Source: Methanocorpusculum labreanum Z
Lineage (GTDB): Archaea; Halobacteriota; Methanomicrobia; Methanomicrobiales; Methanocorpusculaceae
Length of the DNA: 64,000 bases
NCBI RefSeq assembly: GCF_000015765.1
Contig: NC_008942.1
Coordinates: 1,689,921 to 1,753,920 of the forward strand
Direction of reading: 5' to 3'
In this document: positions 1-64,000 of the stretch, piece by piece
Position numbering within the stretch: the first letter of the stretch is position 1
Layout: each line of letters opens with the position of its first letter
Notes under the pieces: generated by a model
The model's database searches: none
The model's input: the letters and a program-made list of their open reading frames with translations, nothing else
Told to the model about the DNA's origin: nothing
Program-made: the position numbers and the translations under genes

Positions 1-1777
1 CACTAGGCAGGCACTCCTTGTTCCGAAGGTACGGAGCCATTTTGCCGAGTTCCCTTACCACAAATAATTCCGACACGCCTGAGTCTTTTCAACTAGGGGC
101 ACCTGTGTCGGTTCTCGGTACGGACATTGCGTTACCTTTTCACGGGCACCAGGTGTTTACACACTTACGCCATCACGCTTTCACTCAATTCTCACCATTA
201 CGGTACTCCAAGAGTTTATACGATTGGACGGGACGACGGTCCCGCTATGCATAACCCGATGCGTCAGTATATTAACGCACGGTACAGGAATATTAACCTG
301 TTTCCCTTTTGCTGCATGCAACTTATGATGCAGCTTAGGACCGACTAACCCTCGGCTGACGAACATTGCCGAGGAAACCTAGCCCCTTCGGCGGAATGGA
401 TTCTCACCATTCTTTGCTTCTACTACTGCCAAAATTCTCATTCCTATACGGTCCACAGGAACTTACACCCCTGCTTCAGCCCATACAGGACGCCTCTCTA
501 CTCGATCACGTTCAAAAACGTGCGCCATGGTATCTGCAGTAGGCTTGAGCCCCGTCCATTTTCTGCGCCCTAAATCTTGACTGGTAAGCTGTTACGCACT
601 TTTTAAAGGATAGCTGCTTCTGAGCTCACCTTCCAGTTGTCTTTGACCTAGGACTTCATTCAGTGTTGACACTTAGCCTACATTGGGGGGCATTAACCAT
701 GGTCTGGGTTGTCTCCCTTACGGACTACAAGCTTACCCCGTAGCCCGGACTGCCCGACGTCTACAAAGATAGGGAGTTTGGAGTTTTACAGGAAAGCGAG
801 GAATTTCTTCCCCGGGATTTCCAATAGGTGCTCTACCTCACTATCATTCTCGGTCGAGGTCATGCTTAGACATGTTTCGAGAGGAACCAGCTGACACCCG
901 GTTCGATGAATCTTTCACTCCTATACCCAAGTCACGCGAATGATTTGCATATCAATACCGCATGCGGTCCTCCACGCACCTTTCGGCACGCTTCAACCTG
1001 CTCAGGCATAGATCACCAGGTTTCAGGTCGTATCCCGTTGACTCCACGCACTATTAGTACGCCGCGCCAGGTAAACTACGCGCTTGTCGCTTTCGCTGCG
1101 GCTGCCCTTCCGGTTAACCTCGCCAGCGGAATACACTCTTTGGCCCGTTCTTCAAAACGTAAGTTACGACGTCGGCAACCAATCTCATACTACCGCCTCG
1201 CGACGGGTTCTTTCGATCGGAAGATCCTTGCACGCCGTAACACACGATCACCGGTTAGTTTCAGGCACTTTTCATTTCCTTTTCAGGGATACTTTTCAGT
1301 TTTCGCTCACGCTACTATTTCGCTATCGGTTTTGAGGAGTATTTAGTCTTGGAGGTTAGGTGACCCCCATATTCACGTGGGAATTCCAACCCGCGCTACT
1401 CAGGACACTTCTAAGCTGTGTTTACCACCACGTACGGGACTGTCACCCTCTAAGGTAAGCCATTCCAAGCTACTTTCATTAGATAAACACATACTACAAC
1501 GAAGGCCATACACTACATGTCCCTTGCGGGATTCAGTTTAGACTATTACGGGTTCGATCGCCTCTACTAACGTAATCTCAATTGATTTCTCTTCCTCCCC
1601 CTACTGAGATGTTTCACTTCGGGGGGTTCCCCATCCTTACGGATTCACGATAAATCGTGGGGAGGTCCTATTAGGGGATCCCCGGATCACAGACTCCTTG
1701 CGTCTTCCCGGGGCATTTCGCTGCTTGGCACGCCCTTCATCAGCTCTCAAACCGAACCATTCACTAACCGGCATAAG
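1..1777 (-). rRNA. 23S ribosomal RNA, 5' part (cut by window edge)
   Basis: Reading leftward, this is the 5' portion of an archaeal large-subunit rRNA. The mature 5' end lies near 1777, where the complement begins the conserved 5' region ending in GAAGGGCGTGCCAAG. The conserved block complementary to AACTCGGCAAAATGGCTCCG lies near position 35, equivalent to roughly nucleotide 1,800 of a typical 23S, so the remaining 1.1 kb lies left of the window. Every open frame on either strand here is incidental. The exact 5' end is an estimate from conserved sequence. Confidence 0.95.
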
Positions 1778-2133
1778 AACCAGGTTCTTTGTTCTTCGAT
1801 GTTCCAAAGCTAGGAACATCGAAGGGTATGTCGATGATTGTTTTTGATGATTGTTTGTTACAACAATGTATTATTTGTGGTAAATGGAATATGCAGCATC
1901 ATGCTTATGTGCTGTTGCCAGGGTCCCTTTGTCTCTCTTAAAGTGTGTCGATACCGACAAATATACTTTCAGTAAAGAAAGGTTCCGCTGATACCCATTT
2001 AACGTCCAAATGCAAAACCTATACACAGCCTCAAAGAGTCAATGACTCTCGGCCCTTCCCCGGTAACTCGCGTTTCCGGGTGCATTGGTAACCGCAACCG
2101 GTGACAGAAATTCTGTCACAGCCGGTTACGGAG
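1778..2133 (-). other. tRNA-Ala to 23S spacer with two strong hairpins
   Basis: Internal transcribed spacer of the rRNA operon. It holds a 12-bp perfect stem with a 7-nt loop at 1794-1824 (arms 1794-1805 and 1813-1824), just before the mature 23S 5' end. A longer interrupted hairpin lies at 2088-2129, with a perfect 8-bp core around 2102-2118 and outer arms GTAACCG/CGGTTAC. Both are probably processing structures that separate tRNA-Ala and 23S from the precursor. No second tRNA is seen. One arm of the usual 23S bulge-helix-bulge stem should lie here, but its partner would be downstream of 23S, outside the window. Confidence 0.6.
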
Positions 2134-2206
2134 TGGACGCGTGGGGATTTGAACCCCAGGCCTCGGCGTTGCAAACGCCGCGCTCTTCCAGCTGAGCTAC
2201 GCGCCC
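2134..2206 (-). tRNA. tRNA-Ala (UGC)
   Basis: A 73-nt cloverleaf read leftward. The acceptor stem GGGCGCG pairs with CGCGTCC (one G-U), the discriminator is A at 2134, and the CCA is not encoded. The anticodon stem CGGCG/CGCCG closes a 7-nt loop TTTGCAA, giving anticodon UGC. A tRNA-Ala between 16S and 23S is the standard euryarchaeal rRNA operon arrangement, which supports the identification and the direction of the operon. Confidence 0.97.
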
Positions 2207-2281
2207 CTCACACATTATATTCAGTCGTTTGTTAGATACTGTTTAACAAACCATACAGCGTGAGTATGATATTGATGTGTT

Positions 2282-2346
2282 GGAATTGTGGCGATTGTAC
2301 GGTTCATTGAAATGACCATGCTAATTCTGTCATACAGGTTGTGTTT
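2282..2346 (-). repeat. 16S processing stem, 3' arm
   Basis: This segment just 3' of the mature 16S is a long near-perfect inverted copy of 3888-3951 just 5' of it. The matches include GGAATTGTGGCGAT at one end and ACAGGTTGTGTTT/ACGGTTGTGTTT at the other. In pre-rRNA the arms would form the long helix that contains the bulge-helix-bulge cut by archaeal splicing endonuclease during 16S excision. The pairing is seen in the sequence; the role follows from archaeal rRNA maturation. Confidence 0.85.
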
Positions 2347-2358
2347 GGATCATTCTTT

Positions 2359-3825
<1,467 letters not shown>

Positions 3826-3887
3826 TACTATTTTTTTACTTTTCTTTCTTATAGGCACACAGTTGTTGTTTCTACGACATAATCACA

Positions 3888-3951
3888 AAAACACAACCGT
3901 ATGAAAGGAATCAGCGGTCATTTCAATGAATGTCCGCATCGCCACAATTCC
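3888..3951 (-). repeat. 16S processing stem, 5' arm
   Basis: Inverted partner of 2282-2346, placed in the leader of the rRNA transcript 62 nt before the mature 16S 5' end. Together they define the 16S precursor helix. The small asymmetric mismatches inside the helix are where a bulge-helix-bulge would be expected. Confidence 0.85.
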
Positions 3952-4036
3952 AACGTCAGGACCAACAATCACTCCGGCATCAACCGGATGATTCGCGTTT
4001 TGTCCTCCACTTAAACAGCTCTACCATATTCGCATC

Positions 4037-4262
4037 AAATGCTTATATAGTCTTCGAACCGACTTCCCGGAACGCAGGCAAGCAACTTGCCCGGTTCTTG
4101 GAGCTCAGTTCGTGAGCCTTGCGAGGTAACATAATTACCCCCAATCACTTATAAACCCACCGAAACAGTGAGGCGGCGTCCGGGAAAAATTCCCGGATTG
4201 TGTCGCTCAGAGATCAGTTGACTTGTGAGGTAATAATGTTAGCCAATCAGGCATATAAACCA
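4037..4262 (-). promoter_or_regulatory. tandem TATA promoters of the rRNA operon
   Basis: Three leftward TATA-like boxes precede the 16S leader: TTTATATGC (4251-4259), GTTTATAAG (4148-4156) and CTATATAAGC (4041-4050). Downstream of each of the first two, the motif TTACCTC(A/G)CAAG recurs (complement of 4222-4233 and 4118-4129) with its far end 30-31 nt from the TATA box, so it covers the expected start-site region. Tandem promoters fit a highly expressed rRNA operon. The boxes are read from sequence; start sites are inferred from the usual 25-nt TATA spacing. Confidence 0.6.
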
Positions 4263-4301
4263 AACGGAATGATGTTTCAAAAAAGAAAGGATTGATGGGA
4301 A

Positions 4302-4907
4302 TCACAGCTGCATGATCCGCGAAAGAGCATCAAAAACCATCTTTTTCCAGTGCTCCGGCGAAAAATGATATGTCTCACGCGCGAGAAGAACATCCGCAGA
4401 CGGAGAATCCGACAAAAGCGCATCCATTCTATCAAGGGTAGATCGTGCCGCATCCTGGACCCAGAGATCGCGGATCTCCTGATTAACGACGAGAATCGAC
4501 TCGGCACGCACGGAAATCAGGGTTTTACCCTCAGGATTCGTGTAGGCATTCGGCTTCCCGACAACCACCACGAACGACGGATTCGCCGTATCGATCTTAG
4601 CAAGCTGATGCATCGCCTCAGGCTGATACGAACTCGCGTTGATATAGAATATCCCGGTCGGATCGGAAACACGCGCACGGTACAAAATATTCTGATCACC
4701 GACCTTGTCCTTCTGCGTTATCGTCCCGGCGATCAGAACACGGTTACACCGCTCACCTGTCGGCAGCAAAAGATACACCGGACTCTTTTCATCCTCGGTA
4801 TCCTTGATGGTCTTTGTAGCCTCGCGCAGTTCAGCGGCGAAAACGCGCTTTGCCGGCTCACGTTCATACGACATGAACTGCCCGTTTGGCACATTATTCG
4901 AATTCAT
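4302..4907 (-). CDS. RPA-associated OB-fold protein
   Basis: A 201-aa partner of archaeal replication protein A (the COG3390-type RPA-associated family), expected to act with the upstream RPA in binding single-stranded DNA. Residues about 55-140 form an OB-fold-like segment (RVLIAGTITQKDKVG, then FVVVVGKPNAY). A helical C-terminal part ends in FSPEHWKKMVFDALSRI. Its ATG overlaps the RPA stop by 4 nt, so translation is probably coupled. The pairing of large RPA and this small protein is common in euryarchaea. The family assignment rests on size, context and general resemblance. Confidence 0.8.
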   Translation of the reverse strand: MNSNNVPNGQFMSYEREPAKRVFAAELREATKTIKDTEDEKSPVYLLLPTGERCNRVLIAGTITQKDKVGDQNILYRARVSDPTGIFYINASSYQPEAMHQLAKIDTANPSFVVVVGKPNAYTNPEGKTLISVRAESILVVNQEIRDLWVQDAARSTLDRMDALLSDSPSADVLLARETYHFSPEHWKKMVFDALSRIMQL

Positions 4908-6505
4908 ACGTTGTTACCTCCTGCAGCAGCCCCGGCCCGATTCATAAGTTCGGCAGTGACTGTCGGATCGAGATGAATGAACTCCGCAGACTTCACCAGA
5001 ATCCTGCCGTCGAACTCGTTGCCCATACATTTCACATATCGTCCGCACAGCTTCTCGGTAAGAACCGCCTGGATCTCCTCAAGACCCAAGGGACTGTTCG
5101 AGGCGATCTCAATCGCCTGTTCCATCGTCATACCGGAAAGTGCCTCGGTGACCTCCCGGTTTATAAGAACATTATATGCCCGCCGGCCGTCATCTACAAC
5201 ACCCTTGATCCGAAGATCGTAATGGAAAGCGTTCTGGATCTCATGGACCGGACAGAAGTTCTGCCGGGAAAGGACACGGTTGCAGCCCTCGACCGGGCAT
5301 CGCCGGACAAGACCGGAACCTTTCGAAACCTGAACGATGGTCCCGACCACCTCATCAAGACGCGTCCCGACAGCGATATCCGCCTCGGGCTCGGCCGCAG
5401 AATACGTCGCCGGGTTCAGACTGATAGAAAGACGGCCGTTGAACTCATCCACCTTCGCGTTGATGATCTCATACACGCGTCCGAGTTCCAGCCGTTCCTT
5501 GGAATCATCCTGCCACAAAACAAATTTGATCCTGCCGGACTCATCGCCGACAAGACCGCTCTGCATCATACGTTCGCTCTTCGACTCCCACTCCTCGACG
5601 AACTTGACGCGAAGAGAGGCATAGCCGACTTTCAGATCGCGGATCGAAGAGATCGGAAGAGGCTCTTTCGGCGCAGAACTGCCTGAAGAAATCGGAACGG
5701 ATATCTCGGCATCTTCATCCTGGATCCAGACGGCCGAATTCAGCGCCAGGGAAAGTCTCCCGTTGTACTCATCCACGCTCGCATAGAAGATATTGTATAC
5801 AGCGCCCGGAACGAGTTTCTCCTTTTCAGGATCCTGCCACAAAACAAACTTGGTCCTTCCGGATTCATCGGCCAAAAGGCCGCTCTGCATCATACGTTCG
5901 CTTCTGGATTCCCACTCCTCGATAAACTTCACGTGAACGCAGGAAACAACGCCCGGCTTCAGATCACGCAGTTTCGTCGGCTCGGACGGAACCAGGCACC
6001 GGTCATCCTCGATCTCCGTAACGCGGGAACCCGAGTGGAGTTTCAGATTCGGAACGCCCTTAAAAGAATCAACGACCGCCGATTCGATACGATACCACTT
6101 TTCAAGTTCGAGCTTCGGCAGCTCCGAGGCTTTGGAAAAAACGACAAAACGTACGGCTCCTGTACTGTCCGCAAAGATCCCGCTCTGCGCGATCGCCGGA
6201 GAATTCGGGGTCTGCAGAGATACGACCTTGACCTCGACCGTCACCCAGTCATTTGGCTGGATATCGGCGATATTGACGATGTCGCCCGCCGGCGAACCGG
6301 ATGCCTGCTTGGCCTCTTCGGGAATATTATACTGCTTATACTGATCGGAGAGCACTTTGCGTTCAGCTTCGAACGGCACCACACCAAACTCGTTGATGTA
6401 GAGGGTAAGTTTCTCAGAAATGTTTTGCTTGTCCGGCGAAACTCCTTTGGACACTAGGTTCTGGGAGATTCTGTCGGTAATCTGCTGGATCTGCTGTGCG
6501 TCCAT
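4904..6505 (-). CDS. replication protein A, multi-OB-fold with zinc finger
   Basis: A 533-aa single-stranded DNA-binding protein of the archaeal RPA1/RPA41 type, acting in replication, repair and recombination. Three OB-folds are visible at about 80-165, 176-258 and 287-365. A fourth at about 385-515 contains a zinc finger with Cys403, Cys408, Cys418 and His421 (CPVEGC...CPVH). OB2 and OB3 are strikingly alike: both contain SERMMQSGL..DESGR.KFVLWQD and VDE.NGRLS, and the DNA is similar too (about 5510-5615 against 5830-5935), which points to internal duplication. The start is fixed by GGAGAT (6510-6515) and a TATA box at 6539-6545, giving a very short leader. Confidence 0.95.
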   Translation of the reverse strand: MDAQQIQQITDRISQNLVSKGVSPDKQNISEKLTLYINEFGVVPFEAERKVLSDQYKQYNIPEEAKQASGSPAGDIVNIADIQPNDWVTVEVKVVSLQTPNSPAIAQSGIFADSTGAVRFVVFSKASELPKLELEKWYRIESAVVDSFKGVPNLKLHSGSRVTEIEDDRCLVPSEPTKLRDLKPGVVSCVHVKFIEEWESRSERMMQSGLLADESGRTKFVLWQDPEKEKLVPGAVYNIFYASVDEYNGRLSLALNSAVWIQDEDAEISVPISSGSSAPKEPLPISSIRDLKVGYASLRVKFVEEWESKSERMMQSGLVGDESGRIKFVLWQDDSKERLELGRVYEIINAKVDEFNGRLSISLNPATYSAAEPEADIAVGTRLDEVVGTIVQVSKGSGLVRRCPVEGCNRVLSRQNFCPVHEIQNAFHYDLRIKGVVDDGRRAYNVLINREVTEALSGMTMEQAIEIASNSPLGLEEIQAVLTEKLCGRYVKCMGNEFDGRILVKSAEFIHLDPTVTAELMNRAGAAAGGNNV

Positions 6506-6538
6506 TTTGATCTCCGGTTAAGAGATTGATTTGTAATG

Positions 6539-6597
6539 ATATAAACCCCTTACCGCGTGGTGCGATAATGCCCCGGGTTTGAACAAAAACCCCGTTC
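6539..6597 (-). promoter_or_regulatory. RPA promoter with box shared at 63098-63120
   Basis: Leftward TATA box TTTATAT at 6539-6545. Immediately upstream, 6552-6574 carries ACCGCG followed by TGGTGCGATAATGCCCC on the plus strand. The same 23-bp box (22 of 23 identical) occurs at 63098-63120, at the same distance from another TATA box. Similarity continues weakly to 6597 (ending CCGTTC in both). The position just upstream of TATA suggests an activator or BRE-adjacent site. The binding protein is unknown. Confidence 0.6.
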
Positions 6598-6639
6598 CCA
6601 TTGAATGAGAGCGGTGATATAAAATAGAGATAAACGGAT

Positions 6640-7137
6640 CTAACTGATACCGTTTCGCCGTTCCATGACGATCGTATTCTGCCACACGCCGAAAAGGTCT
6701 TTTGCGATCCGCTCCCGATAACCTACCTCCCGGAACCCGCACTTTTTGTGGAGATTGATGCTTGCGGTGTTGATCGACAGAATGTTCACAAACAAACACC
6801 AGTATCCTTTCGCTTCGCTTTCCCTGCAGAGATGATCCAGCAGTTTTGTACCAAGGCCCATCCCCCGGAACGCTTTATCGAAGTAGATACTCACCTCCAC
6901 AACGCCTTTGTAGGCCTCCCGGGAAGAAGTCGGGGAAACAGCGCACCATCCGACAACCATATCGTCCGCAAGCATGACGTAGCGGCAGTCTTTGAGATGT
7001 GCCTTGTCCCACTCTTCAAAAGTCGGACATACCGTTGCAAACGTCGAGATCCCTTCCAGCAGCGCCTGCTCGTAAATCCCGCTGACCCGCGGCCAGTCAT
7101 AGTCCTGCATCTCTCGAATAGTACATTCCATCGTCAT
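6640..7137 (-). CDS. GNAT N-acetyltransferase, phosphinothricin-acetyltransferase-like
   Basis: A 165-aa GNAT-fold enzyme expected to move acetyl from acetyl-CoA to an amine. The acetyl-CoA loop is seen as FRGMGLGTKLLDHL near residue 90, and the ending INTASINLHKKCGFREVG is typical of the Pat/YwnH subgroup, which acts on phosphinothricin-like or methionine-derivative amines. The substrate cannot be told from sequence. It is the last gene of the NAD operon, and its ATG overlaps the previous stop (TATGACG context at 7134-7137). Confidence 0.85.
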   Translation of the reverse strand: MTMECTIREMQDYDWPRVSGIYEQALLEGISTFATVCPTFEEWDKAHLKDCRYVMLADDMVVGWCAVSPTSSREAYKGVVEVSIYFDKAFRGMGLGTKLLDHLCRESEAKGYWCLFVNILSINTASINLHKKCGFREVGYRERIAKDLFGVWQNTIVMERRNGIS

Positions 7138-7367
7138 ACTTTAGAATCCTCCAGTTTTGCCCCGCACACCCGGCAGTACGCCGAATCGTTCGATGAGACC
7201 ACACCGCAGACCGGACACACCTTCCGCGAACGTTTGCCCGGAAAGAACAGAAACAGCGGCACGAAGAGGAACAGGAAGAAGAACGGCAATCCCAGAAGGA
7301 AAAACACGACAGTCAGCAGGATCGATCCGGCGAAAAGAGCGAGAGCTGCTTTCGTCTCAACCTGCAT
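7134..7367 (-). CDS. small membrane protein with C-terminal zinc ribbon
   Basis: A 77-aa protein with two hydrophobic segments (about 7-20 and 22-43, with the run FFFLFLFVPLFLFF) followed by a four-cysteine zinc ribbon, CPVCGV...YCRVCGAKL. It starts immediately after the nadC stop and overlaps the acetyltransferase start, so it belongs to the NAD operon. Proteins of this build are common and uncharacterised in archaea. No function is assigned beyond a probable membrane-anchored zinc-binding module. Confidence 0.8.
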   Translation of the reverse strand: MQVETKAALALFAGSILLTVVFFLLGLPFFFLFLFVPLFLFFPGKRSRKVCPVCGVVSSNDSAYCRVCGAKLEDSKV

Positions 7368-8195
7368 TTATATATCAACCTCTAAACTCACATCCGCACA
7401 GCGGACCGAATGGGTCAGCGCCCCCATACTGATCACATCCACATCGAGACCGGCGTATTTATCGACGGTCTCCGGCGTGATGCCGCCCGAGATCTCCAAA
7501 GTCACTTCCCCGCGAAGGCCTGCTTCCTCGAGAGCGGCGATCGCTTCGCGGATAAGTTCCGGAGTCATGTTGTCGAACATGATGATGTCGGCGCCGGTCT
7601 TTGCCGCAAGAAGAGCATCCTCTAAAGACTCGACCTCGCACTCCACCTTTTTATCGGAATATTCCCGGCATTTGCGTATCGCCTCATCGACCGGCATCAT
7701 CGTCCGATGGGTATCCTTGATGAGAAACTGATCCGAAAGCGTGTATCGGTGAGGAAGAGCACCGCCGGCGATCAGGGCTTTTTTATCGAAAAAGCGGAGG
7801 CCGGGAGCCGTCTTCCTCGTTCCGGCGACCCTGACATGATCATTCACGACCGAAACGAGACGGGACGCCTTCGCCGCAGAAGATGCGATGCCGCTCATTC
7901 TACCCAGAAGATTGAGACACGTCCGCTCGAGAGAGAGGATCGCATGGACCGAGCCTTTGAGGTCGAGGATCTTCTCGCCCGCATGGGCCGTCGAACCGTC
8001 TTTGACCAGGACCTCGGTAAAAACCCCGGCGTTTTTAAACAGCCATTCGCACTCTTCTATGCCGGATACGACCATCTCTTCACGTGCCTCGATATGGGCC
8101 GAGACCACATTGTCTTCCAGAAGGGCAAGGGTCGTGATATCGCCTGCGGAAACGTCCTCGGCAACGAACGAGAGAAGCTGGTCGGTCGGGATCAT
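7368..8195 (-). CDS. nadC: nicotinate-nucleotide pyrophosphorylase (carboxylating)
   Basis: A 275-aa quinolinate phosphoribosyltransferase that converts quinolinate and PRPP to nicotinate mononucleotide, CO2 and PPi, in cytoplasmic de novo NAD synthesis. The signature TRKTAPGLR lies near residue 127, and the phosphate-binding end of the barrel shows LEISGGI near 235. Length is normal for the family. It follows nadA with no intergenic base, as in many archaea, which supports a single aspartate-to-NaMN operon. Confidence 0.97.
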   Translation of the reverse strand: MIPTDQLLSFVAEDVSAGDITTLALLEDNVVSAHIEAREEMVVSGIEECEWLFKNAGVFTEVLVKDGSTAHAGEKILDLKGSVHAILSLERTCLNLLGRMSGIASSAAKASRLVSVVNDHVRVAGTRKTAPGLRFFDKKALIAGGALPHRYTLSDQFLIKDTHRTMMPVDEAIRKCREYSDKKVECEVESLEDALLAAKTGADIIMFDNMTPELIREAIAALEEAGLRGEVTLEISGGITPETVDKYAGLDVDVISMGALTHSVRCADVSLEVDI

Positions 8196-9098
8196 TTATG
8201 CCGATGCCCCGATCATCCGCTCGATCGCAAGGCGGGCCCGGTCCGCGATGCTTTCCGGCACCTGGATCGGAACGACGCCGTCCCTAAGCGTGATGTAGAG
8301 ATCCTCTTTCGTGATCAGTTTCATGTTTGAACAGACCGCCGTATCGATACCGTGGAATATGGTGTCCGGATACTTTTTCTGCAACGGATGGATGATCCCT
8401 TTCTCCGTCAGAATCACCCACTCTTTCTTTTCGCCGCATCTGCGGATCATGTACCCGGTCGAGCCGACCAGATCGGATGCGAGCTGAACGTCGGGAGAGC
8501 ATTCCGGATGGCAGATGATCGTCGCGTTCGGATACTCGCGTCTCGCCGCTTCCACGTCCCGGACGGAAAACTGGTGGTGAGTTGGGCAGCCGCCGTCTTG
8601 CGGGACGGGGATGATCGTTTTTTCAGGTACGAGACGCTGGGCATATGCCGCGAGATTTGCATCCGGACCAAACAGGATCGTATCTTCCTTAAGGGAACGG
8701 ACGACATCCGCGGCATTTGCGGACGTGCAGGTGATATCGCACTCCGCTTTGGTTGCCGCATTCGAGTTCACGTACACAACAAACGGCGAACCGGGATGGG
8801 CTTTTTTCGCTGCAAGAACCGCTGAAGGGTTCAGCTGATCGGCAAGCGGGCATCCGCCGTCCGGTCTTGGGATTAGAACAGTCTTTTCCGGCGAGAGAAT
8901 CTTTGCCGTCTCGGCCATGAAGTAGACGCCGCAGACGACAAGCGTCGACTCCTTTGCTTCCTTTGCCTTGCGGGCAAGTTCGAGCGAGTCTCCGGTGATG
9001 TCGGCAAGATCCTGGATCTCGGCCGGCTGATAATTGTGTGCAAGGATCAAAGCGCCTTTTTCGGCGGCGAGCTTTTTGATCTCTTTTTCATAGTTCAT
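8196..9098 (-). CDS. nadA: quinolinate synthase
   Basis: A 300-aa [4Fe-4S] enzyme condensing iminoaspartate with dihydroxyacetone phosphate to quinolinate. Cluster-ligand cysteines are visible in CGVYFMAET (about residue 80), in the HPECSPD region (about 190-200) and in the C-terminal AVCSNMK. The N-terminal LILAHNYQ and the segment CPTHHQFSV are family hallmarks. It overlaps the upstream aspartate dehydrogenase gene by 4 nt. The cluster is oxygen-sensitive, consistent with a strict anaerobe. Confidence 0.97.
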   Translation of the reverse strand: MNYEKEIKKLAAEKGALILAHNYQPAEIQDLADITGDSLELARKAKEAKESTLVVCGVYFMAETAKILSPEKTVLIPRPDGGCPLADQLNPSAVLAAKKAHPGSPFVVYVNSNAATKAECDITCTSANAADVVRSLKEDTILFGPDANLAAYAQRLVPEKTIIPVPQDGGCPTHHQFSVRDVEAARREYPNATIICHPECSPDVQLASDLVGSTGYMIRRCGEKKEWVILTEKGIIHPLQKKYPDTIFHGIDTAVCSNMKLITKEDLYITLRDGVVPIQVPESIADRARLAIERMIGASA

Positions 9099-9853
9099 GC
9101 GCCTATCACCAGCGGATTGTCAAGATTTTTCAAAAGCGAGAGGATCGAAAGGGCCGCAAGATAACTCGTTGCCGGATTATCCGGGGACGGGACGTTTCTG
9201 ACGCGTATGTATGCCTCGCCGAACTCTCCTTCGAAGAAGATCTCATGCATGTTCCGGTCCTCATTCGGATCCATCCACAGTTCGACATCCACATCTCTGC
9301 CGCAGGCGATCGAAAGGGACTCGGCGACGTTCGTGTTCTTCGGATACTGGTGGACGCAGTCGTAGGCTTTGCCGGTAAAGATACAGGTCTTTTCCTCGGC
9401 CTCACGCGAAAGGGATTTGGGATTTTTCGTTGTGCGGAGCACGAACTTGTCGATCGACGAGATCTGTCCGACGCGGATATTGTCCAGTCCCATGATGGCG
9501 CCTGATGGGATGTGGATCTTTTTCTTCATCTCGCGGGCGGTCTGGATGAGTTCTTCGCGGAAAGAGATGTCTGCAAGTGCTCCTACACTCATGATGACAA
9601 GATCTTTTCCCGCAAGAAGAATACTCTCTGCATGGGACGTGGCCGCCGCAACGGATGCCGCCTCGACGACGATATCGGTCGGCTCTTTCAGAAATTCGGA
9701 AAAATCCGAGTAGGGGGATGCGCCGAACTCTCTGCCGAATGCCTCTGCACGTTCAAAAACCACATCGTATACTGCAGTAATTTTGAAGTTTTCCTGACTC
9801 TTTGCGATCACGTGACCGATATTTCCGCACCCTAAAAGCCCGACGGTAATCAT
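9095..9853 (-). CDS. nadX: L-aspartate dehydrogenase
   Basis: A 252-aa NAD(P)-dependent aspartate dehydrogenase supplying iminoaspartate to NadA, replacing the oxygen-using aspartate oxidase NadB. A Rossmann GLLGCGNIG lies at residues 5-13. The family motifs SGAIMGLDNI and DPNEDRNMHEI carry the expected catalytic histidine. First gene of the NAD operon. The leader (9854-9900) contains AT-rich TATA-like sequence complementary to GATTATAGATAG, 20-30 nt upstream of the ATG. Confidence 0.95.
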   Translation of the reverse strand: MITVGLLGCGNIGHVIAKSQENFKITAVYDVVFERAEAFGREFGASPYSDFSEFLKEPTDIVVEAASVAAATSHAESILLAGKDLVIMSVGALADISFREELIQTAREMKKKIHIPSGAIMGLDNIRVGQISSIDKFVLRTTKNPKSLSREAEEKTCIFTGKAYDCVHQYPKNTNVAESLSIACGRDVDVELWMDPNEDRNMHEIFFEGEFGEAYIRVRNVPSPDNPATSYLAALSILSLLKNLDNPLVIGA

Positions 9854-9927
9854 AATTAGTACAGAGTTTCGGATTATAGATAGTTAAGGATTGTGCCGTC
9901 TGCACGGGACGTGGAAAAAAGAGGGGG

Positions 9928-10131
9928 TCATTTTTGATATTCCAGGATATCTCCCGGCTGACAGTCGAGGACCCGGCAGATCGCTTCGAGCGTCGAAAAC
10001 CGGATAGCGGCGATCTTGCCGGTTTTGATTTTGGAAAGGTTGGCATTGGTGATGCCGACCTTTTCCGCAAGTTCGCCAAGAGACATTTTTCTGTCCGCCA
10101 TTACGCGATCGAGTCTGAGAATGATCGGCAT
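9928..10131 (-). CDS. small XRE-family helix-turn-helix regulator
   Basis: A 67-aa Cro/CI-type DNA-binding protein. The HTH is LGELAEKVGITNANLSKIKT (about 20-39), followed by the STLEAICRVLDCQPGDIL typical of the YozG-like subgroup. It lies 2 nt after a DUF2975-type membrane protein. This XRE/DUF2975 pair recurs widely in bacteria and archaea and is thought to couple a membrane protein to a small repressor; the signal is unknown. Confidence 0.9.
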   Translation of the reverse strand: MPIILRLDRVMADRKMSLGELAEKVGITNANLSKIKTGKIAAIRFSTLEAICRVLDCQPGDILEYQK

Positions 10132-10133
10132 GA

Positions 10134-10706
10134 TCAGAGGGTCTCATCCGCCTGTTCCTGAAGATTCAGGCCGTACTCGAAGATGTGGGCAAGGGAATAC
10201 ACGACGAATGCAAGGACCAGGCCTTCGATGCTGAAGTAGAACATGTCCATCGAAAAGCCGATGATTGCCTCGCCGATCGCTTCGATGAATGCCGGAACAA
10301 CGGAGATTACGGCAATCAGAACGGCGATGGTTTTGAGATGCTGGGCATTTTCTTCGGTAAACGGAAGGAGCGTCTTGCGGATTCCGGAAAAGATGCGTCC
10401 GGCGATGATAAGGATCGCCATAAACAGTCCCATATACACAAAGGAGACGATCGAGAACAATGCGATGAGTCCCGGGATCATCCCGACGGTTAAAACGGAT
10501 TCGCCGCCGGCGGAGAGGATGGTCGCATTTTCGGAGGCAAGAACGTCGCTAAACAGCTCCGGACCGGCGATTCCATATATGACCGCGGCCGCGCCGAGAA
10601 GGAGGATCATACATGCAATAACGATCCATCCAAGGATACGGGCGATCTTTAAAACGATATCTGCAATACGTGCGCTTTTTTCTATTTTTGTCTGGGTGGC
10701 ATTCAT
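10134..10706 (-). CDS. DUF2975-like four-helix membrane protein
   Basis: About 190 aa from the ATG at 10706 (MNATQTK), chosen because the upstream extension is non-hydrophobic and crosses the divergent promoter region. It has four hydrophobic segments, for example GWIVIACMILLLGAAAVIYG and FSIEGLVLAFVVYSLAHIF, with FSGIRKTLLPFTEENAQHLK between them, which is the characteristic DUF2975 feature. It forms an operon with the XRE gene. Function unknown. Confidence 0.8.
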   Translation of the reverse strand: MNATQTKIEKSARIADIVLKIARILGWIVIACMILLLGAAAVIYGIAGPELFSDVLASENATILSAGGESVLTVGMIPGLIALFSIVSFVYMGLFMAILIIAGRIFSGIRKTLLPFTEENAQHLKTIAVLIAVISVVPAFIEAIGEAIIGFSMDMFYFSIEGLVLAFVVYSLAHIFEYGLNLQEQADETL

Positions 10707-10739
10707 TAAACTCGTCACACTCACATATTTGCTGCACGA

Positions 10740-10804
10740 CATTAATAAATTATCGTTTATCGATAAAATATAATCGACATAAAATAAACAGCCGCGTGAC
10801 GGAG
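10740..10804. promoter_or_regulatory. divergent AT-rich promoter region
   Basis: Between the DUF2975 gene (leftward) and the ROK gene (rightward). It contains a TATCGATA palindrome inside TTATCGTTTATCGATAAAAT and TATA-like AAAATATAATC for rightward transcription. A ggag Shine-Dalgarno site at 10801-10804 supports the ROK start at 10811. The palindrome is a plausible operator for the neighbouring XRE protein; this is inference. Confidence 0.35.
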
Positions 10805-10810
10805 TACTTG

Positions 10811-11782
10811 ATGAGCAACGAAAGCACATCTAGCAGTACGATGGATGATCATTCGTATGTTGCCGCAGTCGATCTGGGAGCGACGCATCTGCGTGCAGGA
10901 ATCATAGATGAAGAGGGAGAGATCCAGGCATTTTCCCAAAATGAGGTCAAAGATTGCCAAAGCGCCGTGGATATCCGGTTGCTGATCTGCAGTATGATCG
11001 AGGATCTCGGCGAAACTTCGGGAATTACGCCCAAAGCGATCGGCGTCAGCACCGCGGGACCCGTCGATCTGAAGACCGGTTCGGTCGTCGGTTCGCCCAA
11101 TATGAAATGCGAACAGATCTTTCTTGCCGGACCACTGGAGGAAAGGTTCGGCATCCAGGTTACGATGATGACCGACTGCAAAGCGGGCGTCCTTGGCGAG
11201 TATTACTTCGGCGGGGCAAAGGATGCGGAAACGCTCGTCTATCTGACCTTTTCCACCGGGATCGGGGCAGGAGTCCTGGAGAGGGGAAAACTCTTGTGCG
11301 GTTCGAACGGAAATGCCTCAGAGGCCGGCCACTTTCTCGTGGACACGACCTGGAATCTCCCCTGCGGATGCGGAGGGACCGGACACTGGGAAGCCTACGC
11401 GAGCGGAACGGGCATCCCAAACTTTTTCCAGGCATGGAGAGAGGCTCGCGGCGATTCCGAACCGAAATCCTCGCTGAATGCAGGACAGATCCTCTACATC
11501 GGGAATTGGGGAAACCCGCTGTTTAGCTCTTTCTGCGATGAACTCGCAAAAATAAACGGGCGGGGCATTTCCTCGGTGATTGCGGCCTACAATCCCGATC
11601 TCATCGTAATGGACGGACCCATCGTCAGAAACTATCCGTCGCTTATTGCCGGAAGAATGACCGAATACATCGATCACTACCTCACGATTCCCGAGATCCG
11701 GATCTCCGCTCTCGAGGGAAAGGGCCCTCTGCTCGGCGCGTCGGTCTCTGCGTTCAAAGCGCTTGAACGCAGGAAATTATGA
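10811..11782 (+). CDS. ROK-family sugar kinase (glucokinase-like)
   Basis: A 323-aa ASKHA-fold kinase that probably phosphorylates a hexose with ATP. The N-terminal phosphate loop DLGATHLRAG lies at about 22-31, STGIGAGVLERG is the adenosine-side loop, and the ROK zinc site appears as CGCGGTGHWEAYASG. In the usual ROK motif (C.CG..GC.E) the third ligand is Cys; here it is His, so metal binding may differ. The ATG at 10811 has ggag 6 nt upstream; a second ATG at 10841 is possible. The true substrate is not evident. Confidence 0.88.
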   Translation: MSNESTSSSTMDDHSYVAAVDLGATHLRAGIIDEEGEIQAFSQNEVKDCQSAVDIRLLICSMIEDLGETSGITPKAIGVSTAGPVDLKTGSVVGSPNMKCEQIFLAGPLEERFGIQVTMMTDCKAGVLGEYYFGGAKDAETLVYLTFSTGIGAGVLERGKLLCGSNGNASEAGHFLVDTTWNLPCGCGGTGHWEAYASGTGIPNFFQAWREARGDSEPKSSLNAGQILYIGNWGNPLFSSFCDELAKINGRGISSVIAAYNPDLIVMDGPIVRNYPSLIAGRMTEYIDHYLTIPEIRISALEGKGPLLGASVSAFKALERRKL

Positions 11783-11850
11783 CGGTATTTCTGGAAAAAC
11801 GAAAAAGATCGGCATATTCTGGCTGCCCCTCCCAGTAACTAACTCCAAGA

Positions 11851-11860
11851 GTATATAACC
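11851..11860 (+). promoter_or_regulatory. TATA box of the NRAMP-LYT/binding-protein operon
   Basis: GTATATAACC at 11851-11860 lies 28-37 nt before the ATG at 11888. No Shine-Dalgarno site is seen, so the transcript probably has a leader of only a few nucleotides. Confidence 0.5.
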
Positions 11861-11887
11861 TCAGACCTGCAAAATTAGATAGAATCA

Positions 11888-13867
11888 ATGAAAGACTCAG
11901 TATTTACCCGCTTTCGAAAATGGTTTCAAAACTACTTCGTGTTCTTTGGACCAGGACTTCTTCTCGCGATAACCGCAGCCGGCGAAGCGGGAGTTACTGA
12001 GGCAATCGAGATAGGGGCCCATTACGGGCCGGCCCTGATTTGGGTCGTTGTCATCACTCTCATTTTCAAATATGCATTCACCAACGGGATCGCGCGATAT
12101 ACGCTCGCGACGAACCTGACCATCTTCGATGCGCTGAACCGTCTGCCCGGCCCGAAAAACTGGGGTTCGTACCTGATCATCGGCTCCTATCTCATGGAGA
12201 TGTTTGCGGTCGGTGCGATGCTCGTTTTCGCTGCAACATTTTTAGACTATCTTCTTCCCGGCATCTACTCGGTCTTTCTGATAGCGGTTTTCCTCCTGTT
12301 GCTAACGCTCGTGGTTATCAGATCGAGTTCATACGCGATCCTCGAACCGGTCATGGCCGTCTTGGTCAGCGTACTTGCAGTCGTCGTTCTCGCCGCCCTC
12401 ACCCAGTTCCCGTTTTCCGTTACTCTTCTCCTCGAAGGTTTGAAACCTACGATCCCAACCGGGTCGGAGATGGCGATCCTCGCAATTCTGGGAGTGGTCG
12501 GGTCAGGACTGAACCTCATGCTCTATTCGGTCTGGCTATCCCAGAAAACGAAGATCCACTCGGAAGACGAACAGGAATGCAATCTGCTAAACGAATCTTT
12601 TTTCCGAAAATACATCCGCAGTGTGAATGTCGACGTGATAACCGGATTCGTGATCGTCGCGATCATCACGATCGGTTTTATGTTCCTCGGATATGCAGGA
12701 TATGCCGTATCCTTCATGCCGCACGGAGCGGAGATCACGCTTGATACGCTGATCACGCAGGTCCTCTATATTTTCGGCTCGATCCCCTACGGACCCTATT
12801 TGTTTTTGATGTTTGTGGCGGTCATCTTCTTTGGAGCGGTCGTCGTGGGTATGGATGCCCGGGCACGGGCGCTTGCGAAAGTAGTCCTTCACCTTGGAGA
12901 AGACAGCAGGGTAAAACTGCCGAACGAGTTTAAGCTCTACCAGATCGTGCTCCTCGTATTTACCGGCGTGATTATTTTTGCCATGCTCATTGCAAATCCG
13001 ATGACGGTAATCCGGGATATCTCGGCGCTTTCGGCGATCCTGTTTGGTATCTTCGGCTTTATCGTCATTTATCTGGACAGCAGACTGCCGAAGTATGCAA
13101 AAGGGTCCAGAGTCTGGATGGCCATCATGGCAGTCGGCAGCGGACTTTCGATCTACATCGCGCTTTTGATCGAGGCCTCGTTCCTGCAAAACGGCATCCC
13201 CTTGATCGAACGTATGCTCGTGATCGTTGTGGTGCTCTTCGTTTTTACCAAAACGGAGATGTTCAAAAAGCTCGTCAGCGGAGCTGCGACCCTCCCCGAT
13301 AAGGTATGGACGGTCATATTAGGCGGCGGGCTTTCGATTTACGGCGTGTTCAGAGGAATCGACGTTAACGGCCTTATCTTCAACTTCAGCGCGATCGGAC
13401 CGATCGTTGCCGGACTTTTAGGCGGGCCGATCGTCGGCGGACTTGCAGGCCTTATCGGATGCATCTACCGGCTCGCCCAGGGCGGACCGACCGCTGTCGG
13501 CTGTTCGCTCGCCATTCTCGCGGCCGGTCTTATCGCAGGGTTTGCCGTCCGCTGGTGGCAGGGAAGGATCACCGTCTTCAAAGCGGCCCTTTTAACCGTC
13601 ATCATCGAATGGATCCACCTCCTCGTCATCGTGCCGGGATGCGGACTGATCATGGGTACGCAGACGATTGATGAAATCATCGCGATCATCGCAAGCACGT
13701 TTTTGCCGATCACGATCGTCAATACTCTCGGAGTAGCGCTGTTTGCGTATTTTGCGAAGGATCACCTCGTGTTTGCTGCCGGAACCGGCAGACTGTTCGG
13801 CGGAAAACAAAAAACCAATGAAGATACTGGAAAGGAAACTGACGTGAATATCAGGGAGGAAAAGTAA
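11888..13867 (+). CDS. fusion: divergent NRAMP-like transporter + LytS-type 5TM domain
   Basis: A 659-aa integral membrane protein in two parts. Residues 1 to about 420 resemble the NRAMP fold (FFGPGLLLAITAAGEAG aligns with the TM1 start), but the DPGN metal motif is replaced by GEAG, and the TM6 MPH motif appears replaced by GSGLN, so Mn/Fe transport is doubtful. Residues about 475-625 match the 5TM domain of LytS-type receptors (GPIVAGLLGGPIVGGLAG, then YRLAQGGPTAVGCSLAIL). No kinase or output domain follows. The next gene, with no gap, is a membrane-anchored binding protein, so the two may form a transport or sensing unit. The domain calls are by eye. Confidence 0.75.
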   Translation: MKDSVFTRFRKWFQNYFVFFGPGLLLAITAAGEAGVTEAIEIGAHYGPALIWVVVITLIFKYAFTNGIARYTLATNLTIFDALNRLPGPKNWGSYLIIGSYLMEMFAVGAMLVFAATFLDYLLPGIYSVFLIAVFLLLLTLVVIRSSSYAILEPVMAVLVSVLAVVVLAALTQFPFSVTLLLEGLKPTIPTGSEMAILAILGVVGSGLNLMLYSVWLSQKTKIHSEDEQECNLLNESFFRKYIRSVNVDVITGFVIVAIITIGFMFLGYAGYAVSFMPHGAEITLDTLITQVLYIFGSIPYGPYLFLMFVAVIFFGAVVVGMDARARALAKVVLHLGEDSRVKLPNEFKLYQIVLLVFTGVIIFAMLIANPMTVIRDISALSAILFGIFGFIVIYLDSRLPKYAKGSRVWMAIMAVGSGLSIYIALLIEASFLQNGIPLIERMLVIVVVLFVFTKTEMFKKLVSGAATLPDKVWTVILGGGLSIYGVFRGIDVNGLIFNFSAIGPIVAGLLGGPIVGGLAGLIGCIYRLAQGGPTAVGCSLAILAAGLIAGFAVRWWQGRITVFKAALLTVIIEWIHLLVIVPGCGLIMGTQTIDEIIAIIASTFLPITIVNTLGVALFAYFAKDHLVFAAGTGRLFGGKQKTNEDTGKETDVNIREEK

Positions 13868-15106
13868 ATGTCCCATCATCACGAAAAACCGCCGAAAACG
13901 AAATCGGCGAAGTACATTACCATCGGGCTCATCACCCTCACGGTCATCATGTTCATCGTCGCATTCCACCCGTTTGGCACGATCATTACCACGCCGTTTC
14001 CAAAAGACGAAGTGATCATCGCGGTTTCCATGCCGTTTGAAGGAGAAATGGCAGAGTTCGGCATCGAATATATGCGGGGAATCGAACTCGCGGTCGAAGA
14101 CATCAATGATGAAGGCGGCATCCGGGGCGTCCCGGTCCGGGTCGAATACTACAACAACAAAGGAAACGTCACGCTCGCAAAAGCCCAGTTCAAAGCGATC
14201 AAAGAAAGCGGAGTCCCAGTTGTGATCGGCGCATTGACAAGCACAGTGACGCTTGCCCTTGCCCCGTATGCGGAGTCATACGAGATCGTTCTTATCTCTC
14301 CATCGGCAACATCTGCCGGTCTCTCGGCATACGGCAATTACGTATATCGAACGGTCTCTTCCGACTTCTATCTCGGCGCCGGCATGGCGAAGATCATCGG
14401 CGGCAGAAACGAAACGCAGAATGTGATGATGATAAGTCTCGACAACAGTTACGGAAAAAGTCTCAAATACGCCTTCATGAACGAAGCCAACAGTTCCTAT
14501 CCGGATATGCATATCGTCTCCGCCATATCGGTCCCCGACTCTAATACGGTGAACACGACCGAGATCATTGCCGAAATGAAGAAAACCGACCCCCAGTCCG
14601 TTCTGCTGATCGTAAACCCGAGCCAGTGCATAGAGATCATGCTGGCCGCAGAAAAGGAGGGACTCGACCCGACCTGGTTTGGCTCGGACATGGTGACCAA
14701 CCGGCAGGTCCCTCAGGAAGTCGGTGAATACTCGGAAGGCCTCATCGGTTTTTCCCAGGCGAGAAGGATCTCCGACCCCTCATACGAAGAGCATTACGAA
14801 GAAACCTTCGGAGAAGCGATGATGACCCGCGACTCGATCTACGGATACGACACGATGATCGTGGTGTCCCAGGCAATCGAACACAGCGGATACACGGCGG
14901 ACGGCATCAGGGAAGGTCTCGACCTGATCAGACATGTCGGCCTTACCGGAACGATCGTCTTCGACGAAAAAGGAGATGCCTATCCGTCGTATGATGTTAT
15001 GCGGCTTCAAAACGGCAAATGGGTCGATCTACCGTGGAGAGAGGTCCTGACCTTCGAGAAGAAAGCGGCTGCGATATCCTCGGCTCACGGCACCTCCTCC
15101 CACTGA
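13868..15106 (+). CDS. membrane-tethered periplasmic-binding (type 1, amino-acid-like) protein
   Basis: A 412-aa protein with a cytoplasmic N-terminus containing a His run, an uncleaved transmembrane anchor at about 18-38, then an extracellular Peripla_BP_6-type domain (FGIEYMRGIELAVEDINDE, then the family-typical VVIGALTSTVTLALAPYAE). This is the fold of branched-chain amino-acid-binding proteins of ABC transporters and of receptor ligand domains. No ABC permease or ATPase is nearby. Its ATG follows the fusion gene's TAA directly, with GGGAGG as ribosome-binding site inside that gene, so the two are co-translated. The ligand is unknown. Confidence 0.85.
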   Translation: MSHHHEKPPKTKSAKYITIGLITLTVIMFIVAFHPFGTIITTPFPKDEVIIAVSMPFEGEMAEFGIEYMRGIELAVEDINDEGGIRGVPVRVEYYNNKGNVTLAKAQFKAIKESGVPVVIGALTSTVTLALAPYAESYEIVLISPSATSAGLSAYGNYVYRTVSSDFYLGAGMAKIIGGRNETQNVMMISLDNSYGKSLKYAFMNEANSSYPDMHIVSAISVPDSNTVNTTEIIAEMKKTDPQSVLLIVNPSQCIEIMLAAEKEGLDPTWFGSDMVTNRQVPQEVGEYSEGLIGFSQARRISDPSYEEHYEETFGEAMMTRDSIYGYDTMIVVSQAIEHSGYTADGIREGLDLIRHVGLTGTIVFDEKGDAYPSYDVMRLQNGKWVDLPWREVLTFEKKAAAISSAHGTSSH

Positions 15107-15162
15107 TCTTTTTTGGTATCTTCTTCGGAAATATCAAGTAGTAATCCCGCCAACATAGTACC

Positions 15163-15348
15163 ATGGCAATCACACTTGATTCAACTATCGCTGACCTTCT
15201 CCGCGAGAAACCTGAGTCTGCAGCAACCCTCCAGAGCTTCGGTATGGGCTGCCTCGGCTGCGCGATCGCAAACAACGAAACCATTCGCGAGGCCGCAATG
15301 GTTCACGGCATCCCATTAGAAGAGCTTGCAAAAAAGCTCGGTCTCTAA
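15163..15348 (+). CDS. DUF1858 redox-disulfide domain protein
   Basis: A 61-aa protein that is entirely a DUF1858 domain (hybrid-cluster-protein-associated redox disulfide type): helical, with CLGC at about 29-32 in GMGCLGCAIANNETI. It may deliver or sense disulfide redox state. It overlaps the convergent CbiZ gene by 4 nt at its end, so it is a single-gene unit. No hybrid cluster protein is in the window. Confidence 0.88.
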   Translation: MAITLDSTIADLLREKPESAATLQSFGMGCLGCAIANNETIREAAMVHGIPLEELAKKLGL

Positions 15349-16268
15349 ATATTTTTCTTTTTTAACGATTTCAGTTCCAAAACACCGGCTTCGGGATTTG
15401 CGAGAAGATGATTCGCCACCCGTGGTTCGTGAACTAAGCGGCAGTCCATGCAGCTCCAGATCTCGCCGTGAGGCGTCTCGATCATCTGCCCGTATTCCGT
15501 GTCCATGCAGGGGTAAAGCGGGCAGTAACAAAAACTGCACTGCTGATCGGCATAATTATGGCACGGATAATACGGACAGTCCTCCGGGATCCATTCGTTC
15601 CAGTGGTCGCCCCCGTACCTGCTGTAGATGAAAAACGACGGCCGGTGCCGTTTGACGATCGCAGGGTTTCCCCGGGACCAGCCGCGGGTCACGCCCCAGG
15701 TGGAGAGAAGATAGTTGTCGAACCGGACAAGAGCCTCGGTCAGGGCATGGGACACGGCTTTTGAGATCCGCATGCCGGTCTCGGTCAGGGGTCCCACAAA
15801 CGCCTCCGGGATCCCGTCCGTTTTTTCGCAGGCCACAACCACGGCGTCCGTGGACAAAGCGCTGCCCGGAACTTTTCTCGCCGTGATCACCTGCATTTTC
15901 GCTTCGGTGACCGTCATCATAGCCCCAAGCAAAGCGGCGTCGGTGAGCGGACGCTCGCACGTCACGATGATGTTGATCGTCCGGTTCCGGTCTGAAACGG
16001 CGGCGGTCACAAAAACCGTAACGTAGTCATAGCGGGCGATGCAGAGGTTCGTGATCGGCAGAGCGGTCAGAAGACCGAAATACGGATGGAGAAATCCATT
16101 CCGCATCGAGACAGTGCTGATGTGCCGGGAAGCATCCTCGGAAAACAGCCGCGGGACCGAGATGTTCAGAATCGATCTGACGTCCGCAAGGCCGCCGTCC
16201 ACACCGTTGCTTGCCGCCCGAAAGTTTCCTCTGACGATCAAAACATCCTTTCGCAGATAATACCGCAT
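15345..16268 (-). CDS. cbiZ: adenosylcobinamide amidohydrolase with cysteine-rich C-terminal domain
   Basis: A 307-aa two-domain protein. Residues 1 to about 190 match CbiZ, which removes aminopropanol from salvaged (adenosyl)cobinamide to give cobyric acid for cobamide synthesis (FRAASNGVDGGL, LNISVP, then TDAVVVACEK). Residues about 220-300 form a Cys-rich module (CPYYPCHN, CSFCYCPLYPC, SCMDCRL) that probably binds metal, a combination known in methanogens. It lies 2 nt downstream of the DHPS-like gene. Corrinoids are needed by methyltransferases of methanogenesis. Confidence 0.88.
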   Translation of the reverse strand: MRYYLRKDVLIVRGNFRAASNGVDGGLADVRSILNISVPRLFSEDASRHISTVSMRNGFLHPYFGLLTALPITNLCIARYDYVTVFVTAAVSDRNRTINIIVTCERPLTDAALLGAMMTVTEAKMQVITARKVPGSALSTDAVVVACEKTDGIPEAFVGPLTETGMRISKAVSHALTEALVRFDNYLLSTWGVTRGWSRGNPAIVKRHRPSFFIYSRYGGDHWNEWIPEDCPYYPCHNYADQQCSFCYCPLYPCMDTEYGQMIETPHGEIWSCMDCRLVHEPRVANHLLANPEAGVLELKSLKKKNI

Positions 16269-16270
16269 GG

Positions 16271-17698
16271 TCAGAAGTTCCCGTCCTGCTCGAAACTTCT
16301 GCCAAACCGCAGGGCAAGCTCCGCTTTATACAGCTCTTTACCGAGATACGCTGCATGGTCCAGCAGGGAAACGCCGTCTTCAGCGAGGATCTCAGAGAAG
16401 ACATCGTACCACGAGGTCCCCCGGATCGCCTTTCCATCTCTGACGGCGACGATATATCCGTTCTCGATCCCGATACGGAAGTTTCCTTTCGGATCATACT
16501 CGAGGGAGTCCGAAGGAACCCCGGCGTCCCGGATCTCTTCGTAGAGAAGGGGAGGTTCCCGCCGGCAGCGTTTTTCTTTGAGGATCAAAAGATCGAGACC
16601 GACGTCCTTTGGATACGGGCGGTCTTTCGACAACGTCATCATCTCGACCGCACGCCGCATCTCGGCAGTTGCCCCGTGCGTTTTGTCCGAGTGTTCGGAA
16701 ATCAACAGGCACGCGGTCCCCGTTTCGGCAGCGACCGACGCAAGCATAGCGCACATTCCCGGACTGTCCGCGTCCACCATCTCGACGACGTTCACGCATC
16801 CAAGCACCTTCGGGCAAACTGTCTCCGGCAGATAACCGGCAAGGGACCGGGTCATCCCCGAAAGCGGCGGCTGGAGAAGCGGATCGGCGAGGATTTTGAA
16901 AAGTCCGGCATCCAGAGCCGACGAGATCGTCTCCTCGAGAGATGCATCGTCCCGCGGGATCAAAACAACCGCCGCTCCCGCCTCCAGGATCTTTTCTGCG
17001 AGAAGAGGGATCGTTTCTTTCGTAAGCGAAAGGATCAGATCCGCACGGAAAAGCGCGGCTTCGATCAGAATCGGATCCAGCGTGTCGATCGAAAGCGGGA
17101 TGTCCAGATCCGCCGCCATCGAAAAACACCTTACCACATCATCCTCGGTCGCATCGAACCCGAACCCGAGATCCACGATGTCGGCCCCGTTTTCATGGGC
17201 ACTAATCACCGCTTCCCGAAGGAAGGGGTGCCGGTGGGCGTCCATGATCTCATGGATCACCTTGATCCGCGAGGTCCCCCCGATCTTCACGTCCCGGATC
17301 GTAAAAAACGGCTCGGCCTCGAACTCGGCAAGGATCAGATTCTGCCGGGCGGCCTTTCTTTTCTCTTCGGCAAGCATATCGTCGGCCGGCATATCCGCTG
17401 AAAGCCTGCCGGCCGATATCAGCGGAACGCACATCCCCATATCGGCCGCGTGGCGCGTTCCTTTCCTGATGGGAACGCCCGTTCTCTTTTCCGTATCGCG
17501 AAAAGACGCCGTACACATCCCGGAAACGACCGCAAGATCGCAGGGGTGCGCATGAATCAGCTTTTCTAATGATCCGGGCGTTAAAAAAGAAGCAATTTCG
17601 CCTGTTTCGACGATCTCACAGGTAAACTCGGTTACCTTGGATAATGCCAGAACGAGGGAGGGGGCACTCTGGCGTCCTGTGGGAAAGAGAACATGCAT
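16271..17698 (-). CDS. archaeal dihydropteroate-synthase-related protein
   Basis: A 475-aa protein whose central part (about 150-380) resembles a pterin-binding DHPS barrel (ENGADIVDLGFGFDAT, then DIPLSIDTLDP), with an archaeal N-terminal domain and a C-terminal segment around YDPKGNFRIGIENGYI. It corresponds to the TIGR00284-type family of methanogens, proposed to act in tetrahydromethanopterin synthesis; the exact reaction is not established. It is first in an operon with cbiZ. The ATG at 17698 lies 47 nt from the divergent PHP gene. Confidence 0.85.
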   Translation of the reverse strand: MHVLFPTGRQSAPSLVLALSKVTEFTCEIVETGEIASFLTPGSLEKLIHAHPCDLAVVSGMCTASFRDTEKRTGVPIRKGTRHAADMGMCVPLISAGRLSADMPADDMLAEEKRKAARQNLILAEFEAEPFFTIRDVKIGGTSRIKVIHEIMDAHRHPFLREAVISAHENGADIVDLGFGFDATEDDVVRCFSMAADLDIPLSIDTLDPILIEAALFRADLILSLTKETIPLLAEKILEAGAAVVLIPRDDASLEETISSALDAGLFKILADPLLQPPLSGMTRSLAGYLPETVCPKVLGCVNVVEMVDADSPGMCAMLASVAAETGTACLLISEHSDKTHGATAEMRRAVEMMTLSKDRPYPKDVGLDLLILKEKRCRREPPLLYEEIRDAGVPSDSLEYDPKGNFRIGIENGYIVAVRDGKAIRGTSWYDVFSEILAEDGVSLLDHAAYLGKELYKAELALRFGRSFEQDGNF

Positions 17699-17723
17699 TG
17701 TATGTTATCCTTATGTTTTTGTA

Positions 17724-17745
17724 CTTACATAGTAATTACCGTAAG
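17724..17745. promoter_or_regulatory. palindrome in divergent DHPS-like/PHP promoter
   Basis: A 22-bp imperfect palindrome with outer arms CTTAC (17724-17728) and GTAAG (17741-17745) around a perfect GTAATTAC (17732-17739). It fills the short gap between two divergent genes and abuts the PHP ATG, so it could be an operator. No regulator is identified. Confidence 0.3.
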
Positions 17746-18444
17746 ATGGTTCTCATTACCTGCGATCTGCATATCCACACGAGCGCTTCAGCGGACGGAA
17801 AGTGCCCCGTCAAAGACGTGATTGCGAAAGCGAAGGAACGCGGACTGGATGCGATCTCGATAACCGACCATGACACGACCGAGGGAGCGAAGCAGGCGCT
17901 CGCACTGAAAAACCCGGGGATCCTGATCATTCCGGGCATCGAGGTCTCGACAAAACAGGGACATCTCCTCGTGCTCGGCACGACGAAGATGTTCGAGCAG
18001 GGAAAGGATGTTCTCGAGACGATCCGGGAGGCAAAAGCAGAAGGCTGCCTCACGATCGTTCCCCACCCTTATCACCGCTGGCGGCACGCGGTCGGTCTCC
18101 ACTCTCCCGACGCCCTGCAGGAAGCGGACGCGATCGAAGTGTTCAACAGCAGATACTATATAGGGACCGCGAATTCCCGCGCTGCGAAGGTCGCCAAAAA
18201 ATATCATAAACCCATGACCGCAGGATCCGACGCCCACACCTGCCAGTTCGTCGGCTACGGGATCAATATCATCGACGCGGAGGAACGGACCGTGGCGTCG
18301 GTCCTCGACGCGATCAGAAAGGGAAAGATCGAGAGCAGATGTAAAAAGACGCCGATTCGAACCTACACCTCCCAGTCGTTCCACAATGTCGTCCGAAAGG
18401 TCCGGAGGCAGACCTCCCGGATGAAGCCCCGGCGGGTGAGATGA
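17746..18444 (+). CDS. PHP-domain metal-dependent phosphoesterase
   Basis: A 232-aa PHP-superfamily hydrolase with the expected metal-ligand motifs: DLHIHT (about 7-12), ITDHDTTEG, IPGIEVS, PHPYH and GSDAHT. Such stand-alone PHP proteins hydrolyse small phosphoesters; the substrate is unknown here. ATG 17746 is chosen because the motif begins 7 residues later and the upstream frame crosses the divergent promoter. It overlaps truA by 4 nt (ATGA), indicating an operon. Confidence 0.9.
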   Translation: MVLITCDLHIHTSASADGKCPVKDVIAKAKERGLDAISITDHDTTEGAKQALALKNPGILIIPGIEVSTKQGHLLVLGTTKMFEQGKDVLETIREAKAEGCLTIVPHPYHRWRHAVGLHSPDALQEADAIEVFNSRYYIGTANSRAAKVAKKYHKPMTAGSDAHTCQFVGYGINIIDAEERTVASVLDAIRKGKIESRCKKTPIRTYTSQSFHNVVRKVRRQTSRMKPRRVR

Positions 18445-19286
18445 AACTCGCGTTCCTTGCAGGATACCGGGGACAGAACTTCGCCGGCTCCCAGTACCAG
18501 CCGCATAAACGGACCGTTGAGGGAGAATTCGTGGCCGGCGGTATCGAACTCGGGCTTTTTTCCGATGCAAAGGAGGCGCATTTTCGAACCGCAGGACGGA
18601 CCGACAAAGGTGTGAGTGCGAGAAGACAGCTTTTTTCGATCACGACCGAGAAGCCAGAACTCGCAATTGAGGCGCTGAACTTTCATCTGCCGGACGATAT
18701 CTGGTGTATCGGTGCCGCCGAGGTCGACGAAGAGTTCTATCCAAGATACGCCGCACGGGAACGAAGCTACCGGTATTATTTTCCGTATCCGGCGGATGTT
18801 TCCCGAATGCAGGATGCGGCGTCCCGTCTGATCGGAACGCACAACTTCAGCGGGTTTGCAAAAATGGAGGCGGGAAGGGATCCCGTCCGGACCGTGACCC
18901 GCGCCGAGGTTTTTGAAGGAAAGGACGGCTGCCCGGTCTTCGAGGTCGCCGCGAAAAGTTTTCTCTGGAACATGGTCAGAGGGATGGCAGGTGCTTTGCA
19001 GACGATCGGCCTCGGCCTATGCGAACCGGACGTCATCGAAGAACTTCTGAGTTCCCCAACGGCCCGGGTTCATCCGGCGCCGGCAGAAGGGCTCGTCTTC
19101 TGGGACGTGGTCTGCGATCTTTCTTTTACCCCGATGCGGCAGAAACGCGAAGTAAAGCGATCGCTTGCGAAAGAAGCGGCCGCGGCACGTGCCGATATGC
19201 ATACCGCCGAGGCACTTTTGGAAGACGATCCGGAAGAGTTCTGGAAGAAAAAAGTGATCCGCGGATACTCGGCATTGATGAAATAG
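18441..19286 (+). CDS. truA: tRNA pseudouridine(38-40) synthase
   Basis: A 281-aa TruA family enzyme that isomerises uridines in the tRNA anticodon stem-loop. The catalytic aspartate is in FRTAGRTDKGVSARRQ (about 49-64), and MVRGMAGALQTIGLG matches the family's C-terminal half. The ATG overlaps the PHP stop. The C-terminus is charged and helical (KRSLAKEAAAARADM). Confidence 0.95.
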   Translation: MKLAFLAGYRGQNFAGSQYQPHKRTVEGEFVAGGIELGLFSDAKEAHFRTAGRTDKGVSARRQLFSITTEKPELAIEALNFHLPDDIWCIGAAEVDEEFYPRYAARERSYRYYFPYPADVSRMQDAASRLIGTHNFSGFAKMEAGRDPVRTVTRAEVFEGKDGCPVFEVAAKSFLWNMVRGMAGALQTIGLGLCEPDVIEELLSSPTARVHPAPAEGLVFWDVVCDLSFTPMRQKREVKRSLAKEAAAARADMHTAEALLEDDPEEFWKKKVIRGYSALMK

Positions 19287-19356
19287 GAGTTGTGCGGGGT
19301 TGGTTTTTATTCAATACGGGAAAGGTACGGTTTGGTGGGGAACACAGAGATAATTT

Positions 19357-19669
19357 AACCGCGAATCTCCGCGAATTCCCACGAATCGCATTTTCCTTGC
19401 GCCGTCGTGCTCTGCTCCGGCTTATCGCCTACGCAGGAATCGCACGCCGGCTGGAAAAATGCTAAGGAAAAACCGGCGTGCCGGTTTTTCTCTCCGTTAA
19501 CTTTTCTCTCTGTGTAATAAAAATAATCAAACAACAGAAAAACCCGCACGCGGGTTTTTCCCAGCATTTTTCAAGAGAGGGTGCGATTCCTGCGTAGGCG
19601 ATAAGCCGGAGCAGAGCACCCGAACGTAAGGAAAATGCGATTGGCGTTAATTCGCGGAGATTCGCGGTT
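19357..19669. repeat. long-inverted-repeat element A
   Basis: A 313-bp element with two 107-bp near-identical inverted arms (19357-19463 and 19563-19669). Both outer ends read AACCGCGAATCTCCGCGAAT inward, and both share CTCTGCTCCGGCTTATCGCC. Between the arms lie two GC-rich hairpins with A/T flanks, AAAAACCGGC..GCCGGTTTTT and AAAAACCCGC..GCGGGTTTTT, separated by about 50 AT-rich bases. The ends of similarity to B and C extend to a TTCCACACC near 19692. The 300-base gap between truA and the flavoproteins is thus this element. Confidence 0.9.
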
Positions 19670-19722
19670 GGTTTTTCTCATGCTTCCACACCGCGCTACT
19701 CCTAAATAAAAAAGGTGAAGGG

Positions 19723-20325
19723 TCAGGCCTTCAATTTCATATCCATCTTTTTTACGATCTCTTTTCCCCGCTTCTTTGCCTCGACCACGCTCTCCGGCCA
19801 GCCCTTCACCCCGCCGTGCAGATCCATGCCCGGGAACAGCACGTTCTCCGTATAGGTAAAACCCGAATCATTGAAAAACGCCCGGACCACCGGAAACGCC
19901 GAATCGAAACTGTACGGCAGATCCTGTCCCGAAGTCGCGAGAAACACGCCCGTATGCTTTGAAAGATGCTCTTCGTCGAAGACAAGCGTCTTCGTCACGA
20001 ACTTCTGCGCCCACAAAAACTGCCCGCGGTCGATGAAGGACTTCATCTCGGCAGTCACCGACATCGAGTAGATCGGCGACGCCAGAACCAGAATATCCAC
20101 TTCCATGAGCTGATCGAAGACCGGCGTCAGCGCGTCTTTGATAACGCATATCCCGTTTTTGTGACAGGAATTACACCCTTTGCAGTTTTTGTGATCGATA
20201 TCCGCAAGACGGATGACCGTCACCTCGGCACCGGCTTCCTTTGCGCCTTCCACGAAGGCATTCATTACCGTCTCGGTGTTTCCGCGTTTTCGCGGGCTTC
20301 CGTTTATCACGAGCATCGTGGTCAT
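19723..20325 (-). CDS. iron-sulfur flavoprotein (FMN reductase family)
   Basis: A 200-aa flavodoxin-fold protein of the Isf type: FMN-binding INGSPRKRGNTE at about 7-18 and a compact cluster motif CKGCNSCHKNGIC (C-x2-C-x2-C-x5-C) at about 48-60, binding [4Fe-4S]. LASPIYSMSV is the second FMN loop. Methanogen Isf proteins pass electrons to reduce O2 or peroxide, or act as ferredoxin-linked reductases. Tandem with a paralogue whose stop it overlaps by 4 nt. Confidence 0.9.
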   Translation of the reverse strand: MTTMLVINGSPRKRGNTETVMNAFVEGAKEAGAEVTVIRLADIDHKNCKGCNSCHKNGICVIKDALTPVFDQLMEVDILVLASPIYSMSVTAEMKSFIDRGQFLWAQKFVTKTLVFDEEHLSKHTGVFLATSGQDLPYSFDSAFPVVRAFFNDSGFTYTENVLFPGMDLHGGVKGWPESVVEAKKRGKEIVKKMDMKLKA

Positions 20326-20909
20326 TCTTCCACCATCAGTGCCGCCATCGCGTCCCCGGCCTCTTTTGCTTTGGCGATCATCTCGGGATTTTTCCGGAAA
20401 TCACTGATCTTGTCGAGACCCGGAAGAAGGAGATACCGGATCCGTGACGCCGGGATCTGGGAAACGTCGAAAAGGAACTGGGCCACAGGCACGGTGTGAT
20501 CGAAGATCCCTTTGCGGGTCTGACCGGAAGCCGAGATAAACATCGCGAACTTTTTTCCCTCCGGCTTTGGCAGATCGTGGAGGACATACTTTCTCGACCA
20601 GAAGACCTGACACCGGTCGATGAGGATCTTCGCCTGGGCACAGACCGACATGGAATACACCGGGGATGCGAAGACCAGAAGATCGCAGGCACGGATCTTT
20701 TCGCCGAGTTCGGCGAAGTCGTCTTGATGGATACATACGCCGGTCTTTTCGCATTTTCCGCAGCCTTTGCACGGCGCGATATTGAGGTCGTTTAGGACGA
20801 CCTTTTCCACCGACATCCCGGAAAACGATTCGAGCACTGTGTCGAGTGCGGATTCAGTATTGCCGTGACGACGCGGTGAAGTTGTGATGGCAAGAACGGA
20901 TAAGGGCAT
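20322..20909 (-). CDS. iron-sulfur flavoprotein, paralogue
   Basis: A 195-aa homologue of the downstream gene: TTSPRRHGNTE FMN loop, CKGCGKCEKTGVC cluster motif with identical cysteine spacing, and FASPVYSMSV. It is probably a product of old tandem duplication, as the two proteins share motifs but much of the remainder differs. First gene of the pair; its upstream region is the large element D. Confidence 0.9.
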   Translation of the reverse strand: MPLSVLAITTSPRRHGNTESALDTVLESFSGMSVEKVVLNDLNIAPCKGCGKCEKTGVCIHQDDFAELGEKIRACDLLVFASPVYSMSVCAQAKILIDRCQVFWSRKYVLHDLPKPEGKKFAMFISASGQTRKGIFDHTVPVAQFLFDVSQIPASRIRYLLLPGLDKISDFRKNPEMIAKAKEAGDAMAALMVEE

Positions 20910-21017
20910 TTATTCAGTATATCACCCCGGACACAGATAAATCCAGTGATGAGGGGAGAGAAGTCTGCATTTGTCCAATCGTAAATTCTGTAATATAAAG
21001 CTCTCTTCATTTTTCAT

Positions 21018-21580
21018 ATGTTGTTTTTTTTGTGTACTTCGGTTTCGTGTACGGGATCCTTTTTCTTTGGCGGGGAGCTTTAGCTCCCTCAGCCGAGATA
21101 GTCGATAGACTTTCGAGTGGCGTATTCATCACACGAAATGCACGAAATCCACACAAAAACACGAAAGTAAAAAAATGAAAATGGTGGGACACATGAGATC
21201 CCCTTCCCCCGTCCCCCACACAAAAACCACAAAAATCAACGAAATGCACCAAAAGGGGGGACAGGGGTGGAGGAGAGGTATTCTTCTGTCTCCACTGAAA
21301 AAACTGATGTTACTTTTTGCACGACCCTTTGCACGTACACCTTCGGGTATGTACTAAAATTGACTAAGATCTCCAGATCATATCCTCCTCCCCCTTTTGG
21401 TGCATTTCGTTGATTTTTGTGGTTTTTGTGTGGGGGACGGGGGAGGGGAACTACATCTTTCCCCACCCAGCCTATTCTTTCTTTTTCGCGTTTTCGTAAA
21501 TTTTTTCGTGAATTTCGTGTGATGAATGCGCCCATAAAAAAGAATTCCATACACAAAACCGAAGTAAAACCCAAAAAATG
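21018..21580. repeat. large nested inverted-repeat element D
   Basis: This stretch of about 560 bp between divergent genes is one nested inverted repeat. The outermost arms contain TACTTCGGTTTCGTGTA (21035 on) and its near-complement ending at 21566. Middle arms are CGTATTCATCACACGAAAT (21121) against ATTTCGTGTGATGAATGCG (21512-21530). Inner arms of about 65 bp run from 21195 and to 21450 and hold CCCCCACACAAAAACCAC and GTGCATTTCGTTGATTTTTG. Its sequence differs from A, B and C but the build is alike. No convincing gene is present in it. Confidence 0.85.
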
Positions 21581-21669
21581 CTCATCCAATTTATAATAAC
21601 TCTCTCCAGCACACCGATATTTCAATTGGACATGCTCAGTAGGAAAAACCTCATCACGGTCCGTGACCA

Positions 21670-22746
21670 ATGGAAAGTATGCATGTTTCCGCAGGCAGAC
21701 TGGCGATCGGATTTGCAATTCTGGCGGCTCTTTTGTATGGTATCAGTGCGCCGGTCTCAAAGATCCTGCTGGAAACGACGTCCCCCGAACTGATGGCGGC
21801 ACTTTTGTATCTGGGGGCGGGTATCGGGATGTTTGCGGTGAATCTGGCGACCCAGCGGCGCAGCCGGGAGCGAAAGGAGGCTCCGCTTTCGAAAAAAGAT
21901 CTGCCGTTTGTGATCGGCATGATCGTACTGGATATCGCGGCGCCGATCCTTTTGATGCTGGGTCTTTCGCTCACGACTGCGGCAAACGCGTCTCTTTTGA
22001 ATAATTTCGAGATCGTGACGACGGCTCTGGTGGCTCTTCTGCTGTTTCGCGAAGCGATCGACCGGCGTTTGTGGATCGCTATCCTTTTGATCGTGGCAGG
22101 AAGTGTTCTTCTGACCGTCGATGATCTGAGCAGTTTTTCGTTCTCGGCAGGGTCGATTTTAGTGATCCTCGCGTGTGTCTGCTGGGGTGTGGAGAACAAC
22201 TGTACGCGGATGCTTTCCCTAAAAGATCCGATGCAGATAGTCGTTGTGAAAGGGTTCGGCGCAGGGTCGGGGGCTTTGCTGATCGCGTTTCTGGCGTCCG
22301 GGATGCAGACGGATCTCGTAAGCGTGATCGCGGCGCTGGTCCTGGGATTTTTCGCGTACGGGCTGTCGATCTATCTGTATGTCCGGGCACAGCGGGATCT
22401 TGGGGCGGCGAGGACGAGTGCGTTTTACGCGGTGGCGCCGTTTATCGGAGCGGCGATTTCGTTCGCGGTGTTTCAGACGCCGCTCACCCCTCTGTTCGCT
22501 TTGGCGGCCGGTCTTATGGTTCTTGGAGCGTATTTTGCGGCGAAGGGAGGGCATATGCATAAGCATATCCACGAGTCGGTGATGCATGACCATAGGCATG
22601 GGCACGAGGACGGTCATCACACGCATGTCCATGAGCCGCCTGTATTCGAAGAACACACGCACGAGCATACGCATGAACGTCTCGAGCATGACCATCCCCA
22701 CGGGGCGGATATGCATCACGTTCACGTGCATGAAGAGAAGAAGTGA
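21670..22746 (+). CDS. EamA/DMT-family transporter with histidine-rich tail
   Basis: A 358-aa protein with about ten transmembrane segments and two EamA repeats (residues 1-290), typical of drug/metabolite transporters. The last 66 residues are hydrophilic and contain about 24 histidines (for example HMHKHIHE, HDHRHGHEDGHHTHVHE, HDHPHGADMHHVHVHE). Such tails bind Zn, Ni or Co in metal transporters and chaperones, so a metal or metal-complex substrate is possible; this is inference. No metal regulator lies nearby. Confidence 0.88.
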   Translation: MESMHVSAGRLAIGFAILAALLYGISAPVSKILLETTSPELMAALLYLGAGIGMFAVNLATQRRSRERKEAPLSKKDLPFVIGMIVLDIAAPILLMLGLSLTTAANASLLNNFEIVTTALVALLLFREAIDRRLWIAILLIVAGSVLLTVDDLSSFSFSAGSILVILACVCWGVENNCTRMLSLKDPMQIVVVKGFGAGSGALLIAFLASGMQTDLVSVIAALVLGFFAYGLSIYLYVRAQRDLGAARTSAFYAVAPFIGAAISFAVFQTPLTPLFALAAGLMVLGAYFAAKGGHMHKHIHESVMHDHRHGHEDGHHTHVHEPPVFEEHTHEHTHERLEHDHPHGADMHHVHVHEEKK

Positions 22747-22755
22747 GAGGGGCGT

Positions 22756-23523
22756 TTACAAGAGAACTGTTATGCCGAAGATGATGATCGGCAGGAGAAG
22801 CGCCGCCAGAAGTGCCGCAAGATAGAGATACACACGCTTTTTTGAATCGGTCATCAGGGCGGCGCCGATCAGCCAGGTGATGAGGACACCGTAGAGAAAT
22901 CCGATCTGGTGAGCGGTATTGGGGACGGCGGCGGCGGCGTTTCTGAATTCTGCAAGCGGGATGAGGAGAAATACCGCTGCCGAGATGAGTATCGTCCCGA
23001 TGAAAAATCGGAGGCTTTCGAAATTTTTCCAGACGGCATAGGCGATCGTAACGATAGTCATCCCAAGCACGGCAGATATGATGCCGGAGAACCCGACGAT
23101 ATCCACCAGCTGAAGGCCCGGGACGAGAAGTAGGGCGGTCGAGAAGGAGAAGGGGAGGATGGTTACAAAGAGGATGCAGGCGATGAACGGGCAGAGGTAA
23201 AACCGGCTGTCGAGTTTTCGAAAGAGAACAGTGATGATCGTCAGGGAAACGCCCAGAATGAAGAAGGTGAAAACGTTTGTCAGGAGATGCTGCGGAATTT
23301 CATGAGAGAAGGAGGCGAGATAGAGGGCCTTGACGGGGGTGCCGGATGACGAAAGGGAGACGGCGTCGATCGAGAGTATGTCGTAGGAGAGGAGGGTCCA
23401 CATCCCGAGGATGACGATTCCAAGAATGAACCAGTATATCAGGATGAAGAGCCGGAATCCTGACGGAGAGAGGCTGATGTTTCTGTCGGTCAGGTGCTTG
23501 GAGAGGGGAGGGGTCCAGGTCAT
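22756..23523 (-). CDS. rhomboid-family intramembrane serine protease
   Basis: A 255-aa polytopic membrane protein. The rhomboid core is recognisable: SHEIPQHLLTN (oxyanion-side His/Asn, about 73-83), nucleophile Ser146 in GFSG, and general base His205 in AHQIGFLYG. It would cut substrates within the membrane. Convergent with the transporter gene, 10 bp apart. Confidence 0.8.
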   Translation of the reverse strand: MTWTPPLSKHLTDRNISLSPSGFRLFILIYWFILGIVILGMWTLLSYDILSIDAVSLSSSGTPVKALYLASFSHEIPQHLLTNVFTFFILGVSLTIITVLFRKLDSRFYLCPFIACILFVTILPFSFSTALLLVPGLQLVDIVGFSGIISAVLGMTIVTIAYAVWKNFESLRFFIGTILISAAVFLLIPLAEFRNAAAAVPNTAHQIGFLYGVLITWLIGAALMTDSKKRVYLYLAALLAALLLPIIIFGITVLL

Positions 23524-23623
23524 GGGGGATATGAGTAATTATGAATGCGGCCTGATAAGGGTGACGCAAGGGGTAATTCCGGGGGGATAAGTATTATTTC
23601 GTTCCCGGGTGATGGAGAATAGT

Positions 23624-24106
23624 ATGGATGCAGAAGAGCTGGAGGAGGATGTCCGGGGGTTGTATTCTCCGGATACGAAAGCGGCGTATGCGAGTTTTTT
23701 GCGGCTGAAGGCAGAGAGCGAGGAGGGCGATTCGGTGTACCGGTTCTGGGACGATTTTGCCGGGATGATGGAGAATGAGAATTCGTATGTCCGGACCCGG
23801 GGCCTTTTGCTGATCGCAGCGAACGCGAAATGGGATACGGATCATAAGCTGGACGGTGTCCTCCCCCAGTATCTTGAGCATATTTTAGATGAGAAGCCGA
23901 TCACGGCCCGGCAGTGTATTTCGGCGCTGAAGAGTATTGTTTCGGCGAGAGGGGATCTTGTCCCGGAGATACGGCAGGCGCTGGAGACAGCGGATACGGG
24001 GAGGTATAATGCGAATATGCGGCCGCTGATCGAGAAGGATATCGCAGGGGTGCTGAAGATGATGGAGGGGGTGAGGGGGAATCCCCTGGGGAAAGATACG
24101 AATTAA
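23624..24106 (+). CDS. HEAT-like helical protein
   Basis: About 160 aa, all helical, with HEAT-like pairs (VRTRGLLLIAANAKWD, then ARQCISALKSIV). The ATG at 23624 is preferred because GGAG lies 6 nt before it; an in-frame GTG at 23609 lacks such a site. Related small HEAT-type proteins are found in Firmicutes and methanogens with no known role. It is the last gene with the base composition of the chromosome before the AT-rich island. Confidence 0.7.
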   Translation: MDAEELEEDVRGLYSPDTKAAYASFLRLKAESEEGDSVYRFWDDFAGMMENENSYVRTRGLLLIAANAKWDTDHKLDGVLPQYLEHILDEKPITARQCISALKSIVSARGDLVPEIRQALETADTGRYNANMRPLIEKDIAGVLKMMEGVRGNPLGKDTN

Positions 24107-24131
24107 TACCTTGAAGATAGGTAATATTAAT

Positions 24132-24146
24132 ATGAGTGAAATATGA
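24132..24146 (+). other. possible 4-codon leader ORF
   Basis: ATG AGT GAA ATA TGA overlaps the start codon of the methyltransferase in ATGA fashion, and AGGT precedes it. It might couple translation of the operon to the leader. Chance is not excluded. Confidence 0.2.
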
Positions 24147-25243
24147 ATCTGAAAGAATTGGATGAGATAAAATATAATAATCAATATAAAAATTCTCTTA
24201 ATTCATTATCACCATATATCGGGAGACTGCGTTATGAGTGCGCAGGGTATTTGATTGATCAATATGCTCAACCTGATGAAATACTATTTGATCCATTTTG
24301 TGGTAGTGGAACAGTATTACTTGAGGGTTGGGCTAAAGGTTACAATGTAATGGGCAATGACCTCAATTATTATGCTTATGTTCTAACAATGGGTAAATTA
24401 TATCCCTATCAAACAGAACTTGATGCATTAGCAACTCTTGATAGATATAATAATCGAGTAACCAAAAAAACAAGTCAAATAAATCTGGATGTTATTCCCG
24501 AATGGGTACAATCCTTTTACCATCCTCAGACACTTCGGGAAATAATTGCCTGGACGTATTATCTCAGAAAAAATAAGGAATGGTTCCTGCTTTCTTGTCT
24601 CATGGGTATTTTGCATCACCAACGTCCAGGATTTTTGTCCTATCCCTCAAGTCACGGGGTACCTTATTTACGTACAAACAAATACCCTCGGGAAAATTAC
24701 CCGGAAATGTATTCTTATAGAAATGTTTACGAAAAACTCAACGCAAAGATAAAAAGAAGTTATAAATACATACCAAATTTGGATTTTTCTAAAGAGCGCA
24801 TTGTTTACAACAAAAATTCTGCATCAATGAAAATCAATCAAGATAGAATTGGTACAATTATTACAAGTCCACCCTATATGAAGTCATTAACATATGCACG
24901 TGATAATCGCTTGAGATTATGGTTTTTAGGAAAAGATGATTGGAATTCGTTAGATCAAAAAATATCTCCACAAGGGAATGATTTTATCTTAATGATGAAG
25001 CAATGCATCAAAAAATGGTCTGAACATCAAATATCTGGTGATAAATGTGTAGTTGTTCTTGGAGATATAAATATTCAATATAAAAATCAGAAAATACCTC
25101 TGGCTGAAATGTTAACGGAAATTTCCTCAAAAAAATATCGTTTGGTTGAAGCATTTTATGATTCTATACCCGAAGCAAAAAAACAGATTAAAGGTAAAGA
25201 TTTAGTTAAAAGAGAGATAATTACTGTCTTAGAAAGGATATGA
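24143..25243 (+). CDS. SAM-dependent DNA/RNA methyltransferase, TSPPY type
   Basis: A 366-aa methyltransferase with SAM-binding motif I DPFCGSGTVLLEGWAKGYN at about 49-67 and catalytic motif IV TSPPY at about 245-249. This is the signature of amino-methyltransferases that act on adenine-N6 or cytosine-N4 of DNA, or on guanine-N2 of RNA. The motif I-before-IV order and absence of a visible target-recognition domain do not decide the substrate. Codon use is strongly AT-biased, unlike the flanks. First gene of a three-gene operon with a kinase-ATPase and an unknown protein, so host-DNA marking is a reasonable guess. Confidence 0.85.
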   Translation: MNLKELDEIKYNNQYKNSLNSLSPYIGRLRYECAGYLIDQYAQPDEILFDPFCGSGTVLLEGWAKGYNVMGNDLNYYAYVLTMGKLYPYQTELDALATLDRYNNRVTKKTSQINLDVIPEWVQSFYHPQTLREIIAWTYYLRKNKEWFLLSCLMGILHHQRPGFLSYPSSHGVPYLRTNKYPRENYPEMYSYRNVYEKLNAKIKRSYKYIPNLDFSKERIVYNKNSASMKINQDRIGTIITSPPYMKSLTYARDNRLRLWFLGKDDWNSLDQKISPQGNDFILMMKQCIKKWSEHQISGDKCVVVLGDINIQYKNQKIPLAEMLTEISSKKYRLVEAFYDSIPEAKKQIKGKDLVKREIITVLERI

Positions 25244-25247
25244 AAAA

Positions 25248-27791
25248 ATGGAGTCTGATAGTTTCATTGATGTTAATATACATGAATATATAATTAAAGA
25301 GGAAATTGGCAAAGGATTTTACGGGAAGGTCTTTAGAGGAGAGAGGGAAAATTACGGAAATCGTGCAATTAAATTTGTTCCAGAGGAAATGGTATTAAAA
25401 AAACCAACATGGGAACAAGAAATCACTAAAGTTGTTAAACTGGAACAAACAGAGGGAGTAGTCCGTTATCATGATCATGGATTTAAAGAAATCTCTGGAA
25501 AAAAATATCTCTATATAATATGGGACTATATTAATGGTGAAAGTCTCGCCACCATTATAGAAAAGAAGAAAGTTACAATACAGATGTTGATCGACATTAT
25601 TGATCGAACACTAGCTGTTTTTCATGCATGCAAACAACTGGGCATTCAACATGCTGACTTTCATTCCGGAAATATCATAATTGAAAATCCAGATCCCTTA
25701 TCAATTAATCCAAATCAGCGTAGGGTATTCATAACAGATTTTGGATATGGTACTTTCTCCCCCAGTATCATTTCCGAAGAAATAATGGATGACTACAAAG
25801 GCTTTGCACGTATTATTCAAGAATGTCTCGAATCAATTGACATGCATTCTCTCAATCTTGAAGACAGAAATAAATATCGGATCATAAAAAATGAATTCCC
25901 AAAATTATTATTTGAAAATGATAGAACTGAGGGTGAGTATGTAAAAAATCCACAAGAAATTCGGAGTGCATTGTATAAATTATTTAATAAAGATGAATTA
26001 TCCCAAAAAAAGATAAAATCTATCGGAGATTATTTAGTTGCAGAATATATGGGTGAGCGCTTTGAGGATTGGGAAGCCCTATTTGTACCTAAATTTCTAG
26101 CCAAAGATGAATTATTCGATAAAAACATTTGTGTTTTGACAGGATTACGCGGTTGCGGTAAAACAACAATTTTTATGAGAGTCAGTCATGATTTAAAAAA
26201 GAGATTGGGTAATGCCGGTATCCCAGGGGAAGATGGATTTATTGGGTTATATTTGAATGCGAGGACAATTGCTGAAGCTTTTCCTTGGCTACCTTTGGAA
26301 AAACAAGATGAGGCACGTAAACAAGTCATCAATTATTTCAATCTGAAATGGACGATTCAAATTCTTGAATGGTTACGATACGAGGTGGAGAAAAATAAAA
26401 ATATAGATTGTTTCTGGATAAGTTCATTCTTTACTCAGTATTTGAAAGATTGTTATTTTACCAGTACATCTAATGAGGGAATAATTAATACAGCGATATC
26501 TGGGTGTGAAAACGAATTATTAAAATGTAAACTAGGTGCCAAATATTTGCCCGAGCTACCATGGGTATTTTCTGATTACGATTACTTAGAGGATTTTATA
26601 AAAACTATCATCAAAAATTGTTGTTTTGCAGAGGATAAAGATTTCTTCCTCTTTTTAGACGATTACTCATCCCCAATGATCAACGAGTGTACACAAAAGA
26701 TTCTTAATCCAATAATTTTCAGGAGAACATCGTCTGTTTTCTTTAAAATATCTACAGAAAGCGTTGCGAGTTTTATACCCTACGGATTAAATGATAAAAA
26801 ACTTGAAGAAAATAATGATTACAAACTGATTGATCTCAGTATAAAATCGATAACAAATGAGAACAATAGCGAAAACGAAGATATTATTAACTCTATATTC
26901 AAACGACGAATAGAGAGAAGTGATCTCTTTGCAAATTATAATACAAATTTAAAGGAGTTACTAGGGGAGTATAAACTTTCAGATAATGAGCGGGCACGTA
27001 AAATTATAGAGAATGAGGCCTCAAATTCCTACTATGGAGTTGGAGTTTTTTATGATATATGGTCAAGTGACATCAGAGAATTAATTAAAATATTCTCACA
27101 AATGGTGTCGGAAGAAAAGGATATTTGGAAGAGAATTGAAGATGTACGGTCTAAAAATAATCCCGATGACACGTTTATAATTCAGATAAAAAATCAGAAT
27201 AATGTATTTCGAAGGGCGGGTGGAACTTATCTTAATTTATTGAAAACAGCAATGAATCCCTGTGGTAATGGTAATATTACCGATAAAAATAGTTTGGAAA
27301 CATATGGGGATCATCTATTTGCTATCTCATCGGCGTTTCAAAAAATCATAAATCATGATTTGAAAAATAAAACTTCAAGAAACTGTGATTATAATCCTCC
27401 AAAACAAGCTAGAAGAATTGAAATATCAGATGGATCAATAATTGGAAAACTTGACCCAATTGCCGAATGTTATTATAAAGGCCTTATCCGATATGGCGTC
27501 TTTGTTCAGGATCCGCGTGCAAAAAGTGTTCGAAGTTCGATTGCAACACGAATATATTTACGTAGTTTATTTGTACCATATTTTAACATTACTTTTTCTA
27601 AAAGGGATAGTATAACTCTTGGTTGGAAAGAGTTCAAAGAGTTACTTCTTACACCAGATGAATTTGCAGATAAATATATAAAATCGAGCAATGAGCACTT
27701 AGAGAGGAAACGCTTGAAGGAGGAACGCCTGAAAAAGGATCAACTGAAAAAGGAACAACAGACAAAATTATTTGGAGATGAGGATGATTGA
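25248..27791 (+). CDS. protein kinase domain fused to P-loop ATPase
   Basis: An 847-aa cytoplasmic fusion. Residues about 10-270 form a Ser/Thr kinase-like domain: glycine loop IGKGFYGKVFRGE, lysine in RAIKF, catalytic loop HADFHSGNI and metal-binding TDFGYGTF. Residues about 280-600 form an AAA/STAND-like ATPase with Walker A GLRGCGKTT (299-307) and Walker B FFLFLDD (466-472). The tail is a lysine/glutamate-rich coiled coil (HLERKRLKEERLKKDQ). All kinase catalytic residues appear kept. It begins 4 nt after the methyltransferase stop and overlaps the next gene. Kinase-ATPase fusions with methyltransferases recall phage-defence loci; function is not established. Confidence 0.85.
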   Translation: MESDSFIDVNIHEYIIKEEIGKGFYGKVFRGERENYGNRAIKFVPEEMVLKKPTWEQEITKVVKLEQTEGVVRYHDHGFKEISGKKYLYIIWDYINGESLATIIEKKKVTIQMLIDIIDRTLAVFHACKQLGIQHADFHSGNIIIENPDPLSINPNQRRVFITDFGYGTFSPSIISEEIMDDYKGFARIIQECLESIDMHSLNLEDRNKYRIIKNEFPKLLFENDRTEGEYVKNPQEIRSALYKLFNKDELSQKKIKSIGDYLVAEYMGERFEDWEALFVPKFLAKDELFDKNICVLTGLRGCGKTTIFMRVSHDLKKRLGNAGIPGEDGFIGLYLNARTIAEAFPWLPLEKQDEARKQVINYFNLKWTIQILEWLRYEVEKNKNIDCFWISSFFTQYLKDCYFTSTSNEGIINTAISGCENELLKCKLGAKYLPELPWVFSDYDYLEDFIKTIIKNCCFAEDKDFFLFLDDYSSPMINECTQKILNPIIFRRTSSVFFKISTESVASFIPYGLNDKKLEENNDYKLIDLSIKSITNENNSENEDIINSIFKRRIERSDLFANYNTNLKELLGEYKLSDNERARKIIENEASNSYYGVGVFYDIWSSDIRELIKIFSQMVSEEKDIWKRIEDVRSKNNPDDTFIIQIKNQNNVFRRAGGTYLNLLKTAMNPCGNGNITDKNSLETYGDHLFAISSAFQKIINHDLKNKTSRNCDYNPPKQARRIEISDGSIIGKLDPIAECYYKGLIRYGVFVQDPRAKSVRSSIATRIYLRSLFVPYFNITFSKRDSITLGWKEFKELLLTPDEFADKYIKSSNEHLERKRLKEERLKKDQLKKEQQTKLFGDEDD

Positions 27792-28860
27792 AACCAATAA
27801 AATGAAACGATTACCGCTAATTGAAGAAGCTTCTAGAATAGATGAGAAATCTATTTCGACAAGATTATTAATTATTTCAGAAGGGTTTGAATCACGATCA
27901 TTATCTTGGATTACCGCACAACCAAAGAATAGCAGTCTATTTAATGAAGCATGGGTTTGCAAATATGAACCCAGTAAAAAATCCAAATATCAAGATATGA
28001 TACAGGAAGTCTCGTGCAGGACCAATAATGTACACACGATTGAATTTAACCGATTTAGTCCAACTATTTTTGAACAAAAATTAAATAACCACATATCTCA
28101 AATAGATCGTTTTGATGAAATTATAATTGATATCACTGTGATGTCAAAGATTCTCATCATGATACTATTATGTTCACTTAATAGATATAATAAAAAACTG
28201 ACAATTATTTATTCAGAACCAATAACCTGGAGCCCATCTCTGGAAAAATACAATGAGGAAGTCTCTAAACGTAATATTTGTGATAATGACAGCATTCTCA
28301 CTTATTTTGGTCTTTCATCAGTAGGGGTATATGACATTGTCAAAACACCAAAACTATCAAGTATTGTTATGCAAAATAGTCCATCTATTTTGATTGCATT
28401 TTTATCGTTTAATGAACAACTCCTTACAGTTTTACTAAATAATACAAACCCCGAATCCATATTCCTTATTAACACCATAAATGAGAGAGAGACGTGGAGA
28501 GAAGAAGCAACAATTGATATTCATAAAAATATAATTAACACATCTCCTCTTTATGAGAGTATTCAGAATTATAAATTAACAGACTATATCGGTGTTTTTG
28601 AGAAGATTGCTAAAATTTATCAAGAGAATAATTATTCCAATCGGATAATCATTTCTCCAACAGGATGTAAACTCCATGCAGTTGCTTGTGCACTTATGAA
28701 AAACTGTTGCTCAGATATTCACGTGGAATATCCAATCCCTAATAGTTATATTTTTGAGGGTTATTCAAGTGATGAAATCTATAAAATACATCAGATCGTA
28801 TTCAATTCATATATGGATGATATGATATCTATAGCAGAAGAATATCATTTGAATGGTTAG
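27784..28860 (+). CDS. unrecognised third component of the AT-rich operon
   Basis: About 358 aa from ATG 27784, which has GGAG 6 nt upstream and overlaps the kinase gene by 8 nt; an upstream TTG (27772) is less likely. No family is recognised. The N-terminal half looks like an alpha/beta domain (RLLIISEGFESRSLSW, EIIIDITVMSKI). Near residue 295 the segment IIISPTGCKLHAVACALM resembles the glycine loop of CARF/Rossmann-type sensor domains, which bind nucleotides. Tight coupling suggests it works with the ATPase. Confidence 0.7.
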   Translation: MIETNKMKRLPLIEEASRIDEKSISTRLLIISEGFESRSLSWITAQPKNSSLFNEAWVCKYEPSKKSKYQDMIQEVSCRTNNVHTIEFNRFSPTIFEQKLNNHISQIDRFDEIIIDITVMSKILIMILLCSLNRYNKKLTIIYSEPITWSPSLEKYNEEVSKRNICDNDSILTYFGLSSVGVYDIVKTPKLSSIVMQNSPSILIAFLSFNEQLLTVLLNNTNPESIFLINTINERETWREEATIDIHKNIINTSPLYESIQNYKLTDYIGVFEKIAKIYQENNYSNRIIISPTGCKLHAVACALMKNCCSDIHVEYPIPNSYIFEGYSSDEIYKIHQIVFNSYMDDMISIAEEYHLNG

Positions 28861-29136
28861 AATATCATAATTTGAATTGACCTACGATTGTTTTTGAGAT
28901 CATAGGGTAATTCCTTGTGAATATAATTGCTCAGAACTTGCCCAAAATCAAAACGGGGTAGCTGAGTTGGACTTAAATGGGATCATAAAAATTGTCGCGT
29001 TTATTCGCGATTGCGTGCAAGCCAAAGGCTTGCGTGCCGCCTCAAGCGGGCTTGGCCCGCTTGGGCTTATTCGCGGTGAGATATCTCATAAAGCCACACT
29101 CGGCAAACTCCTTCCTGAGATACGATCCAAGTAATT
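28861..29136. other. intergenic remnant of an inverted-repeat element
   Basis: No gene is seen. At 28990-29075, CGCGTTTATTCGCGA and TTATTCGCGG flank two GC-rich hairpins (GCAAGCC..GGCTTGC and CAAGCGGGC..GCCCGCTTG). This is the same plan as elements A to C (TTCGCG ends, two hairpins) but without the 107-bp arms, so it looks like a short relative or remnant. Confidence 0.5.
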
Positions 29137-29378
29137 AGTGTCACATTTTTCTCAAAACCCTGGGAAAAATTTCTAAACCCTAATTCTACGCCTAATTACT
29201 ACAAATACGAGAGTTTCGGGAAAAACCTGACACCACATAATAAATCCACCATATGCCCTGTTTTTTAAAAATTCAGCCAAAATATGCCAGATTTTAGTGT
29301 CACCATCATTTTTCAAAACCTGACACCAAATTCCCTCCAAAAAAGAAGTGTCACGTTTTTCAAAAAGCAACGTGACAC
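29137..29378. repeat. six TGTCA/TGACA repeats beside the D5-type helicase gene
   Basis: AGTGTCAC occurs at 29137, 29296 and 29347 on the plus strand. CTGACACC or GTGACAC occurs at 29227, 29320 and 29372 in the opposite sense. The last two copies form a perfect 10-bp inverted repeat, GTGTCACGTT/AACGTGACAC (29348-29357, 29369-29378). The region is AT-rich and ends 12 bp from the replication protein's stop codon. Iteron-like origin or a regulator/terminator site are both possible. Confidence 0.55.
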
Positions 29379-29389
29379 AAAACTCACCT

Positions 29390-31210
29390 CTATTTCAGCC
29401 GGCACTTGAAATACCGCTGACTGTTCGTCCGCTGTTCCTCAAACCCATACACCCGCATCCCCTTAAACAGCCCCCTCTTCTCCTTCTCCGACAGACCCTG
29501 CCGGAAATTCACCTGCGAATACTCATCATACCCCGGCATCTGGATCTTAGCAAGCCCCACCGGAATATCATGGCGGGCACACCACGAAATATACGCCTCC
29601 TCCAGCTCCAGACGGGACACACGCCCCGTCTCAGATTTTTCCACACACTCCTCGATAAACGCCGACACCTCAAACCCCGCCAGCAGCTCATTCTGCGTGG
29701 ATGCGCAAAACGCCGGCTGCGGCAAAAGCCCCTCCTTCGTATACGCGATCAGCTCATCCGCCACCATCGAAAAGACCGCATCCCGCTCCGCAAGCAAACA
29801 CTCCCGGATATCACGCGCCCGCTCATCCCCCGCAAACAAATGCGGGAACGGGATCGTAAAAATCCGGCGCAGAAGAGCGTAATCCAGCGTCTTATCGAAC
29901 CGGGGCAGCTCATTCGTCACCCCCACCGGCGTGCACACCACCCGCTGCGGGCGGGACTTCTCATACATATCCCGAAACCGGCTTGTCACCGCGTCCCCCG
30001 TCAAAGCTTTCACCGTATCCGCGCTGATCCGGCCGCCCCGCGACTCCTCATCGCTCGCCTCCGAAATCAGCATCACCCGCTTTGAAAGCGACCGGGCAAC
30101 CCCCGACGCCGGACGATCCTCGGACCCCGCATACAGCTCACGGACCGAAGCCTCCGACATCTCCGACCCGAAAATCTCCCGCAGCACGTCGATCGTCGTC
30201 GACTTCCCGTTACTCCCCTTCCCCCACAGAAAAATAATCACCTGCTCCGGATTGCCCGGAAACAGCAGATAACCCAGCAGACGCAGAAAACACCTGCCGA
30301 GTTCCATCATCTGGAGCGTCCGCTCCTCCTCAGAAAGACCGCTCACATTGTCATCGAACACCTTTTTGAGGTGGTCGATGAACGCCGGCGAGCGAAGCCC
30401 CGGCGTGTAGACGGCGTCCAGATAGATCAGCGGGTACTTCTCCCGGATCGAATCGCACGCCCAGATCGGGATGAACTCGCCCGTCCTGCAGTCGAGAGCG
30501 CCGTTTTTGCAGGTGATATACCGGCCGTCGGACGCCTCGGAAAGATTCACCTGCATGGACGAGCCTTCGATCATTTTTCTGAGGGCGACCTGTTTGGTGT
30601 GGTTTTTGCTCAGATTCACATGATTCTGGAGCTGGACAACGAGGTTTCGCATCTCGGGGGTGTTTTCGGCGGCGGCCCGGCGCTTCCAGTAGTCGAGTTC
30701 CTGTTCGAGGCTTTTCCCGACCAGCCGAAGGACCTTCCCGAGTTTTTCTCTGGCGGGTTCCCAGTGGTTGGTGATAAAGGCAAACCACTGGCCGCTCGCG
30801 ATGTCGTAGACGAGGTTGCCGCCGGCTTCTTTTTCGAAACGGACGGCGTTTCCTTCGTCGTTGAGGGAGTTGAGGAGAGCGTCGGGCGTGGGGAGCTGCC
30901 CGCGGATCATGGTTTTTCGCTCCCAGGGCGGGGTGGATGCCGGGTCGAAGAACCGGAGAAGGAACTCTTTTTCGGGGCCTTCCGGTTCGGTGTCGATGAT
31001 GTGTTCCCTGACAGCGCGCCGAAGGTCGGGGCCGGTGTCAAAGGTCGTAAGGATGTCGACGAGCTGGCCGAATTTATAGAGCTTGAACCGGTAGGATTGG
31101 ACGTCGAGACCGATTTTGGCTTCTTTCGGCGAAAGGGGTTCAGTGATCGTTTCAGTGAGTTCGGCGGTGTAGCCCGCCGGAAGCGGAGGGTTTGGCTGGT
31201 TCAAGGCCAT
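29390..31210 (-). CDS. D5/P4-type replication helicase-primase of a virus or plasmid
   Basis: A 606-aa SF3 helicase with Walker A GKGSNGKSTT (about 330-339), Walker B-like RVMLISEA (about 385-395) and a C-terminal winged-helix-like region. Residues 200-330 match the D5 N-terminal module (YITCKNGALDCRTGEF, then LGYLLFPGNPEQVIIFLWG). Such proteins unwind and prime DNA in phages, archaeal viruses and plasmids, so this marks an integrated element. GGAGGG precedes the ATG at 31210. No integrase is seen nearby. GC-rich, so its origin probably differs from the adjacent AT-rich operon. Confidence 0.85.
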   Translation of the reverse strand: MALNQPNPPLPAGYTAELTETITEPLSPKEAKIGLDVQSYRFKLYKFGQLVDILTTFDTGPDLRRAVREHIIDTEPEGPEKEFLLRFFDPASTPPWERKTMIRGQLPTPDALLNSLNDEGNAVRFEKEAGGNLVYDIASGQWFAFITNHWEPAREKLGKVLRLVGKSLEQELDYWKRRAAAENTPEMRNLVVQLQNHVNLSKNHTKQVALRKMIEGSSMQVNLSEASDGRYITCKNGALDCRTGEFIPIWACDSIREKYPLIYLDAVYTPGLRSPAFIDHLKKVFDDNVSGLSEEERTLQMMELGRCFLRLLGYLLFPGNPEQVIIFLWGKGSNGKSTTIDVLREIFGSEMSEASVRELYAGSEDRPASGVARSLSKRVMLISEASDEESRGGRISADTVKALTGDAVTSRFRDMYEKSRPQRVVCTPVGVTNELPRFDKTLDYALLRRIFTIPFPHLFAGDERARDIRECLLAERDAVFSMVADELIAYTKEGLLPQPAFCASTQNELLAGFEVSAFIEECVEKSETGRVSRLELEEAYISWCARHDIPVGLAKIQMPGYDEYSQVNFRQGLSEKEKRGLFKGMRVYGFEEQRTNSQRYFKCRLK

Positions 31211-31237
31211 TCGCTCCCTCCGTTGTTTTTTAGGGGT

Positions 31238-31256
31238 TGATATATCTTTGATATCA
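31238..31256. promoter_or_regulatory. inverted repeat in the divergent helicase/RHH promoter
   Basis: TGATAT (31238-31243) and ATATCA (31251-31256) are inverted around 7 nt and overlap the TATA-like sequence of the leftward helicase gene. It is a plausible operator for the adjacent ribbon-helix-helix protein; inferred from position only. Confidence 0.35.
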
Positions 31257-31324
31257 TGAGTTACAAATGTAATTAGATAGCAGAGTATTTATAGATATAC
31301 ATCGAATAGGTATGTAGAGTAATT

Positions 31325-31711
31325 ATGGCTGAAGAAAAGAACGATGATCAGATTTTGATTAGGCTCCCGAAATCGCTGAAGGCACAGTTGGAGGGCGCAG
31401 CCCGTGTGGAGGGGATGACGGCCCAGGAGTGGATCAGGAAAGCGATCCAGAACCGGATCGGGCTGTTGAATGTGTGCCCGGTCTGCGGGACGGTGAATGC
31501 AGGGACGGCGAAGTTCTGTAATGAGTGCGGGTCGAGTCTTAAGGATAGTAAGAGGTCGATGTATTTCGCGTGGATGAAGAATGTGGTGAAGGAGGAGTTG
31601 GAGGAGGGCGGGAATCTTGACGCGGTTTTGGCGTATCTGGATGATCCGGCAGGGGAGCAGGCGAAGCTGGAGAAGAAGGGGAAGTGGGTCGTGCGGACGG
31701 AAGAGAAGTAG
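31325..31711 (+). CDS. ribbon-helix-helix regulator fused to zinc ribbon
   Basis: A 128-aa protein. Residues 8-45 fit an Arc/CopG-type ribbon-helix-helix (QILIRLPKSLKAQLEGAA, then TAQEWIRKAIQNRI). Residues about 51-72 form a four-cysteine zinc ribbon (CPVCGTVNAG..FCNECGSSL). A helical C-terminus follows. It is divergent from the replication helicase and probably regulates it or helps its maintenance, as small RHH proteins do in plasmids and archaeal viruses. Confidence 0.8.
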   Translation: MAEEKNDDQILIRLPKSLKAQLEGAARVEGMTAQEWIRKAIQNRIGLLNVCPVCGTVNAGTAKFCNECGSSLKDSKRSMYFAWMKNVVKEELEEGGNLDAVLAYLDDPAGEQAKLEKKGKWVVRTEEK

Positions 31712-31811
31712 AGGGATGATAACCCGTCGAATTCGACGGGTTTAATTCTATAATTTAGAGTAGGACATACGCGGTGTTGGTGTGAATCCAATTCAGAAGG
31801 GGGTACGGCCA

Positions 31812-32187
31812 GGTGTGGAAACATGAGATTAACAAACCGCGAATCTCCGCGAATAAACGCGAATCGCATTTTTCTTGCGCCGTCGTGCTCTGCTCAGGCT
31901 GATCGCCTACGCAAGAATCGCACGCCGTCTGGATAAATGCTGGGGAAAAACCGGCCAGCCGGTTTTTCTATTGTAAACTCTCATCTAGCTTATATAATAT
32001 AGAATAAATTTGGAGAAAACCCGCGACGCGGGTTTTCCAGCATTTTTCGTTTCGCCGTCACGACCACGCGGAGCCGATTAGGCAGAGCGTAGTGACGCGA
32101 CCGAAGGTCAAGAGGGCGAAACAGGAAAAATGCGATTCGCGTTTATTCGCGATTATTCGCGGTTTGTTAATCTCATGTTTCCACACC
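31812..32187. repeat. long-inverted-repeat element B
   Basis: A 376-bp relative of elements A and C. The outermost 33 bp are a perfect inverted repeat, from GGTGTGGAAACATGAG at 31812 to its complement ending at 32187, and include the CCGCGAAT end common to all copies. The left arm matches A and C to AAATGCT at 31941. The right arm keeps AGCATTTTT and AAAAATGCGATTCGCG but carries an unrelated middle with its own arms GTTTCGCC/GGCGAAAC. The two internal hairpins are present (ACCGGC..GCCGGT and ACCCGC..GCGGGT). B shows that the arms can be partly replaced. Confidence 0.85.
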
Positions 32188-32271
32188 AACCCATCACCCT
32201 TCAAACGTTCCTAGACCGCCAAATGACGACAACTTCATTAGAACCCATAGCCAATATGTAAAAGTATTTTC

Positions 32272-32353
32272 GCGAGGGTATCCAAGTGGCCAACGGAGGC
32301 TGACTCAAGATCTGCTCTCAAGGAGTTCGCGGGTTCGAATCCCTCCCCTCGCA
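32272..32353 (+). tRNA. tRNA-Leu (CAA), with two stem mismatches
   Basis: An 82-nt class II tRNA. Acceptor GCGAGGG/CCCTCGC, D-stem TCC/GGA, loop CTCAAGA giving anticodon CAA, long variable arm (CTC/GAG), T-loop TTCGAAT, discriminator A and no encoded CCA. The anticodon stem GCTGA/TCTGC has a central U-U pair, and the T-stem GCGGG/CCCTC a C-U pair. Either it is functional with weak pairs or it is decaying; another tRNA-Leu(CAA) elsewhere would decide. A T-rich stretch follows. Confidence 0.85.
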
Positions 32354-32375
32354 TCTGATTTACTGTTTTTGCCTC

Positions 32376-33239
32376 TTATTTCAGACAAGCACGGATGAAC
32401 GAGATATTATCCTTCTCCCAGACCTCAACCTCATACCCTGCATCACGGAAAAGTTCCTTCCAGTCATCGGGATATCGCTGCACATCATGGAAATGATCGA
32501 TAGGCTCCACCGCAAACACTTCACCCGAAGGCTTCAGGACCCGTTTGATATCCCGCAGTGCTCCCGGGATATCATCCAGATGATGCAGCATAAAAATACA
32601 GACCACAGAATCGAAATATCCCTCCTCGAAAGGCAGCTCATACGTATTGGCCACCACAAATCGGGTATTCGCCACACCTTCAACCTCTGCATTCAATTTG
32701 GACTGTTCGACAGAACTCTCAAGCAGATCGATCCCGTATACAAGAGATTCCGGCTTTGCCTCCGCTATTTTGATTGCAAGCGTGCCAAGACCGCACCCTA
32801 CATCGAGGATATTCTTTCCCGAAAGAAGAGGAAGAACCTCGGCAAAAGCCCGCATCTTCCTCGGCTCCATGTAACTTTGCGGAAACTGCGCCTCCTCCAC
32901 CCGGTCAAAATAGGTATACGGAGCGATGCTGTAGATATTCGCACCGTTCTCGGCCATCAACCCCCGCACGTAATGCATATTTCCCTCCTTTCTGATGTAG
33001 CTGACAACGGAAGTCCCAAGACCGGCGCAGAATCTTTTGTTCAGTTCCTCTTTACCCGAAGGGAACGTAACGCAAAGGGGGTCGTGCGTTATTATATAAT
33101 GAGAATACTTCTCTGTAAAAAATCCGTCATCTGCATCTGCGAAATCAATACCGCTAATTGCCTGTCTCCATAAAGGCAGCATCTTCAGACTCTCTTCAGA
33201 CGTATGATTATGCACGTTTCCTATCGGTAATAACTCCAT
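32376..33239 (-). CDS. class I SAM-dependent methyltransferase
   Basis: A 287-aa protein with a methyltransferase domain in residues 135-260: motif I NILDVGCGLGTLAIKIA, acidic GIDLLE, then FDSVVCIFMLHHLDD and the family-typical LKPSGEVFAVEP. The first 130 residues are an unrecognised domain. The substrate is not known. It ends 22 bp from the tRNA-Leu gene, convergent with it. Confidence 0.85.
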   Translation of the reverse strand: MELLPIGNVHNHTSEESLKMLPLWRQAISGIDFADADDGFFTEKYSHYIITHDPLCVTFPSGKEELNKRFCAGLGTSVVSYIRKEGNMHYVRGLMAENGANIYSIAPYTYFDRVEEAQFPQSYMEPRKMRAFAEVLPLLSGKNILDVGCGLGTLAIKIAEAKPESLVYGIDLLESSVEQSKLNAEVEGVANTRFVVANTYELPFEEGYFDSVVCIFMLHHLDDIPGALRDIKRVLKPSGEVFAVEPIDHFHDVQRYPDDWKELFRDAGYEVEVWEKDNISFIRACLK

Positions 33240-33357
33240 GAATATTCATTCACGGCCTTTATATAAGAAAATACGTAATTGACGGGAAATGTGGTGAGTC
33301 GGGAAGAAAATGGACGCAGCGTATCACCCGAGTTTTCTTTTCAACTCTGACCCCGGC

Positions 33358-33876
33358 TCACCGCCTAACCTCCACCCCTACCTCGTTATGCCGTAGGAAT
33401 CCCGGGATCCACGGCGGATTATACCGCATCAAAAACACCTCTCCCGCCGCCTCGATCCCCGCGTCACGAAGCCCTTTTAAGAGCCGGCCCTCAACTTCCT
33501 TCACCTCCTCATCATGGGTCTTCCCCTTAAAAGCGATGACCGCGATCTCCCGCTCGGGCACCGGAACGATCCGAACCTTACTGTCCAGCGGCTCGGGGAT
33601 CTCGCCAGAAGTTTTTCCGGGCGGCATCACAAACGACATCGTCGAGGCGTTGGAAACGACCGGCGCCGTCATCGGGATCTTTGCCGACGTGATCACCGGA
33701 GCGGTCATCTGCAGAGAATCCTTCGCGGCATTCTTTCCCGAAATATAGGCAAACAGAAGATTGAACCCCGAATCGTCCCCCGCACTCTCGACCGTTGCGA
33801 GCACAAGTGCAGGATACTTTCGAAACTCGATCTCTCCTTCTTTCCCGGTGACCTCATAGGGGATCGTTTCCGTCAT
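33358..33876 (-). CDS. SOUL heme-binding family protein
   Basis: A 172-aa SOUL/HBP-family protein: FRKYPALVLATVE near the start, the paired TAPVITSAKIPMTAPV, and MRYNPPWIPGFLRHNEV at the end, all hallmarks. Family members bind heme or tetrapyrroles in vertebrates and plants; archaeal roles are unknown. A methanogen could use it for siroheme- or F430-related tetrapyrroles, which is speculation. Confidence 0.9.
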   Translation of the reverse strand: MTETIPYEVTGKEGEIEFRKYPALVLATVESAGDDSGFNLLFAYISGKNAAKDSLQMTAPVITSAKIPMTAPVVSNASTMSFVMPPGKTSGEIPEPLDSKVRIVPVPEREIAVIAFKGKTHDEEVKEVEGRLLKGLRDAGIEAAGEVFLMRYNPPWIPGFLRHNEVGVEVRR

Positions 33877-34089
33877 GATCCGAGCCCTCCAAAAATGAGG
33901 GAGATCGAAGATTCGGGCAGTGTAATTGTATCGATCGTCATACTATCCTGCTTCGTTCCAGCCACGAAATAGATTACTGATGAGGCAAAACGGCCGCAGA
34001 TCAAAATTCTTTCAGAAAAAATCCGAAATAATTTTCACCATTTTTTCGTGAAAAAATTTAATTCATCAGAGAACATTAATCAAATTATT

Positions 34090-34761
34090 ATGAGGAAAAG
34101 AGAAGCGGCACTCGCCGTTTTACTCATCATCCTGTCACTGACTTCCTGTGCCGCAGCCCATGTCCCGCAAATTGTCGGAGCAGACGAAGGAATCCAAAAC
34201 GCCGTCCATATCGACGACCCCTACAAATCATGGGCCATCTACGGCACATTCCCAGCCGCCGGATCGGTCACCTACTACCAATTTACCCTCGAGACCGGAG
34301 ACCGGCTCTGGTTCTCGGTATTCACCCCGGATATCGGGGCCGCCTCTCCCGAAGCGGTCCTCATCGGCCCGGGAATCGAAAGTTCCGGCGATATCCCGGC
34401 CGGCGTCGCGTCATTGGACGGACAGGGATACATTCTCATCCCGGGAGAAGCCCCCGTCCTCCCGGAGTATGAACCCTTCACGCCTGCCGCAAACTACCAA
34501 TGGCTCGAATACGAATACATCGCTGAAGAGCCCGGCACCTACTTCATCGTGATGGTCAACAACGGAACCGGGGCCGGAAACTACGGTCTTGCCCTCGGTT
34601 ACCGCGAAGAGTTTTCCGTTTCCGAATGGGTCATGATCCCGCTCTCGATCGCGAACATCCGCATCTGGGAAGGAAACAGCCCGGCGTTCGTGATCGGATT
34701 CCCGCTCCTCATCGTCATGTTCGGGCTGGTGTATCTCTTCAGAGCAAAAAAGAGCCGGTGA
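34090..34761 (+). CDS. secreted protein with C-terminal membrane anchor
   Basis: About 223 aa from ATG 34090 (MRKREAA), preferred because a signal peptide follows directly (residues 5-24). The mature part is beta-rich (YYQFTLETGDRLWFSVFTP, GTYFIVMVNNGTGAGNYGLA), with one transmembrane segment at about 198-218 (PAFVIGFPLLIVMFGLVYLF) and a basic tail. An ectodomain outside the cell is likely. No named family is recognised. It overlaps the next gene by 4 nt. Confidence 0.75.
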   Translation: MRKREAALAVLLIILSLTSCAAAHVPQIVGADEGIQNAVHIDDPYKSWAIYGTFPAAGSVTYYQFTLETGDRLWFSVFTPDIGAASPEAVLIGPGIESSGDIPAGVASLDGQGYILIPGEAPVLPEYEPFTPAANYQWLEYEYIAEEPGTYFIVMVNNGTGAGNYGLALGYREEFSVSEWVMIPLSIANIRIWEGNSPAFVIGFPLLIVMFGLVYLFRAKKSR

Positions 34762-35111
34762 AAATCACTTCTGAGACGCTCGCCGGATCTGCCGGCGGTC
34801 TCTTGTACATCGCCGGTTCGCTCTTCATGCTTATTCAGGCCCTGATGGCTCTTGGAAAAACCGGGTTCGAGGCATCGTTTGGCGTAACGGCGGTCTTTAT
34901 TCTGATCCCCCTCGTTCTCGGATGCCTAGTCTTGAGATACTATCTCCGGCCCGAAAAAAAGCCGAGAAAATATCGGTGGCTGAAACTGCTGATCCTCGGG
35001 ATCCTCGGGCTCGTATTCTGGGCAGGGTATGTAATCGGCCCGATCCTCGTGCTGTGTGCCGGACTTGCCGCCCTCTTCGCGAAAAACAGGGAGAAGAGAG
35101 CGTCGCTCTAA
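34758..35111 (+). CDS. small four-helix membrane protein
   Basis: A 117-aa protein starting at GTG 34758, which overlaps the preceding TGA (GTGA). Four hydrophobic segments are visible (for example GGLLYIAGSLFMLIQALMAL, GVTAVFILIPLVLGCLVL), with a positively charged loop KKPRKYRW. It is coupled to the secreted gene upstream and probably partners with it. Function unknown. Confidence 0.7.
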   Translation: MKITSETLAGSAGGLLYIAGSLFMLIQALMALGKTGFEASFGVTAVFILIPLVLGCLVLRYYLRPEKKPRKYRWLKLLILGILGLVFWAGYVIGPILVLCAGLAALFAKNREKRASL

Positions 35112-35122
35112 GCCGGGGGCTC

Positions 35123-35479
35123 TCAGAGCAGTCTCGGCTTCGCTTCCTTTCCGTCCCCGGTGGTCAGCTTCTTGATCACCATCACCCGGAACACGTCGTC
35201 ACTGTCGTTTATCAGCAGATGCGGCACGTTTTTCGGGCTTTCAATCAGGGAATCCTTCTCGACCTTCTCCTGCTCGTCGCCGATCACGATCAGCCCATCC
35301 CCTTCCAGAACGTAGAACAGCACATCGACCGGGGTCAGATGTTTTTTCAGCGCCTCGCCGGGCTGGAGCGTGATCACCACCACATCGGTGCTTGGCGAAC
35401 CGTGGATTTTGCGGACATCCACGTTATGGGGATTGTCGGCGATCGGGGTTTTATCCAGCGTCGTTACGTAGATCGTCAT
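35123..35479 (-). CDS. cupin-domain protein
   Basis: A 118-aa single-domain cupin from ATG 35479 (MTIYVTT): LQPGEALKKHLTPVDVLFYVLEGDGLI and IESPKNVPHLLIN are the two cupin motifs. Possible metal ligands include the His of LKKHL and the His of VPHLL; the second His of motif 1 (G(x)5HxH) is not seen as such. Function unknown. Confidence 0.85.
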   Translation of the reverse strand: MTIYVTTLDKTPIADNPHNVDVRKIHGSPSTDVVVITLQPGEALKKHLTPVDVLFYVLEGDGLIVIGDEQEKVEKDSLIESPKNVPHLLINDSDDVFRVMVIKKLTTGDGKEAKPRLL

Positions 35480-35544
35480 ACTATCAACTTCGCGAGAAGC
35501 CTCAAATAGCTTCGGGATGAGGCATATAAAAGAGGGAGAAAACC

Positions 35545-36099
35545 TTACTCCCTCCAGTGCTCCGGTTTCTGCAGTGCGTCCGCACAAACGACCCGGCCAA
35601 AAACGCCCGCATAATCATCGGAACCTAGATTCTGCACCATCCAGGCACCCGCATGTATTTCCGGGATCGGATACGGGGCGGCAAATCCCATCCGTTCGGC
35701 CCCCTCGACAAACCCGTACTTCGGATAGTAGGCCTCGTGGCCGAGCACGAAGACGAGCACGACCCCCATATCCTTGAGCCGTTTCAGGCCTTCGAGGATC
35801 AGCATGCCGCCGATCCCTTTGTTCTGGAACGCGGGTCTGACGGCGAGCGGGGCAAGAAGATAGATCAAGGGCGCAGGACCCGGCCCCTCAAGGGACGCTT
35901 TCGTAAACAGAATATGCCCTACCGGCTCGTCTCCCGCAAAAGCGAGCAGGGATACAACCGGCTGAGCCGTTGTATCTTCCAGAAGTTCGGCAACAAGGAT
36001 CGCTTCCTTATCGTAACCGAAAGCCTCTTTTTCGACAATCATTACATCGTTAAAATCGGACGCGGCCGCATCCCTGATGAAAATTGTAGGTTCCGTCAT
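35545..36099 (-). CDS. GNAT N-acetyltransferase (COG3153-like)
   Basis: A 184-aa acetyltransferase. The acetyl-CoA loop is VRPAFQNKGIGGMLI at about 87-101, and GHEAYYPKYGFVEG is a typical COG3153 segment. The substrate is unknown. It precedes the cupin gene by 65 bp on the same strand; a weak operon is possible. Confidence 0.88.
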   Translation of the reverse strand: MTEPTIFIRDAAASDFNDVMIVEKEAFGYDKEAILVAELLEDTTAQPVVSLLAFAGDEPVGHILFTKASLEGPGPAPLIYLLAPLAVRPAFQNKGIGGMLILEGLKRLKDMGVVLVFVLGHEAYYPKYGFVEGAERMGFAAPYPIPEIHAGAWMVQNLGSDDYAGVFGRVVCADALQKPEHWRE

Positions 36100-36190
36100 T
36101 ATATGTACCTGAAAAGTTCGTATTTTTATATCAATGCTTTCCGGGTTATTTAGTAATTATCGAAAAAAGGGTGGTTTACCAGGTATCCGT

Positions 36191-36898
36191 TCACCAGATC
36201 CCGGGGAAAAGCCGGTAGCGAACGTCCCGTGCATACGCGGGATAGCCCGGCAGTTCTCTCAAGAGGGCGGCATCCTCACGCCTGGTCCTAATAATGAATA
36301 ATCCTGCGGTAATAACGCCTGGAATAAGCGCCCAAAACGATCCGAGCATCAGAGGCTGGGCAAGAACGACCAGCATAAATCCCAGATAGCCGGGATGACG
36401 AACGAAACAATAGGGACCTCCGGTCACGGCGTGGTGATCCTTTTCATCCTGGATACGGACAACGCGGGAAAAAAAGCGGTTGGTGAGCATCGCCCAGATG
36501 AATATCCCGTAGCCGAGAAGGAAAAAGCAGAGAGCGATTCCTTCCACGACGAACGGAACCTGGCCGGTCCAGCCAAACCGCAGAGCAAGGCCCGCGGTCA
36601 GGAGAGGCAGAAGTCCGACAAGGTTCATCGTTTTGACCAGCCGGGTGTCCCAGTCCTTTTCCCCTTTCTGTTTGTACATCCGCTCGATGATCAGATCCGG
36701 ACTGCAGACGAGGGTCACGAACGCGGTCGCCGCAAACATGACGCAAAGAATGACCCAGGCCATCGGCCAGTTAAGCGTGCCTGCCGAGAGGAACAGGATC
36801 ACGCCCATGATCAGAACCGGGATCGTTCCGGAAAGGATGCCTTTCGCCCGCAGGATGCGGACGGCCTTTTTCGAAAGGGGAACGGGGTCCGGGGTCAT
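36191..36898 (-). CDS. isoprenylcysteine carboxyl methyltransferase-like membrane enzyme
   Basis: A 235-aa protein with about five membrane segments and the ICMT/PEMT-type SAM-binding end (GGPYCFVRHPGYLGFML, then YRLFPGIW). Archaeal members probably methylate lipids or small thiols rather than CaaX proteins; the substrate is unknown. It overlaps the amidohydrolase by 4 nt and forms its operon. A paralogue lies at 39315-39998 on the other side of the shared regulator. Confidence 0.8.
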   Translation of the reverse strand: MTPDPVPLSKKAVRILRAKGILSGTIPVLIMGVILFLSAGTLNWPMAWVILCVMFAATAFVTLVCSPDLIIERMYKQKGEKDWDTRLVKTMNLVGLLPLLTAGLALRFGWTGQVPFVVEGIALCFFLLGYGIFIWAMLTNRFFSRVVRIQDEKDHHAVTGGPYCFVRHPGYLGFMLVVLAQPLMLGSFWALIPGVITAGLFIIRTRREDAALLRELPGYPAYARDVRYRLFPGIW

Positions 36899-38496
36899 AC
36901 GGTTTTCTCCGGGGCCTCCCGTTGGTAGACGAGCCGGCCGTCCTTCCAGGTCTCATCGACGACCGGGGGATTTTGGGGGTCGAGTTCCCCTTTCAGGAGC
37001 ACGAGATCCGCGACCATGCCTTTTTTCAGCATGCCCCTCTCATTCTCCTGTCCTCCGGCAAAGGCACTGCCCGCAGTGTAGATACGCAGCCACTCGACAA
37101 ACGGCATGACCTGCTCGGGGAAGATCGTTTTGCCGTCCCCGGCGCTCATCGTCGAGCCCATGACCGAGCATTTGATCGGATCGCGGGCATCCATGAATCC
37201 TCCGGGATCATCGCTGCTTGCCGCAACAACTACGCCGGAACGGGAAAGATCGCCGTATGCAAACCATTTTCCTTCGTCGAGAGGAGCACGCTTCATGCCC
37301 TCGCCCCGAACAAGGAACTGCGGCTGGACGGAGACGCAGGCGTTCATTTTGGAAAGCCGCTCGATCTGGCTGTTCGAAAGAAGCGTCACATGTTCGAGAC
37401 GGGGCCGAAGCACGAAGCCGGCGGGCGTTTCCTTTGCCGCCTGTTCGTAGGCATCGAGTACGGCGTCGGTCGTGGCGTTCCCAAACGAATGGACGCAGGT
37501 CTGCCATCCGTTTCTGGCGGCCGTGCACAAGACATCGGCGAAGTCGTCCCGGTATTTTCCGCTGGTGATGACCTGGCCGTGCATCTTCATCGCAAAAGCG
37601 ACGGTCTCGGAGGTTGCCCCGTCGGCGAAAAGTTTCGCAGGACCGGTCCGAAGCTTTTCGTCTCCCGCTCCGGTAGAGGGACCTGCGAGACGGGAGCCGA
37701 GATCATTATCGAGCACGGCGCTTCCGTGCGGCATCATCAGGACCGAAACGGGAAGCCGGCCTTCGTCATAGAGCAGACGGTAGGCGGCCTCGGCTGCCGG
37801 GGTGACGCCCGGATCATGGACCGCAGTGATCCCAAACGGCAGAAGTTCCTTCGCCCGGGCCTCGATCAGATCGGCATGACGCCTGGTGTCTGCCGCCATG
37901 ATCGTTTGAAACACCGGGACCTGGGCCTCTTCGATCAGGATGCCGGTTGGAACACCGTTTTGATCCCTCTGAATGATCCCGCACCGCGGATCCGGCGACG
38001 ATGATTCGATGCCGAGGAGTTCCAGCGCTTTGCTGTTGACAACGCTTTTATGAAATGTCGCCTGGATCAGAACGACCGGACGGTCGGGATAGATCGCGTC
38101 GAGATCTGCCCGGGTGAATTCTTTTCCCCCGCACTGTGCATCGAACCAGCCGAATCCGACCAGCCAGCCTGGCCCCAGATTCTCTTTTTCATGTTCGGCC
38201 AGAGCTGCAAAGACCGCCGTCTCATCGGTGATCCCAATCAGGTTTGCCCATTCCGGGAAAAAACAGCCGAAGGAGGAGAGGTGGTTATGCGAATCGATGA
38301 AGCCCGGTATAAGGGTCCGGCCGGAGAGGTCGACGACCGCGGCGTTTGGATACTGATTTATGAGTTCTGCATCGCCGATATCCTTGATCCGGCCGTTTTG
38401 AATTATTACTGTCTCAGCGTGGCCGCGGTCTGGATCCATGGTGAGGATCTTGCCGCCGGTGAACGCAGTTATTTTTTCGTTCGGTATTGTTGTCAT
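36895..38496 (-). CDS. amidohydrolase family 3 (YtcJ-like)
   Basis: About 533 aa from ATG 38496 (MTTIPNEK). It has the metal-dependent hydrolase fold: HxH in GFIDSHNHLSSFG, VHSFGNATTDAVLDAYEQ, RLEHVTLLS and ASSDDPGGFMDARDPI, typical YtcJ-type (amidohydro_3) motifs. It would hydrolyse an amide or related bond of an unknown compound. It is divergent from a TetR gene with a palindromic site between, so it is probably controlled by it. Confidence 0.88.
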   Translation of the reverse strand: MTTIPNEKITAFTGGKILTMDPDRGHAETVIIQNGRIKDIGDAELINQYPNAAVVDLSGRTLIPGFIDSHNHLSSFGCFFPEWANLIGITDETAVFAALAEHEKENLGPGWLVGFGWFDAQCGGKEFTRADLDAIYPDRPVVLIQATFHKSVVNSKALELLGIESSSPDPRCGIIQRDQNGVPTGILIEEAQVPVFQTIMAADTRRHADLIEARAKELLPFGITAVHDPGVTPAAEAAYRLLYDEGRLPVSVLMMPHGSAVLDNDLGSRLAGPSTGAGDEKLRTGPAKLFADGATSETVAFAMKMHGQVITSGKYRDDFADVLCTAARNGWQTCVHSFGNATTDAVLDAYEQAAKETPAGFVLRPRLEHVTLLSNSQIERLSKMNACVSVQPQFLVRGEGMKRAPLDEGKWFAYGDLSRSGVVVAASSDDPGGFMDARDPIKCSVMGSTMSAGDGKTIFPEQVMPFVEWLRIYTAGSAFAGGQENERGMLKKGMVADLVLLKGELDPQNPPVVDETWKDGRLVYQREAPEKTV

Positions 38497-38578
38497 GGTG
38501 ATCACGGATTGTCTCTCCAGCAAACTGCCCGGATACGCTGCACAATCCAATTTACTAATTATACTGTGTACTAATTAA

Positions 38579-38596
38579 AGTTACTGCATAGTAACT
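38579..38596. promoter_or_regulatory. putative TetR operator
   Basis: AGTTACT (38579-38585) and AGTAACT (38590-38596) are inverted around 4 bp. Further half-sites (GTTAAGTAACC, 38606 on; TACTAATT copies at 38553 and 38569) lie around it. The site is in the 164-bp gap between the amidohydrolase and the TetR start, as expected for autoregulated divergent TetR systems. Confidence 0.5.
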
Positions 38597-38660
38597 AATA
38601 TTCTTGTTAAGTAACCTTATTATAGAGCCGGTGCCTATTTTTATGAAAGAGGTAATGGGT

Positions 38661-39302
38661 ATGCCAAAGATGGTGCCGGAGTACCGGGAAGAGGCGAAAA
38701 GGCGGATCGTTCAGGCAGGGCTTGAGGCGATGTACGAAAAAGGCTACTGCAAAACCACGATGGATGACATCGCCGCCCGTCTGGATGTGAGTAAGCCTGC
38801 TCTCTACCGGTATTTCAAAAATAAGGACGAGCTTGTTATCGAAAGCGCCAAGATCCTGCAGGGTCAGTACCGCAAAGTTACCGACCAGGACGAGCCGGAC
38901 CGCTGCCCGGTCAGGATGTGGATCGATACGTTCGATCAGATGATGTCGCAAAATCCAAACGAACATGCGCTGCTTCTCGAGCTTTTTGCGATCAGCGCCC
39001 GCGAGCCGGTTATCCGGGATTTTTCCGTGGAGCGGATGAAAAACGGGATCGAGAAGCCCGCACAAATGATCGCCGAACAGCAAAACGAGGGGCTCGTCTC
39101 GCAGAAAATGGATCCCCGCACCCTTGCTATTGCTTGCGTGTCGATGTTCAACGGGATGCGGATGATGATGCTTCTCGGCGTCGAAAGAGAGGAGCTTCGC
39201 GCCCGGTGGGTGGAGATCGTCAGAACGCTGTTCGGCGTTCCGGATGAGTGCCCGCAGGACTGCGCCGGATGCGGGAAGTGCGGCGGAGCAGAACAGCAGT
39301 AA
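38661..39302 (+). CDS. TetR-family regulator with cysteine-rich tail
   Basis: A 213-aa TetR protein. HTH at about 34-54 (DDIAARLDVSKPALYRYF). ATG 38661 is chosen by homology to the MPK start of the second TetR here and by AGAGGT 7 nt upstream. The last 16 residues carry CPQDCAGCGKCGG (C-x3-C-x2-C-x2-C), which could bind a metal or an Fe-S cluster and is unusual for TetR. It forms an operon with an ICMT-like gene 12 bp downstream. Confidence 0.88.
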   Translation: MPKMVPEYREEAKRRIVQAGLEAMYEKGYCKTTMDDIAARLDVSKPALYRYFKNKDELVIESAKILQGQYRKVTDQDEPDRCPVRMWIDTFDQMMSQNPNEHALLLELFAISAREPVIRDFSVERMKNGIEKPAQMIAEQQNEGLVSQKMDPRTLAIACVSMFNGMRMMMLLGVEREELRARWVEIVRTLFGVPDECPQDCAGCGKCGGAEQQ

Positions 39303-39314
39303 CGAGGGCAAAAC

Positions 39315-39998
39315 ATGGATGAAACGCACCTTCGGCGCAGAACCTATCTGAATGCGGCAGGCTTCTTCGTCTTTTTCTGGCTGATCCTTTTCGTTCCCGC
39401 CTGGACCCTGGATTTTTGGCAGGGATGGATCTACTGGAGTATCTTCCTCGCGGCCGAGGTCTTCATCATCCTGTATTTTCTGAAAAAGGATCCGGAGCTT
39501 ATCAGAAGCAGACTCCGGATCGGACCGTCAGCAGAGCCTGAACGGAGCCAGAAGATCATCCAGACGTTTGGGGGAATTTCGTATCTGCTCGTCCTCGTGA
39601 TCGCGGGGCTCGATCACCGGTTCGGCTGGTCGTCGGTGTCGCCGTATCTGGCGATCGCCGGGGATATTCTGATTCTGGCCGCATTCTACGTCGTGTATCT
39701 GACGTTCAGGGAGAACCATTTTACGGCCGCGATCGTCGAAGTGCAGAACGGTCAGACGGTCATCTCGACCGGGCCGTATGCATGGGTCCGTCACCCGATG
39801 TATGCCGGGACATCCCTTCTTGTGCTCGCATCGCCGTTTGCTCTCGGTTCTCTCTGGGCATTGATCCCGGCATTTCTCGTGATCGCCGGGATCGTGCTGC
39901 GGCTTTTGGAGGAGGAGAAGTTCCTCGGCGTGAATCTTCCCGGATACCCGGAGTACTGCACAAAGACCCGCTTTCGTCTGATCCCGTTCGTGTGGTAA
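39315..39998 (+). CDS. isoprenylcysteine carboxyl methyltransferase-like membrane enzyme, paralogue
   Basis: A 227-aa integral membrane methyltransferase with about five helices, TGPYAWVRHPMYAGTSLLVL as SAM-site motif and CTKTRFRLIPFVW ending. Same family as 36191-36898. It is co-transcribed with the TetR gene, so its level is expected to follow TetR derepression. Confidence 0.82.
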   Translation: MDETHLRRRTYLNAAGFFVFFWLILFVPAWTLDFWQGWIYWSIFLAAEVFIILYFLKKDPELIRSRLRIGPSAEPERSQKIIQTFGGISYLLVLVIAGLDHRFGWSSVSPYLAIAGDILILAAFYVVYLTFRENHFTAAIVEVQNGQTVISTGPYAWVRHPMYAGTSLLVLASPFALGSLWALIPAFLVIAGIVLRLLEEEKFLGVNLPGYPEYCTKTRFRLIPFVW

Positions 39999-40014
39999 AA
40001 AAGATTGGGGAGTG

Positions 40015-40911
40015 TCAGCCGCGAACGACCGCGGCGGCAAAGTTGAGCAGGCCGGATACGGGCCGGTCGGCATTGACGCCGGTATAGATCATGCCCTTGT
40101 ATATACTGCCTGGAACGATCTCCACACCGGTAAATCCAAGCCCGGCGAGATAGGGTCTGAGTTCGTTTTCGGCAAAGCCTGTGCGAAAGAGTTCGCCGAC
40201 CTGGGAAAGATACGCACGGATGTAGGCGCCTCCTTCGCTGTCCGAGGTGCCGTCGACGAGCGACTGCGGGACGAAATCGAAGAGAGCGATGCTGCCGGTC
40301 CCGGCGTTTTGGGCGATGCCTGAGAAAAGTTCTCCGACTGCGTCCCGGGAGAGGTACATGAGAAGTCCTTCGAGCACGAAGAGCGTTTTTTCCGAGGAAG
40401 AATACCCGGATTTTTTCAGTGTGTCCCAGAGATTGTCGTGTTCGAGATCGAGAGGGACGAACCTCACATGATCCGGCATTTCGTGAAAGATCCCGGTGAT
40501 GATGCCGGTTTTTCGTTCGATCGTCTGCGGCTGATCGACTTCGAAGATGGTCATCCCCTCTTTGAGGGCAGGGAGGCGGTATGCCCGGGTATCATACCCG
40601 GCACCGAGGATCACGAGCTGGGTGAATCCTTCGGCCGCAGCCTTTTCGATGCGGTCGTCGAAGTACCGGACCCGGGCACGAATCGAGTTGCTCCAGCCGG
40701 GCATCTTTTTTTCATACTCTTCTGCTAAGGTTTTTGCCTGGAGCGGATTTTTTTTGGCATACTCAAGCGTCCGGGGATCGACGAAGTAGACGGCATACGG
40801 ATCGTAGAATATGCGTCGGTCTTCCGGGAGCTTCGATTCGGCGAACCGCTGTAAGGCGATTCCTTCAGCCATTTTGCTTGGGCCGTTTTTTTCGGTTGGT
40901 TGCTCTGTCAT
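40015..40911 (-). CDS. leucine-carboxyl-methyltransferase-like SAM methyltransferase
   Basis: A 298-aa protein of the TIGR00027/LCM-like family (VILGAGYDTRAYRLP, DQPQTIERK, VPLDLEHDN, FVLEGLLMYLSRDAV). Many homologues methylate carboxyl groups of small molecules, but none is characterised in methanogens. The start is set at ATG 40911 (MTEQPTEK). Divergent from the TetR gene at 41032; the gap holds TATA-like ATTTATACAT leftward. Confidence 0.88.
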   Translation of the reverse strand: MTEQPTEKNGPSKMAEGIALQRFAESKLPEDRRIFYDPYAVYFVDPRTLEYAKKNPLQAKTLAEEYEKKMPGWSNSIRARVRYFDDRIEKAAAEGFTQLVILGAGYDTRAYRLPALKEGMTIFEVDQPQTIERKTGIITGIFHEMPDHVRFVPLDLEHDNLWDTLKKSGYSSSEKTLFVLEGLLMYLSRDAVGELFSGIAQNAGTGSIALFDFVPQSLVDGTSDSEGGAYIRAYLSQVGELFRTGFAENELRPYLAGLGFTGVEIVPGSIYKGMIYTGVNADRPVSGLLNFAAAVVRG

Positions 40912-40966
40912 AGAACTGCAGCCTCGTTTGCAATAAAACATACGCATTAGAATGTATAAATACTAT

Positions 40967-40988
40967 CTGGTATTTTTACCATACAGGG
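40967..40988. promoter_or_regulatory. possible operator between methyltransferase and TetR
   Basis: GGTATTTTTACC at about 40971-40982 is an inverted repeat (GGTA/TACC) beside the leftward TATA-like sequence. It could be the site for the divergent TetR protein. Weak evidence. Confidence 0.25.
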
Positions 40989-41031
40989 ACGACAAAAATA
41001 ATCCCGTCGGAGATTGAAATATAATCTAGCC

Positions 41032-41631
41032 ATGCCGAAAGTGATTCCCGAATACAAAGAGGATGCGAAAAAGAAGATCATTCAGACCGCGATCGAGGTG
41101 ATCGCAGAGAGGGGGTATGCGGAGGCGAGCATTCATGCGATCGCAAAAAGGCTGAACGTGAGTAAGGGAGCGATCTACTGGTATTTCCCGACAAGGGAGG
41201 CGCTTTTTCAGGAGGTTATGGCCACGATCCAGCGGCAGATGCAGGTCATTACGGATGATTCGCCGAAGCCTGCTTCACTGGATGCACTGTATTCGATTTT
41301 GTTTTCCCCGATCTTCGAGCAGTTCGATCTCGGCGATGAGGGGCGGCGTGCCCTTTTTTACGAGATGTTTGCGTTGTCCCTCAGGAATCCGGCGATCAGG
41401 GGGGCGACGGTGGAGTATCTGAATGCTCTGGTGGCGGCGACGGAGGGGGCGGTAAAACGGGAGCAGGAAAATGGCAGTATCCAGACGAAAACGGATGCAC
41501 GGACGCTGGCATATATTATGGTGGCCCTGTATTCGGGTCTGCTGAATTATAAGATGACGGAAATGCCCGAAGAGGAGATCATGAAGATCTGGCAGGAGGG
41601 TGTGCGGCTGCTGGTTTCGAAGGGGGAGTAA
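41032..41631 (+). CDS. TetR-family regulator
   Basis: A 199-aa TetR protein that starts MPKVIPEYKEDAKKKI, close to the start of the other TetR at 38661 (MPKMVPEYREEAKRRI), so the two are probably paralogues. HTH at about 33-53 (AIAKRLNVSKGAIYWYF). It lacks the cysteine tail. Presumably regulates the divergent methyltransferase. Confidence 0.9.
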   Translation: MPKVIPEYKEDAKKKIIQTAIEVIAERGYAEASIHAIAKRLNVSKGAIYWYFPTREALFQEVMATIQRQMQVITDDSPKPASLDALYSILFSPIFEQFDLGDEGRRALFYEMFALSLRNPAIRGATVEYLNALVAATEGAVKREQENGSIQTKTDARTLAYIMVALYSGLLNYKMTEMPEEEIMKIWQEGVRLLVSKGE

Positions 41632-41684
41632 GAGAATCTCACCTTCGAAAGTGTAGGGTCAGGTGCGAAAACATAAGAAAAACA

Positions 41685-42001
41685 AACCGCGAATCTCCGC
41701 GAATTCCCACGAATCGCATTTTTCTTGCGCCTGCGTGCTCTGCTCCGGCTTATCGCCTCCGCAGGAATCGCACGCCGGCTGGAAAAATGCTATAGGAAAA
41801 ACCGGCGTGCCGGTTTTTCTCTTCGTTAACTTCTCTTTTTTTGTAAGTGAAAAATAATGTAACAACAGAAAAACCCGCACGCGGGTTTTTCCTATAGCAT
41901 TTTTCAAGAGAGGATGCGATTCTGCGCAGGCGATCAGACGGAGCAGAGCATCCGAACGCAAGGAAAATGCGATTCGCGAAGATTGGCGGAGATTCGCGGT
42001 T
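41685..42001. repeat. long-inverted-repeat element C
   Basis: A 317-bp copy very like element A: arms 41685-41791 and 41896-42001 with the same AACCGCGAATCTCCGCGAAT end, the same CTCTGCTCCGGCTTATCGCC, and both internal hairpins (ACCGGCGTGCCGGT and ACCCGCACGCGGGT). A short inner stem CTATAGGAAAAA/TTTTTCCTATAG is added. It lies between a TetR gene and the 3' end of DNA polymerase D, both genes pointing into it. Confidence 0.9.
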
Positions 42002-42019
42002 GGTTTTCTTATAGTCCTA

Positions 42020-45000
42020 TCAGAAAAAATCCGAAAGATCCATCTGGACCTTCTCCTCTTCTCCGAACGTTGAATTGATATTCATCTCCGTCACCTGGAT
42101 CCGCTGATTCGTATAATCCGAAAGCGTATAATGCTCCGCCATATACTTCGAAATCTCCAGATACTTCGTCACGTTCCCCTTATGCATCGTCGCCTTCACC
42201 GGCCCCCCGCACTTATTACACTTCCCCGAAACCGGAATACGACGGTAGCTCGTCTTACACTTCGGACACCGGAACGCCTGCTTGGAAAACGACCGCAGAT
42301 TACCGATCATATCCGGCATCAAATGACTGTTGATGATCCTTTCAGCCAGATCGTTCGTATCCACCGCACGGATTCGGTCAGCGAGCCCCAGCTCCGCCTT
42401 GATCTTATCCGCCGTTCCTTTCAGGATCGGATTCGTGTACATCGTATCGATCGGCCCCTCCGAGATATCCGTCGTATCGTGCGTAAAGGAAAAGCCCTCG
42501 AACTGGCCGGGCGTCTCAACCCTCTTCTCCACGTAATCCACGAACTTTCCAACCTCCTTTGGAGCACGGTACGTCAGACACGCCGTATACACCTCCAGCG
42601 GATAGCGGGGCATCACATCCACGTTCAGCGTCTCCTTATCCACCTCCTTTGGATTCAGCGTCGTCGTCAAAACGAGCGGGGCATCCATCGTCCCGCCGCG
42701 GGTGCTCGGCAGAAACGACCGCGAAAAGTTCAGCAGACCGTCCATCAGAAGCATCACGCAGTCCTCATCCCCGTCGCAGTTTCGCCGCTTTGCCGCATGG
42801 TAATACGGATGGGCGTATCCCGCCTTCGCTTTCGTGAACCCCACGATCCGGGCAAGCACCCCTGCACTCGTGTGCGGCGCAAGACCCATCACCAGGTGGC
42901 CCACCAGATCCTCCGGCGTTTTTACGTGATAAAACGCCTCCATCCCGTACACTTTTTCCAAAAGCTCGTCCACATACGCGGCGACCCGGACCAGATACTC
43001 GCCGCAGTCCACGGACACCATGATATCCTGCGGGTGGAGTTCCACGAGTTGCGAAGCATCCGTCAGATCGGCGCCGTGCATATCCTGCGTGTAGCCGATC
43101 GACCGGAGTTTTTCCACCGAAACCCCGACCTCGGCCGGCCTGAAATGCGTTAGAGGCAGATCGATCATATCATACCGGATCGTCCCGTCGCGGAACACGA
43201 AGATGTTGTTCTTCGCCCGAAGCAGACCCTTCTCCAAAGGCTCCACCACCCGTTCACGCGAAATAAGACCGCGAACCCCTTTCAGTTCCGGCGACGACGA
43301 AGCAGACATCCCGACGTTTTTCAGTGCCGCCGCGTACTCCTGACCTAGACTCACGATGCTCTCCTTCGAGCAGACCAGATTCGCCCCGCACTTCGGGCAC
43401 GACTCCTGACCCTCCTCTCCAAGCTGATTACAGTGGGGACACCGATAGACCGCGTCCGTATGGGTGCCGCAGTCGGCGCACCGGCTCTTAAACGTCACCG
43501 TCCCGCATTTTGGACACCGGCGCTCTCCGGTCTGGACCTGGATAAGACCCTCGACCTGGCCGGTCGTCACCGACGTCCCGCGGAAATTCTCCTCCGAATC
43601 CGAACTGCAGATCTTCGCCGCATTGTCGATCGAACGCTTCATCCCGCCCGACTCGCCGATCGGGAAAAGCACGTGGACCGGCGGCTTCATCTTGCGGGGA
43701 GCGGATTTTCCGGGCCGGCCCATCCTTCCGCCGACCCGGGTCCCGGCCTTCGACCGCATCTTCAGACCGGAGAGAGATATCGCCATGGAAAGACCGTTTG
43801 AAAACGGCGGCAGGGTCTTCCAGGTCGGACTTTTTGCAAGCGTATCGGTCAGACCAAGCCCCATGATCAATGCAAGAGGCGTTCTGACAACGTAAAAGCC
43901 CTCTTCCACGGTGTGCGGCACGAGCAGCTCTTCGAGGACGGACTTCACCGCAGGATCTTCCGGGATGTACAAAACCCCTTCGCGAAGAGAGCCGGTCCCG
44001 GCGACTTTGTCCGAGAGGAAAATCAGCTGCCCCTCGCTGCAGTCGTCCCAGAACCAGGTGTAATCCGGATGAAGATAAGCTCCTTCGAGAACAAAAGAAA
44101 GAGCCTCGGCTTCGTTCTTCGGATGCCGGGGTCCTCCTTCCTGGATCCACCACTCCTCGCAGTAGCTCGGCGGCATCAGGACATGGTTGTTTTCCATGAA
44201 TTCGCCGAACGAGATCAGGATCTCCCCGATGTCGAGGATATACTCCACCTGATCGTAGTATTTATTCGCATCATCGAGCGTGTCGATCCGGCGGAGTTCG
44301 CCGCTTTTCAGACGAACGGTCGGCCCTTCGATGTCCGTGCACGGCACAACACCGCAGGCTTTGCCCGGCCGCTCGACCTTCATCTGCGTGCCGACCGCGA
44401 GATAATCGTCAAGGATATGTAAGGTAGCCGGATTGAACCCGCAGGTCGCAAGTCCCGTATTTCTGCATCTGCCGAGGCGGAACCTGAAACCTCCTTTTCG
44501 CATCGGATACGAAAACGACGGCCGGCCGGCGAGCATATCCCGCATGTACTTGTCCTTTGGGTGGACACCTGGCTCTTCTTCAACCTCCTGAGCGGGCGTG
44601 TTGCCGCTGATGAGTTCTTCGAGCCACTCCCAGCCGTCGAGATTCATCTTCGCGACGTTTTTCTGGATCTTGGGGGCTTTCAGACCGATACCTTCGGCGA
44701 TGACAAGCCCCATACCGCCCCTCACGACGTTCGTCTCGACCCGTTCCAGATTCCGGTACCCGGAGATCTCTTCCTGCTCGGTCGGTTCTCCGTCGATACA
44801 GATCGGGCAGTTTCTGATGATCAGACGTATATCGTCGTCTTTTGGGAGATACTGCATACTCTGGATGTTGTTGTATTGCTTGATCTCCTCGACGTAGCGT
44901 TCGATCTCTTCTTCACGGGGTTTGTACCGGTCGATGTTGAGAAGCCGGCGCACGTAATCGCCGACGAGGACCGAAAGTGCCTGGGCCGTTCCTCCGGCGG

Positions 45001-45445
45001 AACGGATGGGTCCTGCGTAGTAGATCGAGAGATACTCGGTTCCGTCGTCGTTTCTTCGAACGGCGACTTTTCCGATACCTTCGGTCGGTGCCGCGACCAC
45101 ACCTTCTGTGAGAAGAGCCATGGAGGTACGAATCGCATGATCGAGGATATCCTCCCGGGTCGATTCGCCGAACTCTTTGCCGACGAACGCGTCGCCGATC
45201 TTGAGTGCGGCCTCCTCTCTCGACATCCGGTCCTCCAGTTCCCGGATCTTGGCGGCCACGCCTTTGTATCCAAGCAGAGCCTCCACTCTTCCTGCAAGAT
45301 CGCTCGCGATCGGTATCTCCACGTATGGCCGCGGATCGACGCCGAGGCTTTTCGCCTTATTGGCGATTTCCATCGCCCGGTCGAGTCCGGCAATAAGACC
45401 GTCGAGATACGCCCGGTAGGCAGGGGAGGTTACAAGTTCCGCCAT
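42020..45445 (-). CDS. polC: DNA polymerase II (family D) large subunit DP2
   Basis: The 1,141-aa catalytic subunit of archaeal replicative polymerase D. The active-site segment NCDGDED lies near residue 890. A cysteine cluster (CPKCGT..CADCGT..CPHCNQ..CPKCGA, about 645-700) and a C-terminal zinc module ([17 protein letters not shown]) are present. The extreme C-terminus QMDLSDFF is a PIP box for PCNA. No intein is seen, although many archaeal homologues carry one. The small subunit DP1 is not in the window. Last gene of an operon that starts at 47693. Confidence 0.97.
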
Positions 45446-45448
45446 GGA

Positions 45449-45925
45449 TCAGTAATCGTATATCTGGAATTTGGCGAGCGTCAGGATAGCACAGCTTTTC
45501 ACGGTAACATCCTGACTTTTGGCAGCTTCCCTCAATGAGGGGAGGGAGGGGTCTCCGATCTTTTCAAGGGCTGCGGCCGCCATACCCCGGGTCGTCGGGT
45601 TTTTCGACGAGAAAAGATCCACAAGCGTTGAAACGGCCTCGGGTCCGAACACGGCGAACACTGCTCCGTAATACTTCTGGACAGACATATCCGTCTCCCT
45701 TTCCGAAGCGGCGACAAGGAAGGGGATAACGGACGGCCCGATTCTGATCAGGGTACGGCCGAGATACCAGCGAAGATTCATAGACCCGGTCTTCAGAGCA
45801 TCAATGATCTCCGGTATGATCCTGTCAGGATCCTCTTTTCCCAGAGCCGCGAGATCCATTACTGCCTCGTGACGCTGATCGAGGTCTTCAGCAGAGAGCC
45901 GGGCAATTACGTCTGCAGTATCCAT
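45449..45925 (-). CDS. HEAT-repeat protein
   Basis: A 158-aa helical protein made of HEAT repeats (DLDQRHEAVMDLAALGK, STLVDLFSSKNPTTRGMAAAAL, KSCAILTLAKF), of the PBS-lyase-type HEAT family, likely a scaffold. It begins right after the MscS stop and ends 3 nt before polC, so all three are translated from one message. Confidence 0.82.
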   Translation of the reverse strand: MDTADVIARLSAEDLDQRHEAVMDLAALGKEDPDRIIPEIIDALKTGSMNLRWYLGRTLIRIGPSVIPFLVAASERETDMSVQKYYGAVFAVFGPEAVSTLVDLFSSKNPTTRGMAAAALEKIGDPSLPSLREAAKSQDVTVKSCAILTLAKFQIYDY

Positions 45926-46858
45926 TTACTTGATCACCTTCACGGCGTTTTCGGGGGAGACCTCGCTTTTTCCAAGAACTTCCTGCGGGGTGAAACCGCT
46001 TCCCTTGCCCGCCTTTGACGGTTTCGGCGGTTCCTGGCCGTACCAAAGCGTCAGCTGCGGGAATGGAATGTCGATGTCGGCTTTTCGCAGGGCCTGGAAG
46101 ATCTTCCACAAAAGGTCCGTCCTCACATCCCACCAGAAGGCGGACGGGGCCCAGATCCTGACCTTCAGGTTGATACTGTTGTTGCCGAGTTCGTCCACAT
46201 ATACCGAAGGGCCCGGATTTTTCAGGGCATACGGATGCTTCTCGATGATACCTTTGATGACTTTGATCGCTTTATCCGCATCATCCGAGTATCTGATCCC
46301 GATATCATAATCGAACCGCCGGGCGATATGTGCCACATAATTCGTGATATCGGAGGTGAACATCGACTCATTCGGGATACGGACGAAGATACCACTGTAG
46401 GTACGGATCGTCGTGGACAAAATGCCTATGTCCTCGACATAGCCTTCGGTTCCGTTCACACTGATATTGTCGCCGACTCCTACCGGCCTCTCGAACATCA
46501 GCAGAACGCCGGCAACGAAGTTGGAAAGCGTGCTTTGCGACGCAAAACTGATCGCGAACGCCAGAATTCCTCCAGCGACGATCAGCCCGGAGAAGTCTAT
46601 GTGCAGAAAAGGACTTGCCGCAACGATACCGACGAAGTAGGTTAACCATCGAACGATCTTTGCGAGAAACGTACTGTTGCTTACCTCGACTTTGCCGGCA
46701 AGGACACGCATAACAATGACGGAAAGGACTTTTGCCACGACATACGTCCCAACCAGAATGAGGATGGCCGCTAACAGATTGCCGTAGGTGATCTCCCCAA
46801 AAAGCGGAGTATCCAGAAATGCATTGCCGACGAGGATCTCGGTGGTGTTGTCAGCCAT
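45926..46858 (-). CDS. MscS-family mechanosensitive channel
   Basis: A 310-aa small-conductance channel. The pore and beta-domain signature is clear: GGILAFAISFASQSTLSNF, then ERPVGVGDNI and TEGYVEDIGILSTTIRT. N-terminal helices are at about 25-45, 70-90 and 93-115. It releases solutes on hypo-osmotic shock. It follows a DUF432 gene at 1 nt; this pair is common in methanogens and haloarchaea. Confidence 0.92.
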   Translation of the reverse strand: MADNTTEILVGNAFLDTPLFGEITYGNLLAAILILVGTYVVAKVLSVIVMRVLAGKVEVSNSTFLAKIVRWLTYFVGIVAASPFLHIDFSGLIVAGGILAFAISFASQSTLSNFVAGVLLMFERPVGVGDNISVNGTEGYVEDIGILSTTIRTYSGIFVRIPNESMFTSDITNYVAHIARRFDYDIGIRYSDDADKAIKVIKGIIEKHPYALKNPGPSVYVDELGNNSINLKVRIWAPSAFWWDVRTDLLWKIFQALRKADIDIPFPQLTLWYGQEPPKPSKAGKGSGFTPQEVLGKSEVSPENAVKVIK

Positions 46859-46859
46859 G

Positions 46860-47693
46860 TCAGATCAGCCCCATATCCATTGTATAAGCGGTGTCGTTGA
46901 GCATGCCGGTCACATTATAGAACGGCGTGAGTTTGCGGGTTTTAAAGAGCCGGTTCGACCGGGTCATGCCCTGACGGAGCGGAGTATCGACCCCGGTGAC
47001 GACCGCCACGTCCGGGCTGATGATCTTCATCTCAGCCGATGCGGCAACGAGATTTTCGTCAAAGTAAAGGAAGAGACCTTTCTGGAATATAACGGCCCTG
47101 CCGACTGTCGCCCATTCATCGGATCTGTTTTCGATCTCGAGCTTCAGCAGACCCGCCTCGTAGTTTTTCATCGCCGGCGGATAATAATACACCTTGCTTT
47201 CGTTGAATCTGGTAACGACGCCGCGGTTCGATCCCCCGTAGAGGGAGTATTTGGGATATACATAGGAGACGATGTCGATGACATCAGTTGAGCCGCTTGG
47301 CGACTCGAGAAAAACGCCGATCTCGATAGGCATGGTTACAAAGATGACGCAGATTCCGTCGGGTTCGATCTTGATCGGATCGAATCTGATCTCCATGAAA
47401 TCGGTGAGGTTGTCGGGGAGATTGAGCGGTTCGACGGGATGGATGAGCATATGACCGCCGTTTACGGAGATGTTGATATCGGTTTTCCAGTCCCCAAGCG
47501 CCCGTCTGTAATGATACATGCCTCTGTCCAGATCAACGGCAAGATTGAGACCTTCGAAGTTGACCGCATAGTCGATCGGGAATCTGCCGTATGCAAACTG
47601 CTTGAGATCGCTCCCGTTATCGTGCTCGTAGGTAACGGTCTCTTTTTCTTTCTTCCGACCACCGGAATGGAGTATTTTCAATGCCATGTTCAT
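46860..47693 (-). CDS. DUF432 family protein
   Basis: A 277-aa soluble, beta-rich protein of the archaeal DUF432 family (YGRFPIDYAVNFEGLNLAV, VIDIVSYVYPKYSLYG). The role is unknown. Its constant company with MscS-type channels, as here, suggests a link to osmotic or membrane-tension response. First gene of the operon ending in polC; the ATG at 47693 or the one two codons later. Confidence 0.8.
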   Translation of the reverse strand: MNMALKILHSGGRKKEKETVTYEHDNGSDLKQFAYGRFPIDYAVNFEGLNLAVDLDRGMYHYRRALGDWKTDINISVNGGHMLIHPVEPLNLPDNLTDFMEIRFDPIKIEPDGICVIFVTMPIEIGVFLESPSGSTDVIDIVSYVYPKYSLYGGSNRGVVTRFNESKVYYYPPAMKNYEAGLLKLEIENRSDEWATVGRAVIFQKGLFLYFDENLVAASAEMKIISPDVAVVTGVDTPLRQGMTRSNRLFKTRKLTPFYNVTGMLNDTAYTMDMGLI

Positions 47694-47819
47694 GCTCCTC
47701 GGACGTATATTTACTGTAGGTCGTATCGGGGTAAGTTAGTTTTCATTGGCCGGCGGGACGTGTATTTTCCGGCCCTGCAGTACCGAATACGAAAAAAGGT
47801 ACGAAAAAAAGGAGAGGTA

Positions 47820-48857
47820 TCAGTCGGCGATATCTTCCGGTGTTTTTGCAAGTTCGCTTGCGTTTTTCACCGATTCGACGGCTTTGGCGATCTCTTCCTT
47901 GTTCGGGAGGTCTCCTAAGATGCTTTCATCCAGAGTTATATCGGGGATCTCGTCGACCTCAGCAAGATCTTCCCCGCCGAGGAACTTTGCACCCTGCTTG
48001 ACCAGATTGGTAAGCTCGAACGGGAAGATGATCTTGGTCGCCTGACCGTCGGCCATCTTCTGCATGGTGTTTAAGGAGAGGACCGTGATCGAACGTTTAT
48101 CCAGACTGCGGGAACCAAGCGAAACGATCCGAAGACCCTGGGCTTCTCCCTGGGCTTCGAGGATCCGGCTCTGCCTGGTACCTTCCGCACGAAGGATCTT
48201 ACTCTGACGTTCACCTTCGGACTCGAGGATCATACTCTGTCTGAGACCCTCGGCTTTGAGGATCGCAGCACGCTTTTCTCCGTCCGCACGCAGGATTGCT
48301 GCACGCCGTTCTCTTTCGGCTGCGGTCTGTTCGGTCATTGCCTGTTTGACGGCGCCGATCGGGTTGACCTCTTTGATCTCGACGCGTTCGATCTTGACAC
48401 CCCACTGGTCGGTTTCCTTATCGAGGATATCTCTGAGCCTGCGGTTAATCATATCACGGTTGTAGAGAACTTCATCAAGCTCCATATCGCCGATGATTCC
48501 ACGAAGACTCGTCTGGGCAAGGGCCACAGTTGCCTGACGGTAATTCGATACTTCGAAGAAGGCACGTTCCGGATCCATGACGCGGACATAAATGATCGCA
48601 TCCACATCGGTCGGAGAGTTATCTTTGGTGATGACTTCCTGGGACGGAACGTCGATGACCTGGGTCCTGAGATCGAGTTTGTAGACAGTCGTGATGAACG
48701 GGACGACCCATTTGAAACCGGGATTGACCTGACCCGTGTAGGTTCCAAGACGGACAGCTAGTCCTTTCTGATACGGCTGAACGATGACAACACCTTTTGC
48801 AAACAGGAAAAGGATGATGACAACTAAAATTATTGCAAGTAATGTAAATGCATCCAT
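47820..48857 (-). CDS. stomatin/prohibitin-like SPFH protein
   Basis: A 345-aa membrane-anchored SPFH (band 7) protein. One N-terminal helix (about 5-25), SPFH domain at 27-190 (LRTQVIDVPSQEVITKDNSP, VIYVRVMDPERAFFEVSNY), then a coiled coil with repeated ILRAEG..QS units (about 190-245). It scaffolds membrane proteins. It lies 3 nt after its NfeD partner, the usual gene pair. Confidence 0.95.
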   Translation of the reverse strand: MDAFTLLAIILVVIILFLFAKGVVIVQPYQKGLAVRLGTYTGQVNPGFKWVVPFITTVYKLDLRTQVIDVPSQEVITKDNSPTDVDAIIYVRVMDPERAFFEVSNYRQATVALAQTSLRGIIGDMELDEVLYNRDMINRRLRDILDKETDQWGVKIERVEIKEVNPIGAVKQAMTEQTAAERERRAAILRADGEKRAAILKAEGLRQSMILESEGERQSKILRAEGTRQSRILEAQGEAQGLRIVSLGSRSLDKRSITVLSLNTMQKMADGQATKIIFPFELTNLVKQGAKFLGGEDLAEVDEIPDITLDESILGDLPNKEEIAKAVESVKNASELAKTPEDIAD

Positions 48858-48860
48858 AAA

Positions 48861-49325
48861 TTAGACCTTTTTTACTGTGAGGTGAACCCCGCTTGCTGCG
48901 GTCACCTCGACTTTTGTTCCGGGAGGGATGGTCCCGTCAGTACATTTTGCACTCCACACGACGCCGTCGACCTCTACTTTGCCCGAGATGGAATCGGGAA
49001 CGATTTCCACCGTAACAAAACCGGATTTTCCAACGATCGAGTCCTGTCCCGAGGTAGTGGGTTTCTGATCGGGGGAGAGTTTTTTGTACAAAAAGACCGT
49101 GATCACCGCAGCACAGATCGCTGCAAGCACGGTCAGCGTGATGCCCAGGGGGGAGGCAAGGAACTCTAACCCGAAAAAGAAGTCCATGACGCCGAGAAAG
49201 ATCATGGCGGTTCCTGGAACTGCCATGAAAAATCCGGGCGAGCTGGCTTCGATAAGAAGAAGTGCTGCTCCAATCGCAATTAAAACCCAAGGTAAAACTG
49301 TAGGGCTGAGGAGTAATTCAAACAT
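48861..49325 (-). CDS. NfeD-like membrane protein
   Basis: A 154-aa short NfeD homologue: four hydrophobic segments (about 9-110) followed by an OB-like C-terminal domain (GKSGFVTVEIVPDSISGKVEV, ending GTKVEVTAASGVHLTVKK). NfeD acts with stomatin-type proteins and their proteases in membrane organisation. The truncated form lacks the ClpP-like protease domain. Confidence 0.9.
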   Translation of the reverse strand: MFELLLSPTVLPWVLIAIGAALLLIEASSPGFFMAVPGTAMIFLGVMDFFFGLEFLASPLGITLTVLAAICAAVITVFLYKKLSPDQKPTTSGQDSIVGKSGFVTVEIVPDSISGKVEVDGVVWSAKCTDGTIPPGTKVEVTAASGVHLTVKKV

Positions 49326-49455
49326 ATCTGATATACTACTTATAGGCGAGGGGCGTTAAATAGTTGCTCTCGGGAAAAGAAATCCGGTTAACCGGGTTTT
49401 CTGCAAAAAAGCCGGTTTCCTCAAAAAATCAGAGGGCCTGGATGAACCGCTCCCC

Positions 49456-50367
49456 CTACCTTTTCTGGAGATAGATATTGATTCTGTCGCCGACATTCTG
49501 CTGAAGGTTTCTGTACCAGAATGCATAATCGTATCTATGATAGACGCCTTTGGGGAAATATGGTAGGGGCTCCAGATCCTCATCTGCCGGGATCGTGGCC
49601 ATAAGCGCTCCGGTTTTCGGATCGATCTGGGCATCGGCGTAATGGATGACCTCACGCAGGAACTCCCCAGTTTCAACATTGTAGAACCGTGCGCCGAGAT
49701 TCTCCGTGGCGGGAGCATACGTGGAATCGGTCTTCCAGTTCAAAGGATTGATGCATTTTGCCCCTTCCATAAGAACGAAGCTGCCGACCGCTGACGGAGA
49801 CTGGGTGTTGTAGGTGATCACAACACCCGTGTCGTAGGCACCACCAGCCGCGGTGAGACCTGCTTTTTGAAGATCGTCATCCGTTACCGTGTAACCGATA
49901 AGATACGCAGCGATCAGACGGCTTCGCAGTTCTTCATCGCCCCCGAACCGGTTTTTGATAAGTTCGATAAGGGTCATTGTTCCCTGACTGTGTCCGGCAA
50001 GAATGAACGGCCGGCCGCCGCTGAAGTGTTCGAGGTAATACTCGAATGCGTCCTGAATGTCACGGGCTCCCTGTTTGAACGCTTTCGTGTCGGAGATGAG
50101 TTTATCGTCATCCTCCATCTTGACCCGTGATGTCATCTGACGGTAATACGGCGCGAATACATTCCCGTACGGCTCATAGACGCTTGCCTCGGTTGCAGAA
50201 AATCCCCGGGCAAGGGCCCGGTCCCCTTCATCAGCGATGGGCATCGAACCTGATTCATGGCTGCTCACCGTTGGATATACGTAAAAAACGTCAACCTCTT
50301 TCGAGATCCCAGGGAGATACAGCCAGTTGTAAGGATCGGAATAATCGACGCCTGCTTTTTCAGACAT
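49456..50367 (-). CDS. DUF3089-like alpha/beta hydrolase, copy 1
   Basis: A 303-aa alpha/beta-hydrolase-fold protein of the DUF3089 type, with nucleophile elbow GHSQGT (about 122-127) and conserved start DYSDPYNWLYLPG. No signal peptide is present, unlike the third copy. The sequence is close to copy 2 through the whole length. Substrate unknown; esterase or lysophospholipase activity is possible. A conserved TATA and leader lie upstream. Confidence 0.82.
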   Translation of the reverse strand: MSEKAGVDYSDPYNWLYLPGISKEVDVFYVYPTVSSHESGSMPIADEGDRALARGFSATEASVYEPYGNVFAPYYRQMTSRVKMEDDDKLISDTKAFKQGARDIQDAFEYYLEHFSGGRPFILAGHSQGTMTLIELIKNRFGGDEELRSRLIAAYLIGYTVTDDDLQKAGLTAAGGAYDTGVVITYNTQSPSAVGSFVLMEGAKCINPLNWKTDSTYAPATENLGARFYNVETGEFLREVIHYADAQIDPKTGALMATIPADEDLEPLPYFPKGVYHRYDYAFWYRNLQQNVGDRINIYLQKR

Positions 50368-50415
50368 AATGAAGACCTTACAGTTAATACAGTCTCCTCT
50401 GGTAAATAATCTATT
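50368..50415 (-). promoter_or_regulatory. conserved promoter-leader of hydrolase copy 1
   Basis: Read leftward, a TATA-like TTATTTACC is followed by AGAGGAG, CTGTATTAACTG, and TAAGGTCTTCATTATG at the start codon. The corresponding stretch before copy 2 (51398-51445) is nearly identical, so the duplication carried its promoter along. Confidence 0.5.
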
Positions 50416-50485
50416 TGCAAAACCGCAAAATTCATCAGCGGGCCCTTCGGCCGGGAAAAATAGGGCGGGTAAAGAAGGGCCGCTT

Positions 50486-51397
50486 TTAGGTTTTCAGAAG
50501 ATACGCGTTGATCCTGTCGCCGACATTCTGCTGAAGGTTTCTGTACCAGAATGCATAGTCAAACATATGATAGACGCCATCCGGGAAATACGGTCCGAGA
50601 TCCAGCTTCTCGTCCGCCGGGATCGTGGCCGTAAGTGCCCCGGTTTTCATATCTATTCGGGCGTCGGCGTAATGGATGACTTCACGCAGGAACTCTCCCG
50701 TTTCAAAATTGTAGAACCTTGCGCCGAGATTTTCCGAAGCGGGAGCATAGGTCGAATCGGTCGTCCAGTTCAGCGGATTGATGCAGTTTGCTCCTTCCAT
50801 AAGAACGAAGCTGCCGACTGCCGACGGAGACTGGGTGTTGTAGGTGATCACAACACCGGTATCAAACGCACCTTTTGCCGCGGTCAGACCTGCTTTTTGA
50901 AGATCGTCATCTGTTACCGTATAACCAATCAGATACGCGGCGATCAGACGGCTTCGCAGTTCTTCGTCGTCCCCGAACCGGTTTTTGATAAGTTCGATAA
51001 GGGTCATCGTTCCCTGACTGTGGCCGGCAAGAATGAACGGCCTACCAGCATTGAGGTGCTCAAGGTAATACTCGAATGCATCCTGAATGTCGCGGGCCCC
51101 TTGCTTGAACGCTTTGGTGTCGGTGATGAACTGATCTTCATCCTCCATTTTGACCCGCGTTGTCATCTGACGGTAATACGGCGTGAATACATTCCCGTAC
51201 GGTTCATACACGCTTGCCTCGGTTGTGGAAAAAGCCCGGGCAAGGGCCCTGTCCCCTTCATCCGCGATGGGCATAGACCCAGATTCATGGCTACTTACAG
51301 TTGGATACACATAAAATATATCCACCGGTTTCGCGATCTCCGGGAAATACAGCCAGTTCTGCGGATCGGAATAATCGACGCCTGCGTTTTCTAACAT
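50486..51397 (-). CDS. DUF3089-like alpha/beta hydrolase, copy 2
   Basis: A 303-aa near-duplicate of copy 1 (same length, most residues identical, for example YPTVSSHESGSMPIADEG and GHSQGTMTLIEL). No signal peptide. Preceded by TATA-like CATTATATACC and the leader shared with copy 1. The copies probably arose by recent tandem duplication. Confidence 0.82.
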   Translation of the reverse strand: MLENAGVDYSDPQNWLYFPEIAKPVDIFYVYPTVSSHESGSMPIADEGDRALARAFSTTEASVYEPYGNVFTPYYRQMTTRVKMEDEDQFITDTKAFKQGARDIQDAFEYYLEHLNAGRPFILAGHSQGTMTLIELIKNRFGDDEELRSRLIAAYLIGYTVTDDDLQKAGLTAAKGAFDTGVVITYNTQSPSAVGSFVLMEGANCINPLNWTTDSTYAPASENLGARFYNFETGEFLREVIHYADARIDMKTGALTATIPADEKLDLGPYFPDGVYHMFDYAFWYRNLQQNVGDRINAYLLKT

Positions 51398-51498
51398 AAT
51401 GAAGACCTTACAGATAATACAGGCTCCTCAGGTATATAATGTGTTTGTGAAACCGGGAAGTTTATCCTGAAAAAATGGGGGTTAAAGAAGAAATGCGT

Positions 51499-52545
51499 TT
51501 AGGTTTTCAGCAGATAGGCGTTGATTCTGTCTTCGACATTCTGCTGCAGATTTCTGTACCAGAATGCATAATCATACCTGTGATAGACTCCTTCGGGATA
51601 AGCTCCGATATCCAGATCTTCTCCCTCAGGGATCGTGGTTGTTAGAGCTCCGGTTTCTAAATCGATCTGGGCATCCGAGTAGCCAACAACTTCACGAATA
51701 AATTCCCCGGTCGAATCATTGTAAAACCGTGCGCCGAGATTCTCGGAGGCGGGAGCATATGTGGAATCGGTCTTCCAGTTCAAAGGATTGATACAGTGGG
51801 CTCCTTCCATAAGCATGGGCCCGCCGACCGAAGTCGGGGACTGGGTGTTGTAGGTGATCACAACGCCGGTGTCGTATGCACCCTCGGCGGCGGTGAGTCC
51901 GGCTTTGGCAAGATCGTCATCCGTTACGGTATAACCGATGAGATACGCGGCGACCAGACGGCTGCGGAGTTCTTCGTCGTCACCGAATTTATTCTTGATC
52001 AACTCGATAAGGGCCATAGTTCCCTGACTGTGTCCCGCAATGATGAACGGCCGGCCGGCATTAAGATTGTTGATATAATACTCGAACGCATCCTCGACGT
52101 CAGCCGCTCCCTGTTTGAATTCTGCGGTATCGGTCGCGAGCATCCCGTCATCCATCTTGACGTTCGTCGTCATCTGCCGGTAATACGGAGCGAAAACGTT
52201 TCCGTACGGCTCATACACGCTTGCCTGCGCTGCAAAAATACCCTGGGCCAGGGCCCGGTCCCCCTCATCGGAGATGGACATCGAACCGGTTTCATTGCTG
52301 CTTACGGTTGGATACACGTAAAAAATATCCACCTCTTTGGAGACGTTCGGAAGAGACAGCCAGTTGTAGGGATCGGAGTAATCGATCCCGGTATCTATAA
52401 GATTCCCAGGCTCGCTGTTCTGTTCGGAAGGCTCAGTATTGATGCAGCCTGATGTAAAAATAAAACAAACACAAAGAAGAAGGAGGAAACCAAGAGAAAA
52501 ACATCGTTTTTTACTGTTTTCCAATCGAATAAAGATCATACACAT
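51499..52545 (-). CDS. DUF3089-like hydrolase lipoprotein, copy 3
   Basis: A 348-aa member of the same family. It differs by an N-terminal signal with lipobox (FLLLLCVCFIFTSGC, Cys at about 33), so it is exported and probably lipid-anchored on the outside. The hydrolase part (GHSQGTMALIEL) matches copies 1 and 2 but is more divergent. It is likely the ancestral exported form from which the cytoplasmic copies arose, or vice versa. Confidence 0.85.
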   Translation of the reverse strand: MCMIFIRLENSKKRCFSLGFLLLLCVCFIFTSGCINTEPSEQNSEPGNLIDTGIDYSDPYNWLSLPNVSKEVDIFYVYPTVSSNETGSMSISDEGDRALAQGIFAAQASVYEPYGNVFAPYYRQMTTNVKMDDGMLATDTAEFKQGAADVEDAFEYYINNLNAGRPFIIAGHSQGTMALIELIKNKFGDDEELRSRLVAAYLIGYTVTDDDLAKAGLTAAEGAYDTGVVITYNTQSPTSVGGPMLMEGAHCINPLNWKTDSTYAPASENLGARFYNDSTGEFIREVVGYSDAQIDLETGALTTTIPEGEDLDIGAYPEGVYHRYDYAFWYRNLQQNVEDRINAYLLKT

Positions 52546-52636
52546 ACTGTATTTTTCACCAGTAAAAAAGGTATTTATCTGACCCCGACCGGGTATGTTT
52601 CGTGTATGGTCGAACAGAGATCTGATAATTATAAAA

Positions 52637-54151
52637 TTATGCGAGGCCGAAAAGCCTCATAACTCTCTGCATAAGATTCAGATTTTCTGTCTTCTCTTCC
52701 ACCTTGGTTTCTTCCTCGGGCACTTTGATTTCCGGGGTGTGCATAACGAACTGGACTGAACTTACCTGAGTGTTCTTCTCGGAAACGAAGGATTTCGTGT
52801 TGTCGGTTCCGCCTCTGATGGGATCGAGCACTTCATTTATTTTATCGGTAAGCTTCGTGTCAAGCCCGGTCGTATTGTCTCTGAGTTCCCCCGTGCCGTC
52901 GGTCAGATTTGCCACGCCCTCTTTGAGATCGTTCGTCCCGTCGGTCAGTTCCGAAAGACCGAACGATAAGGCTGATGCCCCGTTGGCGAGGGTAAGAGAT
53001 CCGGATGCCACAAGAGTGGCGTTCGAGGACGCATAACCGACTCCTGTCGTATATGCCACCAGACCAGTGTAGAAGGTTTGATACGAGGTAAGCTGCGTGA
53101 GAAGCTGCGTGAGCTGCCCGGTCGGATCGCCGGTTGAGCTGATGGCCGCGGTAAGAACAGCGGCGTAATTATCCTTCGTCAGCGTCGGAATACCTGATCC
53201 GGAAAGCTGTGCGTTTGCGGACGCCAGCAGGCCGCTAAAGATCTGATCGGCACCTCCGGTCAGGGCGGCATTCTGTCCTGCGAGCGAGGCAAGACCTAAA
53301 GACAGGGAATTCGTCCCGGATGCAAGAGTTGCCGCACCGGCCTGAACCTTATAACCCCCTGCAGACGCATTGATAATTCCCCGGGAAAGATTGTTTACAC
53401 CGTCGCGAAGTTCCCATGCGCCGTCGTCAAGTTCGACGATCCCGTCGCGAAGTTCCGTAAGATCATCTTCCATTTCGCTTGTGTCAAGGTCAACATCGAG
53501 CGAAAGACGAATGCCGTTCAACGAGATCGCATCCATCCCGAAATCGACAACTGAAGAAGTAATGACGACATCGGCACCCTTGCCCGGGAAGAGGGTGTAG
53601 GAGAGCTGCTTGTCGCTTCCGACGTTTGCCATCGTTGCGCCGGATGCAACAATATTGCTGCATTTGTTCGCATCCAAAGTCACTGTCATCATAAGGGCAT
53701 ACTTTTCATAGAAGTCCTCCTTGTCCGACGGATCCTTGGTGATGACGATATGCATCTCGAGATTTCCGCTTTTACCTGCGATTTCATCGGCAGAGTAGGG
53801 AACGCCGTCCAAATAATAGGTGATATCGACATCCCACGGGATCGGAACGGATCCAAGATCTCCTTCGTAGTAGAGTTTTCCCGGATCTGTATCGATTGTT
53901 ATTTCGTCGCCGTTGACATTGATCTGGTCGGTCGTGACCATGTTTCTGACCGAGGCGTACGATCCGTAATCCGTGATGCGGCCGCCGGTCTGCATATCGA
54001 AGATGTTTACGGCATATACGTGGCTGACCGATCCGTCACCGTTGAGATTGACATAGATGACTTCTTCTTTTTGTGTTCCGGCCGCAGCGGCCGGGACGAT
54101 GAATAATGTGATTATTATCAGGGTTATGAGAATTTTTACCAATGATTTCAT
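52637..54151 (-). CDS. secreted heptad-repeat protein of MMPL operon (YhgE/Pip-like)
   Basis: A 504-aa protein with N-terminal signal peptide (MKSLVKILITLIIITLF), a beta-rich domain (about 30-230), and a long helical region with repeated L..G...L heptads (GLSELTDGTNDLKEGVANLT) that resembles the ectodomain of YhgE/Pip proteins. It overlaps the 3' end of the MMPL gene (1-nt separation), so it is probably the exporter's external partner. No C-terminal membrane domain is apparent. Confidence 0.75.
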   Translation of the reverse strand: MKSLVKILITLIIITLFIVPAAAAGTQKEEVIYVNLNGDGSVSHVYAVNIFDMQTGGRITDYGSYASVRNMVTTDQINVNGDEITIDTDPGKLYYEGDLGSVPIPWDVDITYYLDGVPYSADEIAGKSGNLEMHIVITKDPSDKEDFYEKYALMMTVTLDANKCSNIVASGATMANVGSDKQLSYTLFPGKGADVVITSSVVDFGMDAISLNGIRLSLDVDLDTSEMEDDLTELRDGIVELDDGAWELRDGVNNLSRGIINASAGGYKVQAGAATLASGTNSLSLGLASLAGQNAALTGGADQIFSGLLASANAQLSGSGIPTLTKDNYAAVLTAAISSTGDPTGQLTQLLTQLTSYQTFYTGLVAYTTGVGYASSNATLVASGSLTLANGASALSFGLSELTDGTNDLKEGVANLTDGTGELRDNTTGLDTKLTDKINEVLDPIRGGTDNTKSFVSEKNTQVSSVQFVMHTPEIKVPEEETKVEEKTENLNLMQRVMRLFGLA

Positions 54152-54152
54152 G

Positions 54153-56219
54153 TTATACTCCTGTTGTATCAGGCACAAACTGCATGTTCAGAGATGTTTT
54201 CTGGATGATCTTATCGAAGATCAGGAGAAGAGCCGGCAGGACGAACAGTACTGCAAGGATCGAAAGGATTGACCCTCGGCCAACAAGCATCCCAACTTCG
54301 CTTAAGAGAGCATTCGAGGAGAAGATCCACAAGGCAAGACCGGCTACCAGAAGAATGAAGGCGGAGACGAGAATCGAGACCGCCGCCTTCGAGATGGTCA
54401 GCTCGACGGCCTCCCGCTTGGGGTGAAGCTTTCTAAACTCAACATACCGGCTGGTAAACATAATCGCGTAATCGACAGTAATGCCGAGCTGGAGAGAACT
54501 GATGACCAGATACGAGATGTAGAACATCGGCTCTCCCTGGAAGTAGGGTATTGCGCAGTTGATCCAGATCGCCGATTTGATGACGAGAACGAGGATCAGT
54601 GGGAGGGAGATGGATTGGAATGCTATCAGAATGACGATGCAGATCGCAATGATGCCGACCGCCTCGATTTTGATATTATCCTCTTCGATAAACGATTTCA
54701 TATCGTAAGCGTTGGCGATCTCTCCTGCCAGATACCATTCCCCGGGATAATGCTCTTCACCGATAGCCCGGATATTTTCAATCGCCGCAAAGGATTCGGG
54801 ATCTTCGAGAGAGGTGTCGACGGTGATGATCATCCTGCTGTAGTTGGCGGATTCCAGTTCGGACAGGGTGCTTCCAGGGACATACTCCTGCGGAATTTCC
54901 GCACCGACTGTGCCCACGTAGGATATCACCGACACAACATTGGGTATCTCTTCGATTTGATCAAGCACTTCCTGCTCTTCTGCGAGATTCCCCTTCTGGA
55001 CCATGAGGACAAGAGAGGAGGCCCCACCGAAGGTATCAGTGATCGCTATGGCATCCTGACCGATAGCTGTCCGTTCGTCGGAGAAGAGATCGAAGTAGAC
55101 ATAATCGTTGTTTTCGATGGCGATAACCGAAGGTATCACGATCAGGGCAAAGATGATGAGAGCGGGGAAGCTTAATTTGACGAGGCACTTTGCGAGTTTT
55201 CTCAGATCGGGAATGAACGGACGGTGCTGAGTCTTTTCGATGAGTTTGCTGCAGACAAGCGTGAGCGCCGGCAGAAGCGTGAAAACGCAGAGAAGACTGA
55301 TGACGATTCCCTTCGTCAGAACAAGGCCAAGATCCGGACCGATCTGGATTCTCATCAGGATAAGGGCGGCAAAACCGATCAGCGTGGCAATACCGCATGC
55401 GGTGACCGAGCCTATGGATTTGACGAGGGCATGCTTCATCGATTCAAAGACCGGGATCCCGTCTTTGCGGATCTCGGTGAACCGGTACAAAACGAAGATT
55501 CCGTAATCAAGAGCGATTGCAAGCTGCAGAATGGCCGCAACTCCCTGCGTGATGAACGATATTTCTCCGAATATGATATTGGTTCCCATGTTGATGACGA
55601 TGGCAACTCCTATCGTGAACATCAGGAGAAAAGGTTCGAACCATGAAGTGGTCGTCAGGAAGAGAATGGCAAGGATGAAAGGTATTGCAATCAGGAAGAT
55701 CTTGACGATATCGCTTGAAAGCGTTCCTTTCGAGAAGGTCGAGGAGACGGAGAGGCCCGACATGGCGGCATCGTCACCGGCAAGTTCTGCAAGTTCGTTG
55801 ACGGCGGAAGTGGCTTTTTCATTGTCGAGGGTGATGCTGAAAAGGGCGGTGTTGTTTTTGTAATACGCTTCGACGGCATCTGTGTCGAGGGTTTCGAACG
55901 GTACGTCAAGAGAGACGGCATCATCGAGCCATGTTACCTCTTCGACACCGTCGACGGCAGCGAATTGTTTTTTCAGTTCAAGTGCTTCCGGTATCGTGAT
56001 GTCCGGCACCATAATACGTGCATTGGGCACCCCTTGCGTGAACTCCTCGTTCATCACATCAAGAGCGATGGTCGAGGGAGCTTCATCGGGGAGATAATCA
56101 ATGATATTGTAGTTTACGGAGACCTGCGGTATCAGAATCAGACAGAGAACGGCGATCAGCAGGGTTATGATAATAACCTGTTTTCTTTTTTGCAGGATGG
56201 TTCCGGATATGTCTATCAT
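54153..56219 (-). CDS. RND/MMPL-family exporter
   Basis: A 688-aa transporter with about 12 helices in two halves, each with an extracellular loop (25-170; 380-540) and a sterol-sensing-like domain (for example AILQLAIALDYGIFVLYRF, then LGITVDYAIMFTSRY, the duplicated D-Y motifs expected for proton relay). It exports hydrophobic compounds or lipids. Divergent from a TetR regulator, as in many efflux loci. Confidence 0.9.
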   Translation of the reverse strand: MIDISGTILQKRKQVIIITLLIAVLCLILIPQVSVNYNIIDYLPDEAPSTIALDVMNEEFTQGVPNARIMVPDITIPEALELKKQFAAVDGVEEVTWLDDAVSLDVPFETLDTDAVEAYYKNNTALFSITLDNEKATSAVNELAELAGDDAAMSGLSVSSTFSKGTLSSDIVKIFLIAIPFILAILFLTTTSWFEPFLLMFTIGVAIVINMGTNIIFGEISFITQGVAAILQLAIALDYGIFVLYRFTEIRKDGIPVFESMKHALVKSIGSVTACGIATLIGFAALILMRIQIGPDLGLVLTKGIVISLLCVFTLLPALTLVCSKLIEKTQHRPFIPDLRKLAKCLVKLSFPALIIFALIVIPSVIAIENNDYVYFDLFSDERTAIGQDAIAITDTFGGASSLVLMVQKGNLAEEQEVLDQIEEIPNVVSVISYVGTVGAEIPQEYVPGSTLSELESANYSRMIITVDTSLEDPESFAAIENIRAIGEEHYPGEWYLAGEIANAYDMKSFIEEDNIKIEAVGIIAICIVILIAFQSISLPLILVLVIKSAIWINCAIPYFQGEPMFYISYLVISSLQLGITVDYAIMFTSRYVEFRKLHPKREAVELTISKAAVSILVSAFILLVAGLALWIFSSNALLSEVGMLVGRGSILSILAVLFVLPALLLIFDKIIQKTSLNMQFVPDTTGV

Positions 56220-56300
56220 AGGAAAAGCAGCCGTTTAACCGGTTGTCTGAATATGTCTCCCTGAATTTGTGATAAACATCTTGAATTTTCGACAAAATGC

Positions 56301-56322
56301 GACAGGTGTCTAATGATGTTAT
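56301..56322. promoter_or_regulatory. candidate TetR site in MMPL/TetR intergenic region
   Basis: GACAGGTGTC (56301-56310) is an inverted repeat placed just upstream of the rightward TATA-like GTTATATTTAA (56318 on). A related TTGTCTGAATATGTC lies at about 56244. Either may be bound by the TetR encoded at 56373. Confidence 0.35.
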
Positions 56323-56372
56323 ATTTAATGCTATCTTATTGAAAAAGAATTTATGACGAACCGACAAGACAT

Positions 56373-57242
56373 ATGTATAGACACATGTCCAAAGACGCAG
56401 CTCTCCAAAGCAATATCACCAAAAAGATGCTTGCGGCATCCCTGAAAAAACTGATGAGTGAAAAACCTCTCCATGCGATCACCGTAAAGGAGATCACGGA
56501 AAAATGCGGGCTGCACCGGCAGACGTTCTACTATCATTTCGAGGATGTTCACGATCTTGTCCGATGGATGTACGAGGAGGATGCGTTCGATCTCCTTATG
56601 CGCAGTGAGGAGGTGTTTTGCTGGCAGGATAAGATTTTGCAGCTTTTCGGCTATATTTCCGCGAACCGGGAGATGTGCGTGTGCACGCTCAATTCCCTGA
56701 GCCGAGAGACGCTGAAGGATTTCTTTAGTGCGGATCTGGAGAGGGTCGTCCGGGATGTCGTGCTGACCTACGGGCGCGATCTTCCACGTTCCGAAGGGTA
56801 TGTCGAGTATCTCACGCATTTCTATACCGTAGCTTTTGCAGGAATTGTGGAGAGCTGGATTTTAGGCGAGATCGATCTTACCCCTGAGATGATCGTAGCA
56901 TACATGGAAAAGACGGTCAAGGATCAGCTGAACGGGGCAGTGATGAGATATGAAAAAGGAAGAGAAACTGATTCAGGGCAGGGAGAGGGTGAGCAAATGA
57001 TAGCTGATAATCCATTGGGAGAAAAACCCGCCGATTACAGCGATGCAAAAATATCCGTGTCGTTTACGGTAGGAGATCAACAATCTGCCAAGGAAATCGT
57101 GAAGGGACTAGGGTTTGCTGGAGAGATAACGGAGATAAAAAATGGGTTTGTTGTTTTGATTGCAGCCCAGCAGATTCCCGAAATTGTCCGGGCACTCGAC
57201 AAAGAAAACATCGCCGTGTACGGGATCGTGCCGCAGATCTGA
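56373..57242 (+). CDS. TetR regulator with extra C-terminal domain
   Basis: A 289-aa protein. Residues 1-190 form a TetR of the DhaS/TetR_C type, with HTH ITEKCGLHRQTFYYHF (about 41-56) and a following WMYEEDAF helix. Residues 222-289 add a small alpha/beta domain (DYSDAKISVSFTVGDQQ, KNGFVVLIAAQQIPEIVRAL), reminiscent of the end domains of ABC-transporter ATPases or ACT-like modules. It is divergent from the MMPL exporter and probably represses it. The extra domain may sense a ligand. Confidence 0.82.
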   Translation: MYRHMSKDAALQSNITKKMLAASLKKLMSEKPLHAITVKEITEKCGLHRQTFYYHFEDVHDLVRWMYEEDAFDLLMRSEEVFCWQDKILQLFGYISANREMCVCTLNSLSRETLKDFFSADLERVVRDVVLTYGRDLPRSEGYVEYLTHFYTVAFAGIVESWILGEIDLTPEMIVAYMEKTVKDQLNGAVMRYEKGRETDSGQGEGEQMIADNPLGEKPADYSDAKISVSFTVGDQQSAKEIVKGLGFAGEITEIKNGFVVLIAAQQIPEIVRALDKENIAVYGIVPQI

Positions 57243-57345
57243 ACCGGATGGTCTGCGGATGAACCCGTAAGGGCATGCATATTCACATGCCTAACGAAAA
57301 CCTCCGGTTTTCTCCGCTAAGGTCCATCCTGCGGATGAACCCGCT

Positions 57346-58623
57346 TCAGAAATTAAACGTCTTCTGGACGATCTTGATCGCACAGAAATCGCCGCACATC
57401 GTGCAGGCATCGGAATCGGCCGGCATGCGGGAGTTTCTGATGCAGCGTGCCTTCTCTGCGTTTATCGAGACGGCATACTGGCGTTCCCAGTCGAGGTCGC
57501 GGCGGGCGTGCCCCATCTCGAGATCGGCTTCACGGGTCTTTGGGAGTTTGACCATATCGCCGACGTGGGCCGCGATGCGTGAACTCATAACTCCCTCATA
57601 GACCTCTTCGGGGGTCGGAAGAGCCAGATGCTCGGCCGGGGTTACATAGCAGATGAAATCTGCACCTGCGGCGGACGAGACGGAAGCTCCGATCGCAGCA
57701 ACGCGGTCGTCGTATCCCGGAGCGATATCCGTTACCAGAGGACCGAGCATATAGAACGGTTTGTTGTTGGTGACCCGTTTTTCCAGCTGGACATTGGTTT
57801 TGATCTCATCGAGAGGGATGTGACCCGGACCTTCGAGAATGCACTGAACACCGGCGTTGTGTGCCTGATCGGCGAGTTCTGCGTTGATCAAAAGTTCCTG
57901 GATGGCGGCACGATCCGTGGCGTCATGACAGGCCCCTGCCCGCATGCCGTTTCCAAAGGAGAGGGTGACTTCGTGTTCCTTTAAGATCTCGACGAGGTAG
58001 TCGAACCTGCGGTAGAGAGGGTTCTCCATCTCGTTGTGCAGCATCCATGCCGTCATGAATGCCCCTCCACGGGAGACGAGACCGCCGTGTCTGCCCTGAT
58101 TTTTCAGTCTCTTCACGGTCTCGTAGTTGATTCCGGTGTGGATCGCCATAAAATTCGTACCGAGTTTTGCCTGCTGCTCGGTGATCTTGAAGAGATCGTC
58201 CTCGTCCATGAAAACGACGCCGCCTTTGTTTCTGGCAGCTTCGATGAACGCCTGATAGAGCGGAACGGATCCAACGGAAAGGTTCGACTGTTCACAGACC
58301 CGGCGGCGGATATCGAGGAAGTCCCCGCCTGTCGAAAGCTCCATCAGCGAGTCTGCCCCGGCGAGTTCTGCCTGACGTGCCTTTTCCAGCTCCTCTTCCA
58401 CATTCACGATATCAGACGAGGTCCCAATCGATGCATTCACTTTTGTGCGAAGTCCCGAGCCGATACCGCAGAGTTTTACTTTCCGGTAGGGCGTCATCGG
58501 GATGACGATATGACCGCCGGCAATTCCCCTGCGGATGAAATCTTCGGTGACCCCTTCGGATTTTGCCACGACCTTCATCTCTTCAGTGATGAGGCCTTTT
58601 TTTGCATCTTCAACGATTGTCAT
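57346..58623 (-). CDS. thiC: phosphomethylpyrimidine synthase
   Basis: A 425-aa radical-SAM enzyme converting aminoimidazole ribotide to HMP phosphate in thiamine synthesis. The non-canonical cluster motif is near the C-terminus ([14 protein letters not shown]). [22 protein letters not shown] and [16 protein letters not shown] are conserved ThiC blocks. Length fits the archaeal short form. No thiamine riboswitch is recognised upstream. Confidence 0.96.
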
Positions 58624-58931
58624 ACCCTTACTTCAGGATGCTGGAGATTATAAACTATTTTATTTACTATAAATAAAAACAAATTTATTTGCTGATTTAA
58701 CAAGTAAAATGTCATTTTATAGGGTTTTATTCAGGTAAATTCCAGATCTCAGGCAAGTAAAGTTGGTTTCAAAGAGTAGTCGGCTTGAGAGGTTTGAAAG
58801 AAATATTGTGCAATTCCAACGACCTTCACGGAGAGGGAAAGGGCCGGCGCAGATTAATGGCCCGGGTAGGAAAATTCTGGAACGCGGCTGATGAATACCA
58901 AATCAGGAAAAAAGAGAGATGATGTTTTGGA
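58624..58931. other. intergenic region between thiC and the Fn3-like gene
   Basis: 308 bp with no supported gene. The half near thiC (58640-58740) is very AT-rich with ATTTTATTTACTATAAATAA, a likely leftward TATA region. The other half is mixed. A TGATGA near 58888 could be a C box, but no D box is found, so no sRNA is called. Confidence 0.4.
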
Positions 58932-60113
58932 TTAGTTGCCGGACGATCTGCCGAAGTTCCAGGAAAACAGATTCCTGAAGAAATTCATGACCCGGTCCAT
59001 AAACTGATTCGTACTGCCGGAGACCGAGGTCTGACCCTGACCCGGGGAAGAAACGGCGATGAACTTGTAAGCTCCTTCCCTGTCCCTGATCGGCTGACCA
59101 TCATGATAGATGCATGCCTCGGCACTCAAATTCTGTACCTCTTCCCAAAGCATCGTCCGGGTAAACGTGAATTCACGCATCTGGATGGGTGAACCGATCA
59201 CAGCGTAGGTGGAGTTGACCCCGATCAGACTGCTGTTGGTCCCGTTATAGAGATAAAGACAGACCTGGTCGGCATCGGGATTGGTCCTGACGGTAAACGT
59301 GTATCTGTACATCGGCGTGCCTGACGTATCATTACTCTGCAAAGGCAGGACCTCTCCGGATGCGATTAAATCCAGTATCCTGGCATTTTGATACTGATTC
59401 CCGTATTGGTTCGCTGATCCAACAGGAGTCGGCGTCACACCGTTTGCGGCCTGAACAGAGAAGCATTGTTCCTGACACGTCTCTCCCGCATCGGAATACG
59501 CACAGATCGATAAACAGTACGCGTGACCTGCGGTGAGATTCTCCGAGGGAATGCCATACGACGTGGCGGATCCAAGCTCCCGGTTACTGAAGCACAGCGT
59601 ATTCGTCGTCATATCTCTCAGCGTAACACGGTATCCTGCGGCTCCCGGGGCAGCACTCCACTGGGCATTCACGCAATTTCCGTCATTCAGCACGCAGTTC
59701 TGATTCTGGTATGGTGCCGAGATGCTGAACGGACCGGGACCGGCAGATGTGGTTGTGAAACTCATGACCGGTCCATAGGCAGTACCGTCTTGATTTACCG
59801 CGTAAGCTCTGTAATAATAGGTCGTTCCGGCGGCAAGTCCCGAAACGGTGGTACTGTACTTGCCGTACGAATGACCGCGGTATCCTTCAGACACCGTAAA
59901 TGCAAGGTTCGAGGCTGAGGTCCCATACACAAAGCCAACGTCAGTTACATCGAAGCCGCCGTTTTTCTGTAAGTTCCCCTGAAACGTACATGAACCGGTG
60001 GTGATCCCATCACATGAAAGTGTTGAGATGGTGGGCAGATCGGCTGAGACCCCTGCAGAGAAAAGCAGAAAAACCAGCGCCGTCCCTAACAGGATCATAG
60101 GCAGTTTTCGCAT
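58932..60113 (-). CDS. secreted fibronectin-III-like protein
   Basis: A 393-aa exported protein. Signal peptide at 1-24, then an Fn3-like domain at about 27-125 (DVGFVYGTSASNLAF, AAGTTYYYRAYAVNQDG) and a second beta domain at 130-225. The C-terminal third is a separate beta domain (YRYTFTVRTNPDADQVCLY). No anchor is seen. A cell-surface or adhesin role is plausible but not shown. Confidence 0.8.
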   Translation of the reverse strand: MRKLPMILLGTALVFLLFSAGVSADLPTISTLSCDGITTGSCTFQGNLQKNGGFDVTDVGFVYGTSASNLAFTVSEGYRGHSYGKYSTTVSGLAAGTTYYYRAYAVNQDGTAYGPVMSFTTTSAGPGPFSISAPYQNQNCVLNDGNCVNAQWSAAPGAAGYRVTLRDMTTNTLCFSNRELGSATSYGIPSENLTAGHAYCLSICAYSDAGETCQEQCFSVQAANGVTPTPVGSANQYGNQYQNARILDLIASGEVLPLQSNDTSGTPMYRYTFTVRTNPDADQVCLYLYNGTNSSLIGVNSTYAVIGSPIQMREFTFTRTMLWEEVQNLSAEACIYHDGQPIRDREGAYKFIAVSSPGQGQTSVSGSTNQFMDRVMNFFRNLFSWNFGRSSGN

Positions 60114-60213
60114 GATAATCTGTGTTATATTCGAGGATATAAAATGCTAGAGGTAGAAGACCTTCCTTTGAAAAAGCGGGCAAAAAAAGATATGAGATAT
60201 TTTTTAGATGGTT

Positions 60214-61179
60214 TTACGCTTCCAGACCGCTGGTGATCCTTCGTTCAAGGATGTACGGAAGAGCGATACCCAGAAGAATGATGATGACACCTACCCAGCG
60301 AAGTGCGGCGACCGGTTCGAGAATGATCACTGCGGCTGCAAGGACCTCGACCGGAAGTTCAGCCGAGTTCAGGATGGTCGCCATACCGGTACTGACTTTG
60401 GGAGCACCGACTGCAAGGAAGAAGATCGGGATCGCGATACCAAACAGACCAAGCGGAATACTGTAGGCAAGAGCATTCACATTCGTGATTCCTTCGATGA
60501 CGGAAGATCCTCCGTAGACCGTTCCGACGAACAGCAGAACAAAGAGCATCCCGGCGGTAGCAATAAAGAAACTGCGGTTCATCGGCGGAAGTTCCGGGCT
60601 GACTCTGCCGCTCAGATAGACGAACAGAGCGTAGAAGAATGCTGCGAGAAGTCCAAGGGCAATACCGGCCGGATTCATCTCGGCAAGCGAGAGACCGGAA
60701 CCGATGATGCCGCCTGCAAGGATCGTACCAACGAGGATGACCAGACAGGCGATCACTTTGTTTCTCGACGGAAGTTTTCTTCGGGTAACTGCCTCGATGA
60801 CCACACCGATCCAGGAGTACTGGAAGAGTAAAACAACGGCAAGGGAAATCGGCAGGTATCCAAGCGAGAGGAAGTAACAGACCGTCACAAGAGCCATCAC
60901 GATACCGGTGATGACGAGAGTAATCACGCGTTTCCAGAGCGGAAGAGTGCTTGGCTTATGCTTCGGCTGCTTTCTCTGATAGATGAACCAGACAAGAGCT
61001 ACTAGAACGAGAAGAATGATCCAGCCGTAGAAGAATTTACCGACCAGAACGACCGGGATTCCAAAACCGTTCATTACGGCGAGCGTTACGATAGTTGAAA
61101 GGATTGCATACGAACAGGATGCCAGAAGCACCAGAAGCGAGCAAAAGACAACCGAGTTTGATAATTTTTTCAGATCCAC
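60214..61179 (-). CDS. EamA/DMT-family transporter
   Basis: A 321-aa protein with ten hydrophobic segments in two EamA repeats (for example FYGWIILLVLVALVWFIY, LGLFGIAIPIFFLAVGAPKV). It moves small metabolites; the substrate is unknown. Unlike the one at 21670 it has no histidine tail. Confidence 0.85.
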   Translation of the reverse strand: MDLKKLSNSVVFCSLLVLLASCSYAILSTIVTLAVMNGFGIPVVLVGKFFYGWIILLVLVALVWFIYQRKQPKHKPSTLPLWKRVITLVITGIVMALVTVCYFLSLGYLPISLAVVLLFQYSWIGVVIEAVTRRKLPSRNKVIACLVILVGTILAGGIIGSGLSLAEMNPAGIALGLLAAFFYALFVYLSGRVSPELPPMNRSFFIATAGMLFVLLFVGTVYGGSSVIEGITNVNALAYSIPLGLFGIAIPIFFLAVGAPKVSTGMATILNSAELPVEVLAAAVIILEPVAALRWVGVIIILLGIALPYILERRITSGLEA

Positions 61180-61317
61180 AGAAGACTCCTTTCAATAAAT
61201 TAGGCTGAAGAATCTATAATAAATTATGCATATTTTGCAATAAGTACAAATTACTTTAGTAACACGCAAAGATATCTGTGCAAGACTGCTTTAACGCTTG
61301 ACAACCATTATTGTGTC

Positions 61318-62001
61318 ATGGACGATGATGAAATTGGCAAACGTACCCAGAGTAATCTGAAAATTATGAATCCAGTTTCCGAAACAAAGCTTATCCTTGC
61401 GGGAAACTATGCCGGTCTCAAACCTGGAATGTCGGTGCTGGATATCGGATGCGGGAACGGGACCCTCTTAAATCTCTGGCATAAGGAGTTTGGCGTCTCC
61501 GGAACCGGCATCGAGCTGCAGAAGGAGTCGGCCTCCCGCGCAAGAAATCTTCTGCAGGGAACCGGGATTACGGTGATCGAAGGAGATGCCGCTGCATATA
61601 TCCCGGATGAATCTTTTGATGTCGTGAGCGTTTTTGGCACGGCATTCATCTTCGGAGGGGCGGAAGCGGCTCTTCAACATCTCGCCGGACATGTAAAGGA
61701 AGGAGGCTGTCTTGTTATCGGAGACAGAGTCTGGAAGAAAACAATGGTGCCGCCGGAGTTTGCAAGAGAATGGCCTGAGGTCCCGACCGCGTTCGAACTT
61801 ACTTCCACGGCAAGGGAACTTGGATTCACCCTCACCGGCATGATTTCGGCCTCATCCGACGACTGGGACCGGTATGAATCTGCGGTCTGGCAGAATGCGG
61901 CATCTGAAAATATGGATGAATATCTCCGACATATCCAGGATGAATACCTTGCCTACGGCAGGGAATTCATGGACTGGAGCTGCTTCGTGTTTCAGGGTTA
62001 G
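61318..62001 (+). CDS. class I SAM-dependent methyltransferase
   Basis: A 227-aa methyltransferase with motif I SVLDIGCGNGTLLNLW (about 41-56), GIELQKES, and DVVSVFGTAFIFGGAEAAL. The small-molecule substrate is unknown. Its stop codon overlaps the stop of the convergent CorA-like gene (TAG at 61999-62001; the opposite TAA at 61998-62000). Confidence 0.85.
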   Translation: MDDDEIGKRTQSNLKIMNPVSETKLILAGNYAGLKPGMSVLDIGCGNGTLLNLWHKEFGVSGTGIELQKESASRARNLLQGTGITVIEGDAAAYIPDESFDVVSVFGTAFIFGGAEAALQHLAGHVKEGGCLVIGDRVWKKTMVPPEFAREWPEVPTAFELTSTARELGFTLTGMISASSDDWDRYESAVWQNAASENMDEYLRHIQDEYLAYGREFMDWSCFVFQG

Positions 62002-62942
62002 AGGATCCTTTTTTTGAACATCACAAAGATCAGGAGCACCGATAAACCGAGGGAGGCAACTACAATGGAGACGAAGGCAAACGGATACTCGGTCATCGGT
62101 ACCGGAACGTTCATGCCGAAAAAGCCTGCAACGACCATCGGGATGGCCATAATGGCCGCAAAACAGGTGAAGAGTTTCATGATAAAGTTCACATTGTTAT
62201 TGATGATCGAGGCAAATGCTCCCATCGTGCTTGAGATCGTCTCGGAATAGGTCTCTGCCATATCCAGAGCCTGATGGTTTTCGATGATGACATCGTCAAG
62301 AAGATCCCGGTCCTCTTCCTTTACGACCCCTGCCGGAATCTGGAGTTTGGAAAGTTTTTCCAGAACGGATTCATTTCCCTTGAGTGAATTGATAATATAG
62401 ACGAGAGACTTCGAGAGGGCGAGCATTTGGAAGATCTCTTCATTCTTCGTGGATTTTTTGAGGGTCTTCTCGATTTCACTCGTCCTCTTGTCGATCCTTC
62501 GAAGGATTTGCACAAAAAGATCCGCATTTCTGTAGAGAAACAGCAGAATGAACTTGACCCTATTCTCTGTTGAAAAATTCTTGATCTTCCCGGATGCGAA
62601 CTGATCGAGGATCGGATTTTTCCGAAGCGAGATGCTGATGAGGCAGTCGGGCAAAAGAACGAAACCGGCAGGAATAGTGGTGTACGACTCGACATCATCC
62701 TCGGTCAGGAAATACGGCGTATCGATGAGGATGAGGGAGGCGTTCGTATCATGTTCGACACGCGGACGCTCCTCTTCGTCCAAAAGGATCGTAAGATCGT
62801 CTCTGTCGAGAGAGAGTTCCTGACAAACATACGACACCTCCTCATCCGTTGGACTGATGAGACGGATCCAGCAGCCTTTCGTGATGCTGTCCTGTTTGAC
62901 CGGGAGTCTGCTCTCGTTTACGGAGGAGTATATCTCGATCAT
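61998..62942 (-). CDS. CorA-family divalent cation transporter
   Basis: A 314-aa magnesium/cobalt transporter homologue: long soluble N-terminal domain, then two C-terminal helices with the GMN signature in FFGMNVPVPM (about 275-284). It forms pentamers for Mg2+ entry. A TATA box TTATTATATC (62971-62980, leftward) implies a leader of only a few bases. A further promoter-like site lies at 63083-63120. Confidence 0.9.
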   Translation of the reverse strand: MIEIYSSVNESRLPVKQDSITKGCWIRLISPTDEEVSYVCQELSLDRDDLTILLDEEERPRVEHDTNASLILIDTPYFLTEDDVESYTTIPAGFVLLPDCLISISLRKNPILDQFASGKIKNFSTENRVKFILLFLYRNADLFVQILRRIDKRTSEIEKTLKKSTKNEEIFQMLALSKSLVYIINSLKGNESVLEKLSKLQIPAGVVKEEDRDLLDDVIIENHQALDMAETYSETISSTMGAFASIINNNVNFIMKLFTCFAAIMAIPMVVAGFFGMNVPVPMTEYPFAFVSIVVASLGLSVLLIFVMFKKRIL

Positions 62943-63082
62943 GATCTGTTAGTGATTCATAGGGGACAGAGATATAATAAATGATTCCTGAGAAAAGTGG
63001 GTGGACTTTTGAAGGACCAAACCGAAAGGGTACTGTCAGAAGTCTCATCCCGGGGGTTTACAATCAATAATACAACCTAGGA

Positions 63083-63143
63083 GTATATATACCCCTGACC
63101 GCGCGGTGCGATAATGCCCCAGGATTCAGCAGAAATGCCGTTC
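63083..63143 (-). promoter_or_regulatory. TATA promoter with the box shared with RPA
   Basis: The 63098-63120 segment matches 6552-6574 in 22 of 23 bases. Here the first ten bases are the perfect palindrome ACCGCGCGGT. TATA sequence (TATATATA, 63084-63091) lies at the same 7-nt distance as in the RPA promoter. Similarity continues to 63143. Leftward transcription would start near 63058, 115 nt before the CorA ATG, which has its own nearer TATA box. Its product is therefore uncertain (long CorA leader or small RNA). Confidence 0.55.
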
Positions 63144-63212
63144 TCTCTCAGAGAGATAGGCTCACATTTTTTCTATTTTTCCCGTATTTTCGTATGTTTT
63201 GCTGAGGGGGGT

Positions 63213-63407
63213 TCAGTCTGAAAACATGCGCTGAAGATACTCAAACGCGGCAATCACTTCGGTATATTCCCTGCGCATTCTGGGGTTGGTATCCGGATGG
63301 TATTTATCGCGAAGATTTCGGAATGCAAGCGATGTTGTGGTAAAATCCGCATCCATAGGGAGCCCGAGGATACTGTATGCCCGTTCTTTTGTCATTTCTT
63401 CGATCAT
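63213..63407 (-). CDS. minimal J-domain protein
   Basis: A 64-aa protein that is only a J-domain core: AYSILGLPMDADF, LRDKYHPDTNP with the HPD tripeptide at about 37-39, and EVIAAFEYLQRMF. It would stimulate DnaK-type ATPase or be a regulatory decoy. There is no zinc or C-terminal DnaJ domain, and no dnaK near. GGTGAT lies just before the ATG at 63407; ATG 63395 is an alternative. Confidence 0.8.
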   Translation of the reverse strand: MIEEMTKERAYSILGLPMDADFTTTSLAFRNLRDKYHPDTNPRMRREYTEVIAAFEYLQRMFSD

Positions 63408-63530
63408 ATCACCTAATCTGTTGATTCATATTACATAAATATTATGGGAACTTAACTAATATCTCGTATCTAATTGGGTTTTCATCACCTTTGGTGTGGG
63501 TCGAAGATCCAAAATAGGGAGTGTATTCTT

Positions 63531-64000
63531 GTGGTAGACTGGAATTTAATCGGGATCATTGCCGCATTTGTCATATATTTCGGCATAATGATCTACATAG
63601 GCTTCTTCTATATGAAGAAGAACAAGACCGTTGGAGACTATATTCTTGGAGGCAGAGGCCTTCACCGGTGGGTTACGGCACTTTCGGCCGAAGCATCGGA
63701 TATGAGCGGCTGGCTTCTTTTGGGTCTGCCCGGTCTTGCGTATGTATCGGGCCTCTCGTCGGCCGGATGGACCGCGATCGGTCTTGCGATCGGTACCTAT
63801 CTGAACTGGAAACTGGTTGCAAAACGTCTGCGGATATACACGCACAAAGCAAAAGACTCGCTCACTCTTCCCGAGTTCTTTGTTAACCGGTTCGGCGACA
63901 AAAAAGCCTATATATCGGCACTTTCCTCGGTTTTCATCATCGTCTTCTTTGTTGTTTACACTGCAGCACAGTTTGTTGCAGGCGGAAAACTCTTCAATGC
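63531..64000 (+). CDS. sodium/proline-type solute symporter, 5' part
   Basis: Starts with GTG at 63531 and runs off the window; at least 156 codons. AGGGAG at 63516-63521 serves as ribosome-binding site. Helix 1 and helix 2 (FVIYFGIMIYIGFFYM, then GGRGLHRWVTALSAEASDMSG, LLLGLPGLAYVSGLS) match PutP-type sodium:solute symporters very closely, including the SAxASDMSGW sodium-site motif. The solute, possibly proline or another osmolyte, cannot be set from this part. Confidence 0.92.
   Translation, partial: MVDWNLIGIIAAFVIYFGIMIYIGFFYMKKNKTVGDYILGGRGLHRWVTALSAEASDMSGWLLLGLPGLAYVSGLSSAGWTAIGLAIGTYLNWKLVAKRLRIYTHKAKDSLTLPEFFVNRFGDKKAYISALSSVFIIVFFVVYTAAQFVAGGKLFN

Follow-up and report, generated by a model that had tools for sequence, protein, structure and literature searches.

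In the genome of Methanocorpusculum labreanum Z (G000; one contig of 1,804,962 bases), a stretch of 64,000 nucleotides, here termed the window, carries a compact operon of three genes. These encode a DNA methyltransferase (p1), a protein kinase fused to an ORC/CDC6-like AAA+ ATPase (p2) and a predicted tandem CARF protein (p3). In our judgment the chances are even that the operon constitutes a mobile, self-contained antiviral system, in which a ligand-gated CARF protein would control the kinase and ATPase, and methylation would mark self DNA. CARF proteins are known almost wholly as receivers of type III CRISPR messengers. Here, a mobile operon of both archaea and bacteria combines such a protein with a DNA methyltransferase, a protein kinase and a replication-initiator-like ATPase, in genomes in which Cas10 went undetected. 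If the operon is indeed immune in function, self-marking by methylation would be joined to second-messenger sensing and protein phosphorylation, which raises the question of which ligand CRISPR-independent CARF proteins read.

Table 1. Features of the operon and its surroundings, in positions of the window.
Feature	Position	Strand	Basis or remark
Operon p1-p2-p3	24143-25243, 25248-27791, 27784-28860	+	Three ORFs, co-directional, closely packed
Upstream region with AT-rich TATA-like element	24100..24142	+	Homology to relocated copy
p1, DNA methyltransferase, 366 aa	24143..25243	+	Pfam and PADLOC profiles, PDB relatives, alignments
p1 motif I, DPFCGSGT	about 24290-24313	+	Motif reading
p1 motif IV, TSPPY	about 24863-24877	+	Motif reading
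p2, protein kinase fused to ORC/CDC6-like AAA+ ATPase, 847 aa	25248..27791	+	Pfam, PADLOC, PDB
p2 kinase domain	25287..25754	+	Pfam PF00069, residues 14-169
p2 catalytic loop, HADFHSGN	25650-25673	+	Residue 135
p2 TDFG	25734-25745	+	Residue 163
p2 ORC/CDC6-like ATPase domain	26073..27008	+	Pfam PF24389, residues 276-587
p2 Walker A, GLRGCGKT, arginine in P-loop	26142-26165	+	Residue 299
p2 Walker B, LFLDDY	26649-26666	+	Residue 468
p3, predicted tandem CARF sensor protein, 358 aa	27784..28860	+	PADLOC, AF2 model, Foldseek, signature
p3 N-half signature, DITVMSK	28129-28149	+	CARF signature
p3 C-half, SPTGCK	28654-28671	+	Related motif, matching place in second half
Variable cargo interval filled by operon	24081..29141	.	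Both flanks conserved in related genomes
Dispersed intergenic repeat, between operon and right edge of the interval	28995..29118	.	Many partial matches in G017, G018, G028, G031
D5_N-type gene, right flank, then tRNA-Leu	29390-31210		ORF and tRNA annotation

The genes are tightly coupled: genes 1 and 2 are separated by 4 bp, while genes 2 and 3 share 8 bp when ATG 27784 is taken as the start of gene 3 (the frame is open from TTG 27772, which would give 362 aa). The upstream region moves with the operon, homology to a relocated copy in a related genome (G028) starting at position 24100, and its TATA-like element may serve as the promoter. In terms of base composition, the GC content of the operon is 0.322, versus a mean of 0.530 (SD 0.021, minimum 0.487) in 499 windows of 4.7 kb from the rest of the 64 kb, a deviation far beyond local variation. 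The bias is not peculiar to M. labreanum Z, since in each of the 11 host genomes compared the flanks are richer in GC than the operon, and the same comparison weakens the view that a single recent transfer accounts for the AT richness. The dN/dS values against the G028 copy (0.12, 0.20 and 0.19 for genes 1, 2 and 3, respectively) indicate that all three genes are real and under purifying selection. The synonymous divergence of gene 2 from that copy (0.61) exceeds that of its neighbours (0.30 and 0.22) two- to threefold, which suggests that recombination exchanged the middle gene.

The first-pass annotation of this DNA had described three coupled genes with a strong AT bias against their flanks, a TSPPY-type methyltransferase, an apparently active kinase and a P-loop ATPase with intact Walker A and B motifs. 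All of this is borne out by the ORFs, the composition and the profile matches, and in alignments the motifs of p1, p2 and p3 are present and conserved among the homologues.

In p1, motif I precedes motif IV, and methyltransferase profiles of both Pfam (UPF0020, 7.7e-9; N6_N4_Mtase, 2.1e-6; D12, 3.6e-5) and PADLOC (MTase_II, 3e-16) match the protein. Over the motif I region, most of its PDB relatives are DNA N4-cytosine or N6-adenine methyltransferases, joined by some tRNA methyltransferases, and the sequence matches over motif I include Trm14-like enzymes; p1 could act on RNA instead of DNA.

The second protein matches the Pfam families Pkinase (1.5e-14) and ORC-CDC6-like (6.8e-24), as well as the PADLOC profile CARF_STK_AAA (1.2e-18). 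The active-site lysine (in RAIK, residue 39), the HxDxHxGN catalytic loop (which differs from the eukaryotic HRD form), the DFG motif and both Walker motifs are intact, and the arginine of the P-loop is invariant across the close family. Relatives of the kinase in the PDB include ULK1, PknA and PknB, and PADLOC profiles reveal kinship to the defence kinases PD-T4-6 and MAD6. The matches listed from a fold search with the p2 model were essentially kinases only and shed no light on the ATPase domain or on the C-terminal tail. The end of the protein (about residues 590-847), for which the model is of moderate quality (pLDDT 72, pTM 0.52), may hide a nuclease or a DNA-binding domain.

The third protein, previously considered unrecognised apart from an SPTG loop, is recognisable from PADLOC profiles, fold search and signature as a predicted tandem CARF protein of the CARF6 group. 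In PADLOC, p3 matches CARF6 (1.2e-11) and the CARF end of the CARF_STK_AAA fusion (1.9e-10), and the CARF6 profile also detects divergent homologues (5e-35 for L056 and 7e-21 for L057). The AlphaFold (AF2) model is confident (pLDDT 86.6, pTM 0.90) and consists of two Rossmann-like halves. The best Foldseek matches in the PDB include Cam1 (probability 1.00; TM 0.53-0.59, normalised to the target), Csm6 (probability 0.99) and Cad1. These matches extend over one CARF half at a time, and Rossmann proteins that are unrelated score in some cases too; the predicted fold is therefore supportive, but not decisive by itself. A search of PDB sequences with the p3 profile gave chance ribosomal matches only. 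The CARF signature after strand 4 has been defined as [DN]X[ST]XXX[RK] (PMC4012209). DITVMSK conforms to it and follows model strand 113-117. The signature is kept wherever a close homologue includes this part (with R for K in L054) and is not strictly followed in the divergent L055 and L057. The former SPTG loop is part of SPTGCK, and an hhalign comparison of the two halves, while not significant, superposes this motif on DITVMSK. From these features we infer that p3 is a sensor of a nucleotide ligand.

Homologues of p2 are distributed sporadically. They were detected in 3 of 33 genomes of the family, with strong matches in 4 of 393 genomes of the phylum and in 2 of 292 haloarchaeal genomes; a few were found among 392 genomes of the Scalindua phylum, and a single full-length match among 398 genomes of the Lachnospiraceae phylum. 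The scan of the genome collection added members from Lachnospiraceae, Scalindua, Natrinema, Halosimplex, two Methanoperedens, Methanophagales and ANME-2, and the Methanocorpusculum genome G020 also carries a homologue. Among 72,556 plasmid records, one matched over most of p2. Relatives of p2 were absent from IMG/VR viral contigs and phage records, and there is thus no sign of carriage by viruses.

The three-gene order was found in Methanocorpusculum, Methanoperedens, ANME-2, haloarchaea, Lachnospiraceae, Scalindua and on a Bradyrhizobium plasmid (L025), where the kinase and the ATPase are also split into separate genes. Wherever the upstream DNA is intact over a sufficient length, the methyltransferase gene is followed by the kinase-ATPase and CARF genes. 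The exception to the order, a Halosimplex locus (L018, 11995-14673), has a transposase-like gene interrupting the CARF gene, and a further one where the kinase N-terminus and the methyltransferase would be expected.

The close p1 family is confined to the same 4 of 393 genomes that hold strong p2 matches (at least 488 bits, the next methyltransferase scoring 192). For this close family, p1 as a general orphan methyltransferase is rejected; among its distant relatives no p2 or p3 neighbours were present in the loci read, and there the orphan status holds. The trees of p1, p2 and p3 are congruent (r = 0.93, 0.92 and 0.98), and the three proteins are inherited together. A copy in a rabbit-gut member of the Lachnospiraceae (L011:286-13533) clusters with the Methanocorpusculum copies at 54% identity, and its DNA also holds a type IIG restriction system and genes resembling an integrase and a relaxase; a transfer between domains in the gut is possible.

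Divergent loci combine the ATPase-CARF6 core with methyltransferases of other classes. One of them (L056:5583-11553) comprises an HD/YfbR-like nucleotidase, an N6_N4 methyltransferase, a kinase-less ORC-CDC6-like ATPase with a long C-terminal extension lacking a family assignment, and CARF6. In the other (L057:494-5954), a D12-class methyltransferase is divergently oriented beside a kinase-like/ATPase ORF pair and a CARF6 gene. In our view, this pairing of different methylases with the same core is the best evidence that DNA methylation would form part of the function.

The same pairing could be taken to indicate a variant of restriction-modification, in which p1 would protect the host and p2/p3 would restrict unmethylated DNA, by means of either a nuclease hidden in the end of p2 or one supplied in trans. 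Such a variant would be consistent with the constant association of a methyltransferase with a DNA-type AAA+ ATPase, with the recruitment of three methyltransferase classes, with the restriction genes adjoining two homologues (a type IIG enzyme at L011 and an Mrr-like nuclease at L025), and with the end of p2, which includes about 250 conserved residues lacking a family assignment. We nevertheless consider it unlikely. No nuclease family of Pfam, PADLOC or NCBIfam was matched by p1-p3, i.e., no cognate endonuclease was found there, and both a kinase and a CARF sensor would be superfluous for simple restriction. Furthermore, the target-recognition parts of restriction-modification methyltransferases are usually variable, whereas the stretch between motifs I and IV of p1 is strongly conserved (HHQRPGFLSYP).

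The operon of M. labreanum Z occupies a hotspot of variable cargo. In BLASTN comparisons with orthologous loci of related genomes (two places in G028, and G017, G018 and G031), homology ends at 24077-24082 and restarts at 29136-29142, and the DNA between these breakpoints differs in each case. The G028 copy of the operon lies at another site of that genome, with 86% nucleotide identity over 24100-28936. The hotspot is bounded by a 165-aa gene on one side and by a D5_N gene near a tRNA-Leu on the other. This succession of a D5_N-type gene and a tRNA-Leu at the right flank suggests that the site is the edge of an integrated element. The alternative cargo in the related genomes includes matches to the phage-defence-candidate profiles PDC-S70 and PDC-M19A, a Schlafen-AlbA/HATPase protein resembling pAgo-associated profiles, pentapeptide repeats and a weak PycTM match.

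In G028, the hotspot also holds cargo of toxin-antitoxin type. The operon could be viewed in this light as a stabiliser of mobile DNA, whose toxic kinase/ATPase would be held back by p3 or by p1 methylation, an arrangement with which the tight coupling and overlap of the genes and the relatedness of the kinase to PD-T4-6 and MAD6 would agree. This explanation is highly improbable for a large three-protein system that includes a DNA methyltransferase and a ligand-sensor fold and is borne mainly elsewhere than on plasmids (as the plasmid count given above indicates).

The antiviral reading of the operon draws instead on its sporadic occurrence, on the defence-like cargo of the hotspot and on the restriction genes beside some of its homologues, from which a role in defence appears probable. 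The defence-type context proposed at the outset is thus upheld; beside homologues of the 847-aa protein, methyltransferase and CARF partners recur, with a type IIG enzyme (L011), an Mrr-like nuclease (L025) and toxin and nuclease genes (L016) nearby.

The source of the ligand was considered in relation to CRISPR-Cas. In a search with Pfam PF22335 alone, the Cas10 palm was absent from seven of nine carrier genomes (G000, G028, G020, G384, G212, G412 and G413), while Cas1 was present in five of the nine. In addition to a typical Cas1 (at 837876), the genome of M. labreanum Z encodes a second, divergent Cas1-like gene (G000:C1:423304-424122). Since this single-profile search found no Cas10 in this host or in six other carriers, it is unlikely that the ligand of p3 is a Cas10 product of the same cell. 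For the same reason, and because no cas genes were seen adjoining members at the loci read, the operon can hardly be an ancillary module of type III CRISPR-Cas that answers cyclic oligoadenylate. This explanation, which would accommodate the CARF fold with its K/R after strand 4 and the structural matches to cOA-binding effectors, was already weakened and is now the least credible.

A different lead is provided by genes of nucleotide metabolism. In Scalindua, there is a 4-bp overlap between the end of the CARF gene and a gene for the thymidylate synthase ThyX (L014:13661-14296), and on the Bradyrhizobium plasmid ThyX (L025:13840-14763) is encoded 82 bp downstream of the CARF gene. The linked copy in Scalindua is not the sole one, as a second ThyX is present elsewhere, and ThyX had no match in the genome of the window. 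At L056, the YfbR-like nucleotidase gene adjoins the methyltransferase gene upstream on the same strand. With two cases, the recurrent ThyX is a concrete lead to nucleotide metabolism and not a rule.

These neighbours, together with a weak match of p3 to the archaeal CARF regulator HFX_2341-like, would also fit a regulatory switch, in which the CARF/kinase/ATPase proteins respond to a cellular nucleotide and govern either DNA methylation or the expression of genes, whether those of the host or those of the mobile element. A switch of this kind is distinctly unlikely in view of the patchy distribution, in a few percent of genomes or fewer, the mobile or defence-rich locations and the absence of a conserved host gene neighbour.

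In the antiviral system that we favour, infection would generate a nucleotide-type ligand, not derived from an in-genome Cas10, which would enter the pocket between the CARF halves of p3. Ligand-bound p3 would then act on p2, to which it is fused in other organisms; in response, the ATPase would assemble differently on DNA and the kinase would become active. Phosphorylation of p2 itself, or of targets in the cell or virus, would halt virus replication or cell growth, and methylation of host DNA by p1 would either silence the system on self DNA or set its threshold. The large ATPase had originally been proposed to sense invasion; the likely sensor would be the CARF protein p3 rather than the ATPase alone. 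With no nuclease recognised in the operon, phosphorylation or ATP-driven blocking of DNA would be a likelier output than cutting. Only tentatively do we put forward the broader proposal of a distinct class of immunity, i.e., a CRISPR-independent CARF-gated kinase/ORC-like ATPase combined with DNA methylation, responding to a non-Cas10 nucleotide signal, in which the ThyX and YfbR-like accessories would point to the deoxynucleotide state as the trigger or target.

Comparison with known systems places the operon near several of them. The type III CRISPR effectors Cam1, Csm6 and Cad1 have the CARF fold and signature in common with p3. In contrast to these effectors, which carry an attached nuclease, deaminase or pore, the operon encodes a separate kinase-ATPase effector, and p3 holds both CARF halves in one chain, in a host without detected Cas10. 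CARF regulators of the RtcR type likewise couple CARF to an AAA+ ATPase, and some are linked to restriction-modification, but their ATPase is NtrC-like with an HTH, whereas that of p2 is ORC/CDC6-like and joined to a kinase.

Type 2 BREX and Pgl share a kinase (PglW), an adenine methyltransferase (PglX), ATPases of the ORC/CDC6 type and a non-classical mode of restriction. The operon differs in lacking PglZ, BrxC and the helicase (PglZ and BrxC/PglY had no match in the operon or among the ten nearby genes examined), and the match of PglXI to p1 is weak (2.8e-5); its identification as BREX/Pgl is consequently rejected. No CARF protein is known to occur in Pgl. MADS, which consists of eight named proteins, also combines a methyltransferase with a protein kinase (the MAD6 profile matches at 2e-17) and an ATPase (the MAD8 profile matches at only 0.009), while the operon has three genes that include a CARF sensor. 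Identity with MADS is rejected as well, given the missing components and the score of p2, 34 bits versus an NCBIfam cut-off of 460 for MAD6.

The closest counterpart is CARF_STK_AAA, described by Makarova et al. in 2014 as a small family in which a single protein contains a zinc ribbon, a kinase, an AAA+ ATPase with an arginine in the P-loop, a CARF domain and a wHTH (PMC4012209). The corresponding PADLOC profile (PDLC01925, CARF6 CARF_STK_AAA, 1187 positions) aligns with p2 over positions 38-670 and with p3 over 867-1167, and p2 and p3 together are thus a split version of one catalogued protein. The kinase, the ATPase with its P-loop arginine and the CARF domain are shared in the same order and at similar length (847+358 versus 1187). 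The difference lies in the division: CARF_STK_AAA is one polypeptide, whereas the kinase-ATPase and CARF proteins are encoded by two genes in the window (three in Bradyrhizobium), with CARF encoded separately in every homologue read. Moreover, the kinase domain of p2 begins after 13 residues and cysteine pairs are absent, leaving p2 without the N-terminal zinc ribbon. A possible wHTH-like pattern lies at residues 737-801 of p2, in the only moderately modelled part, while p3 stops shortly past its second CARF half. The operon also starts with a dedicated DNA methyltransferase, of which the 2014 description makes no mention (PMC4012209).

The statement of the first-pass annotation that the system has no known name consequently holds for the three genes together, but not for the kinase-ATPase-CARF combination, catalogued as a single protein (PMC4012209; PDLC01925). 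PADLOC-DB 2023, Pfam, NCBIfam and the open-access literature searched yielded no named three-gene operon of this kind; the 2020 CARF classification (10.1093/nar/gkaa635), outside this coverage, may mention the linkage. The architecture of the proteins is therefore already known from CARF_STK_AAA, while the three-gene operon with its methyltransferase is apparently unnamed and possibly represents a new class.
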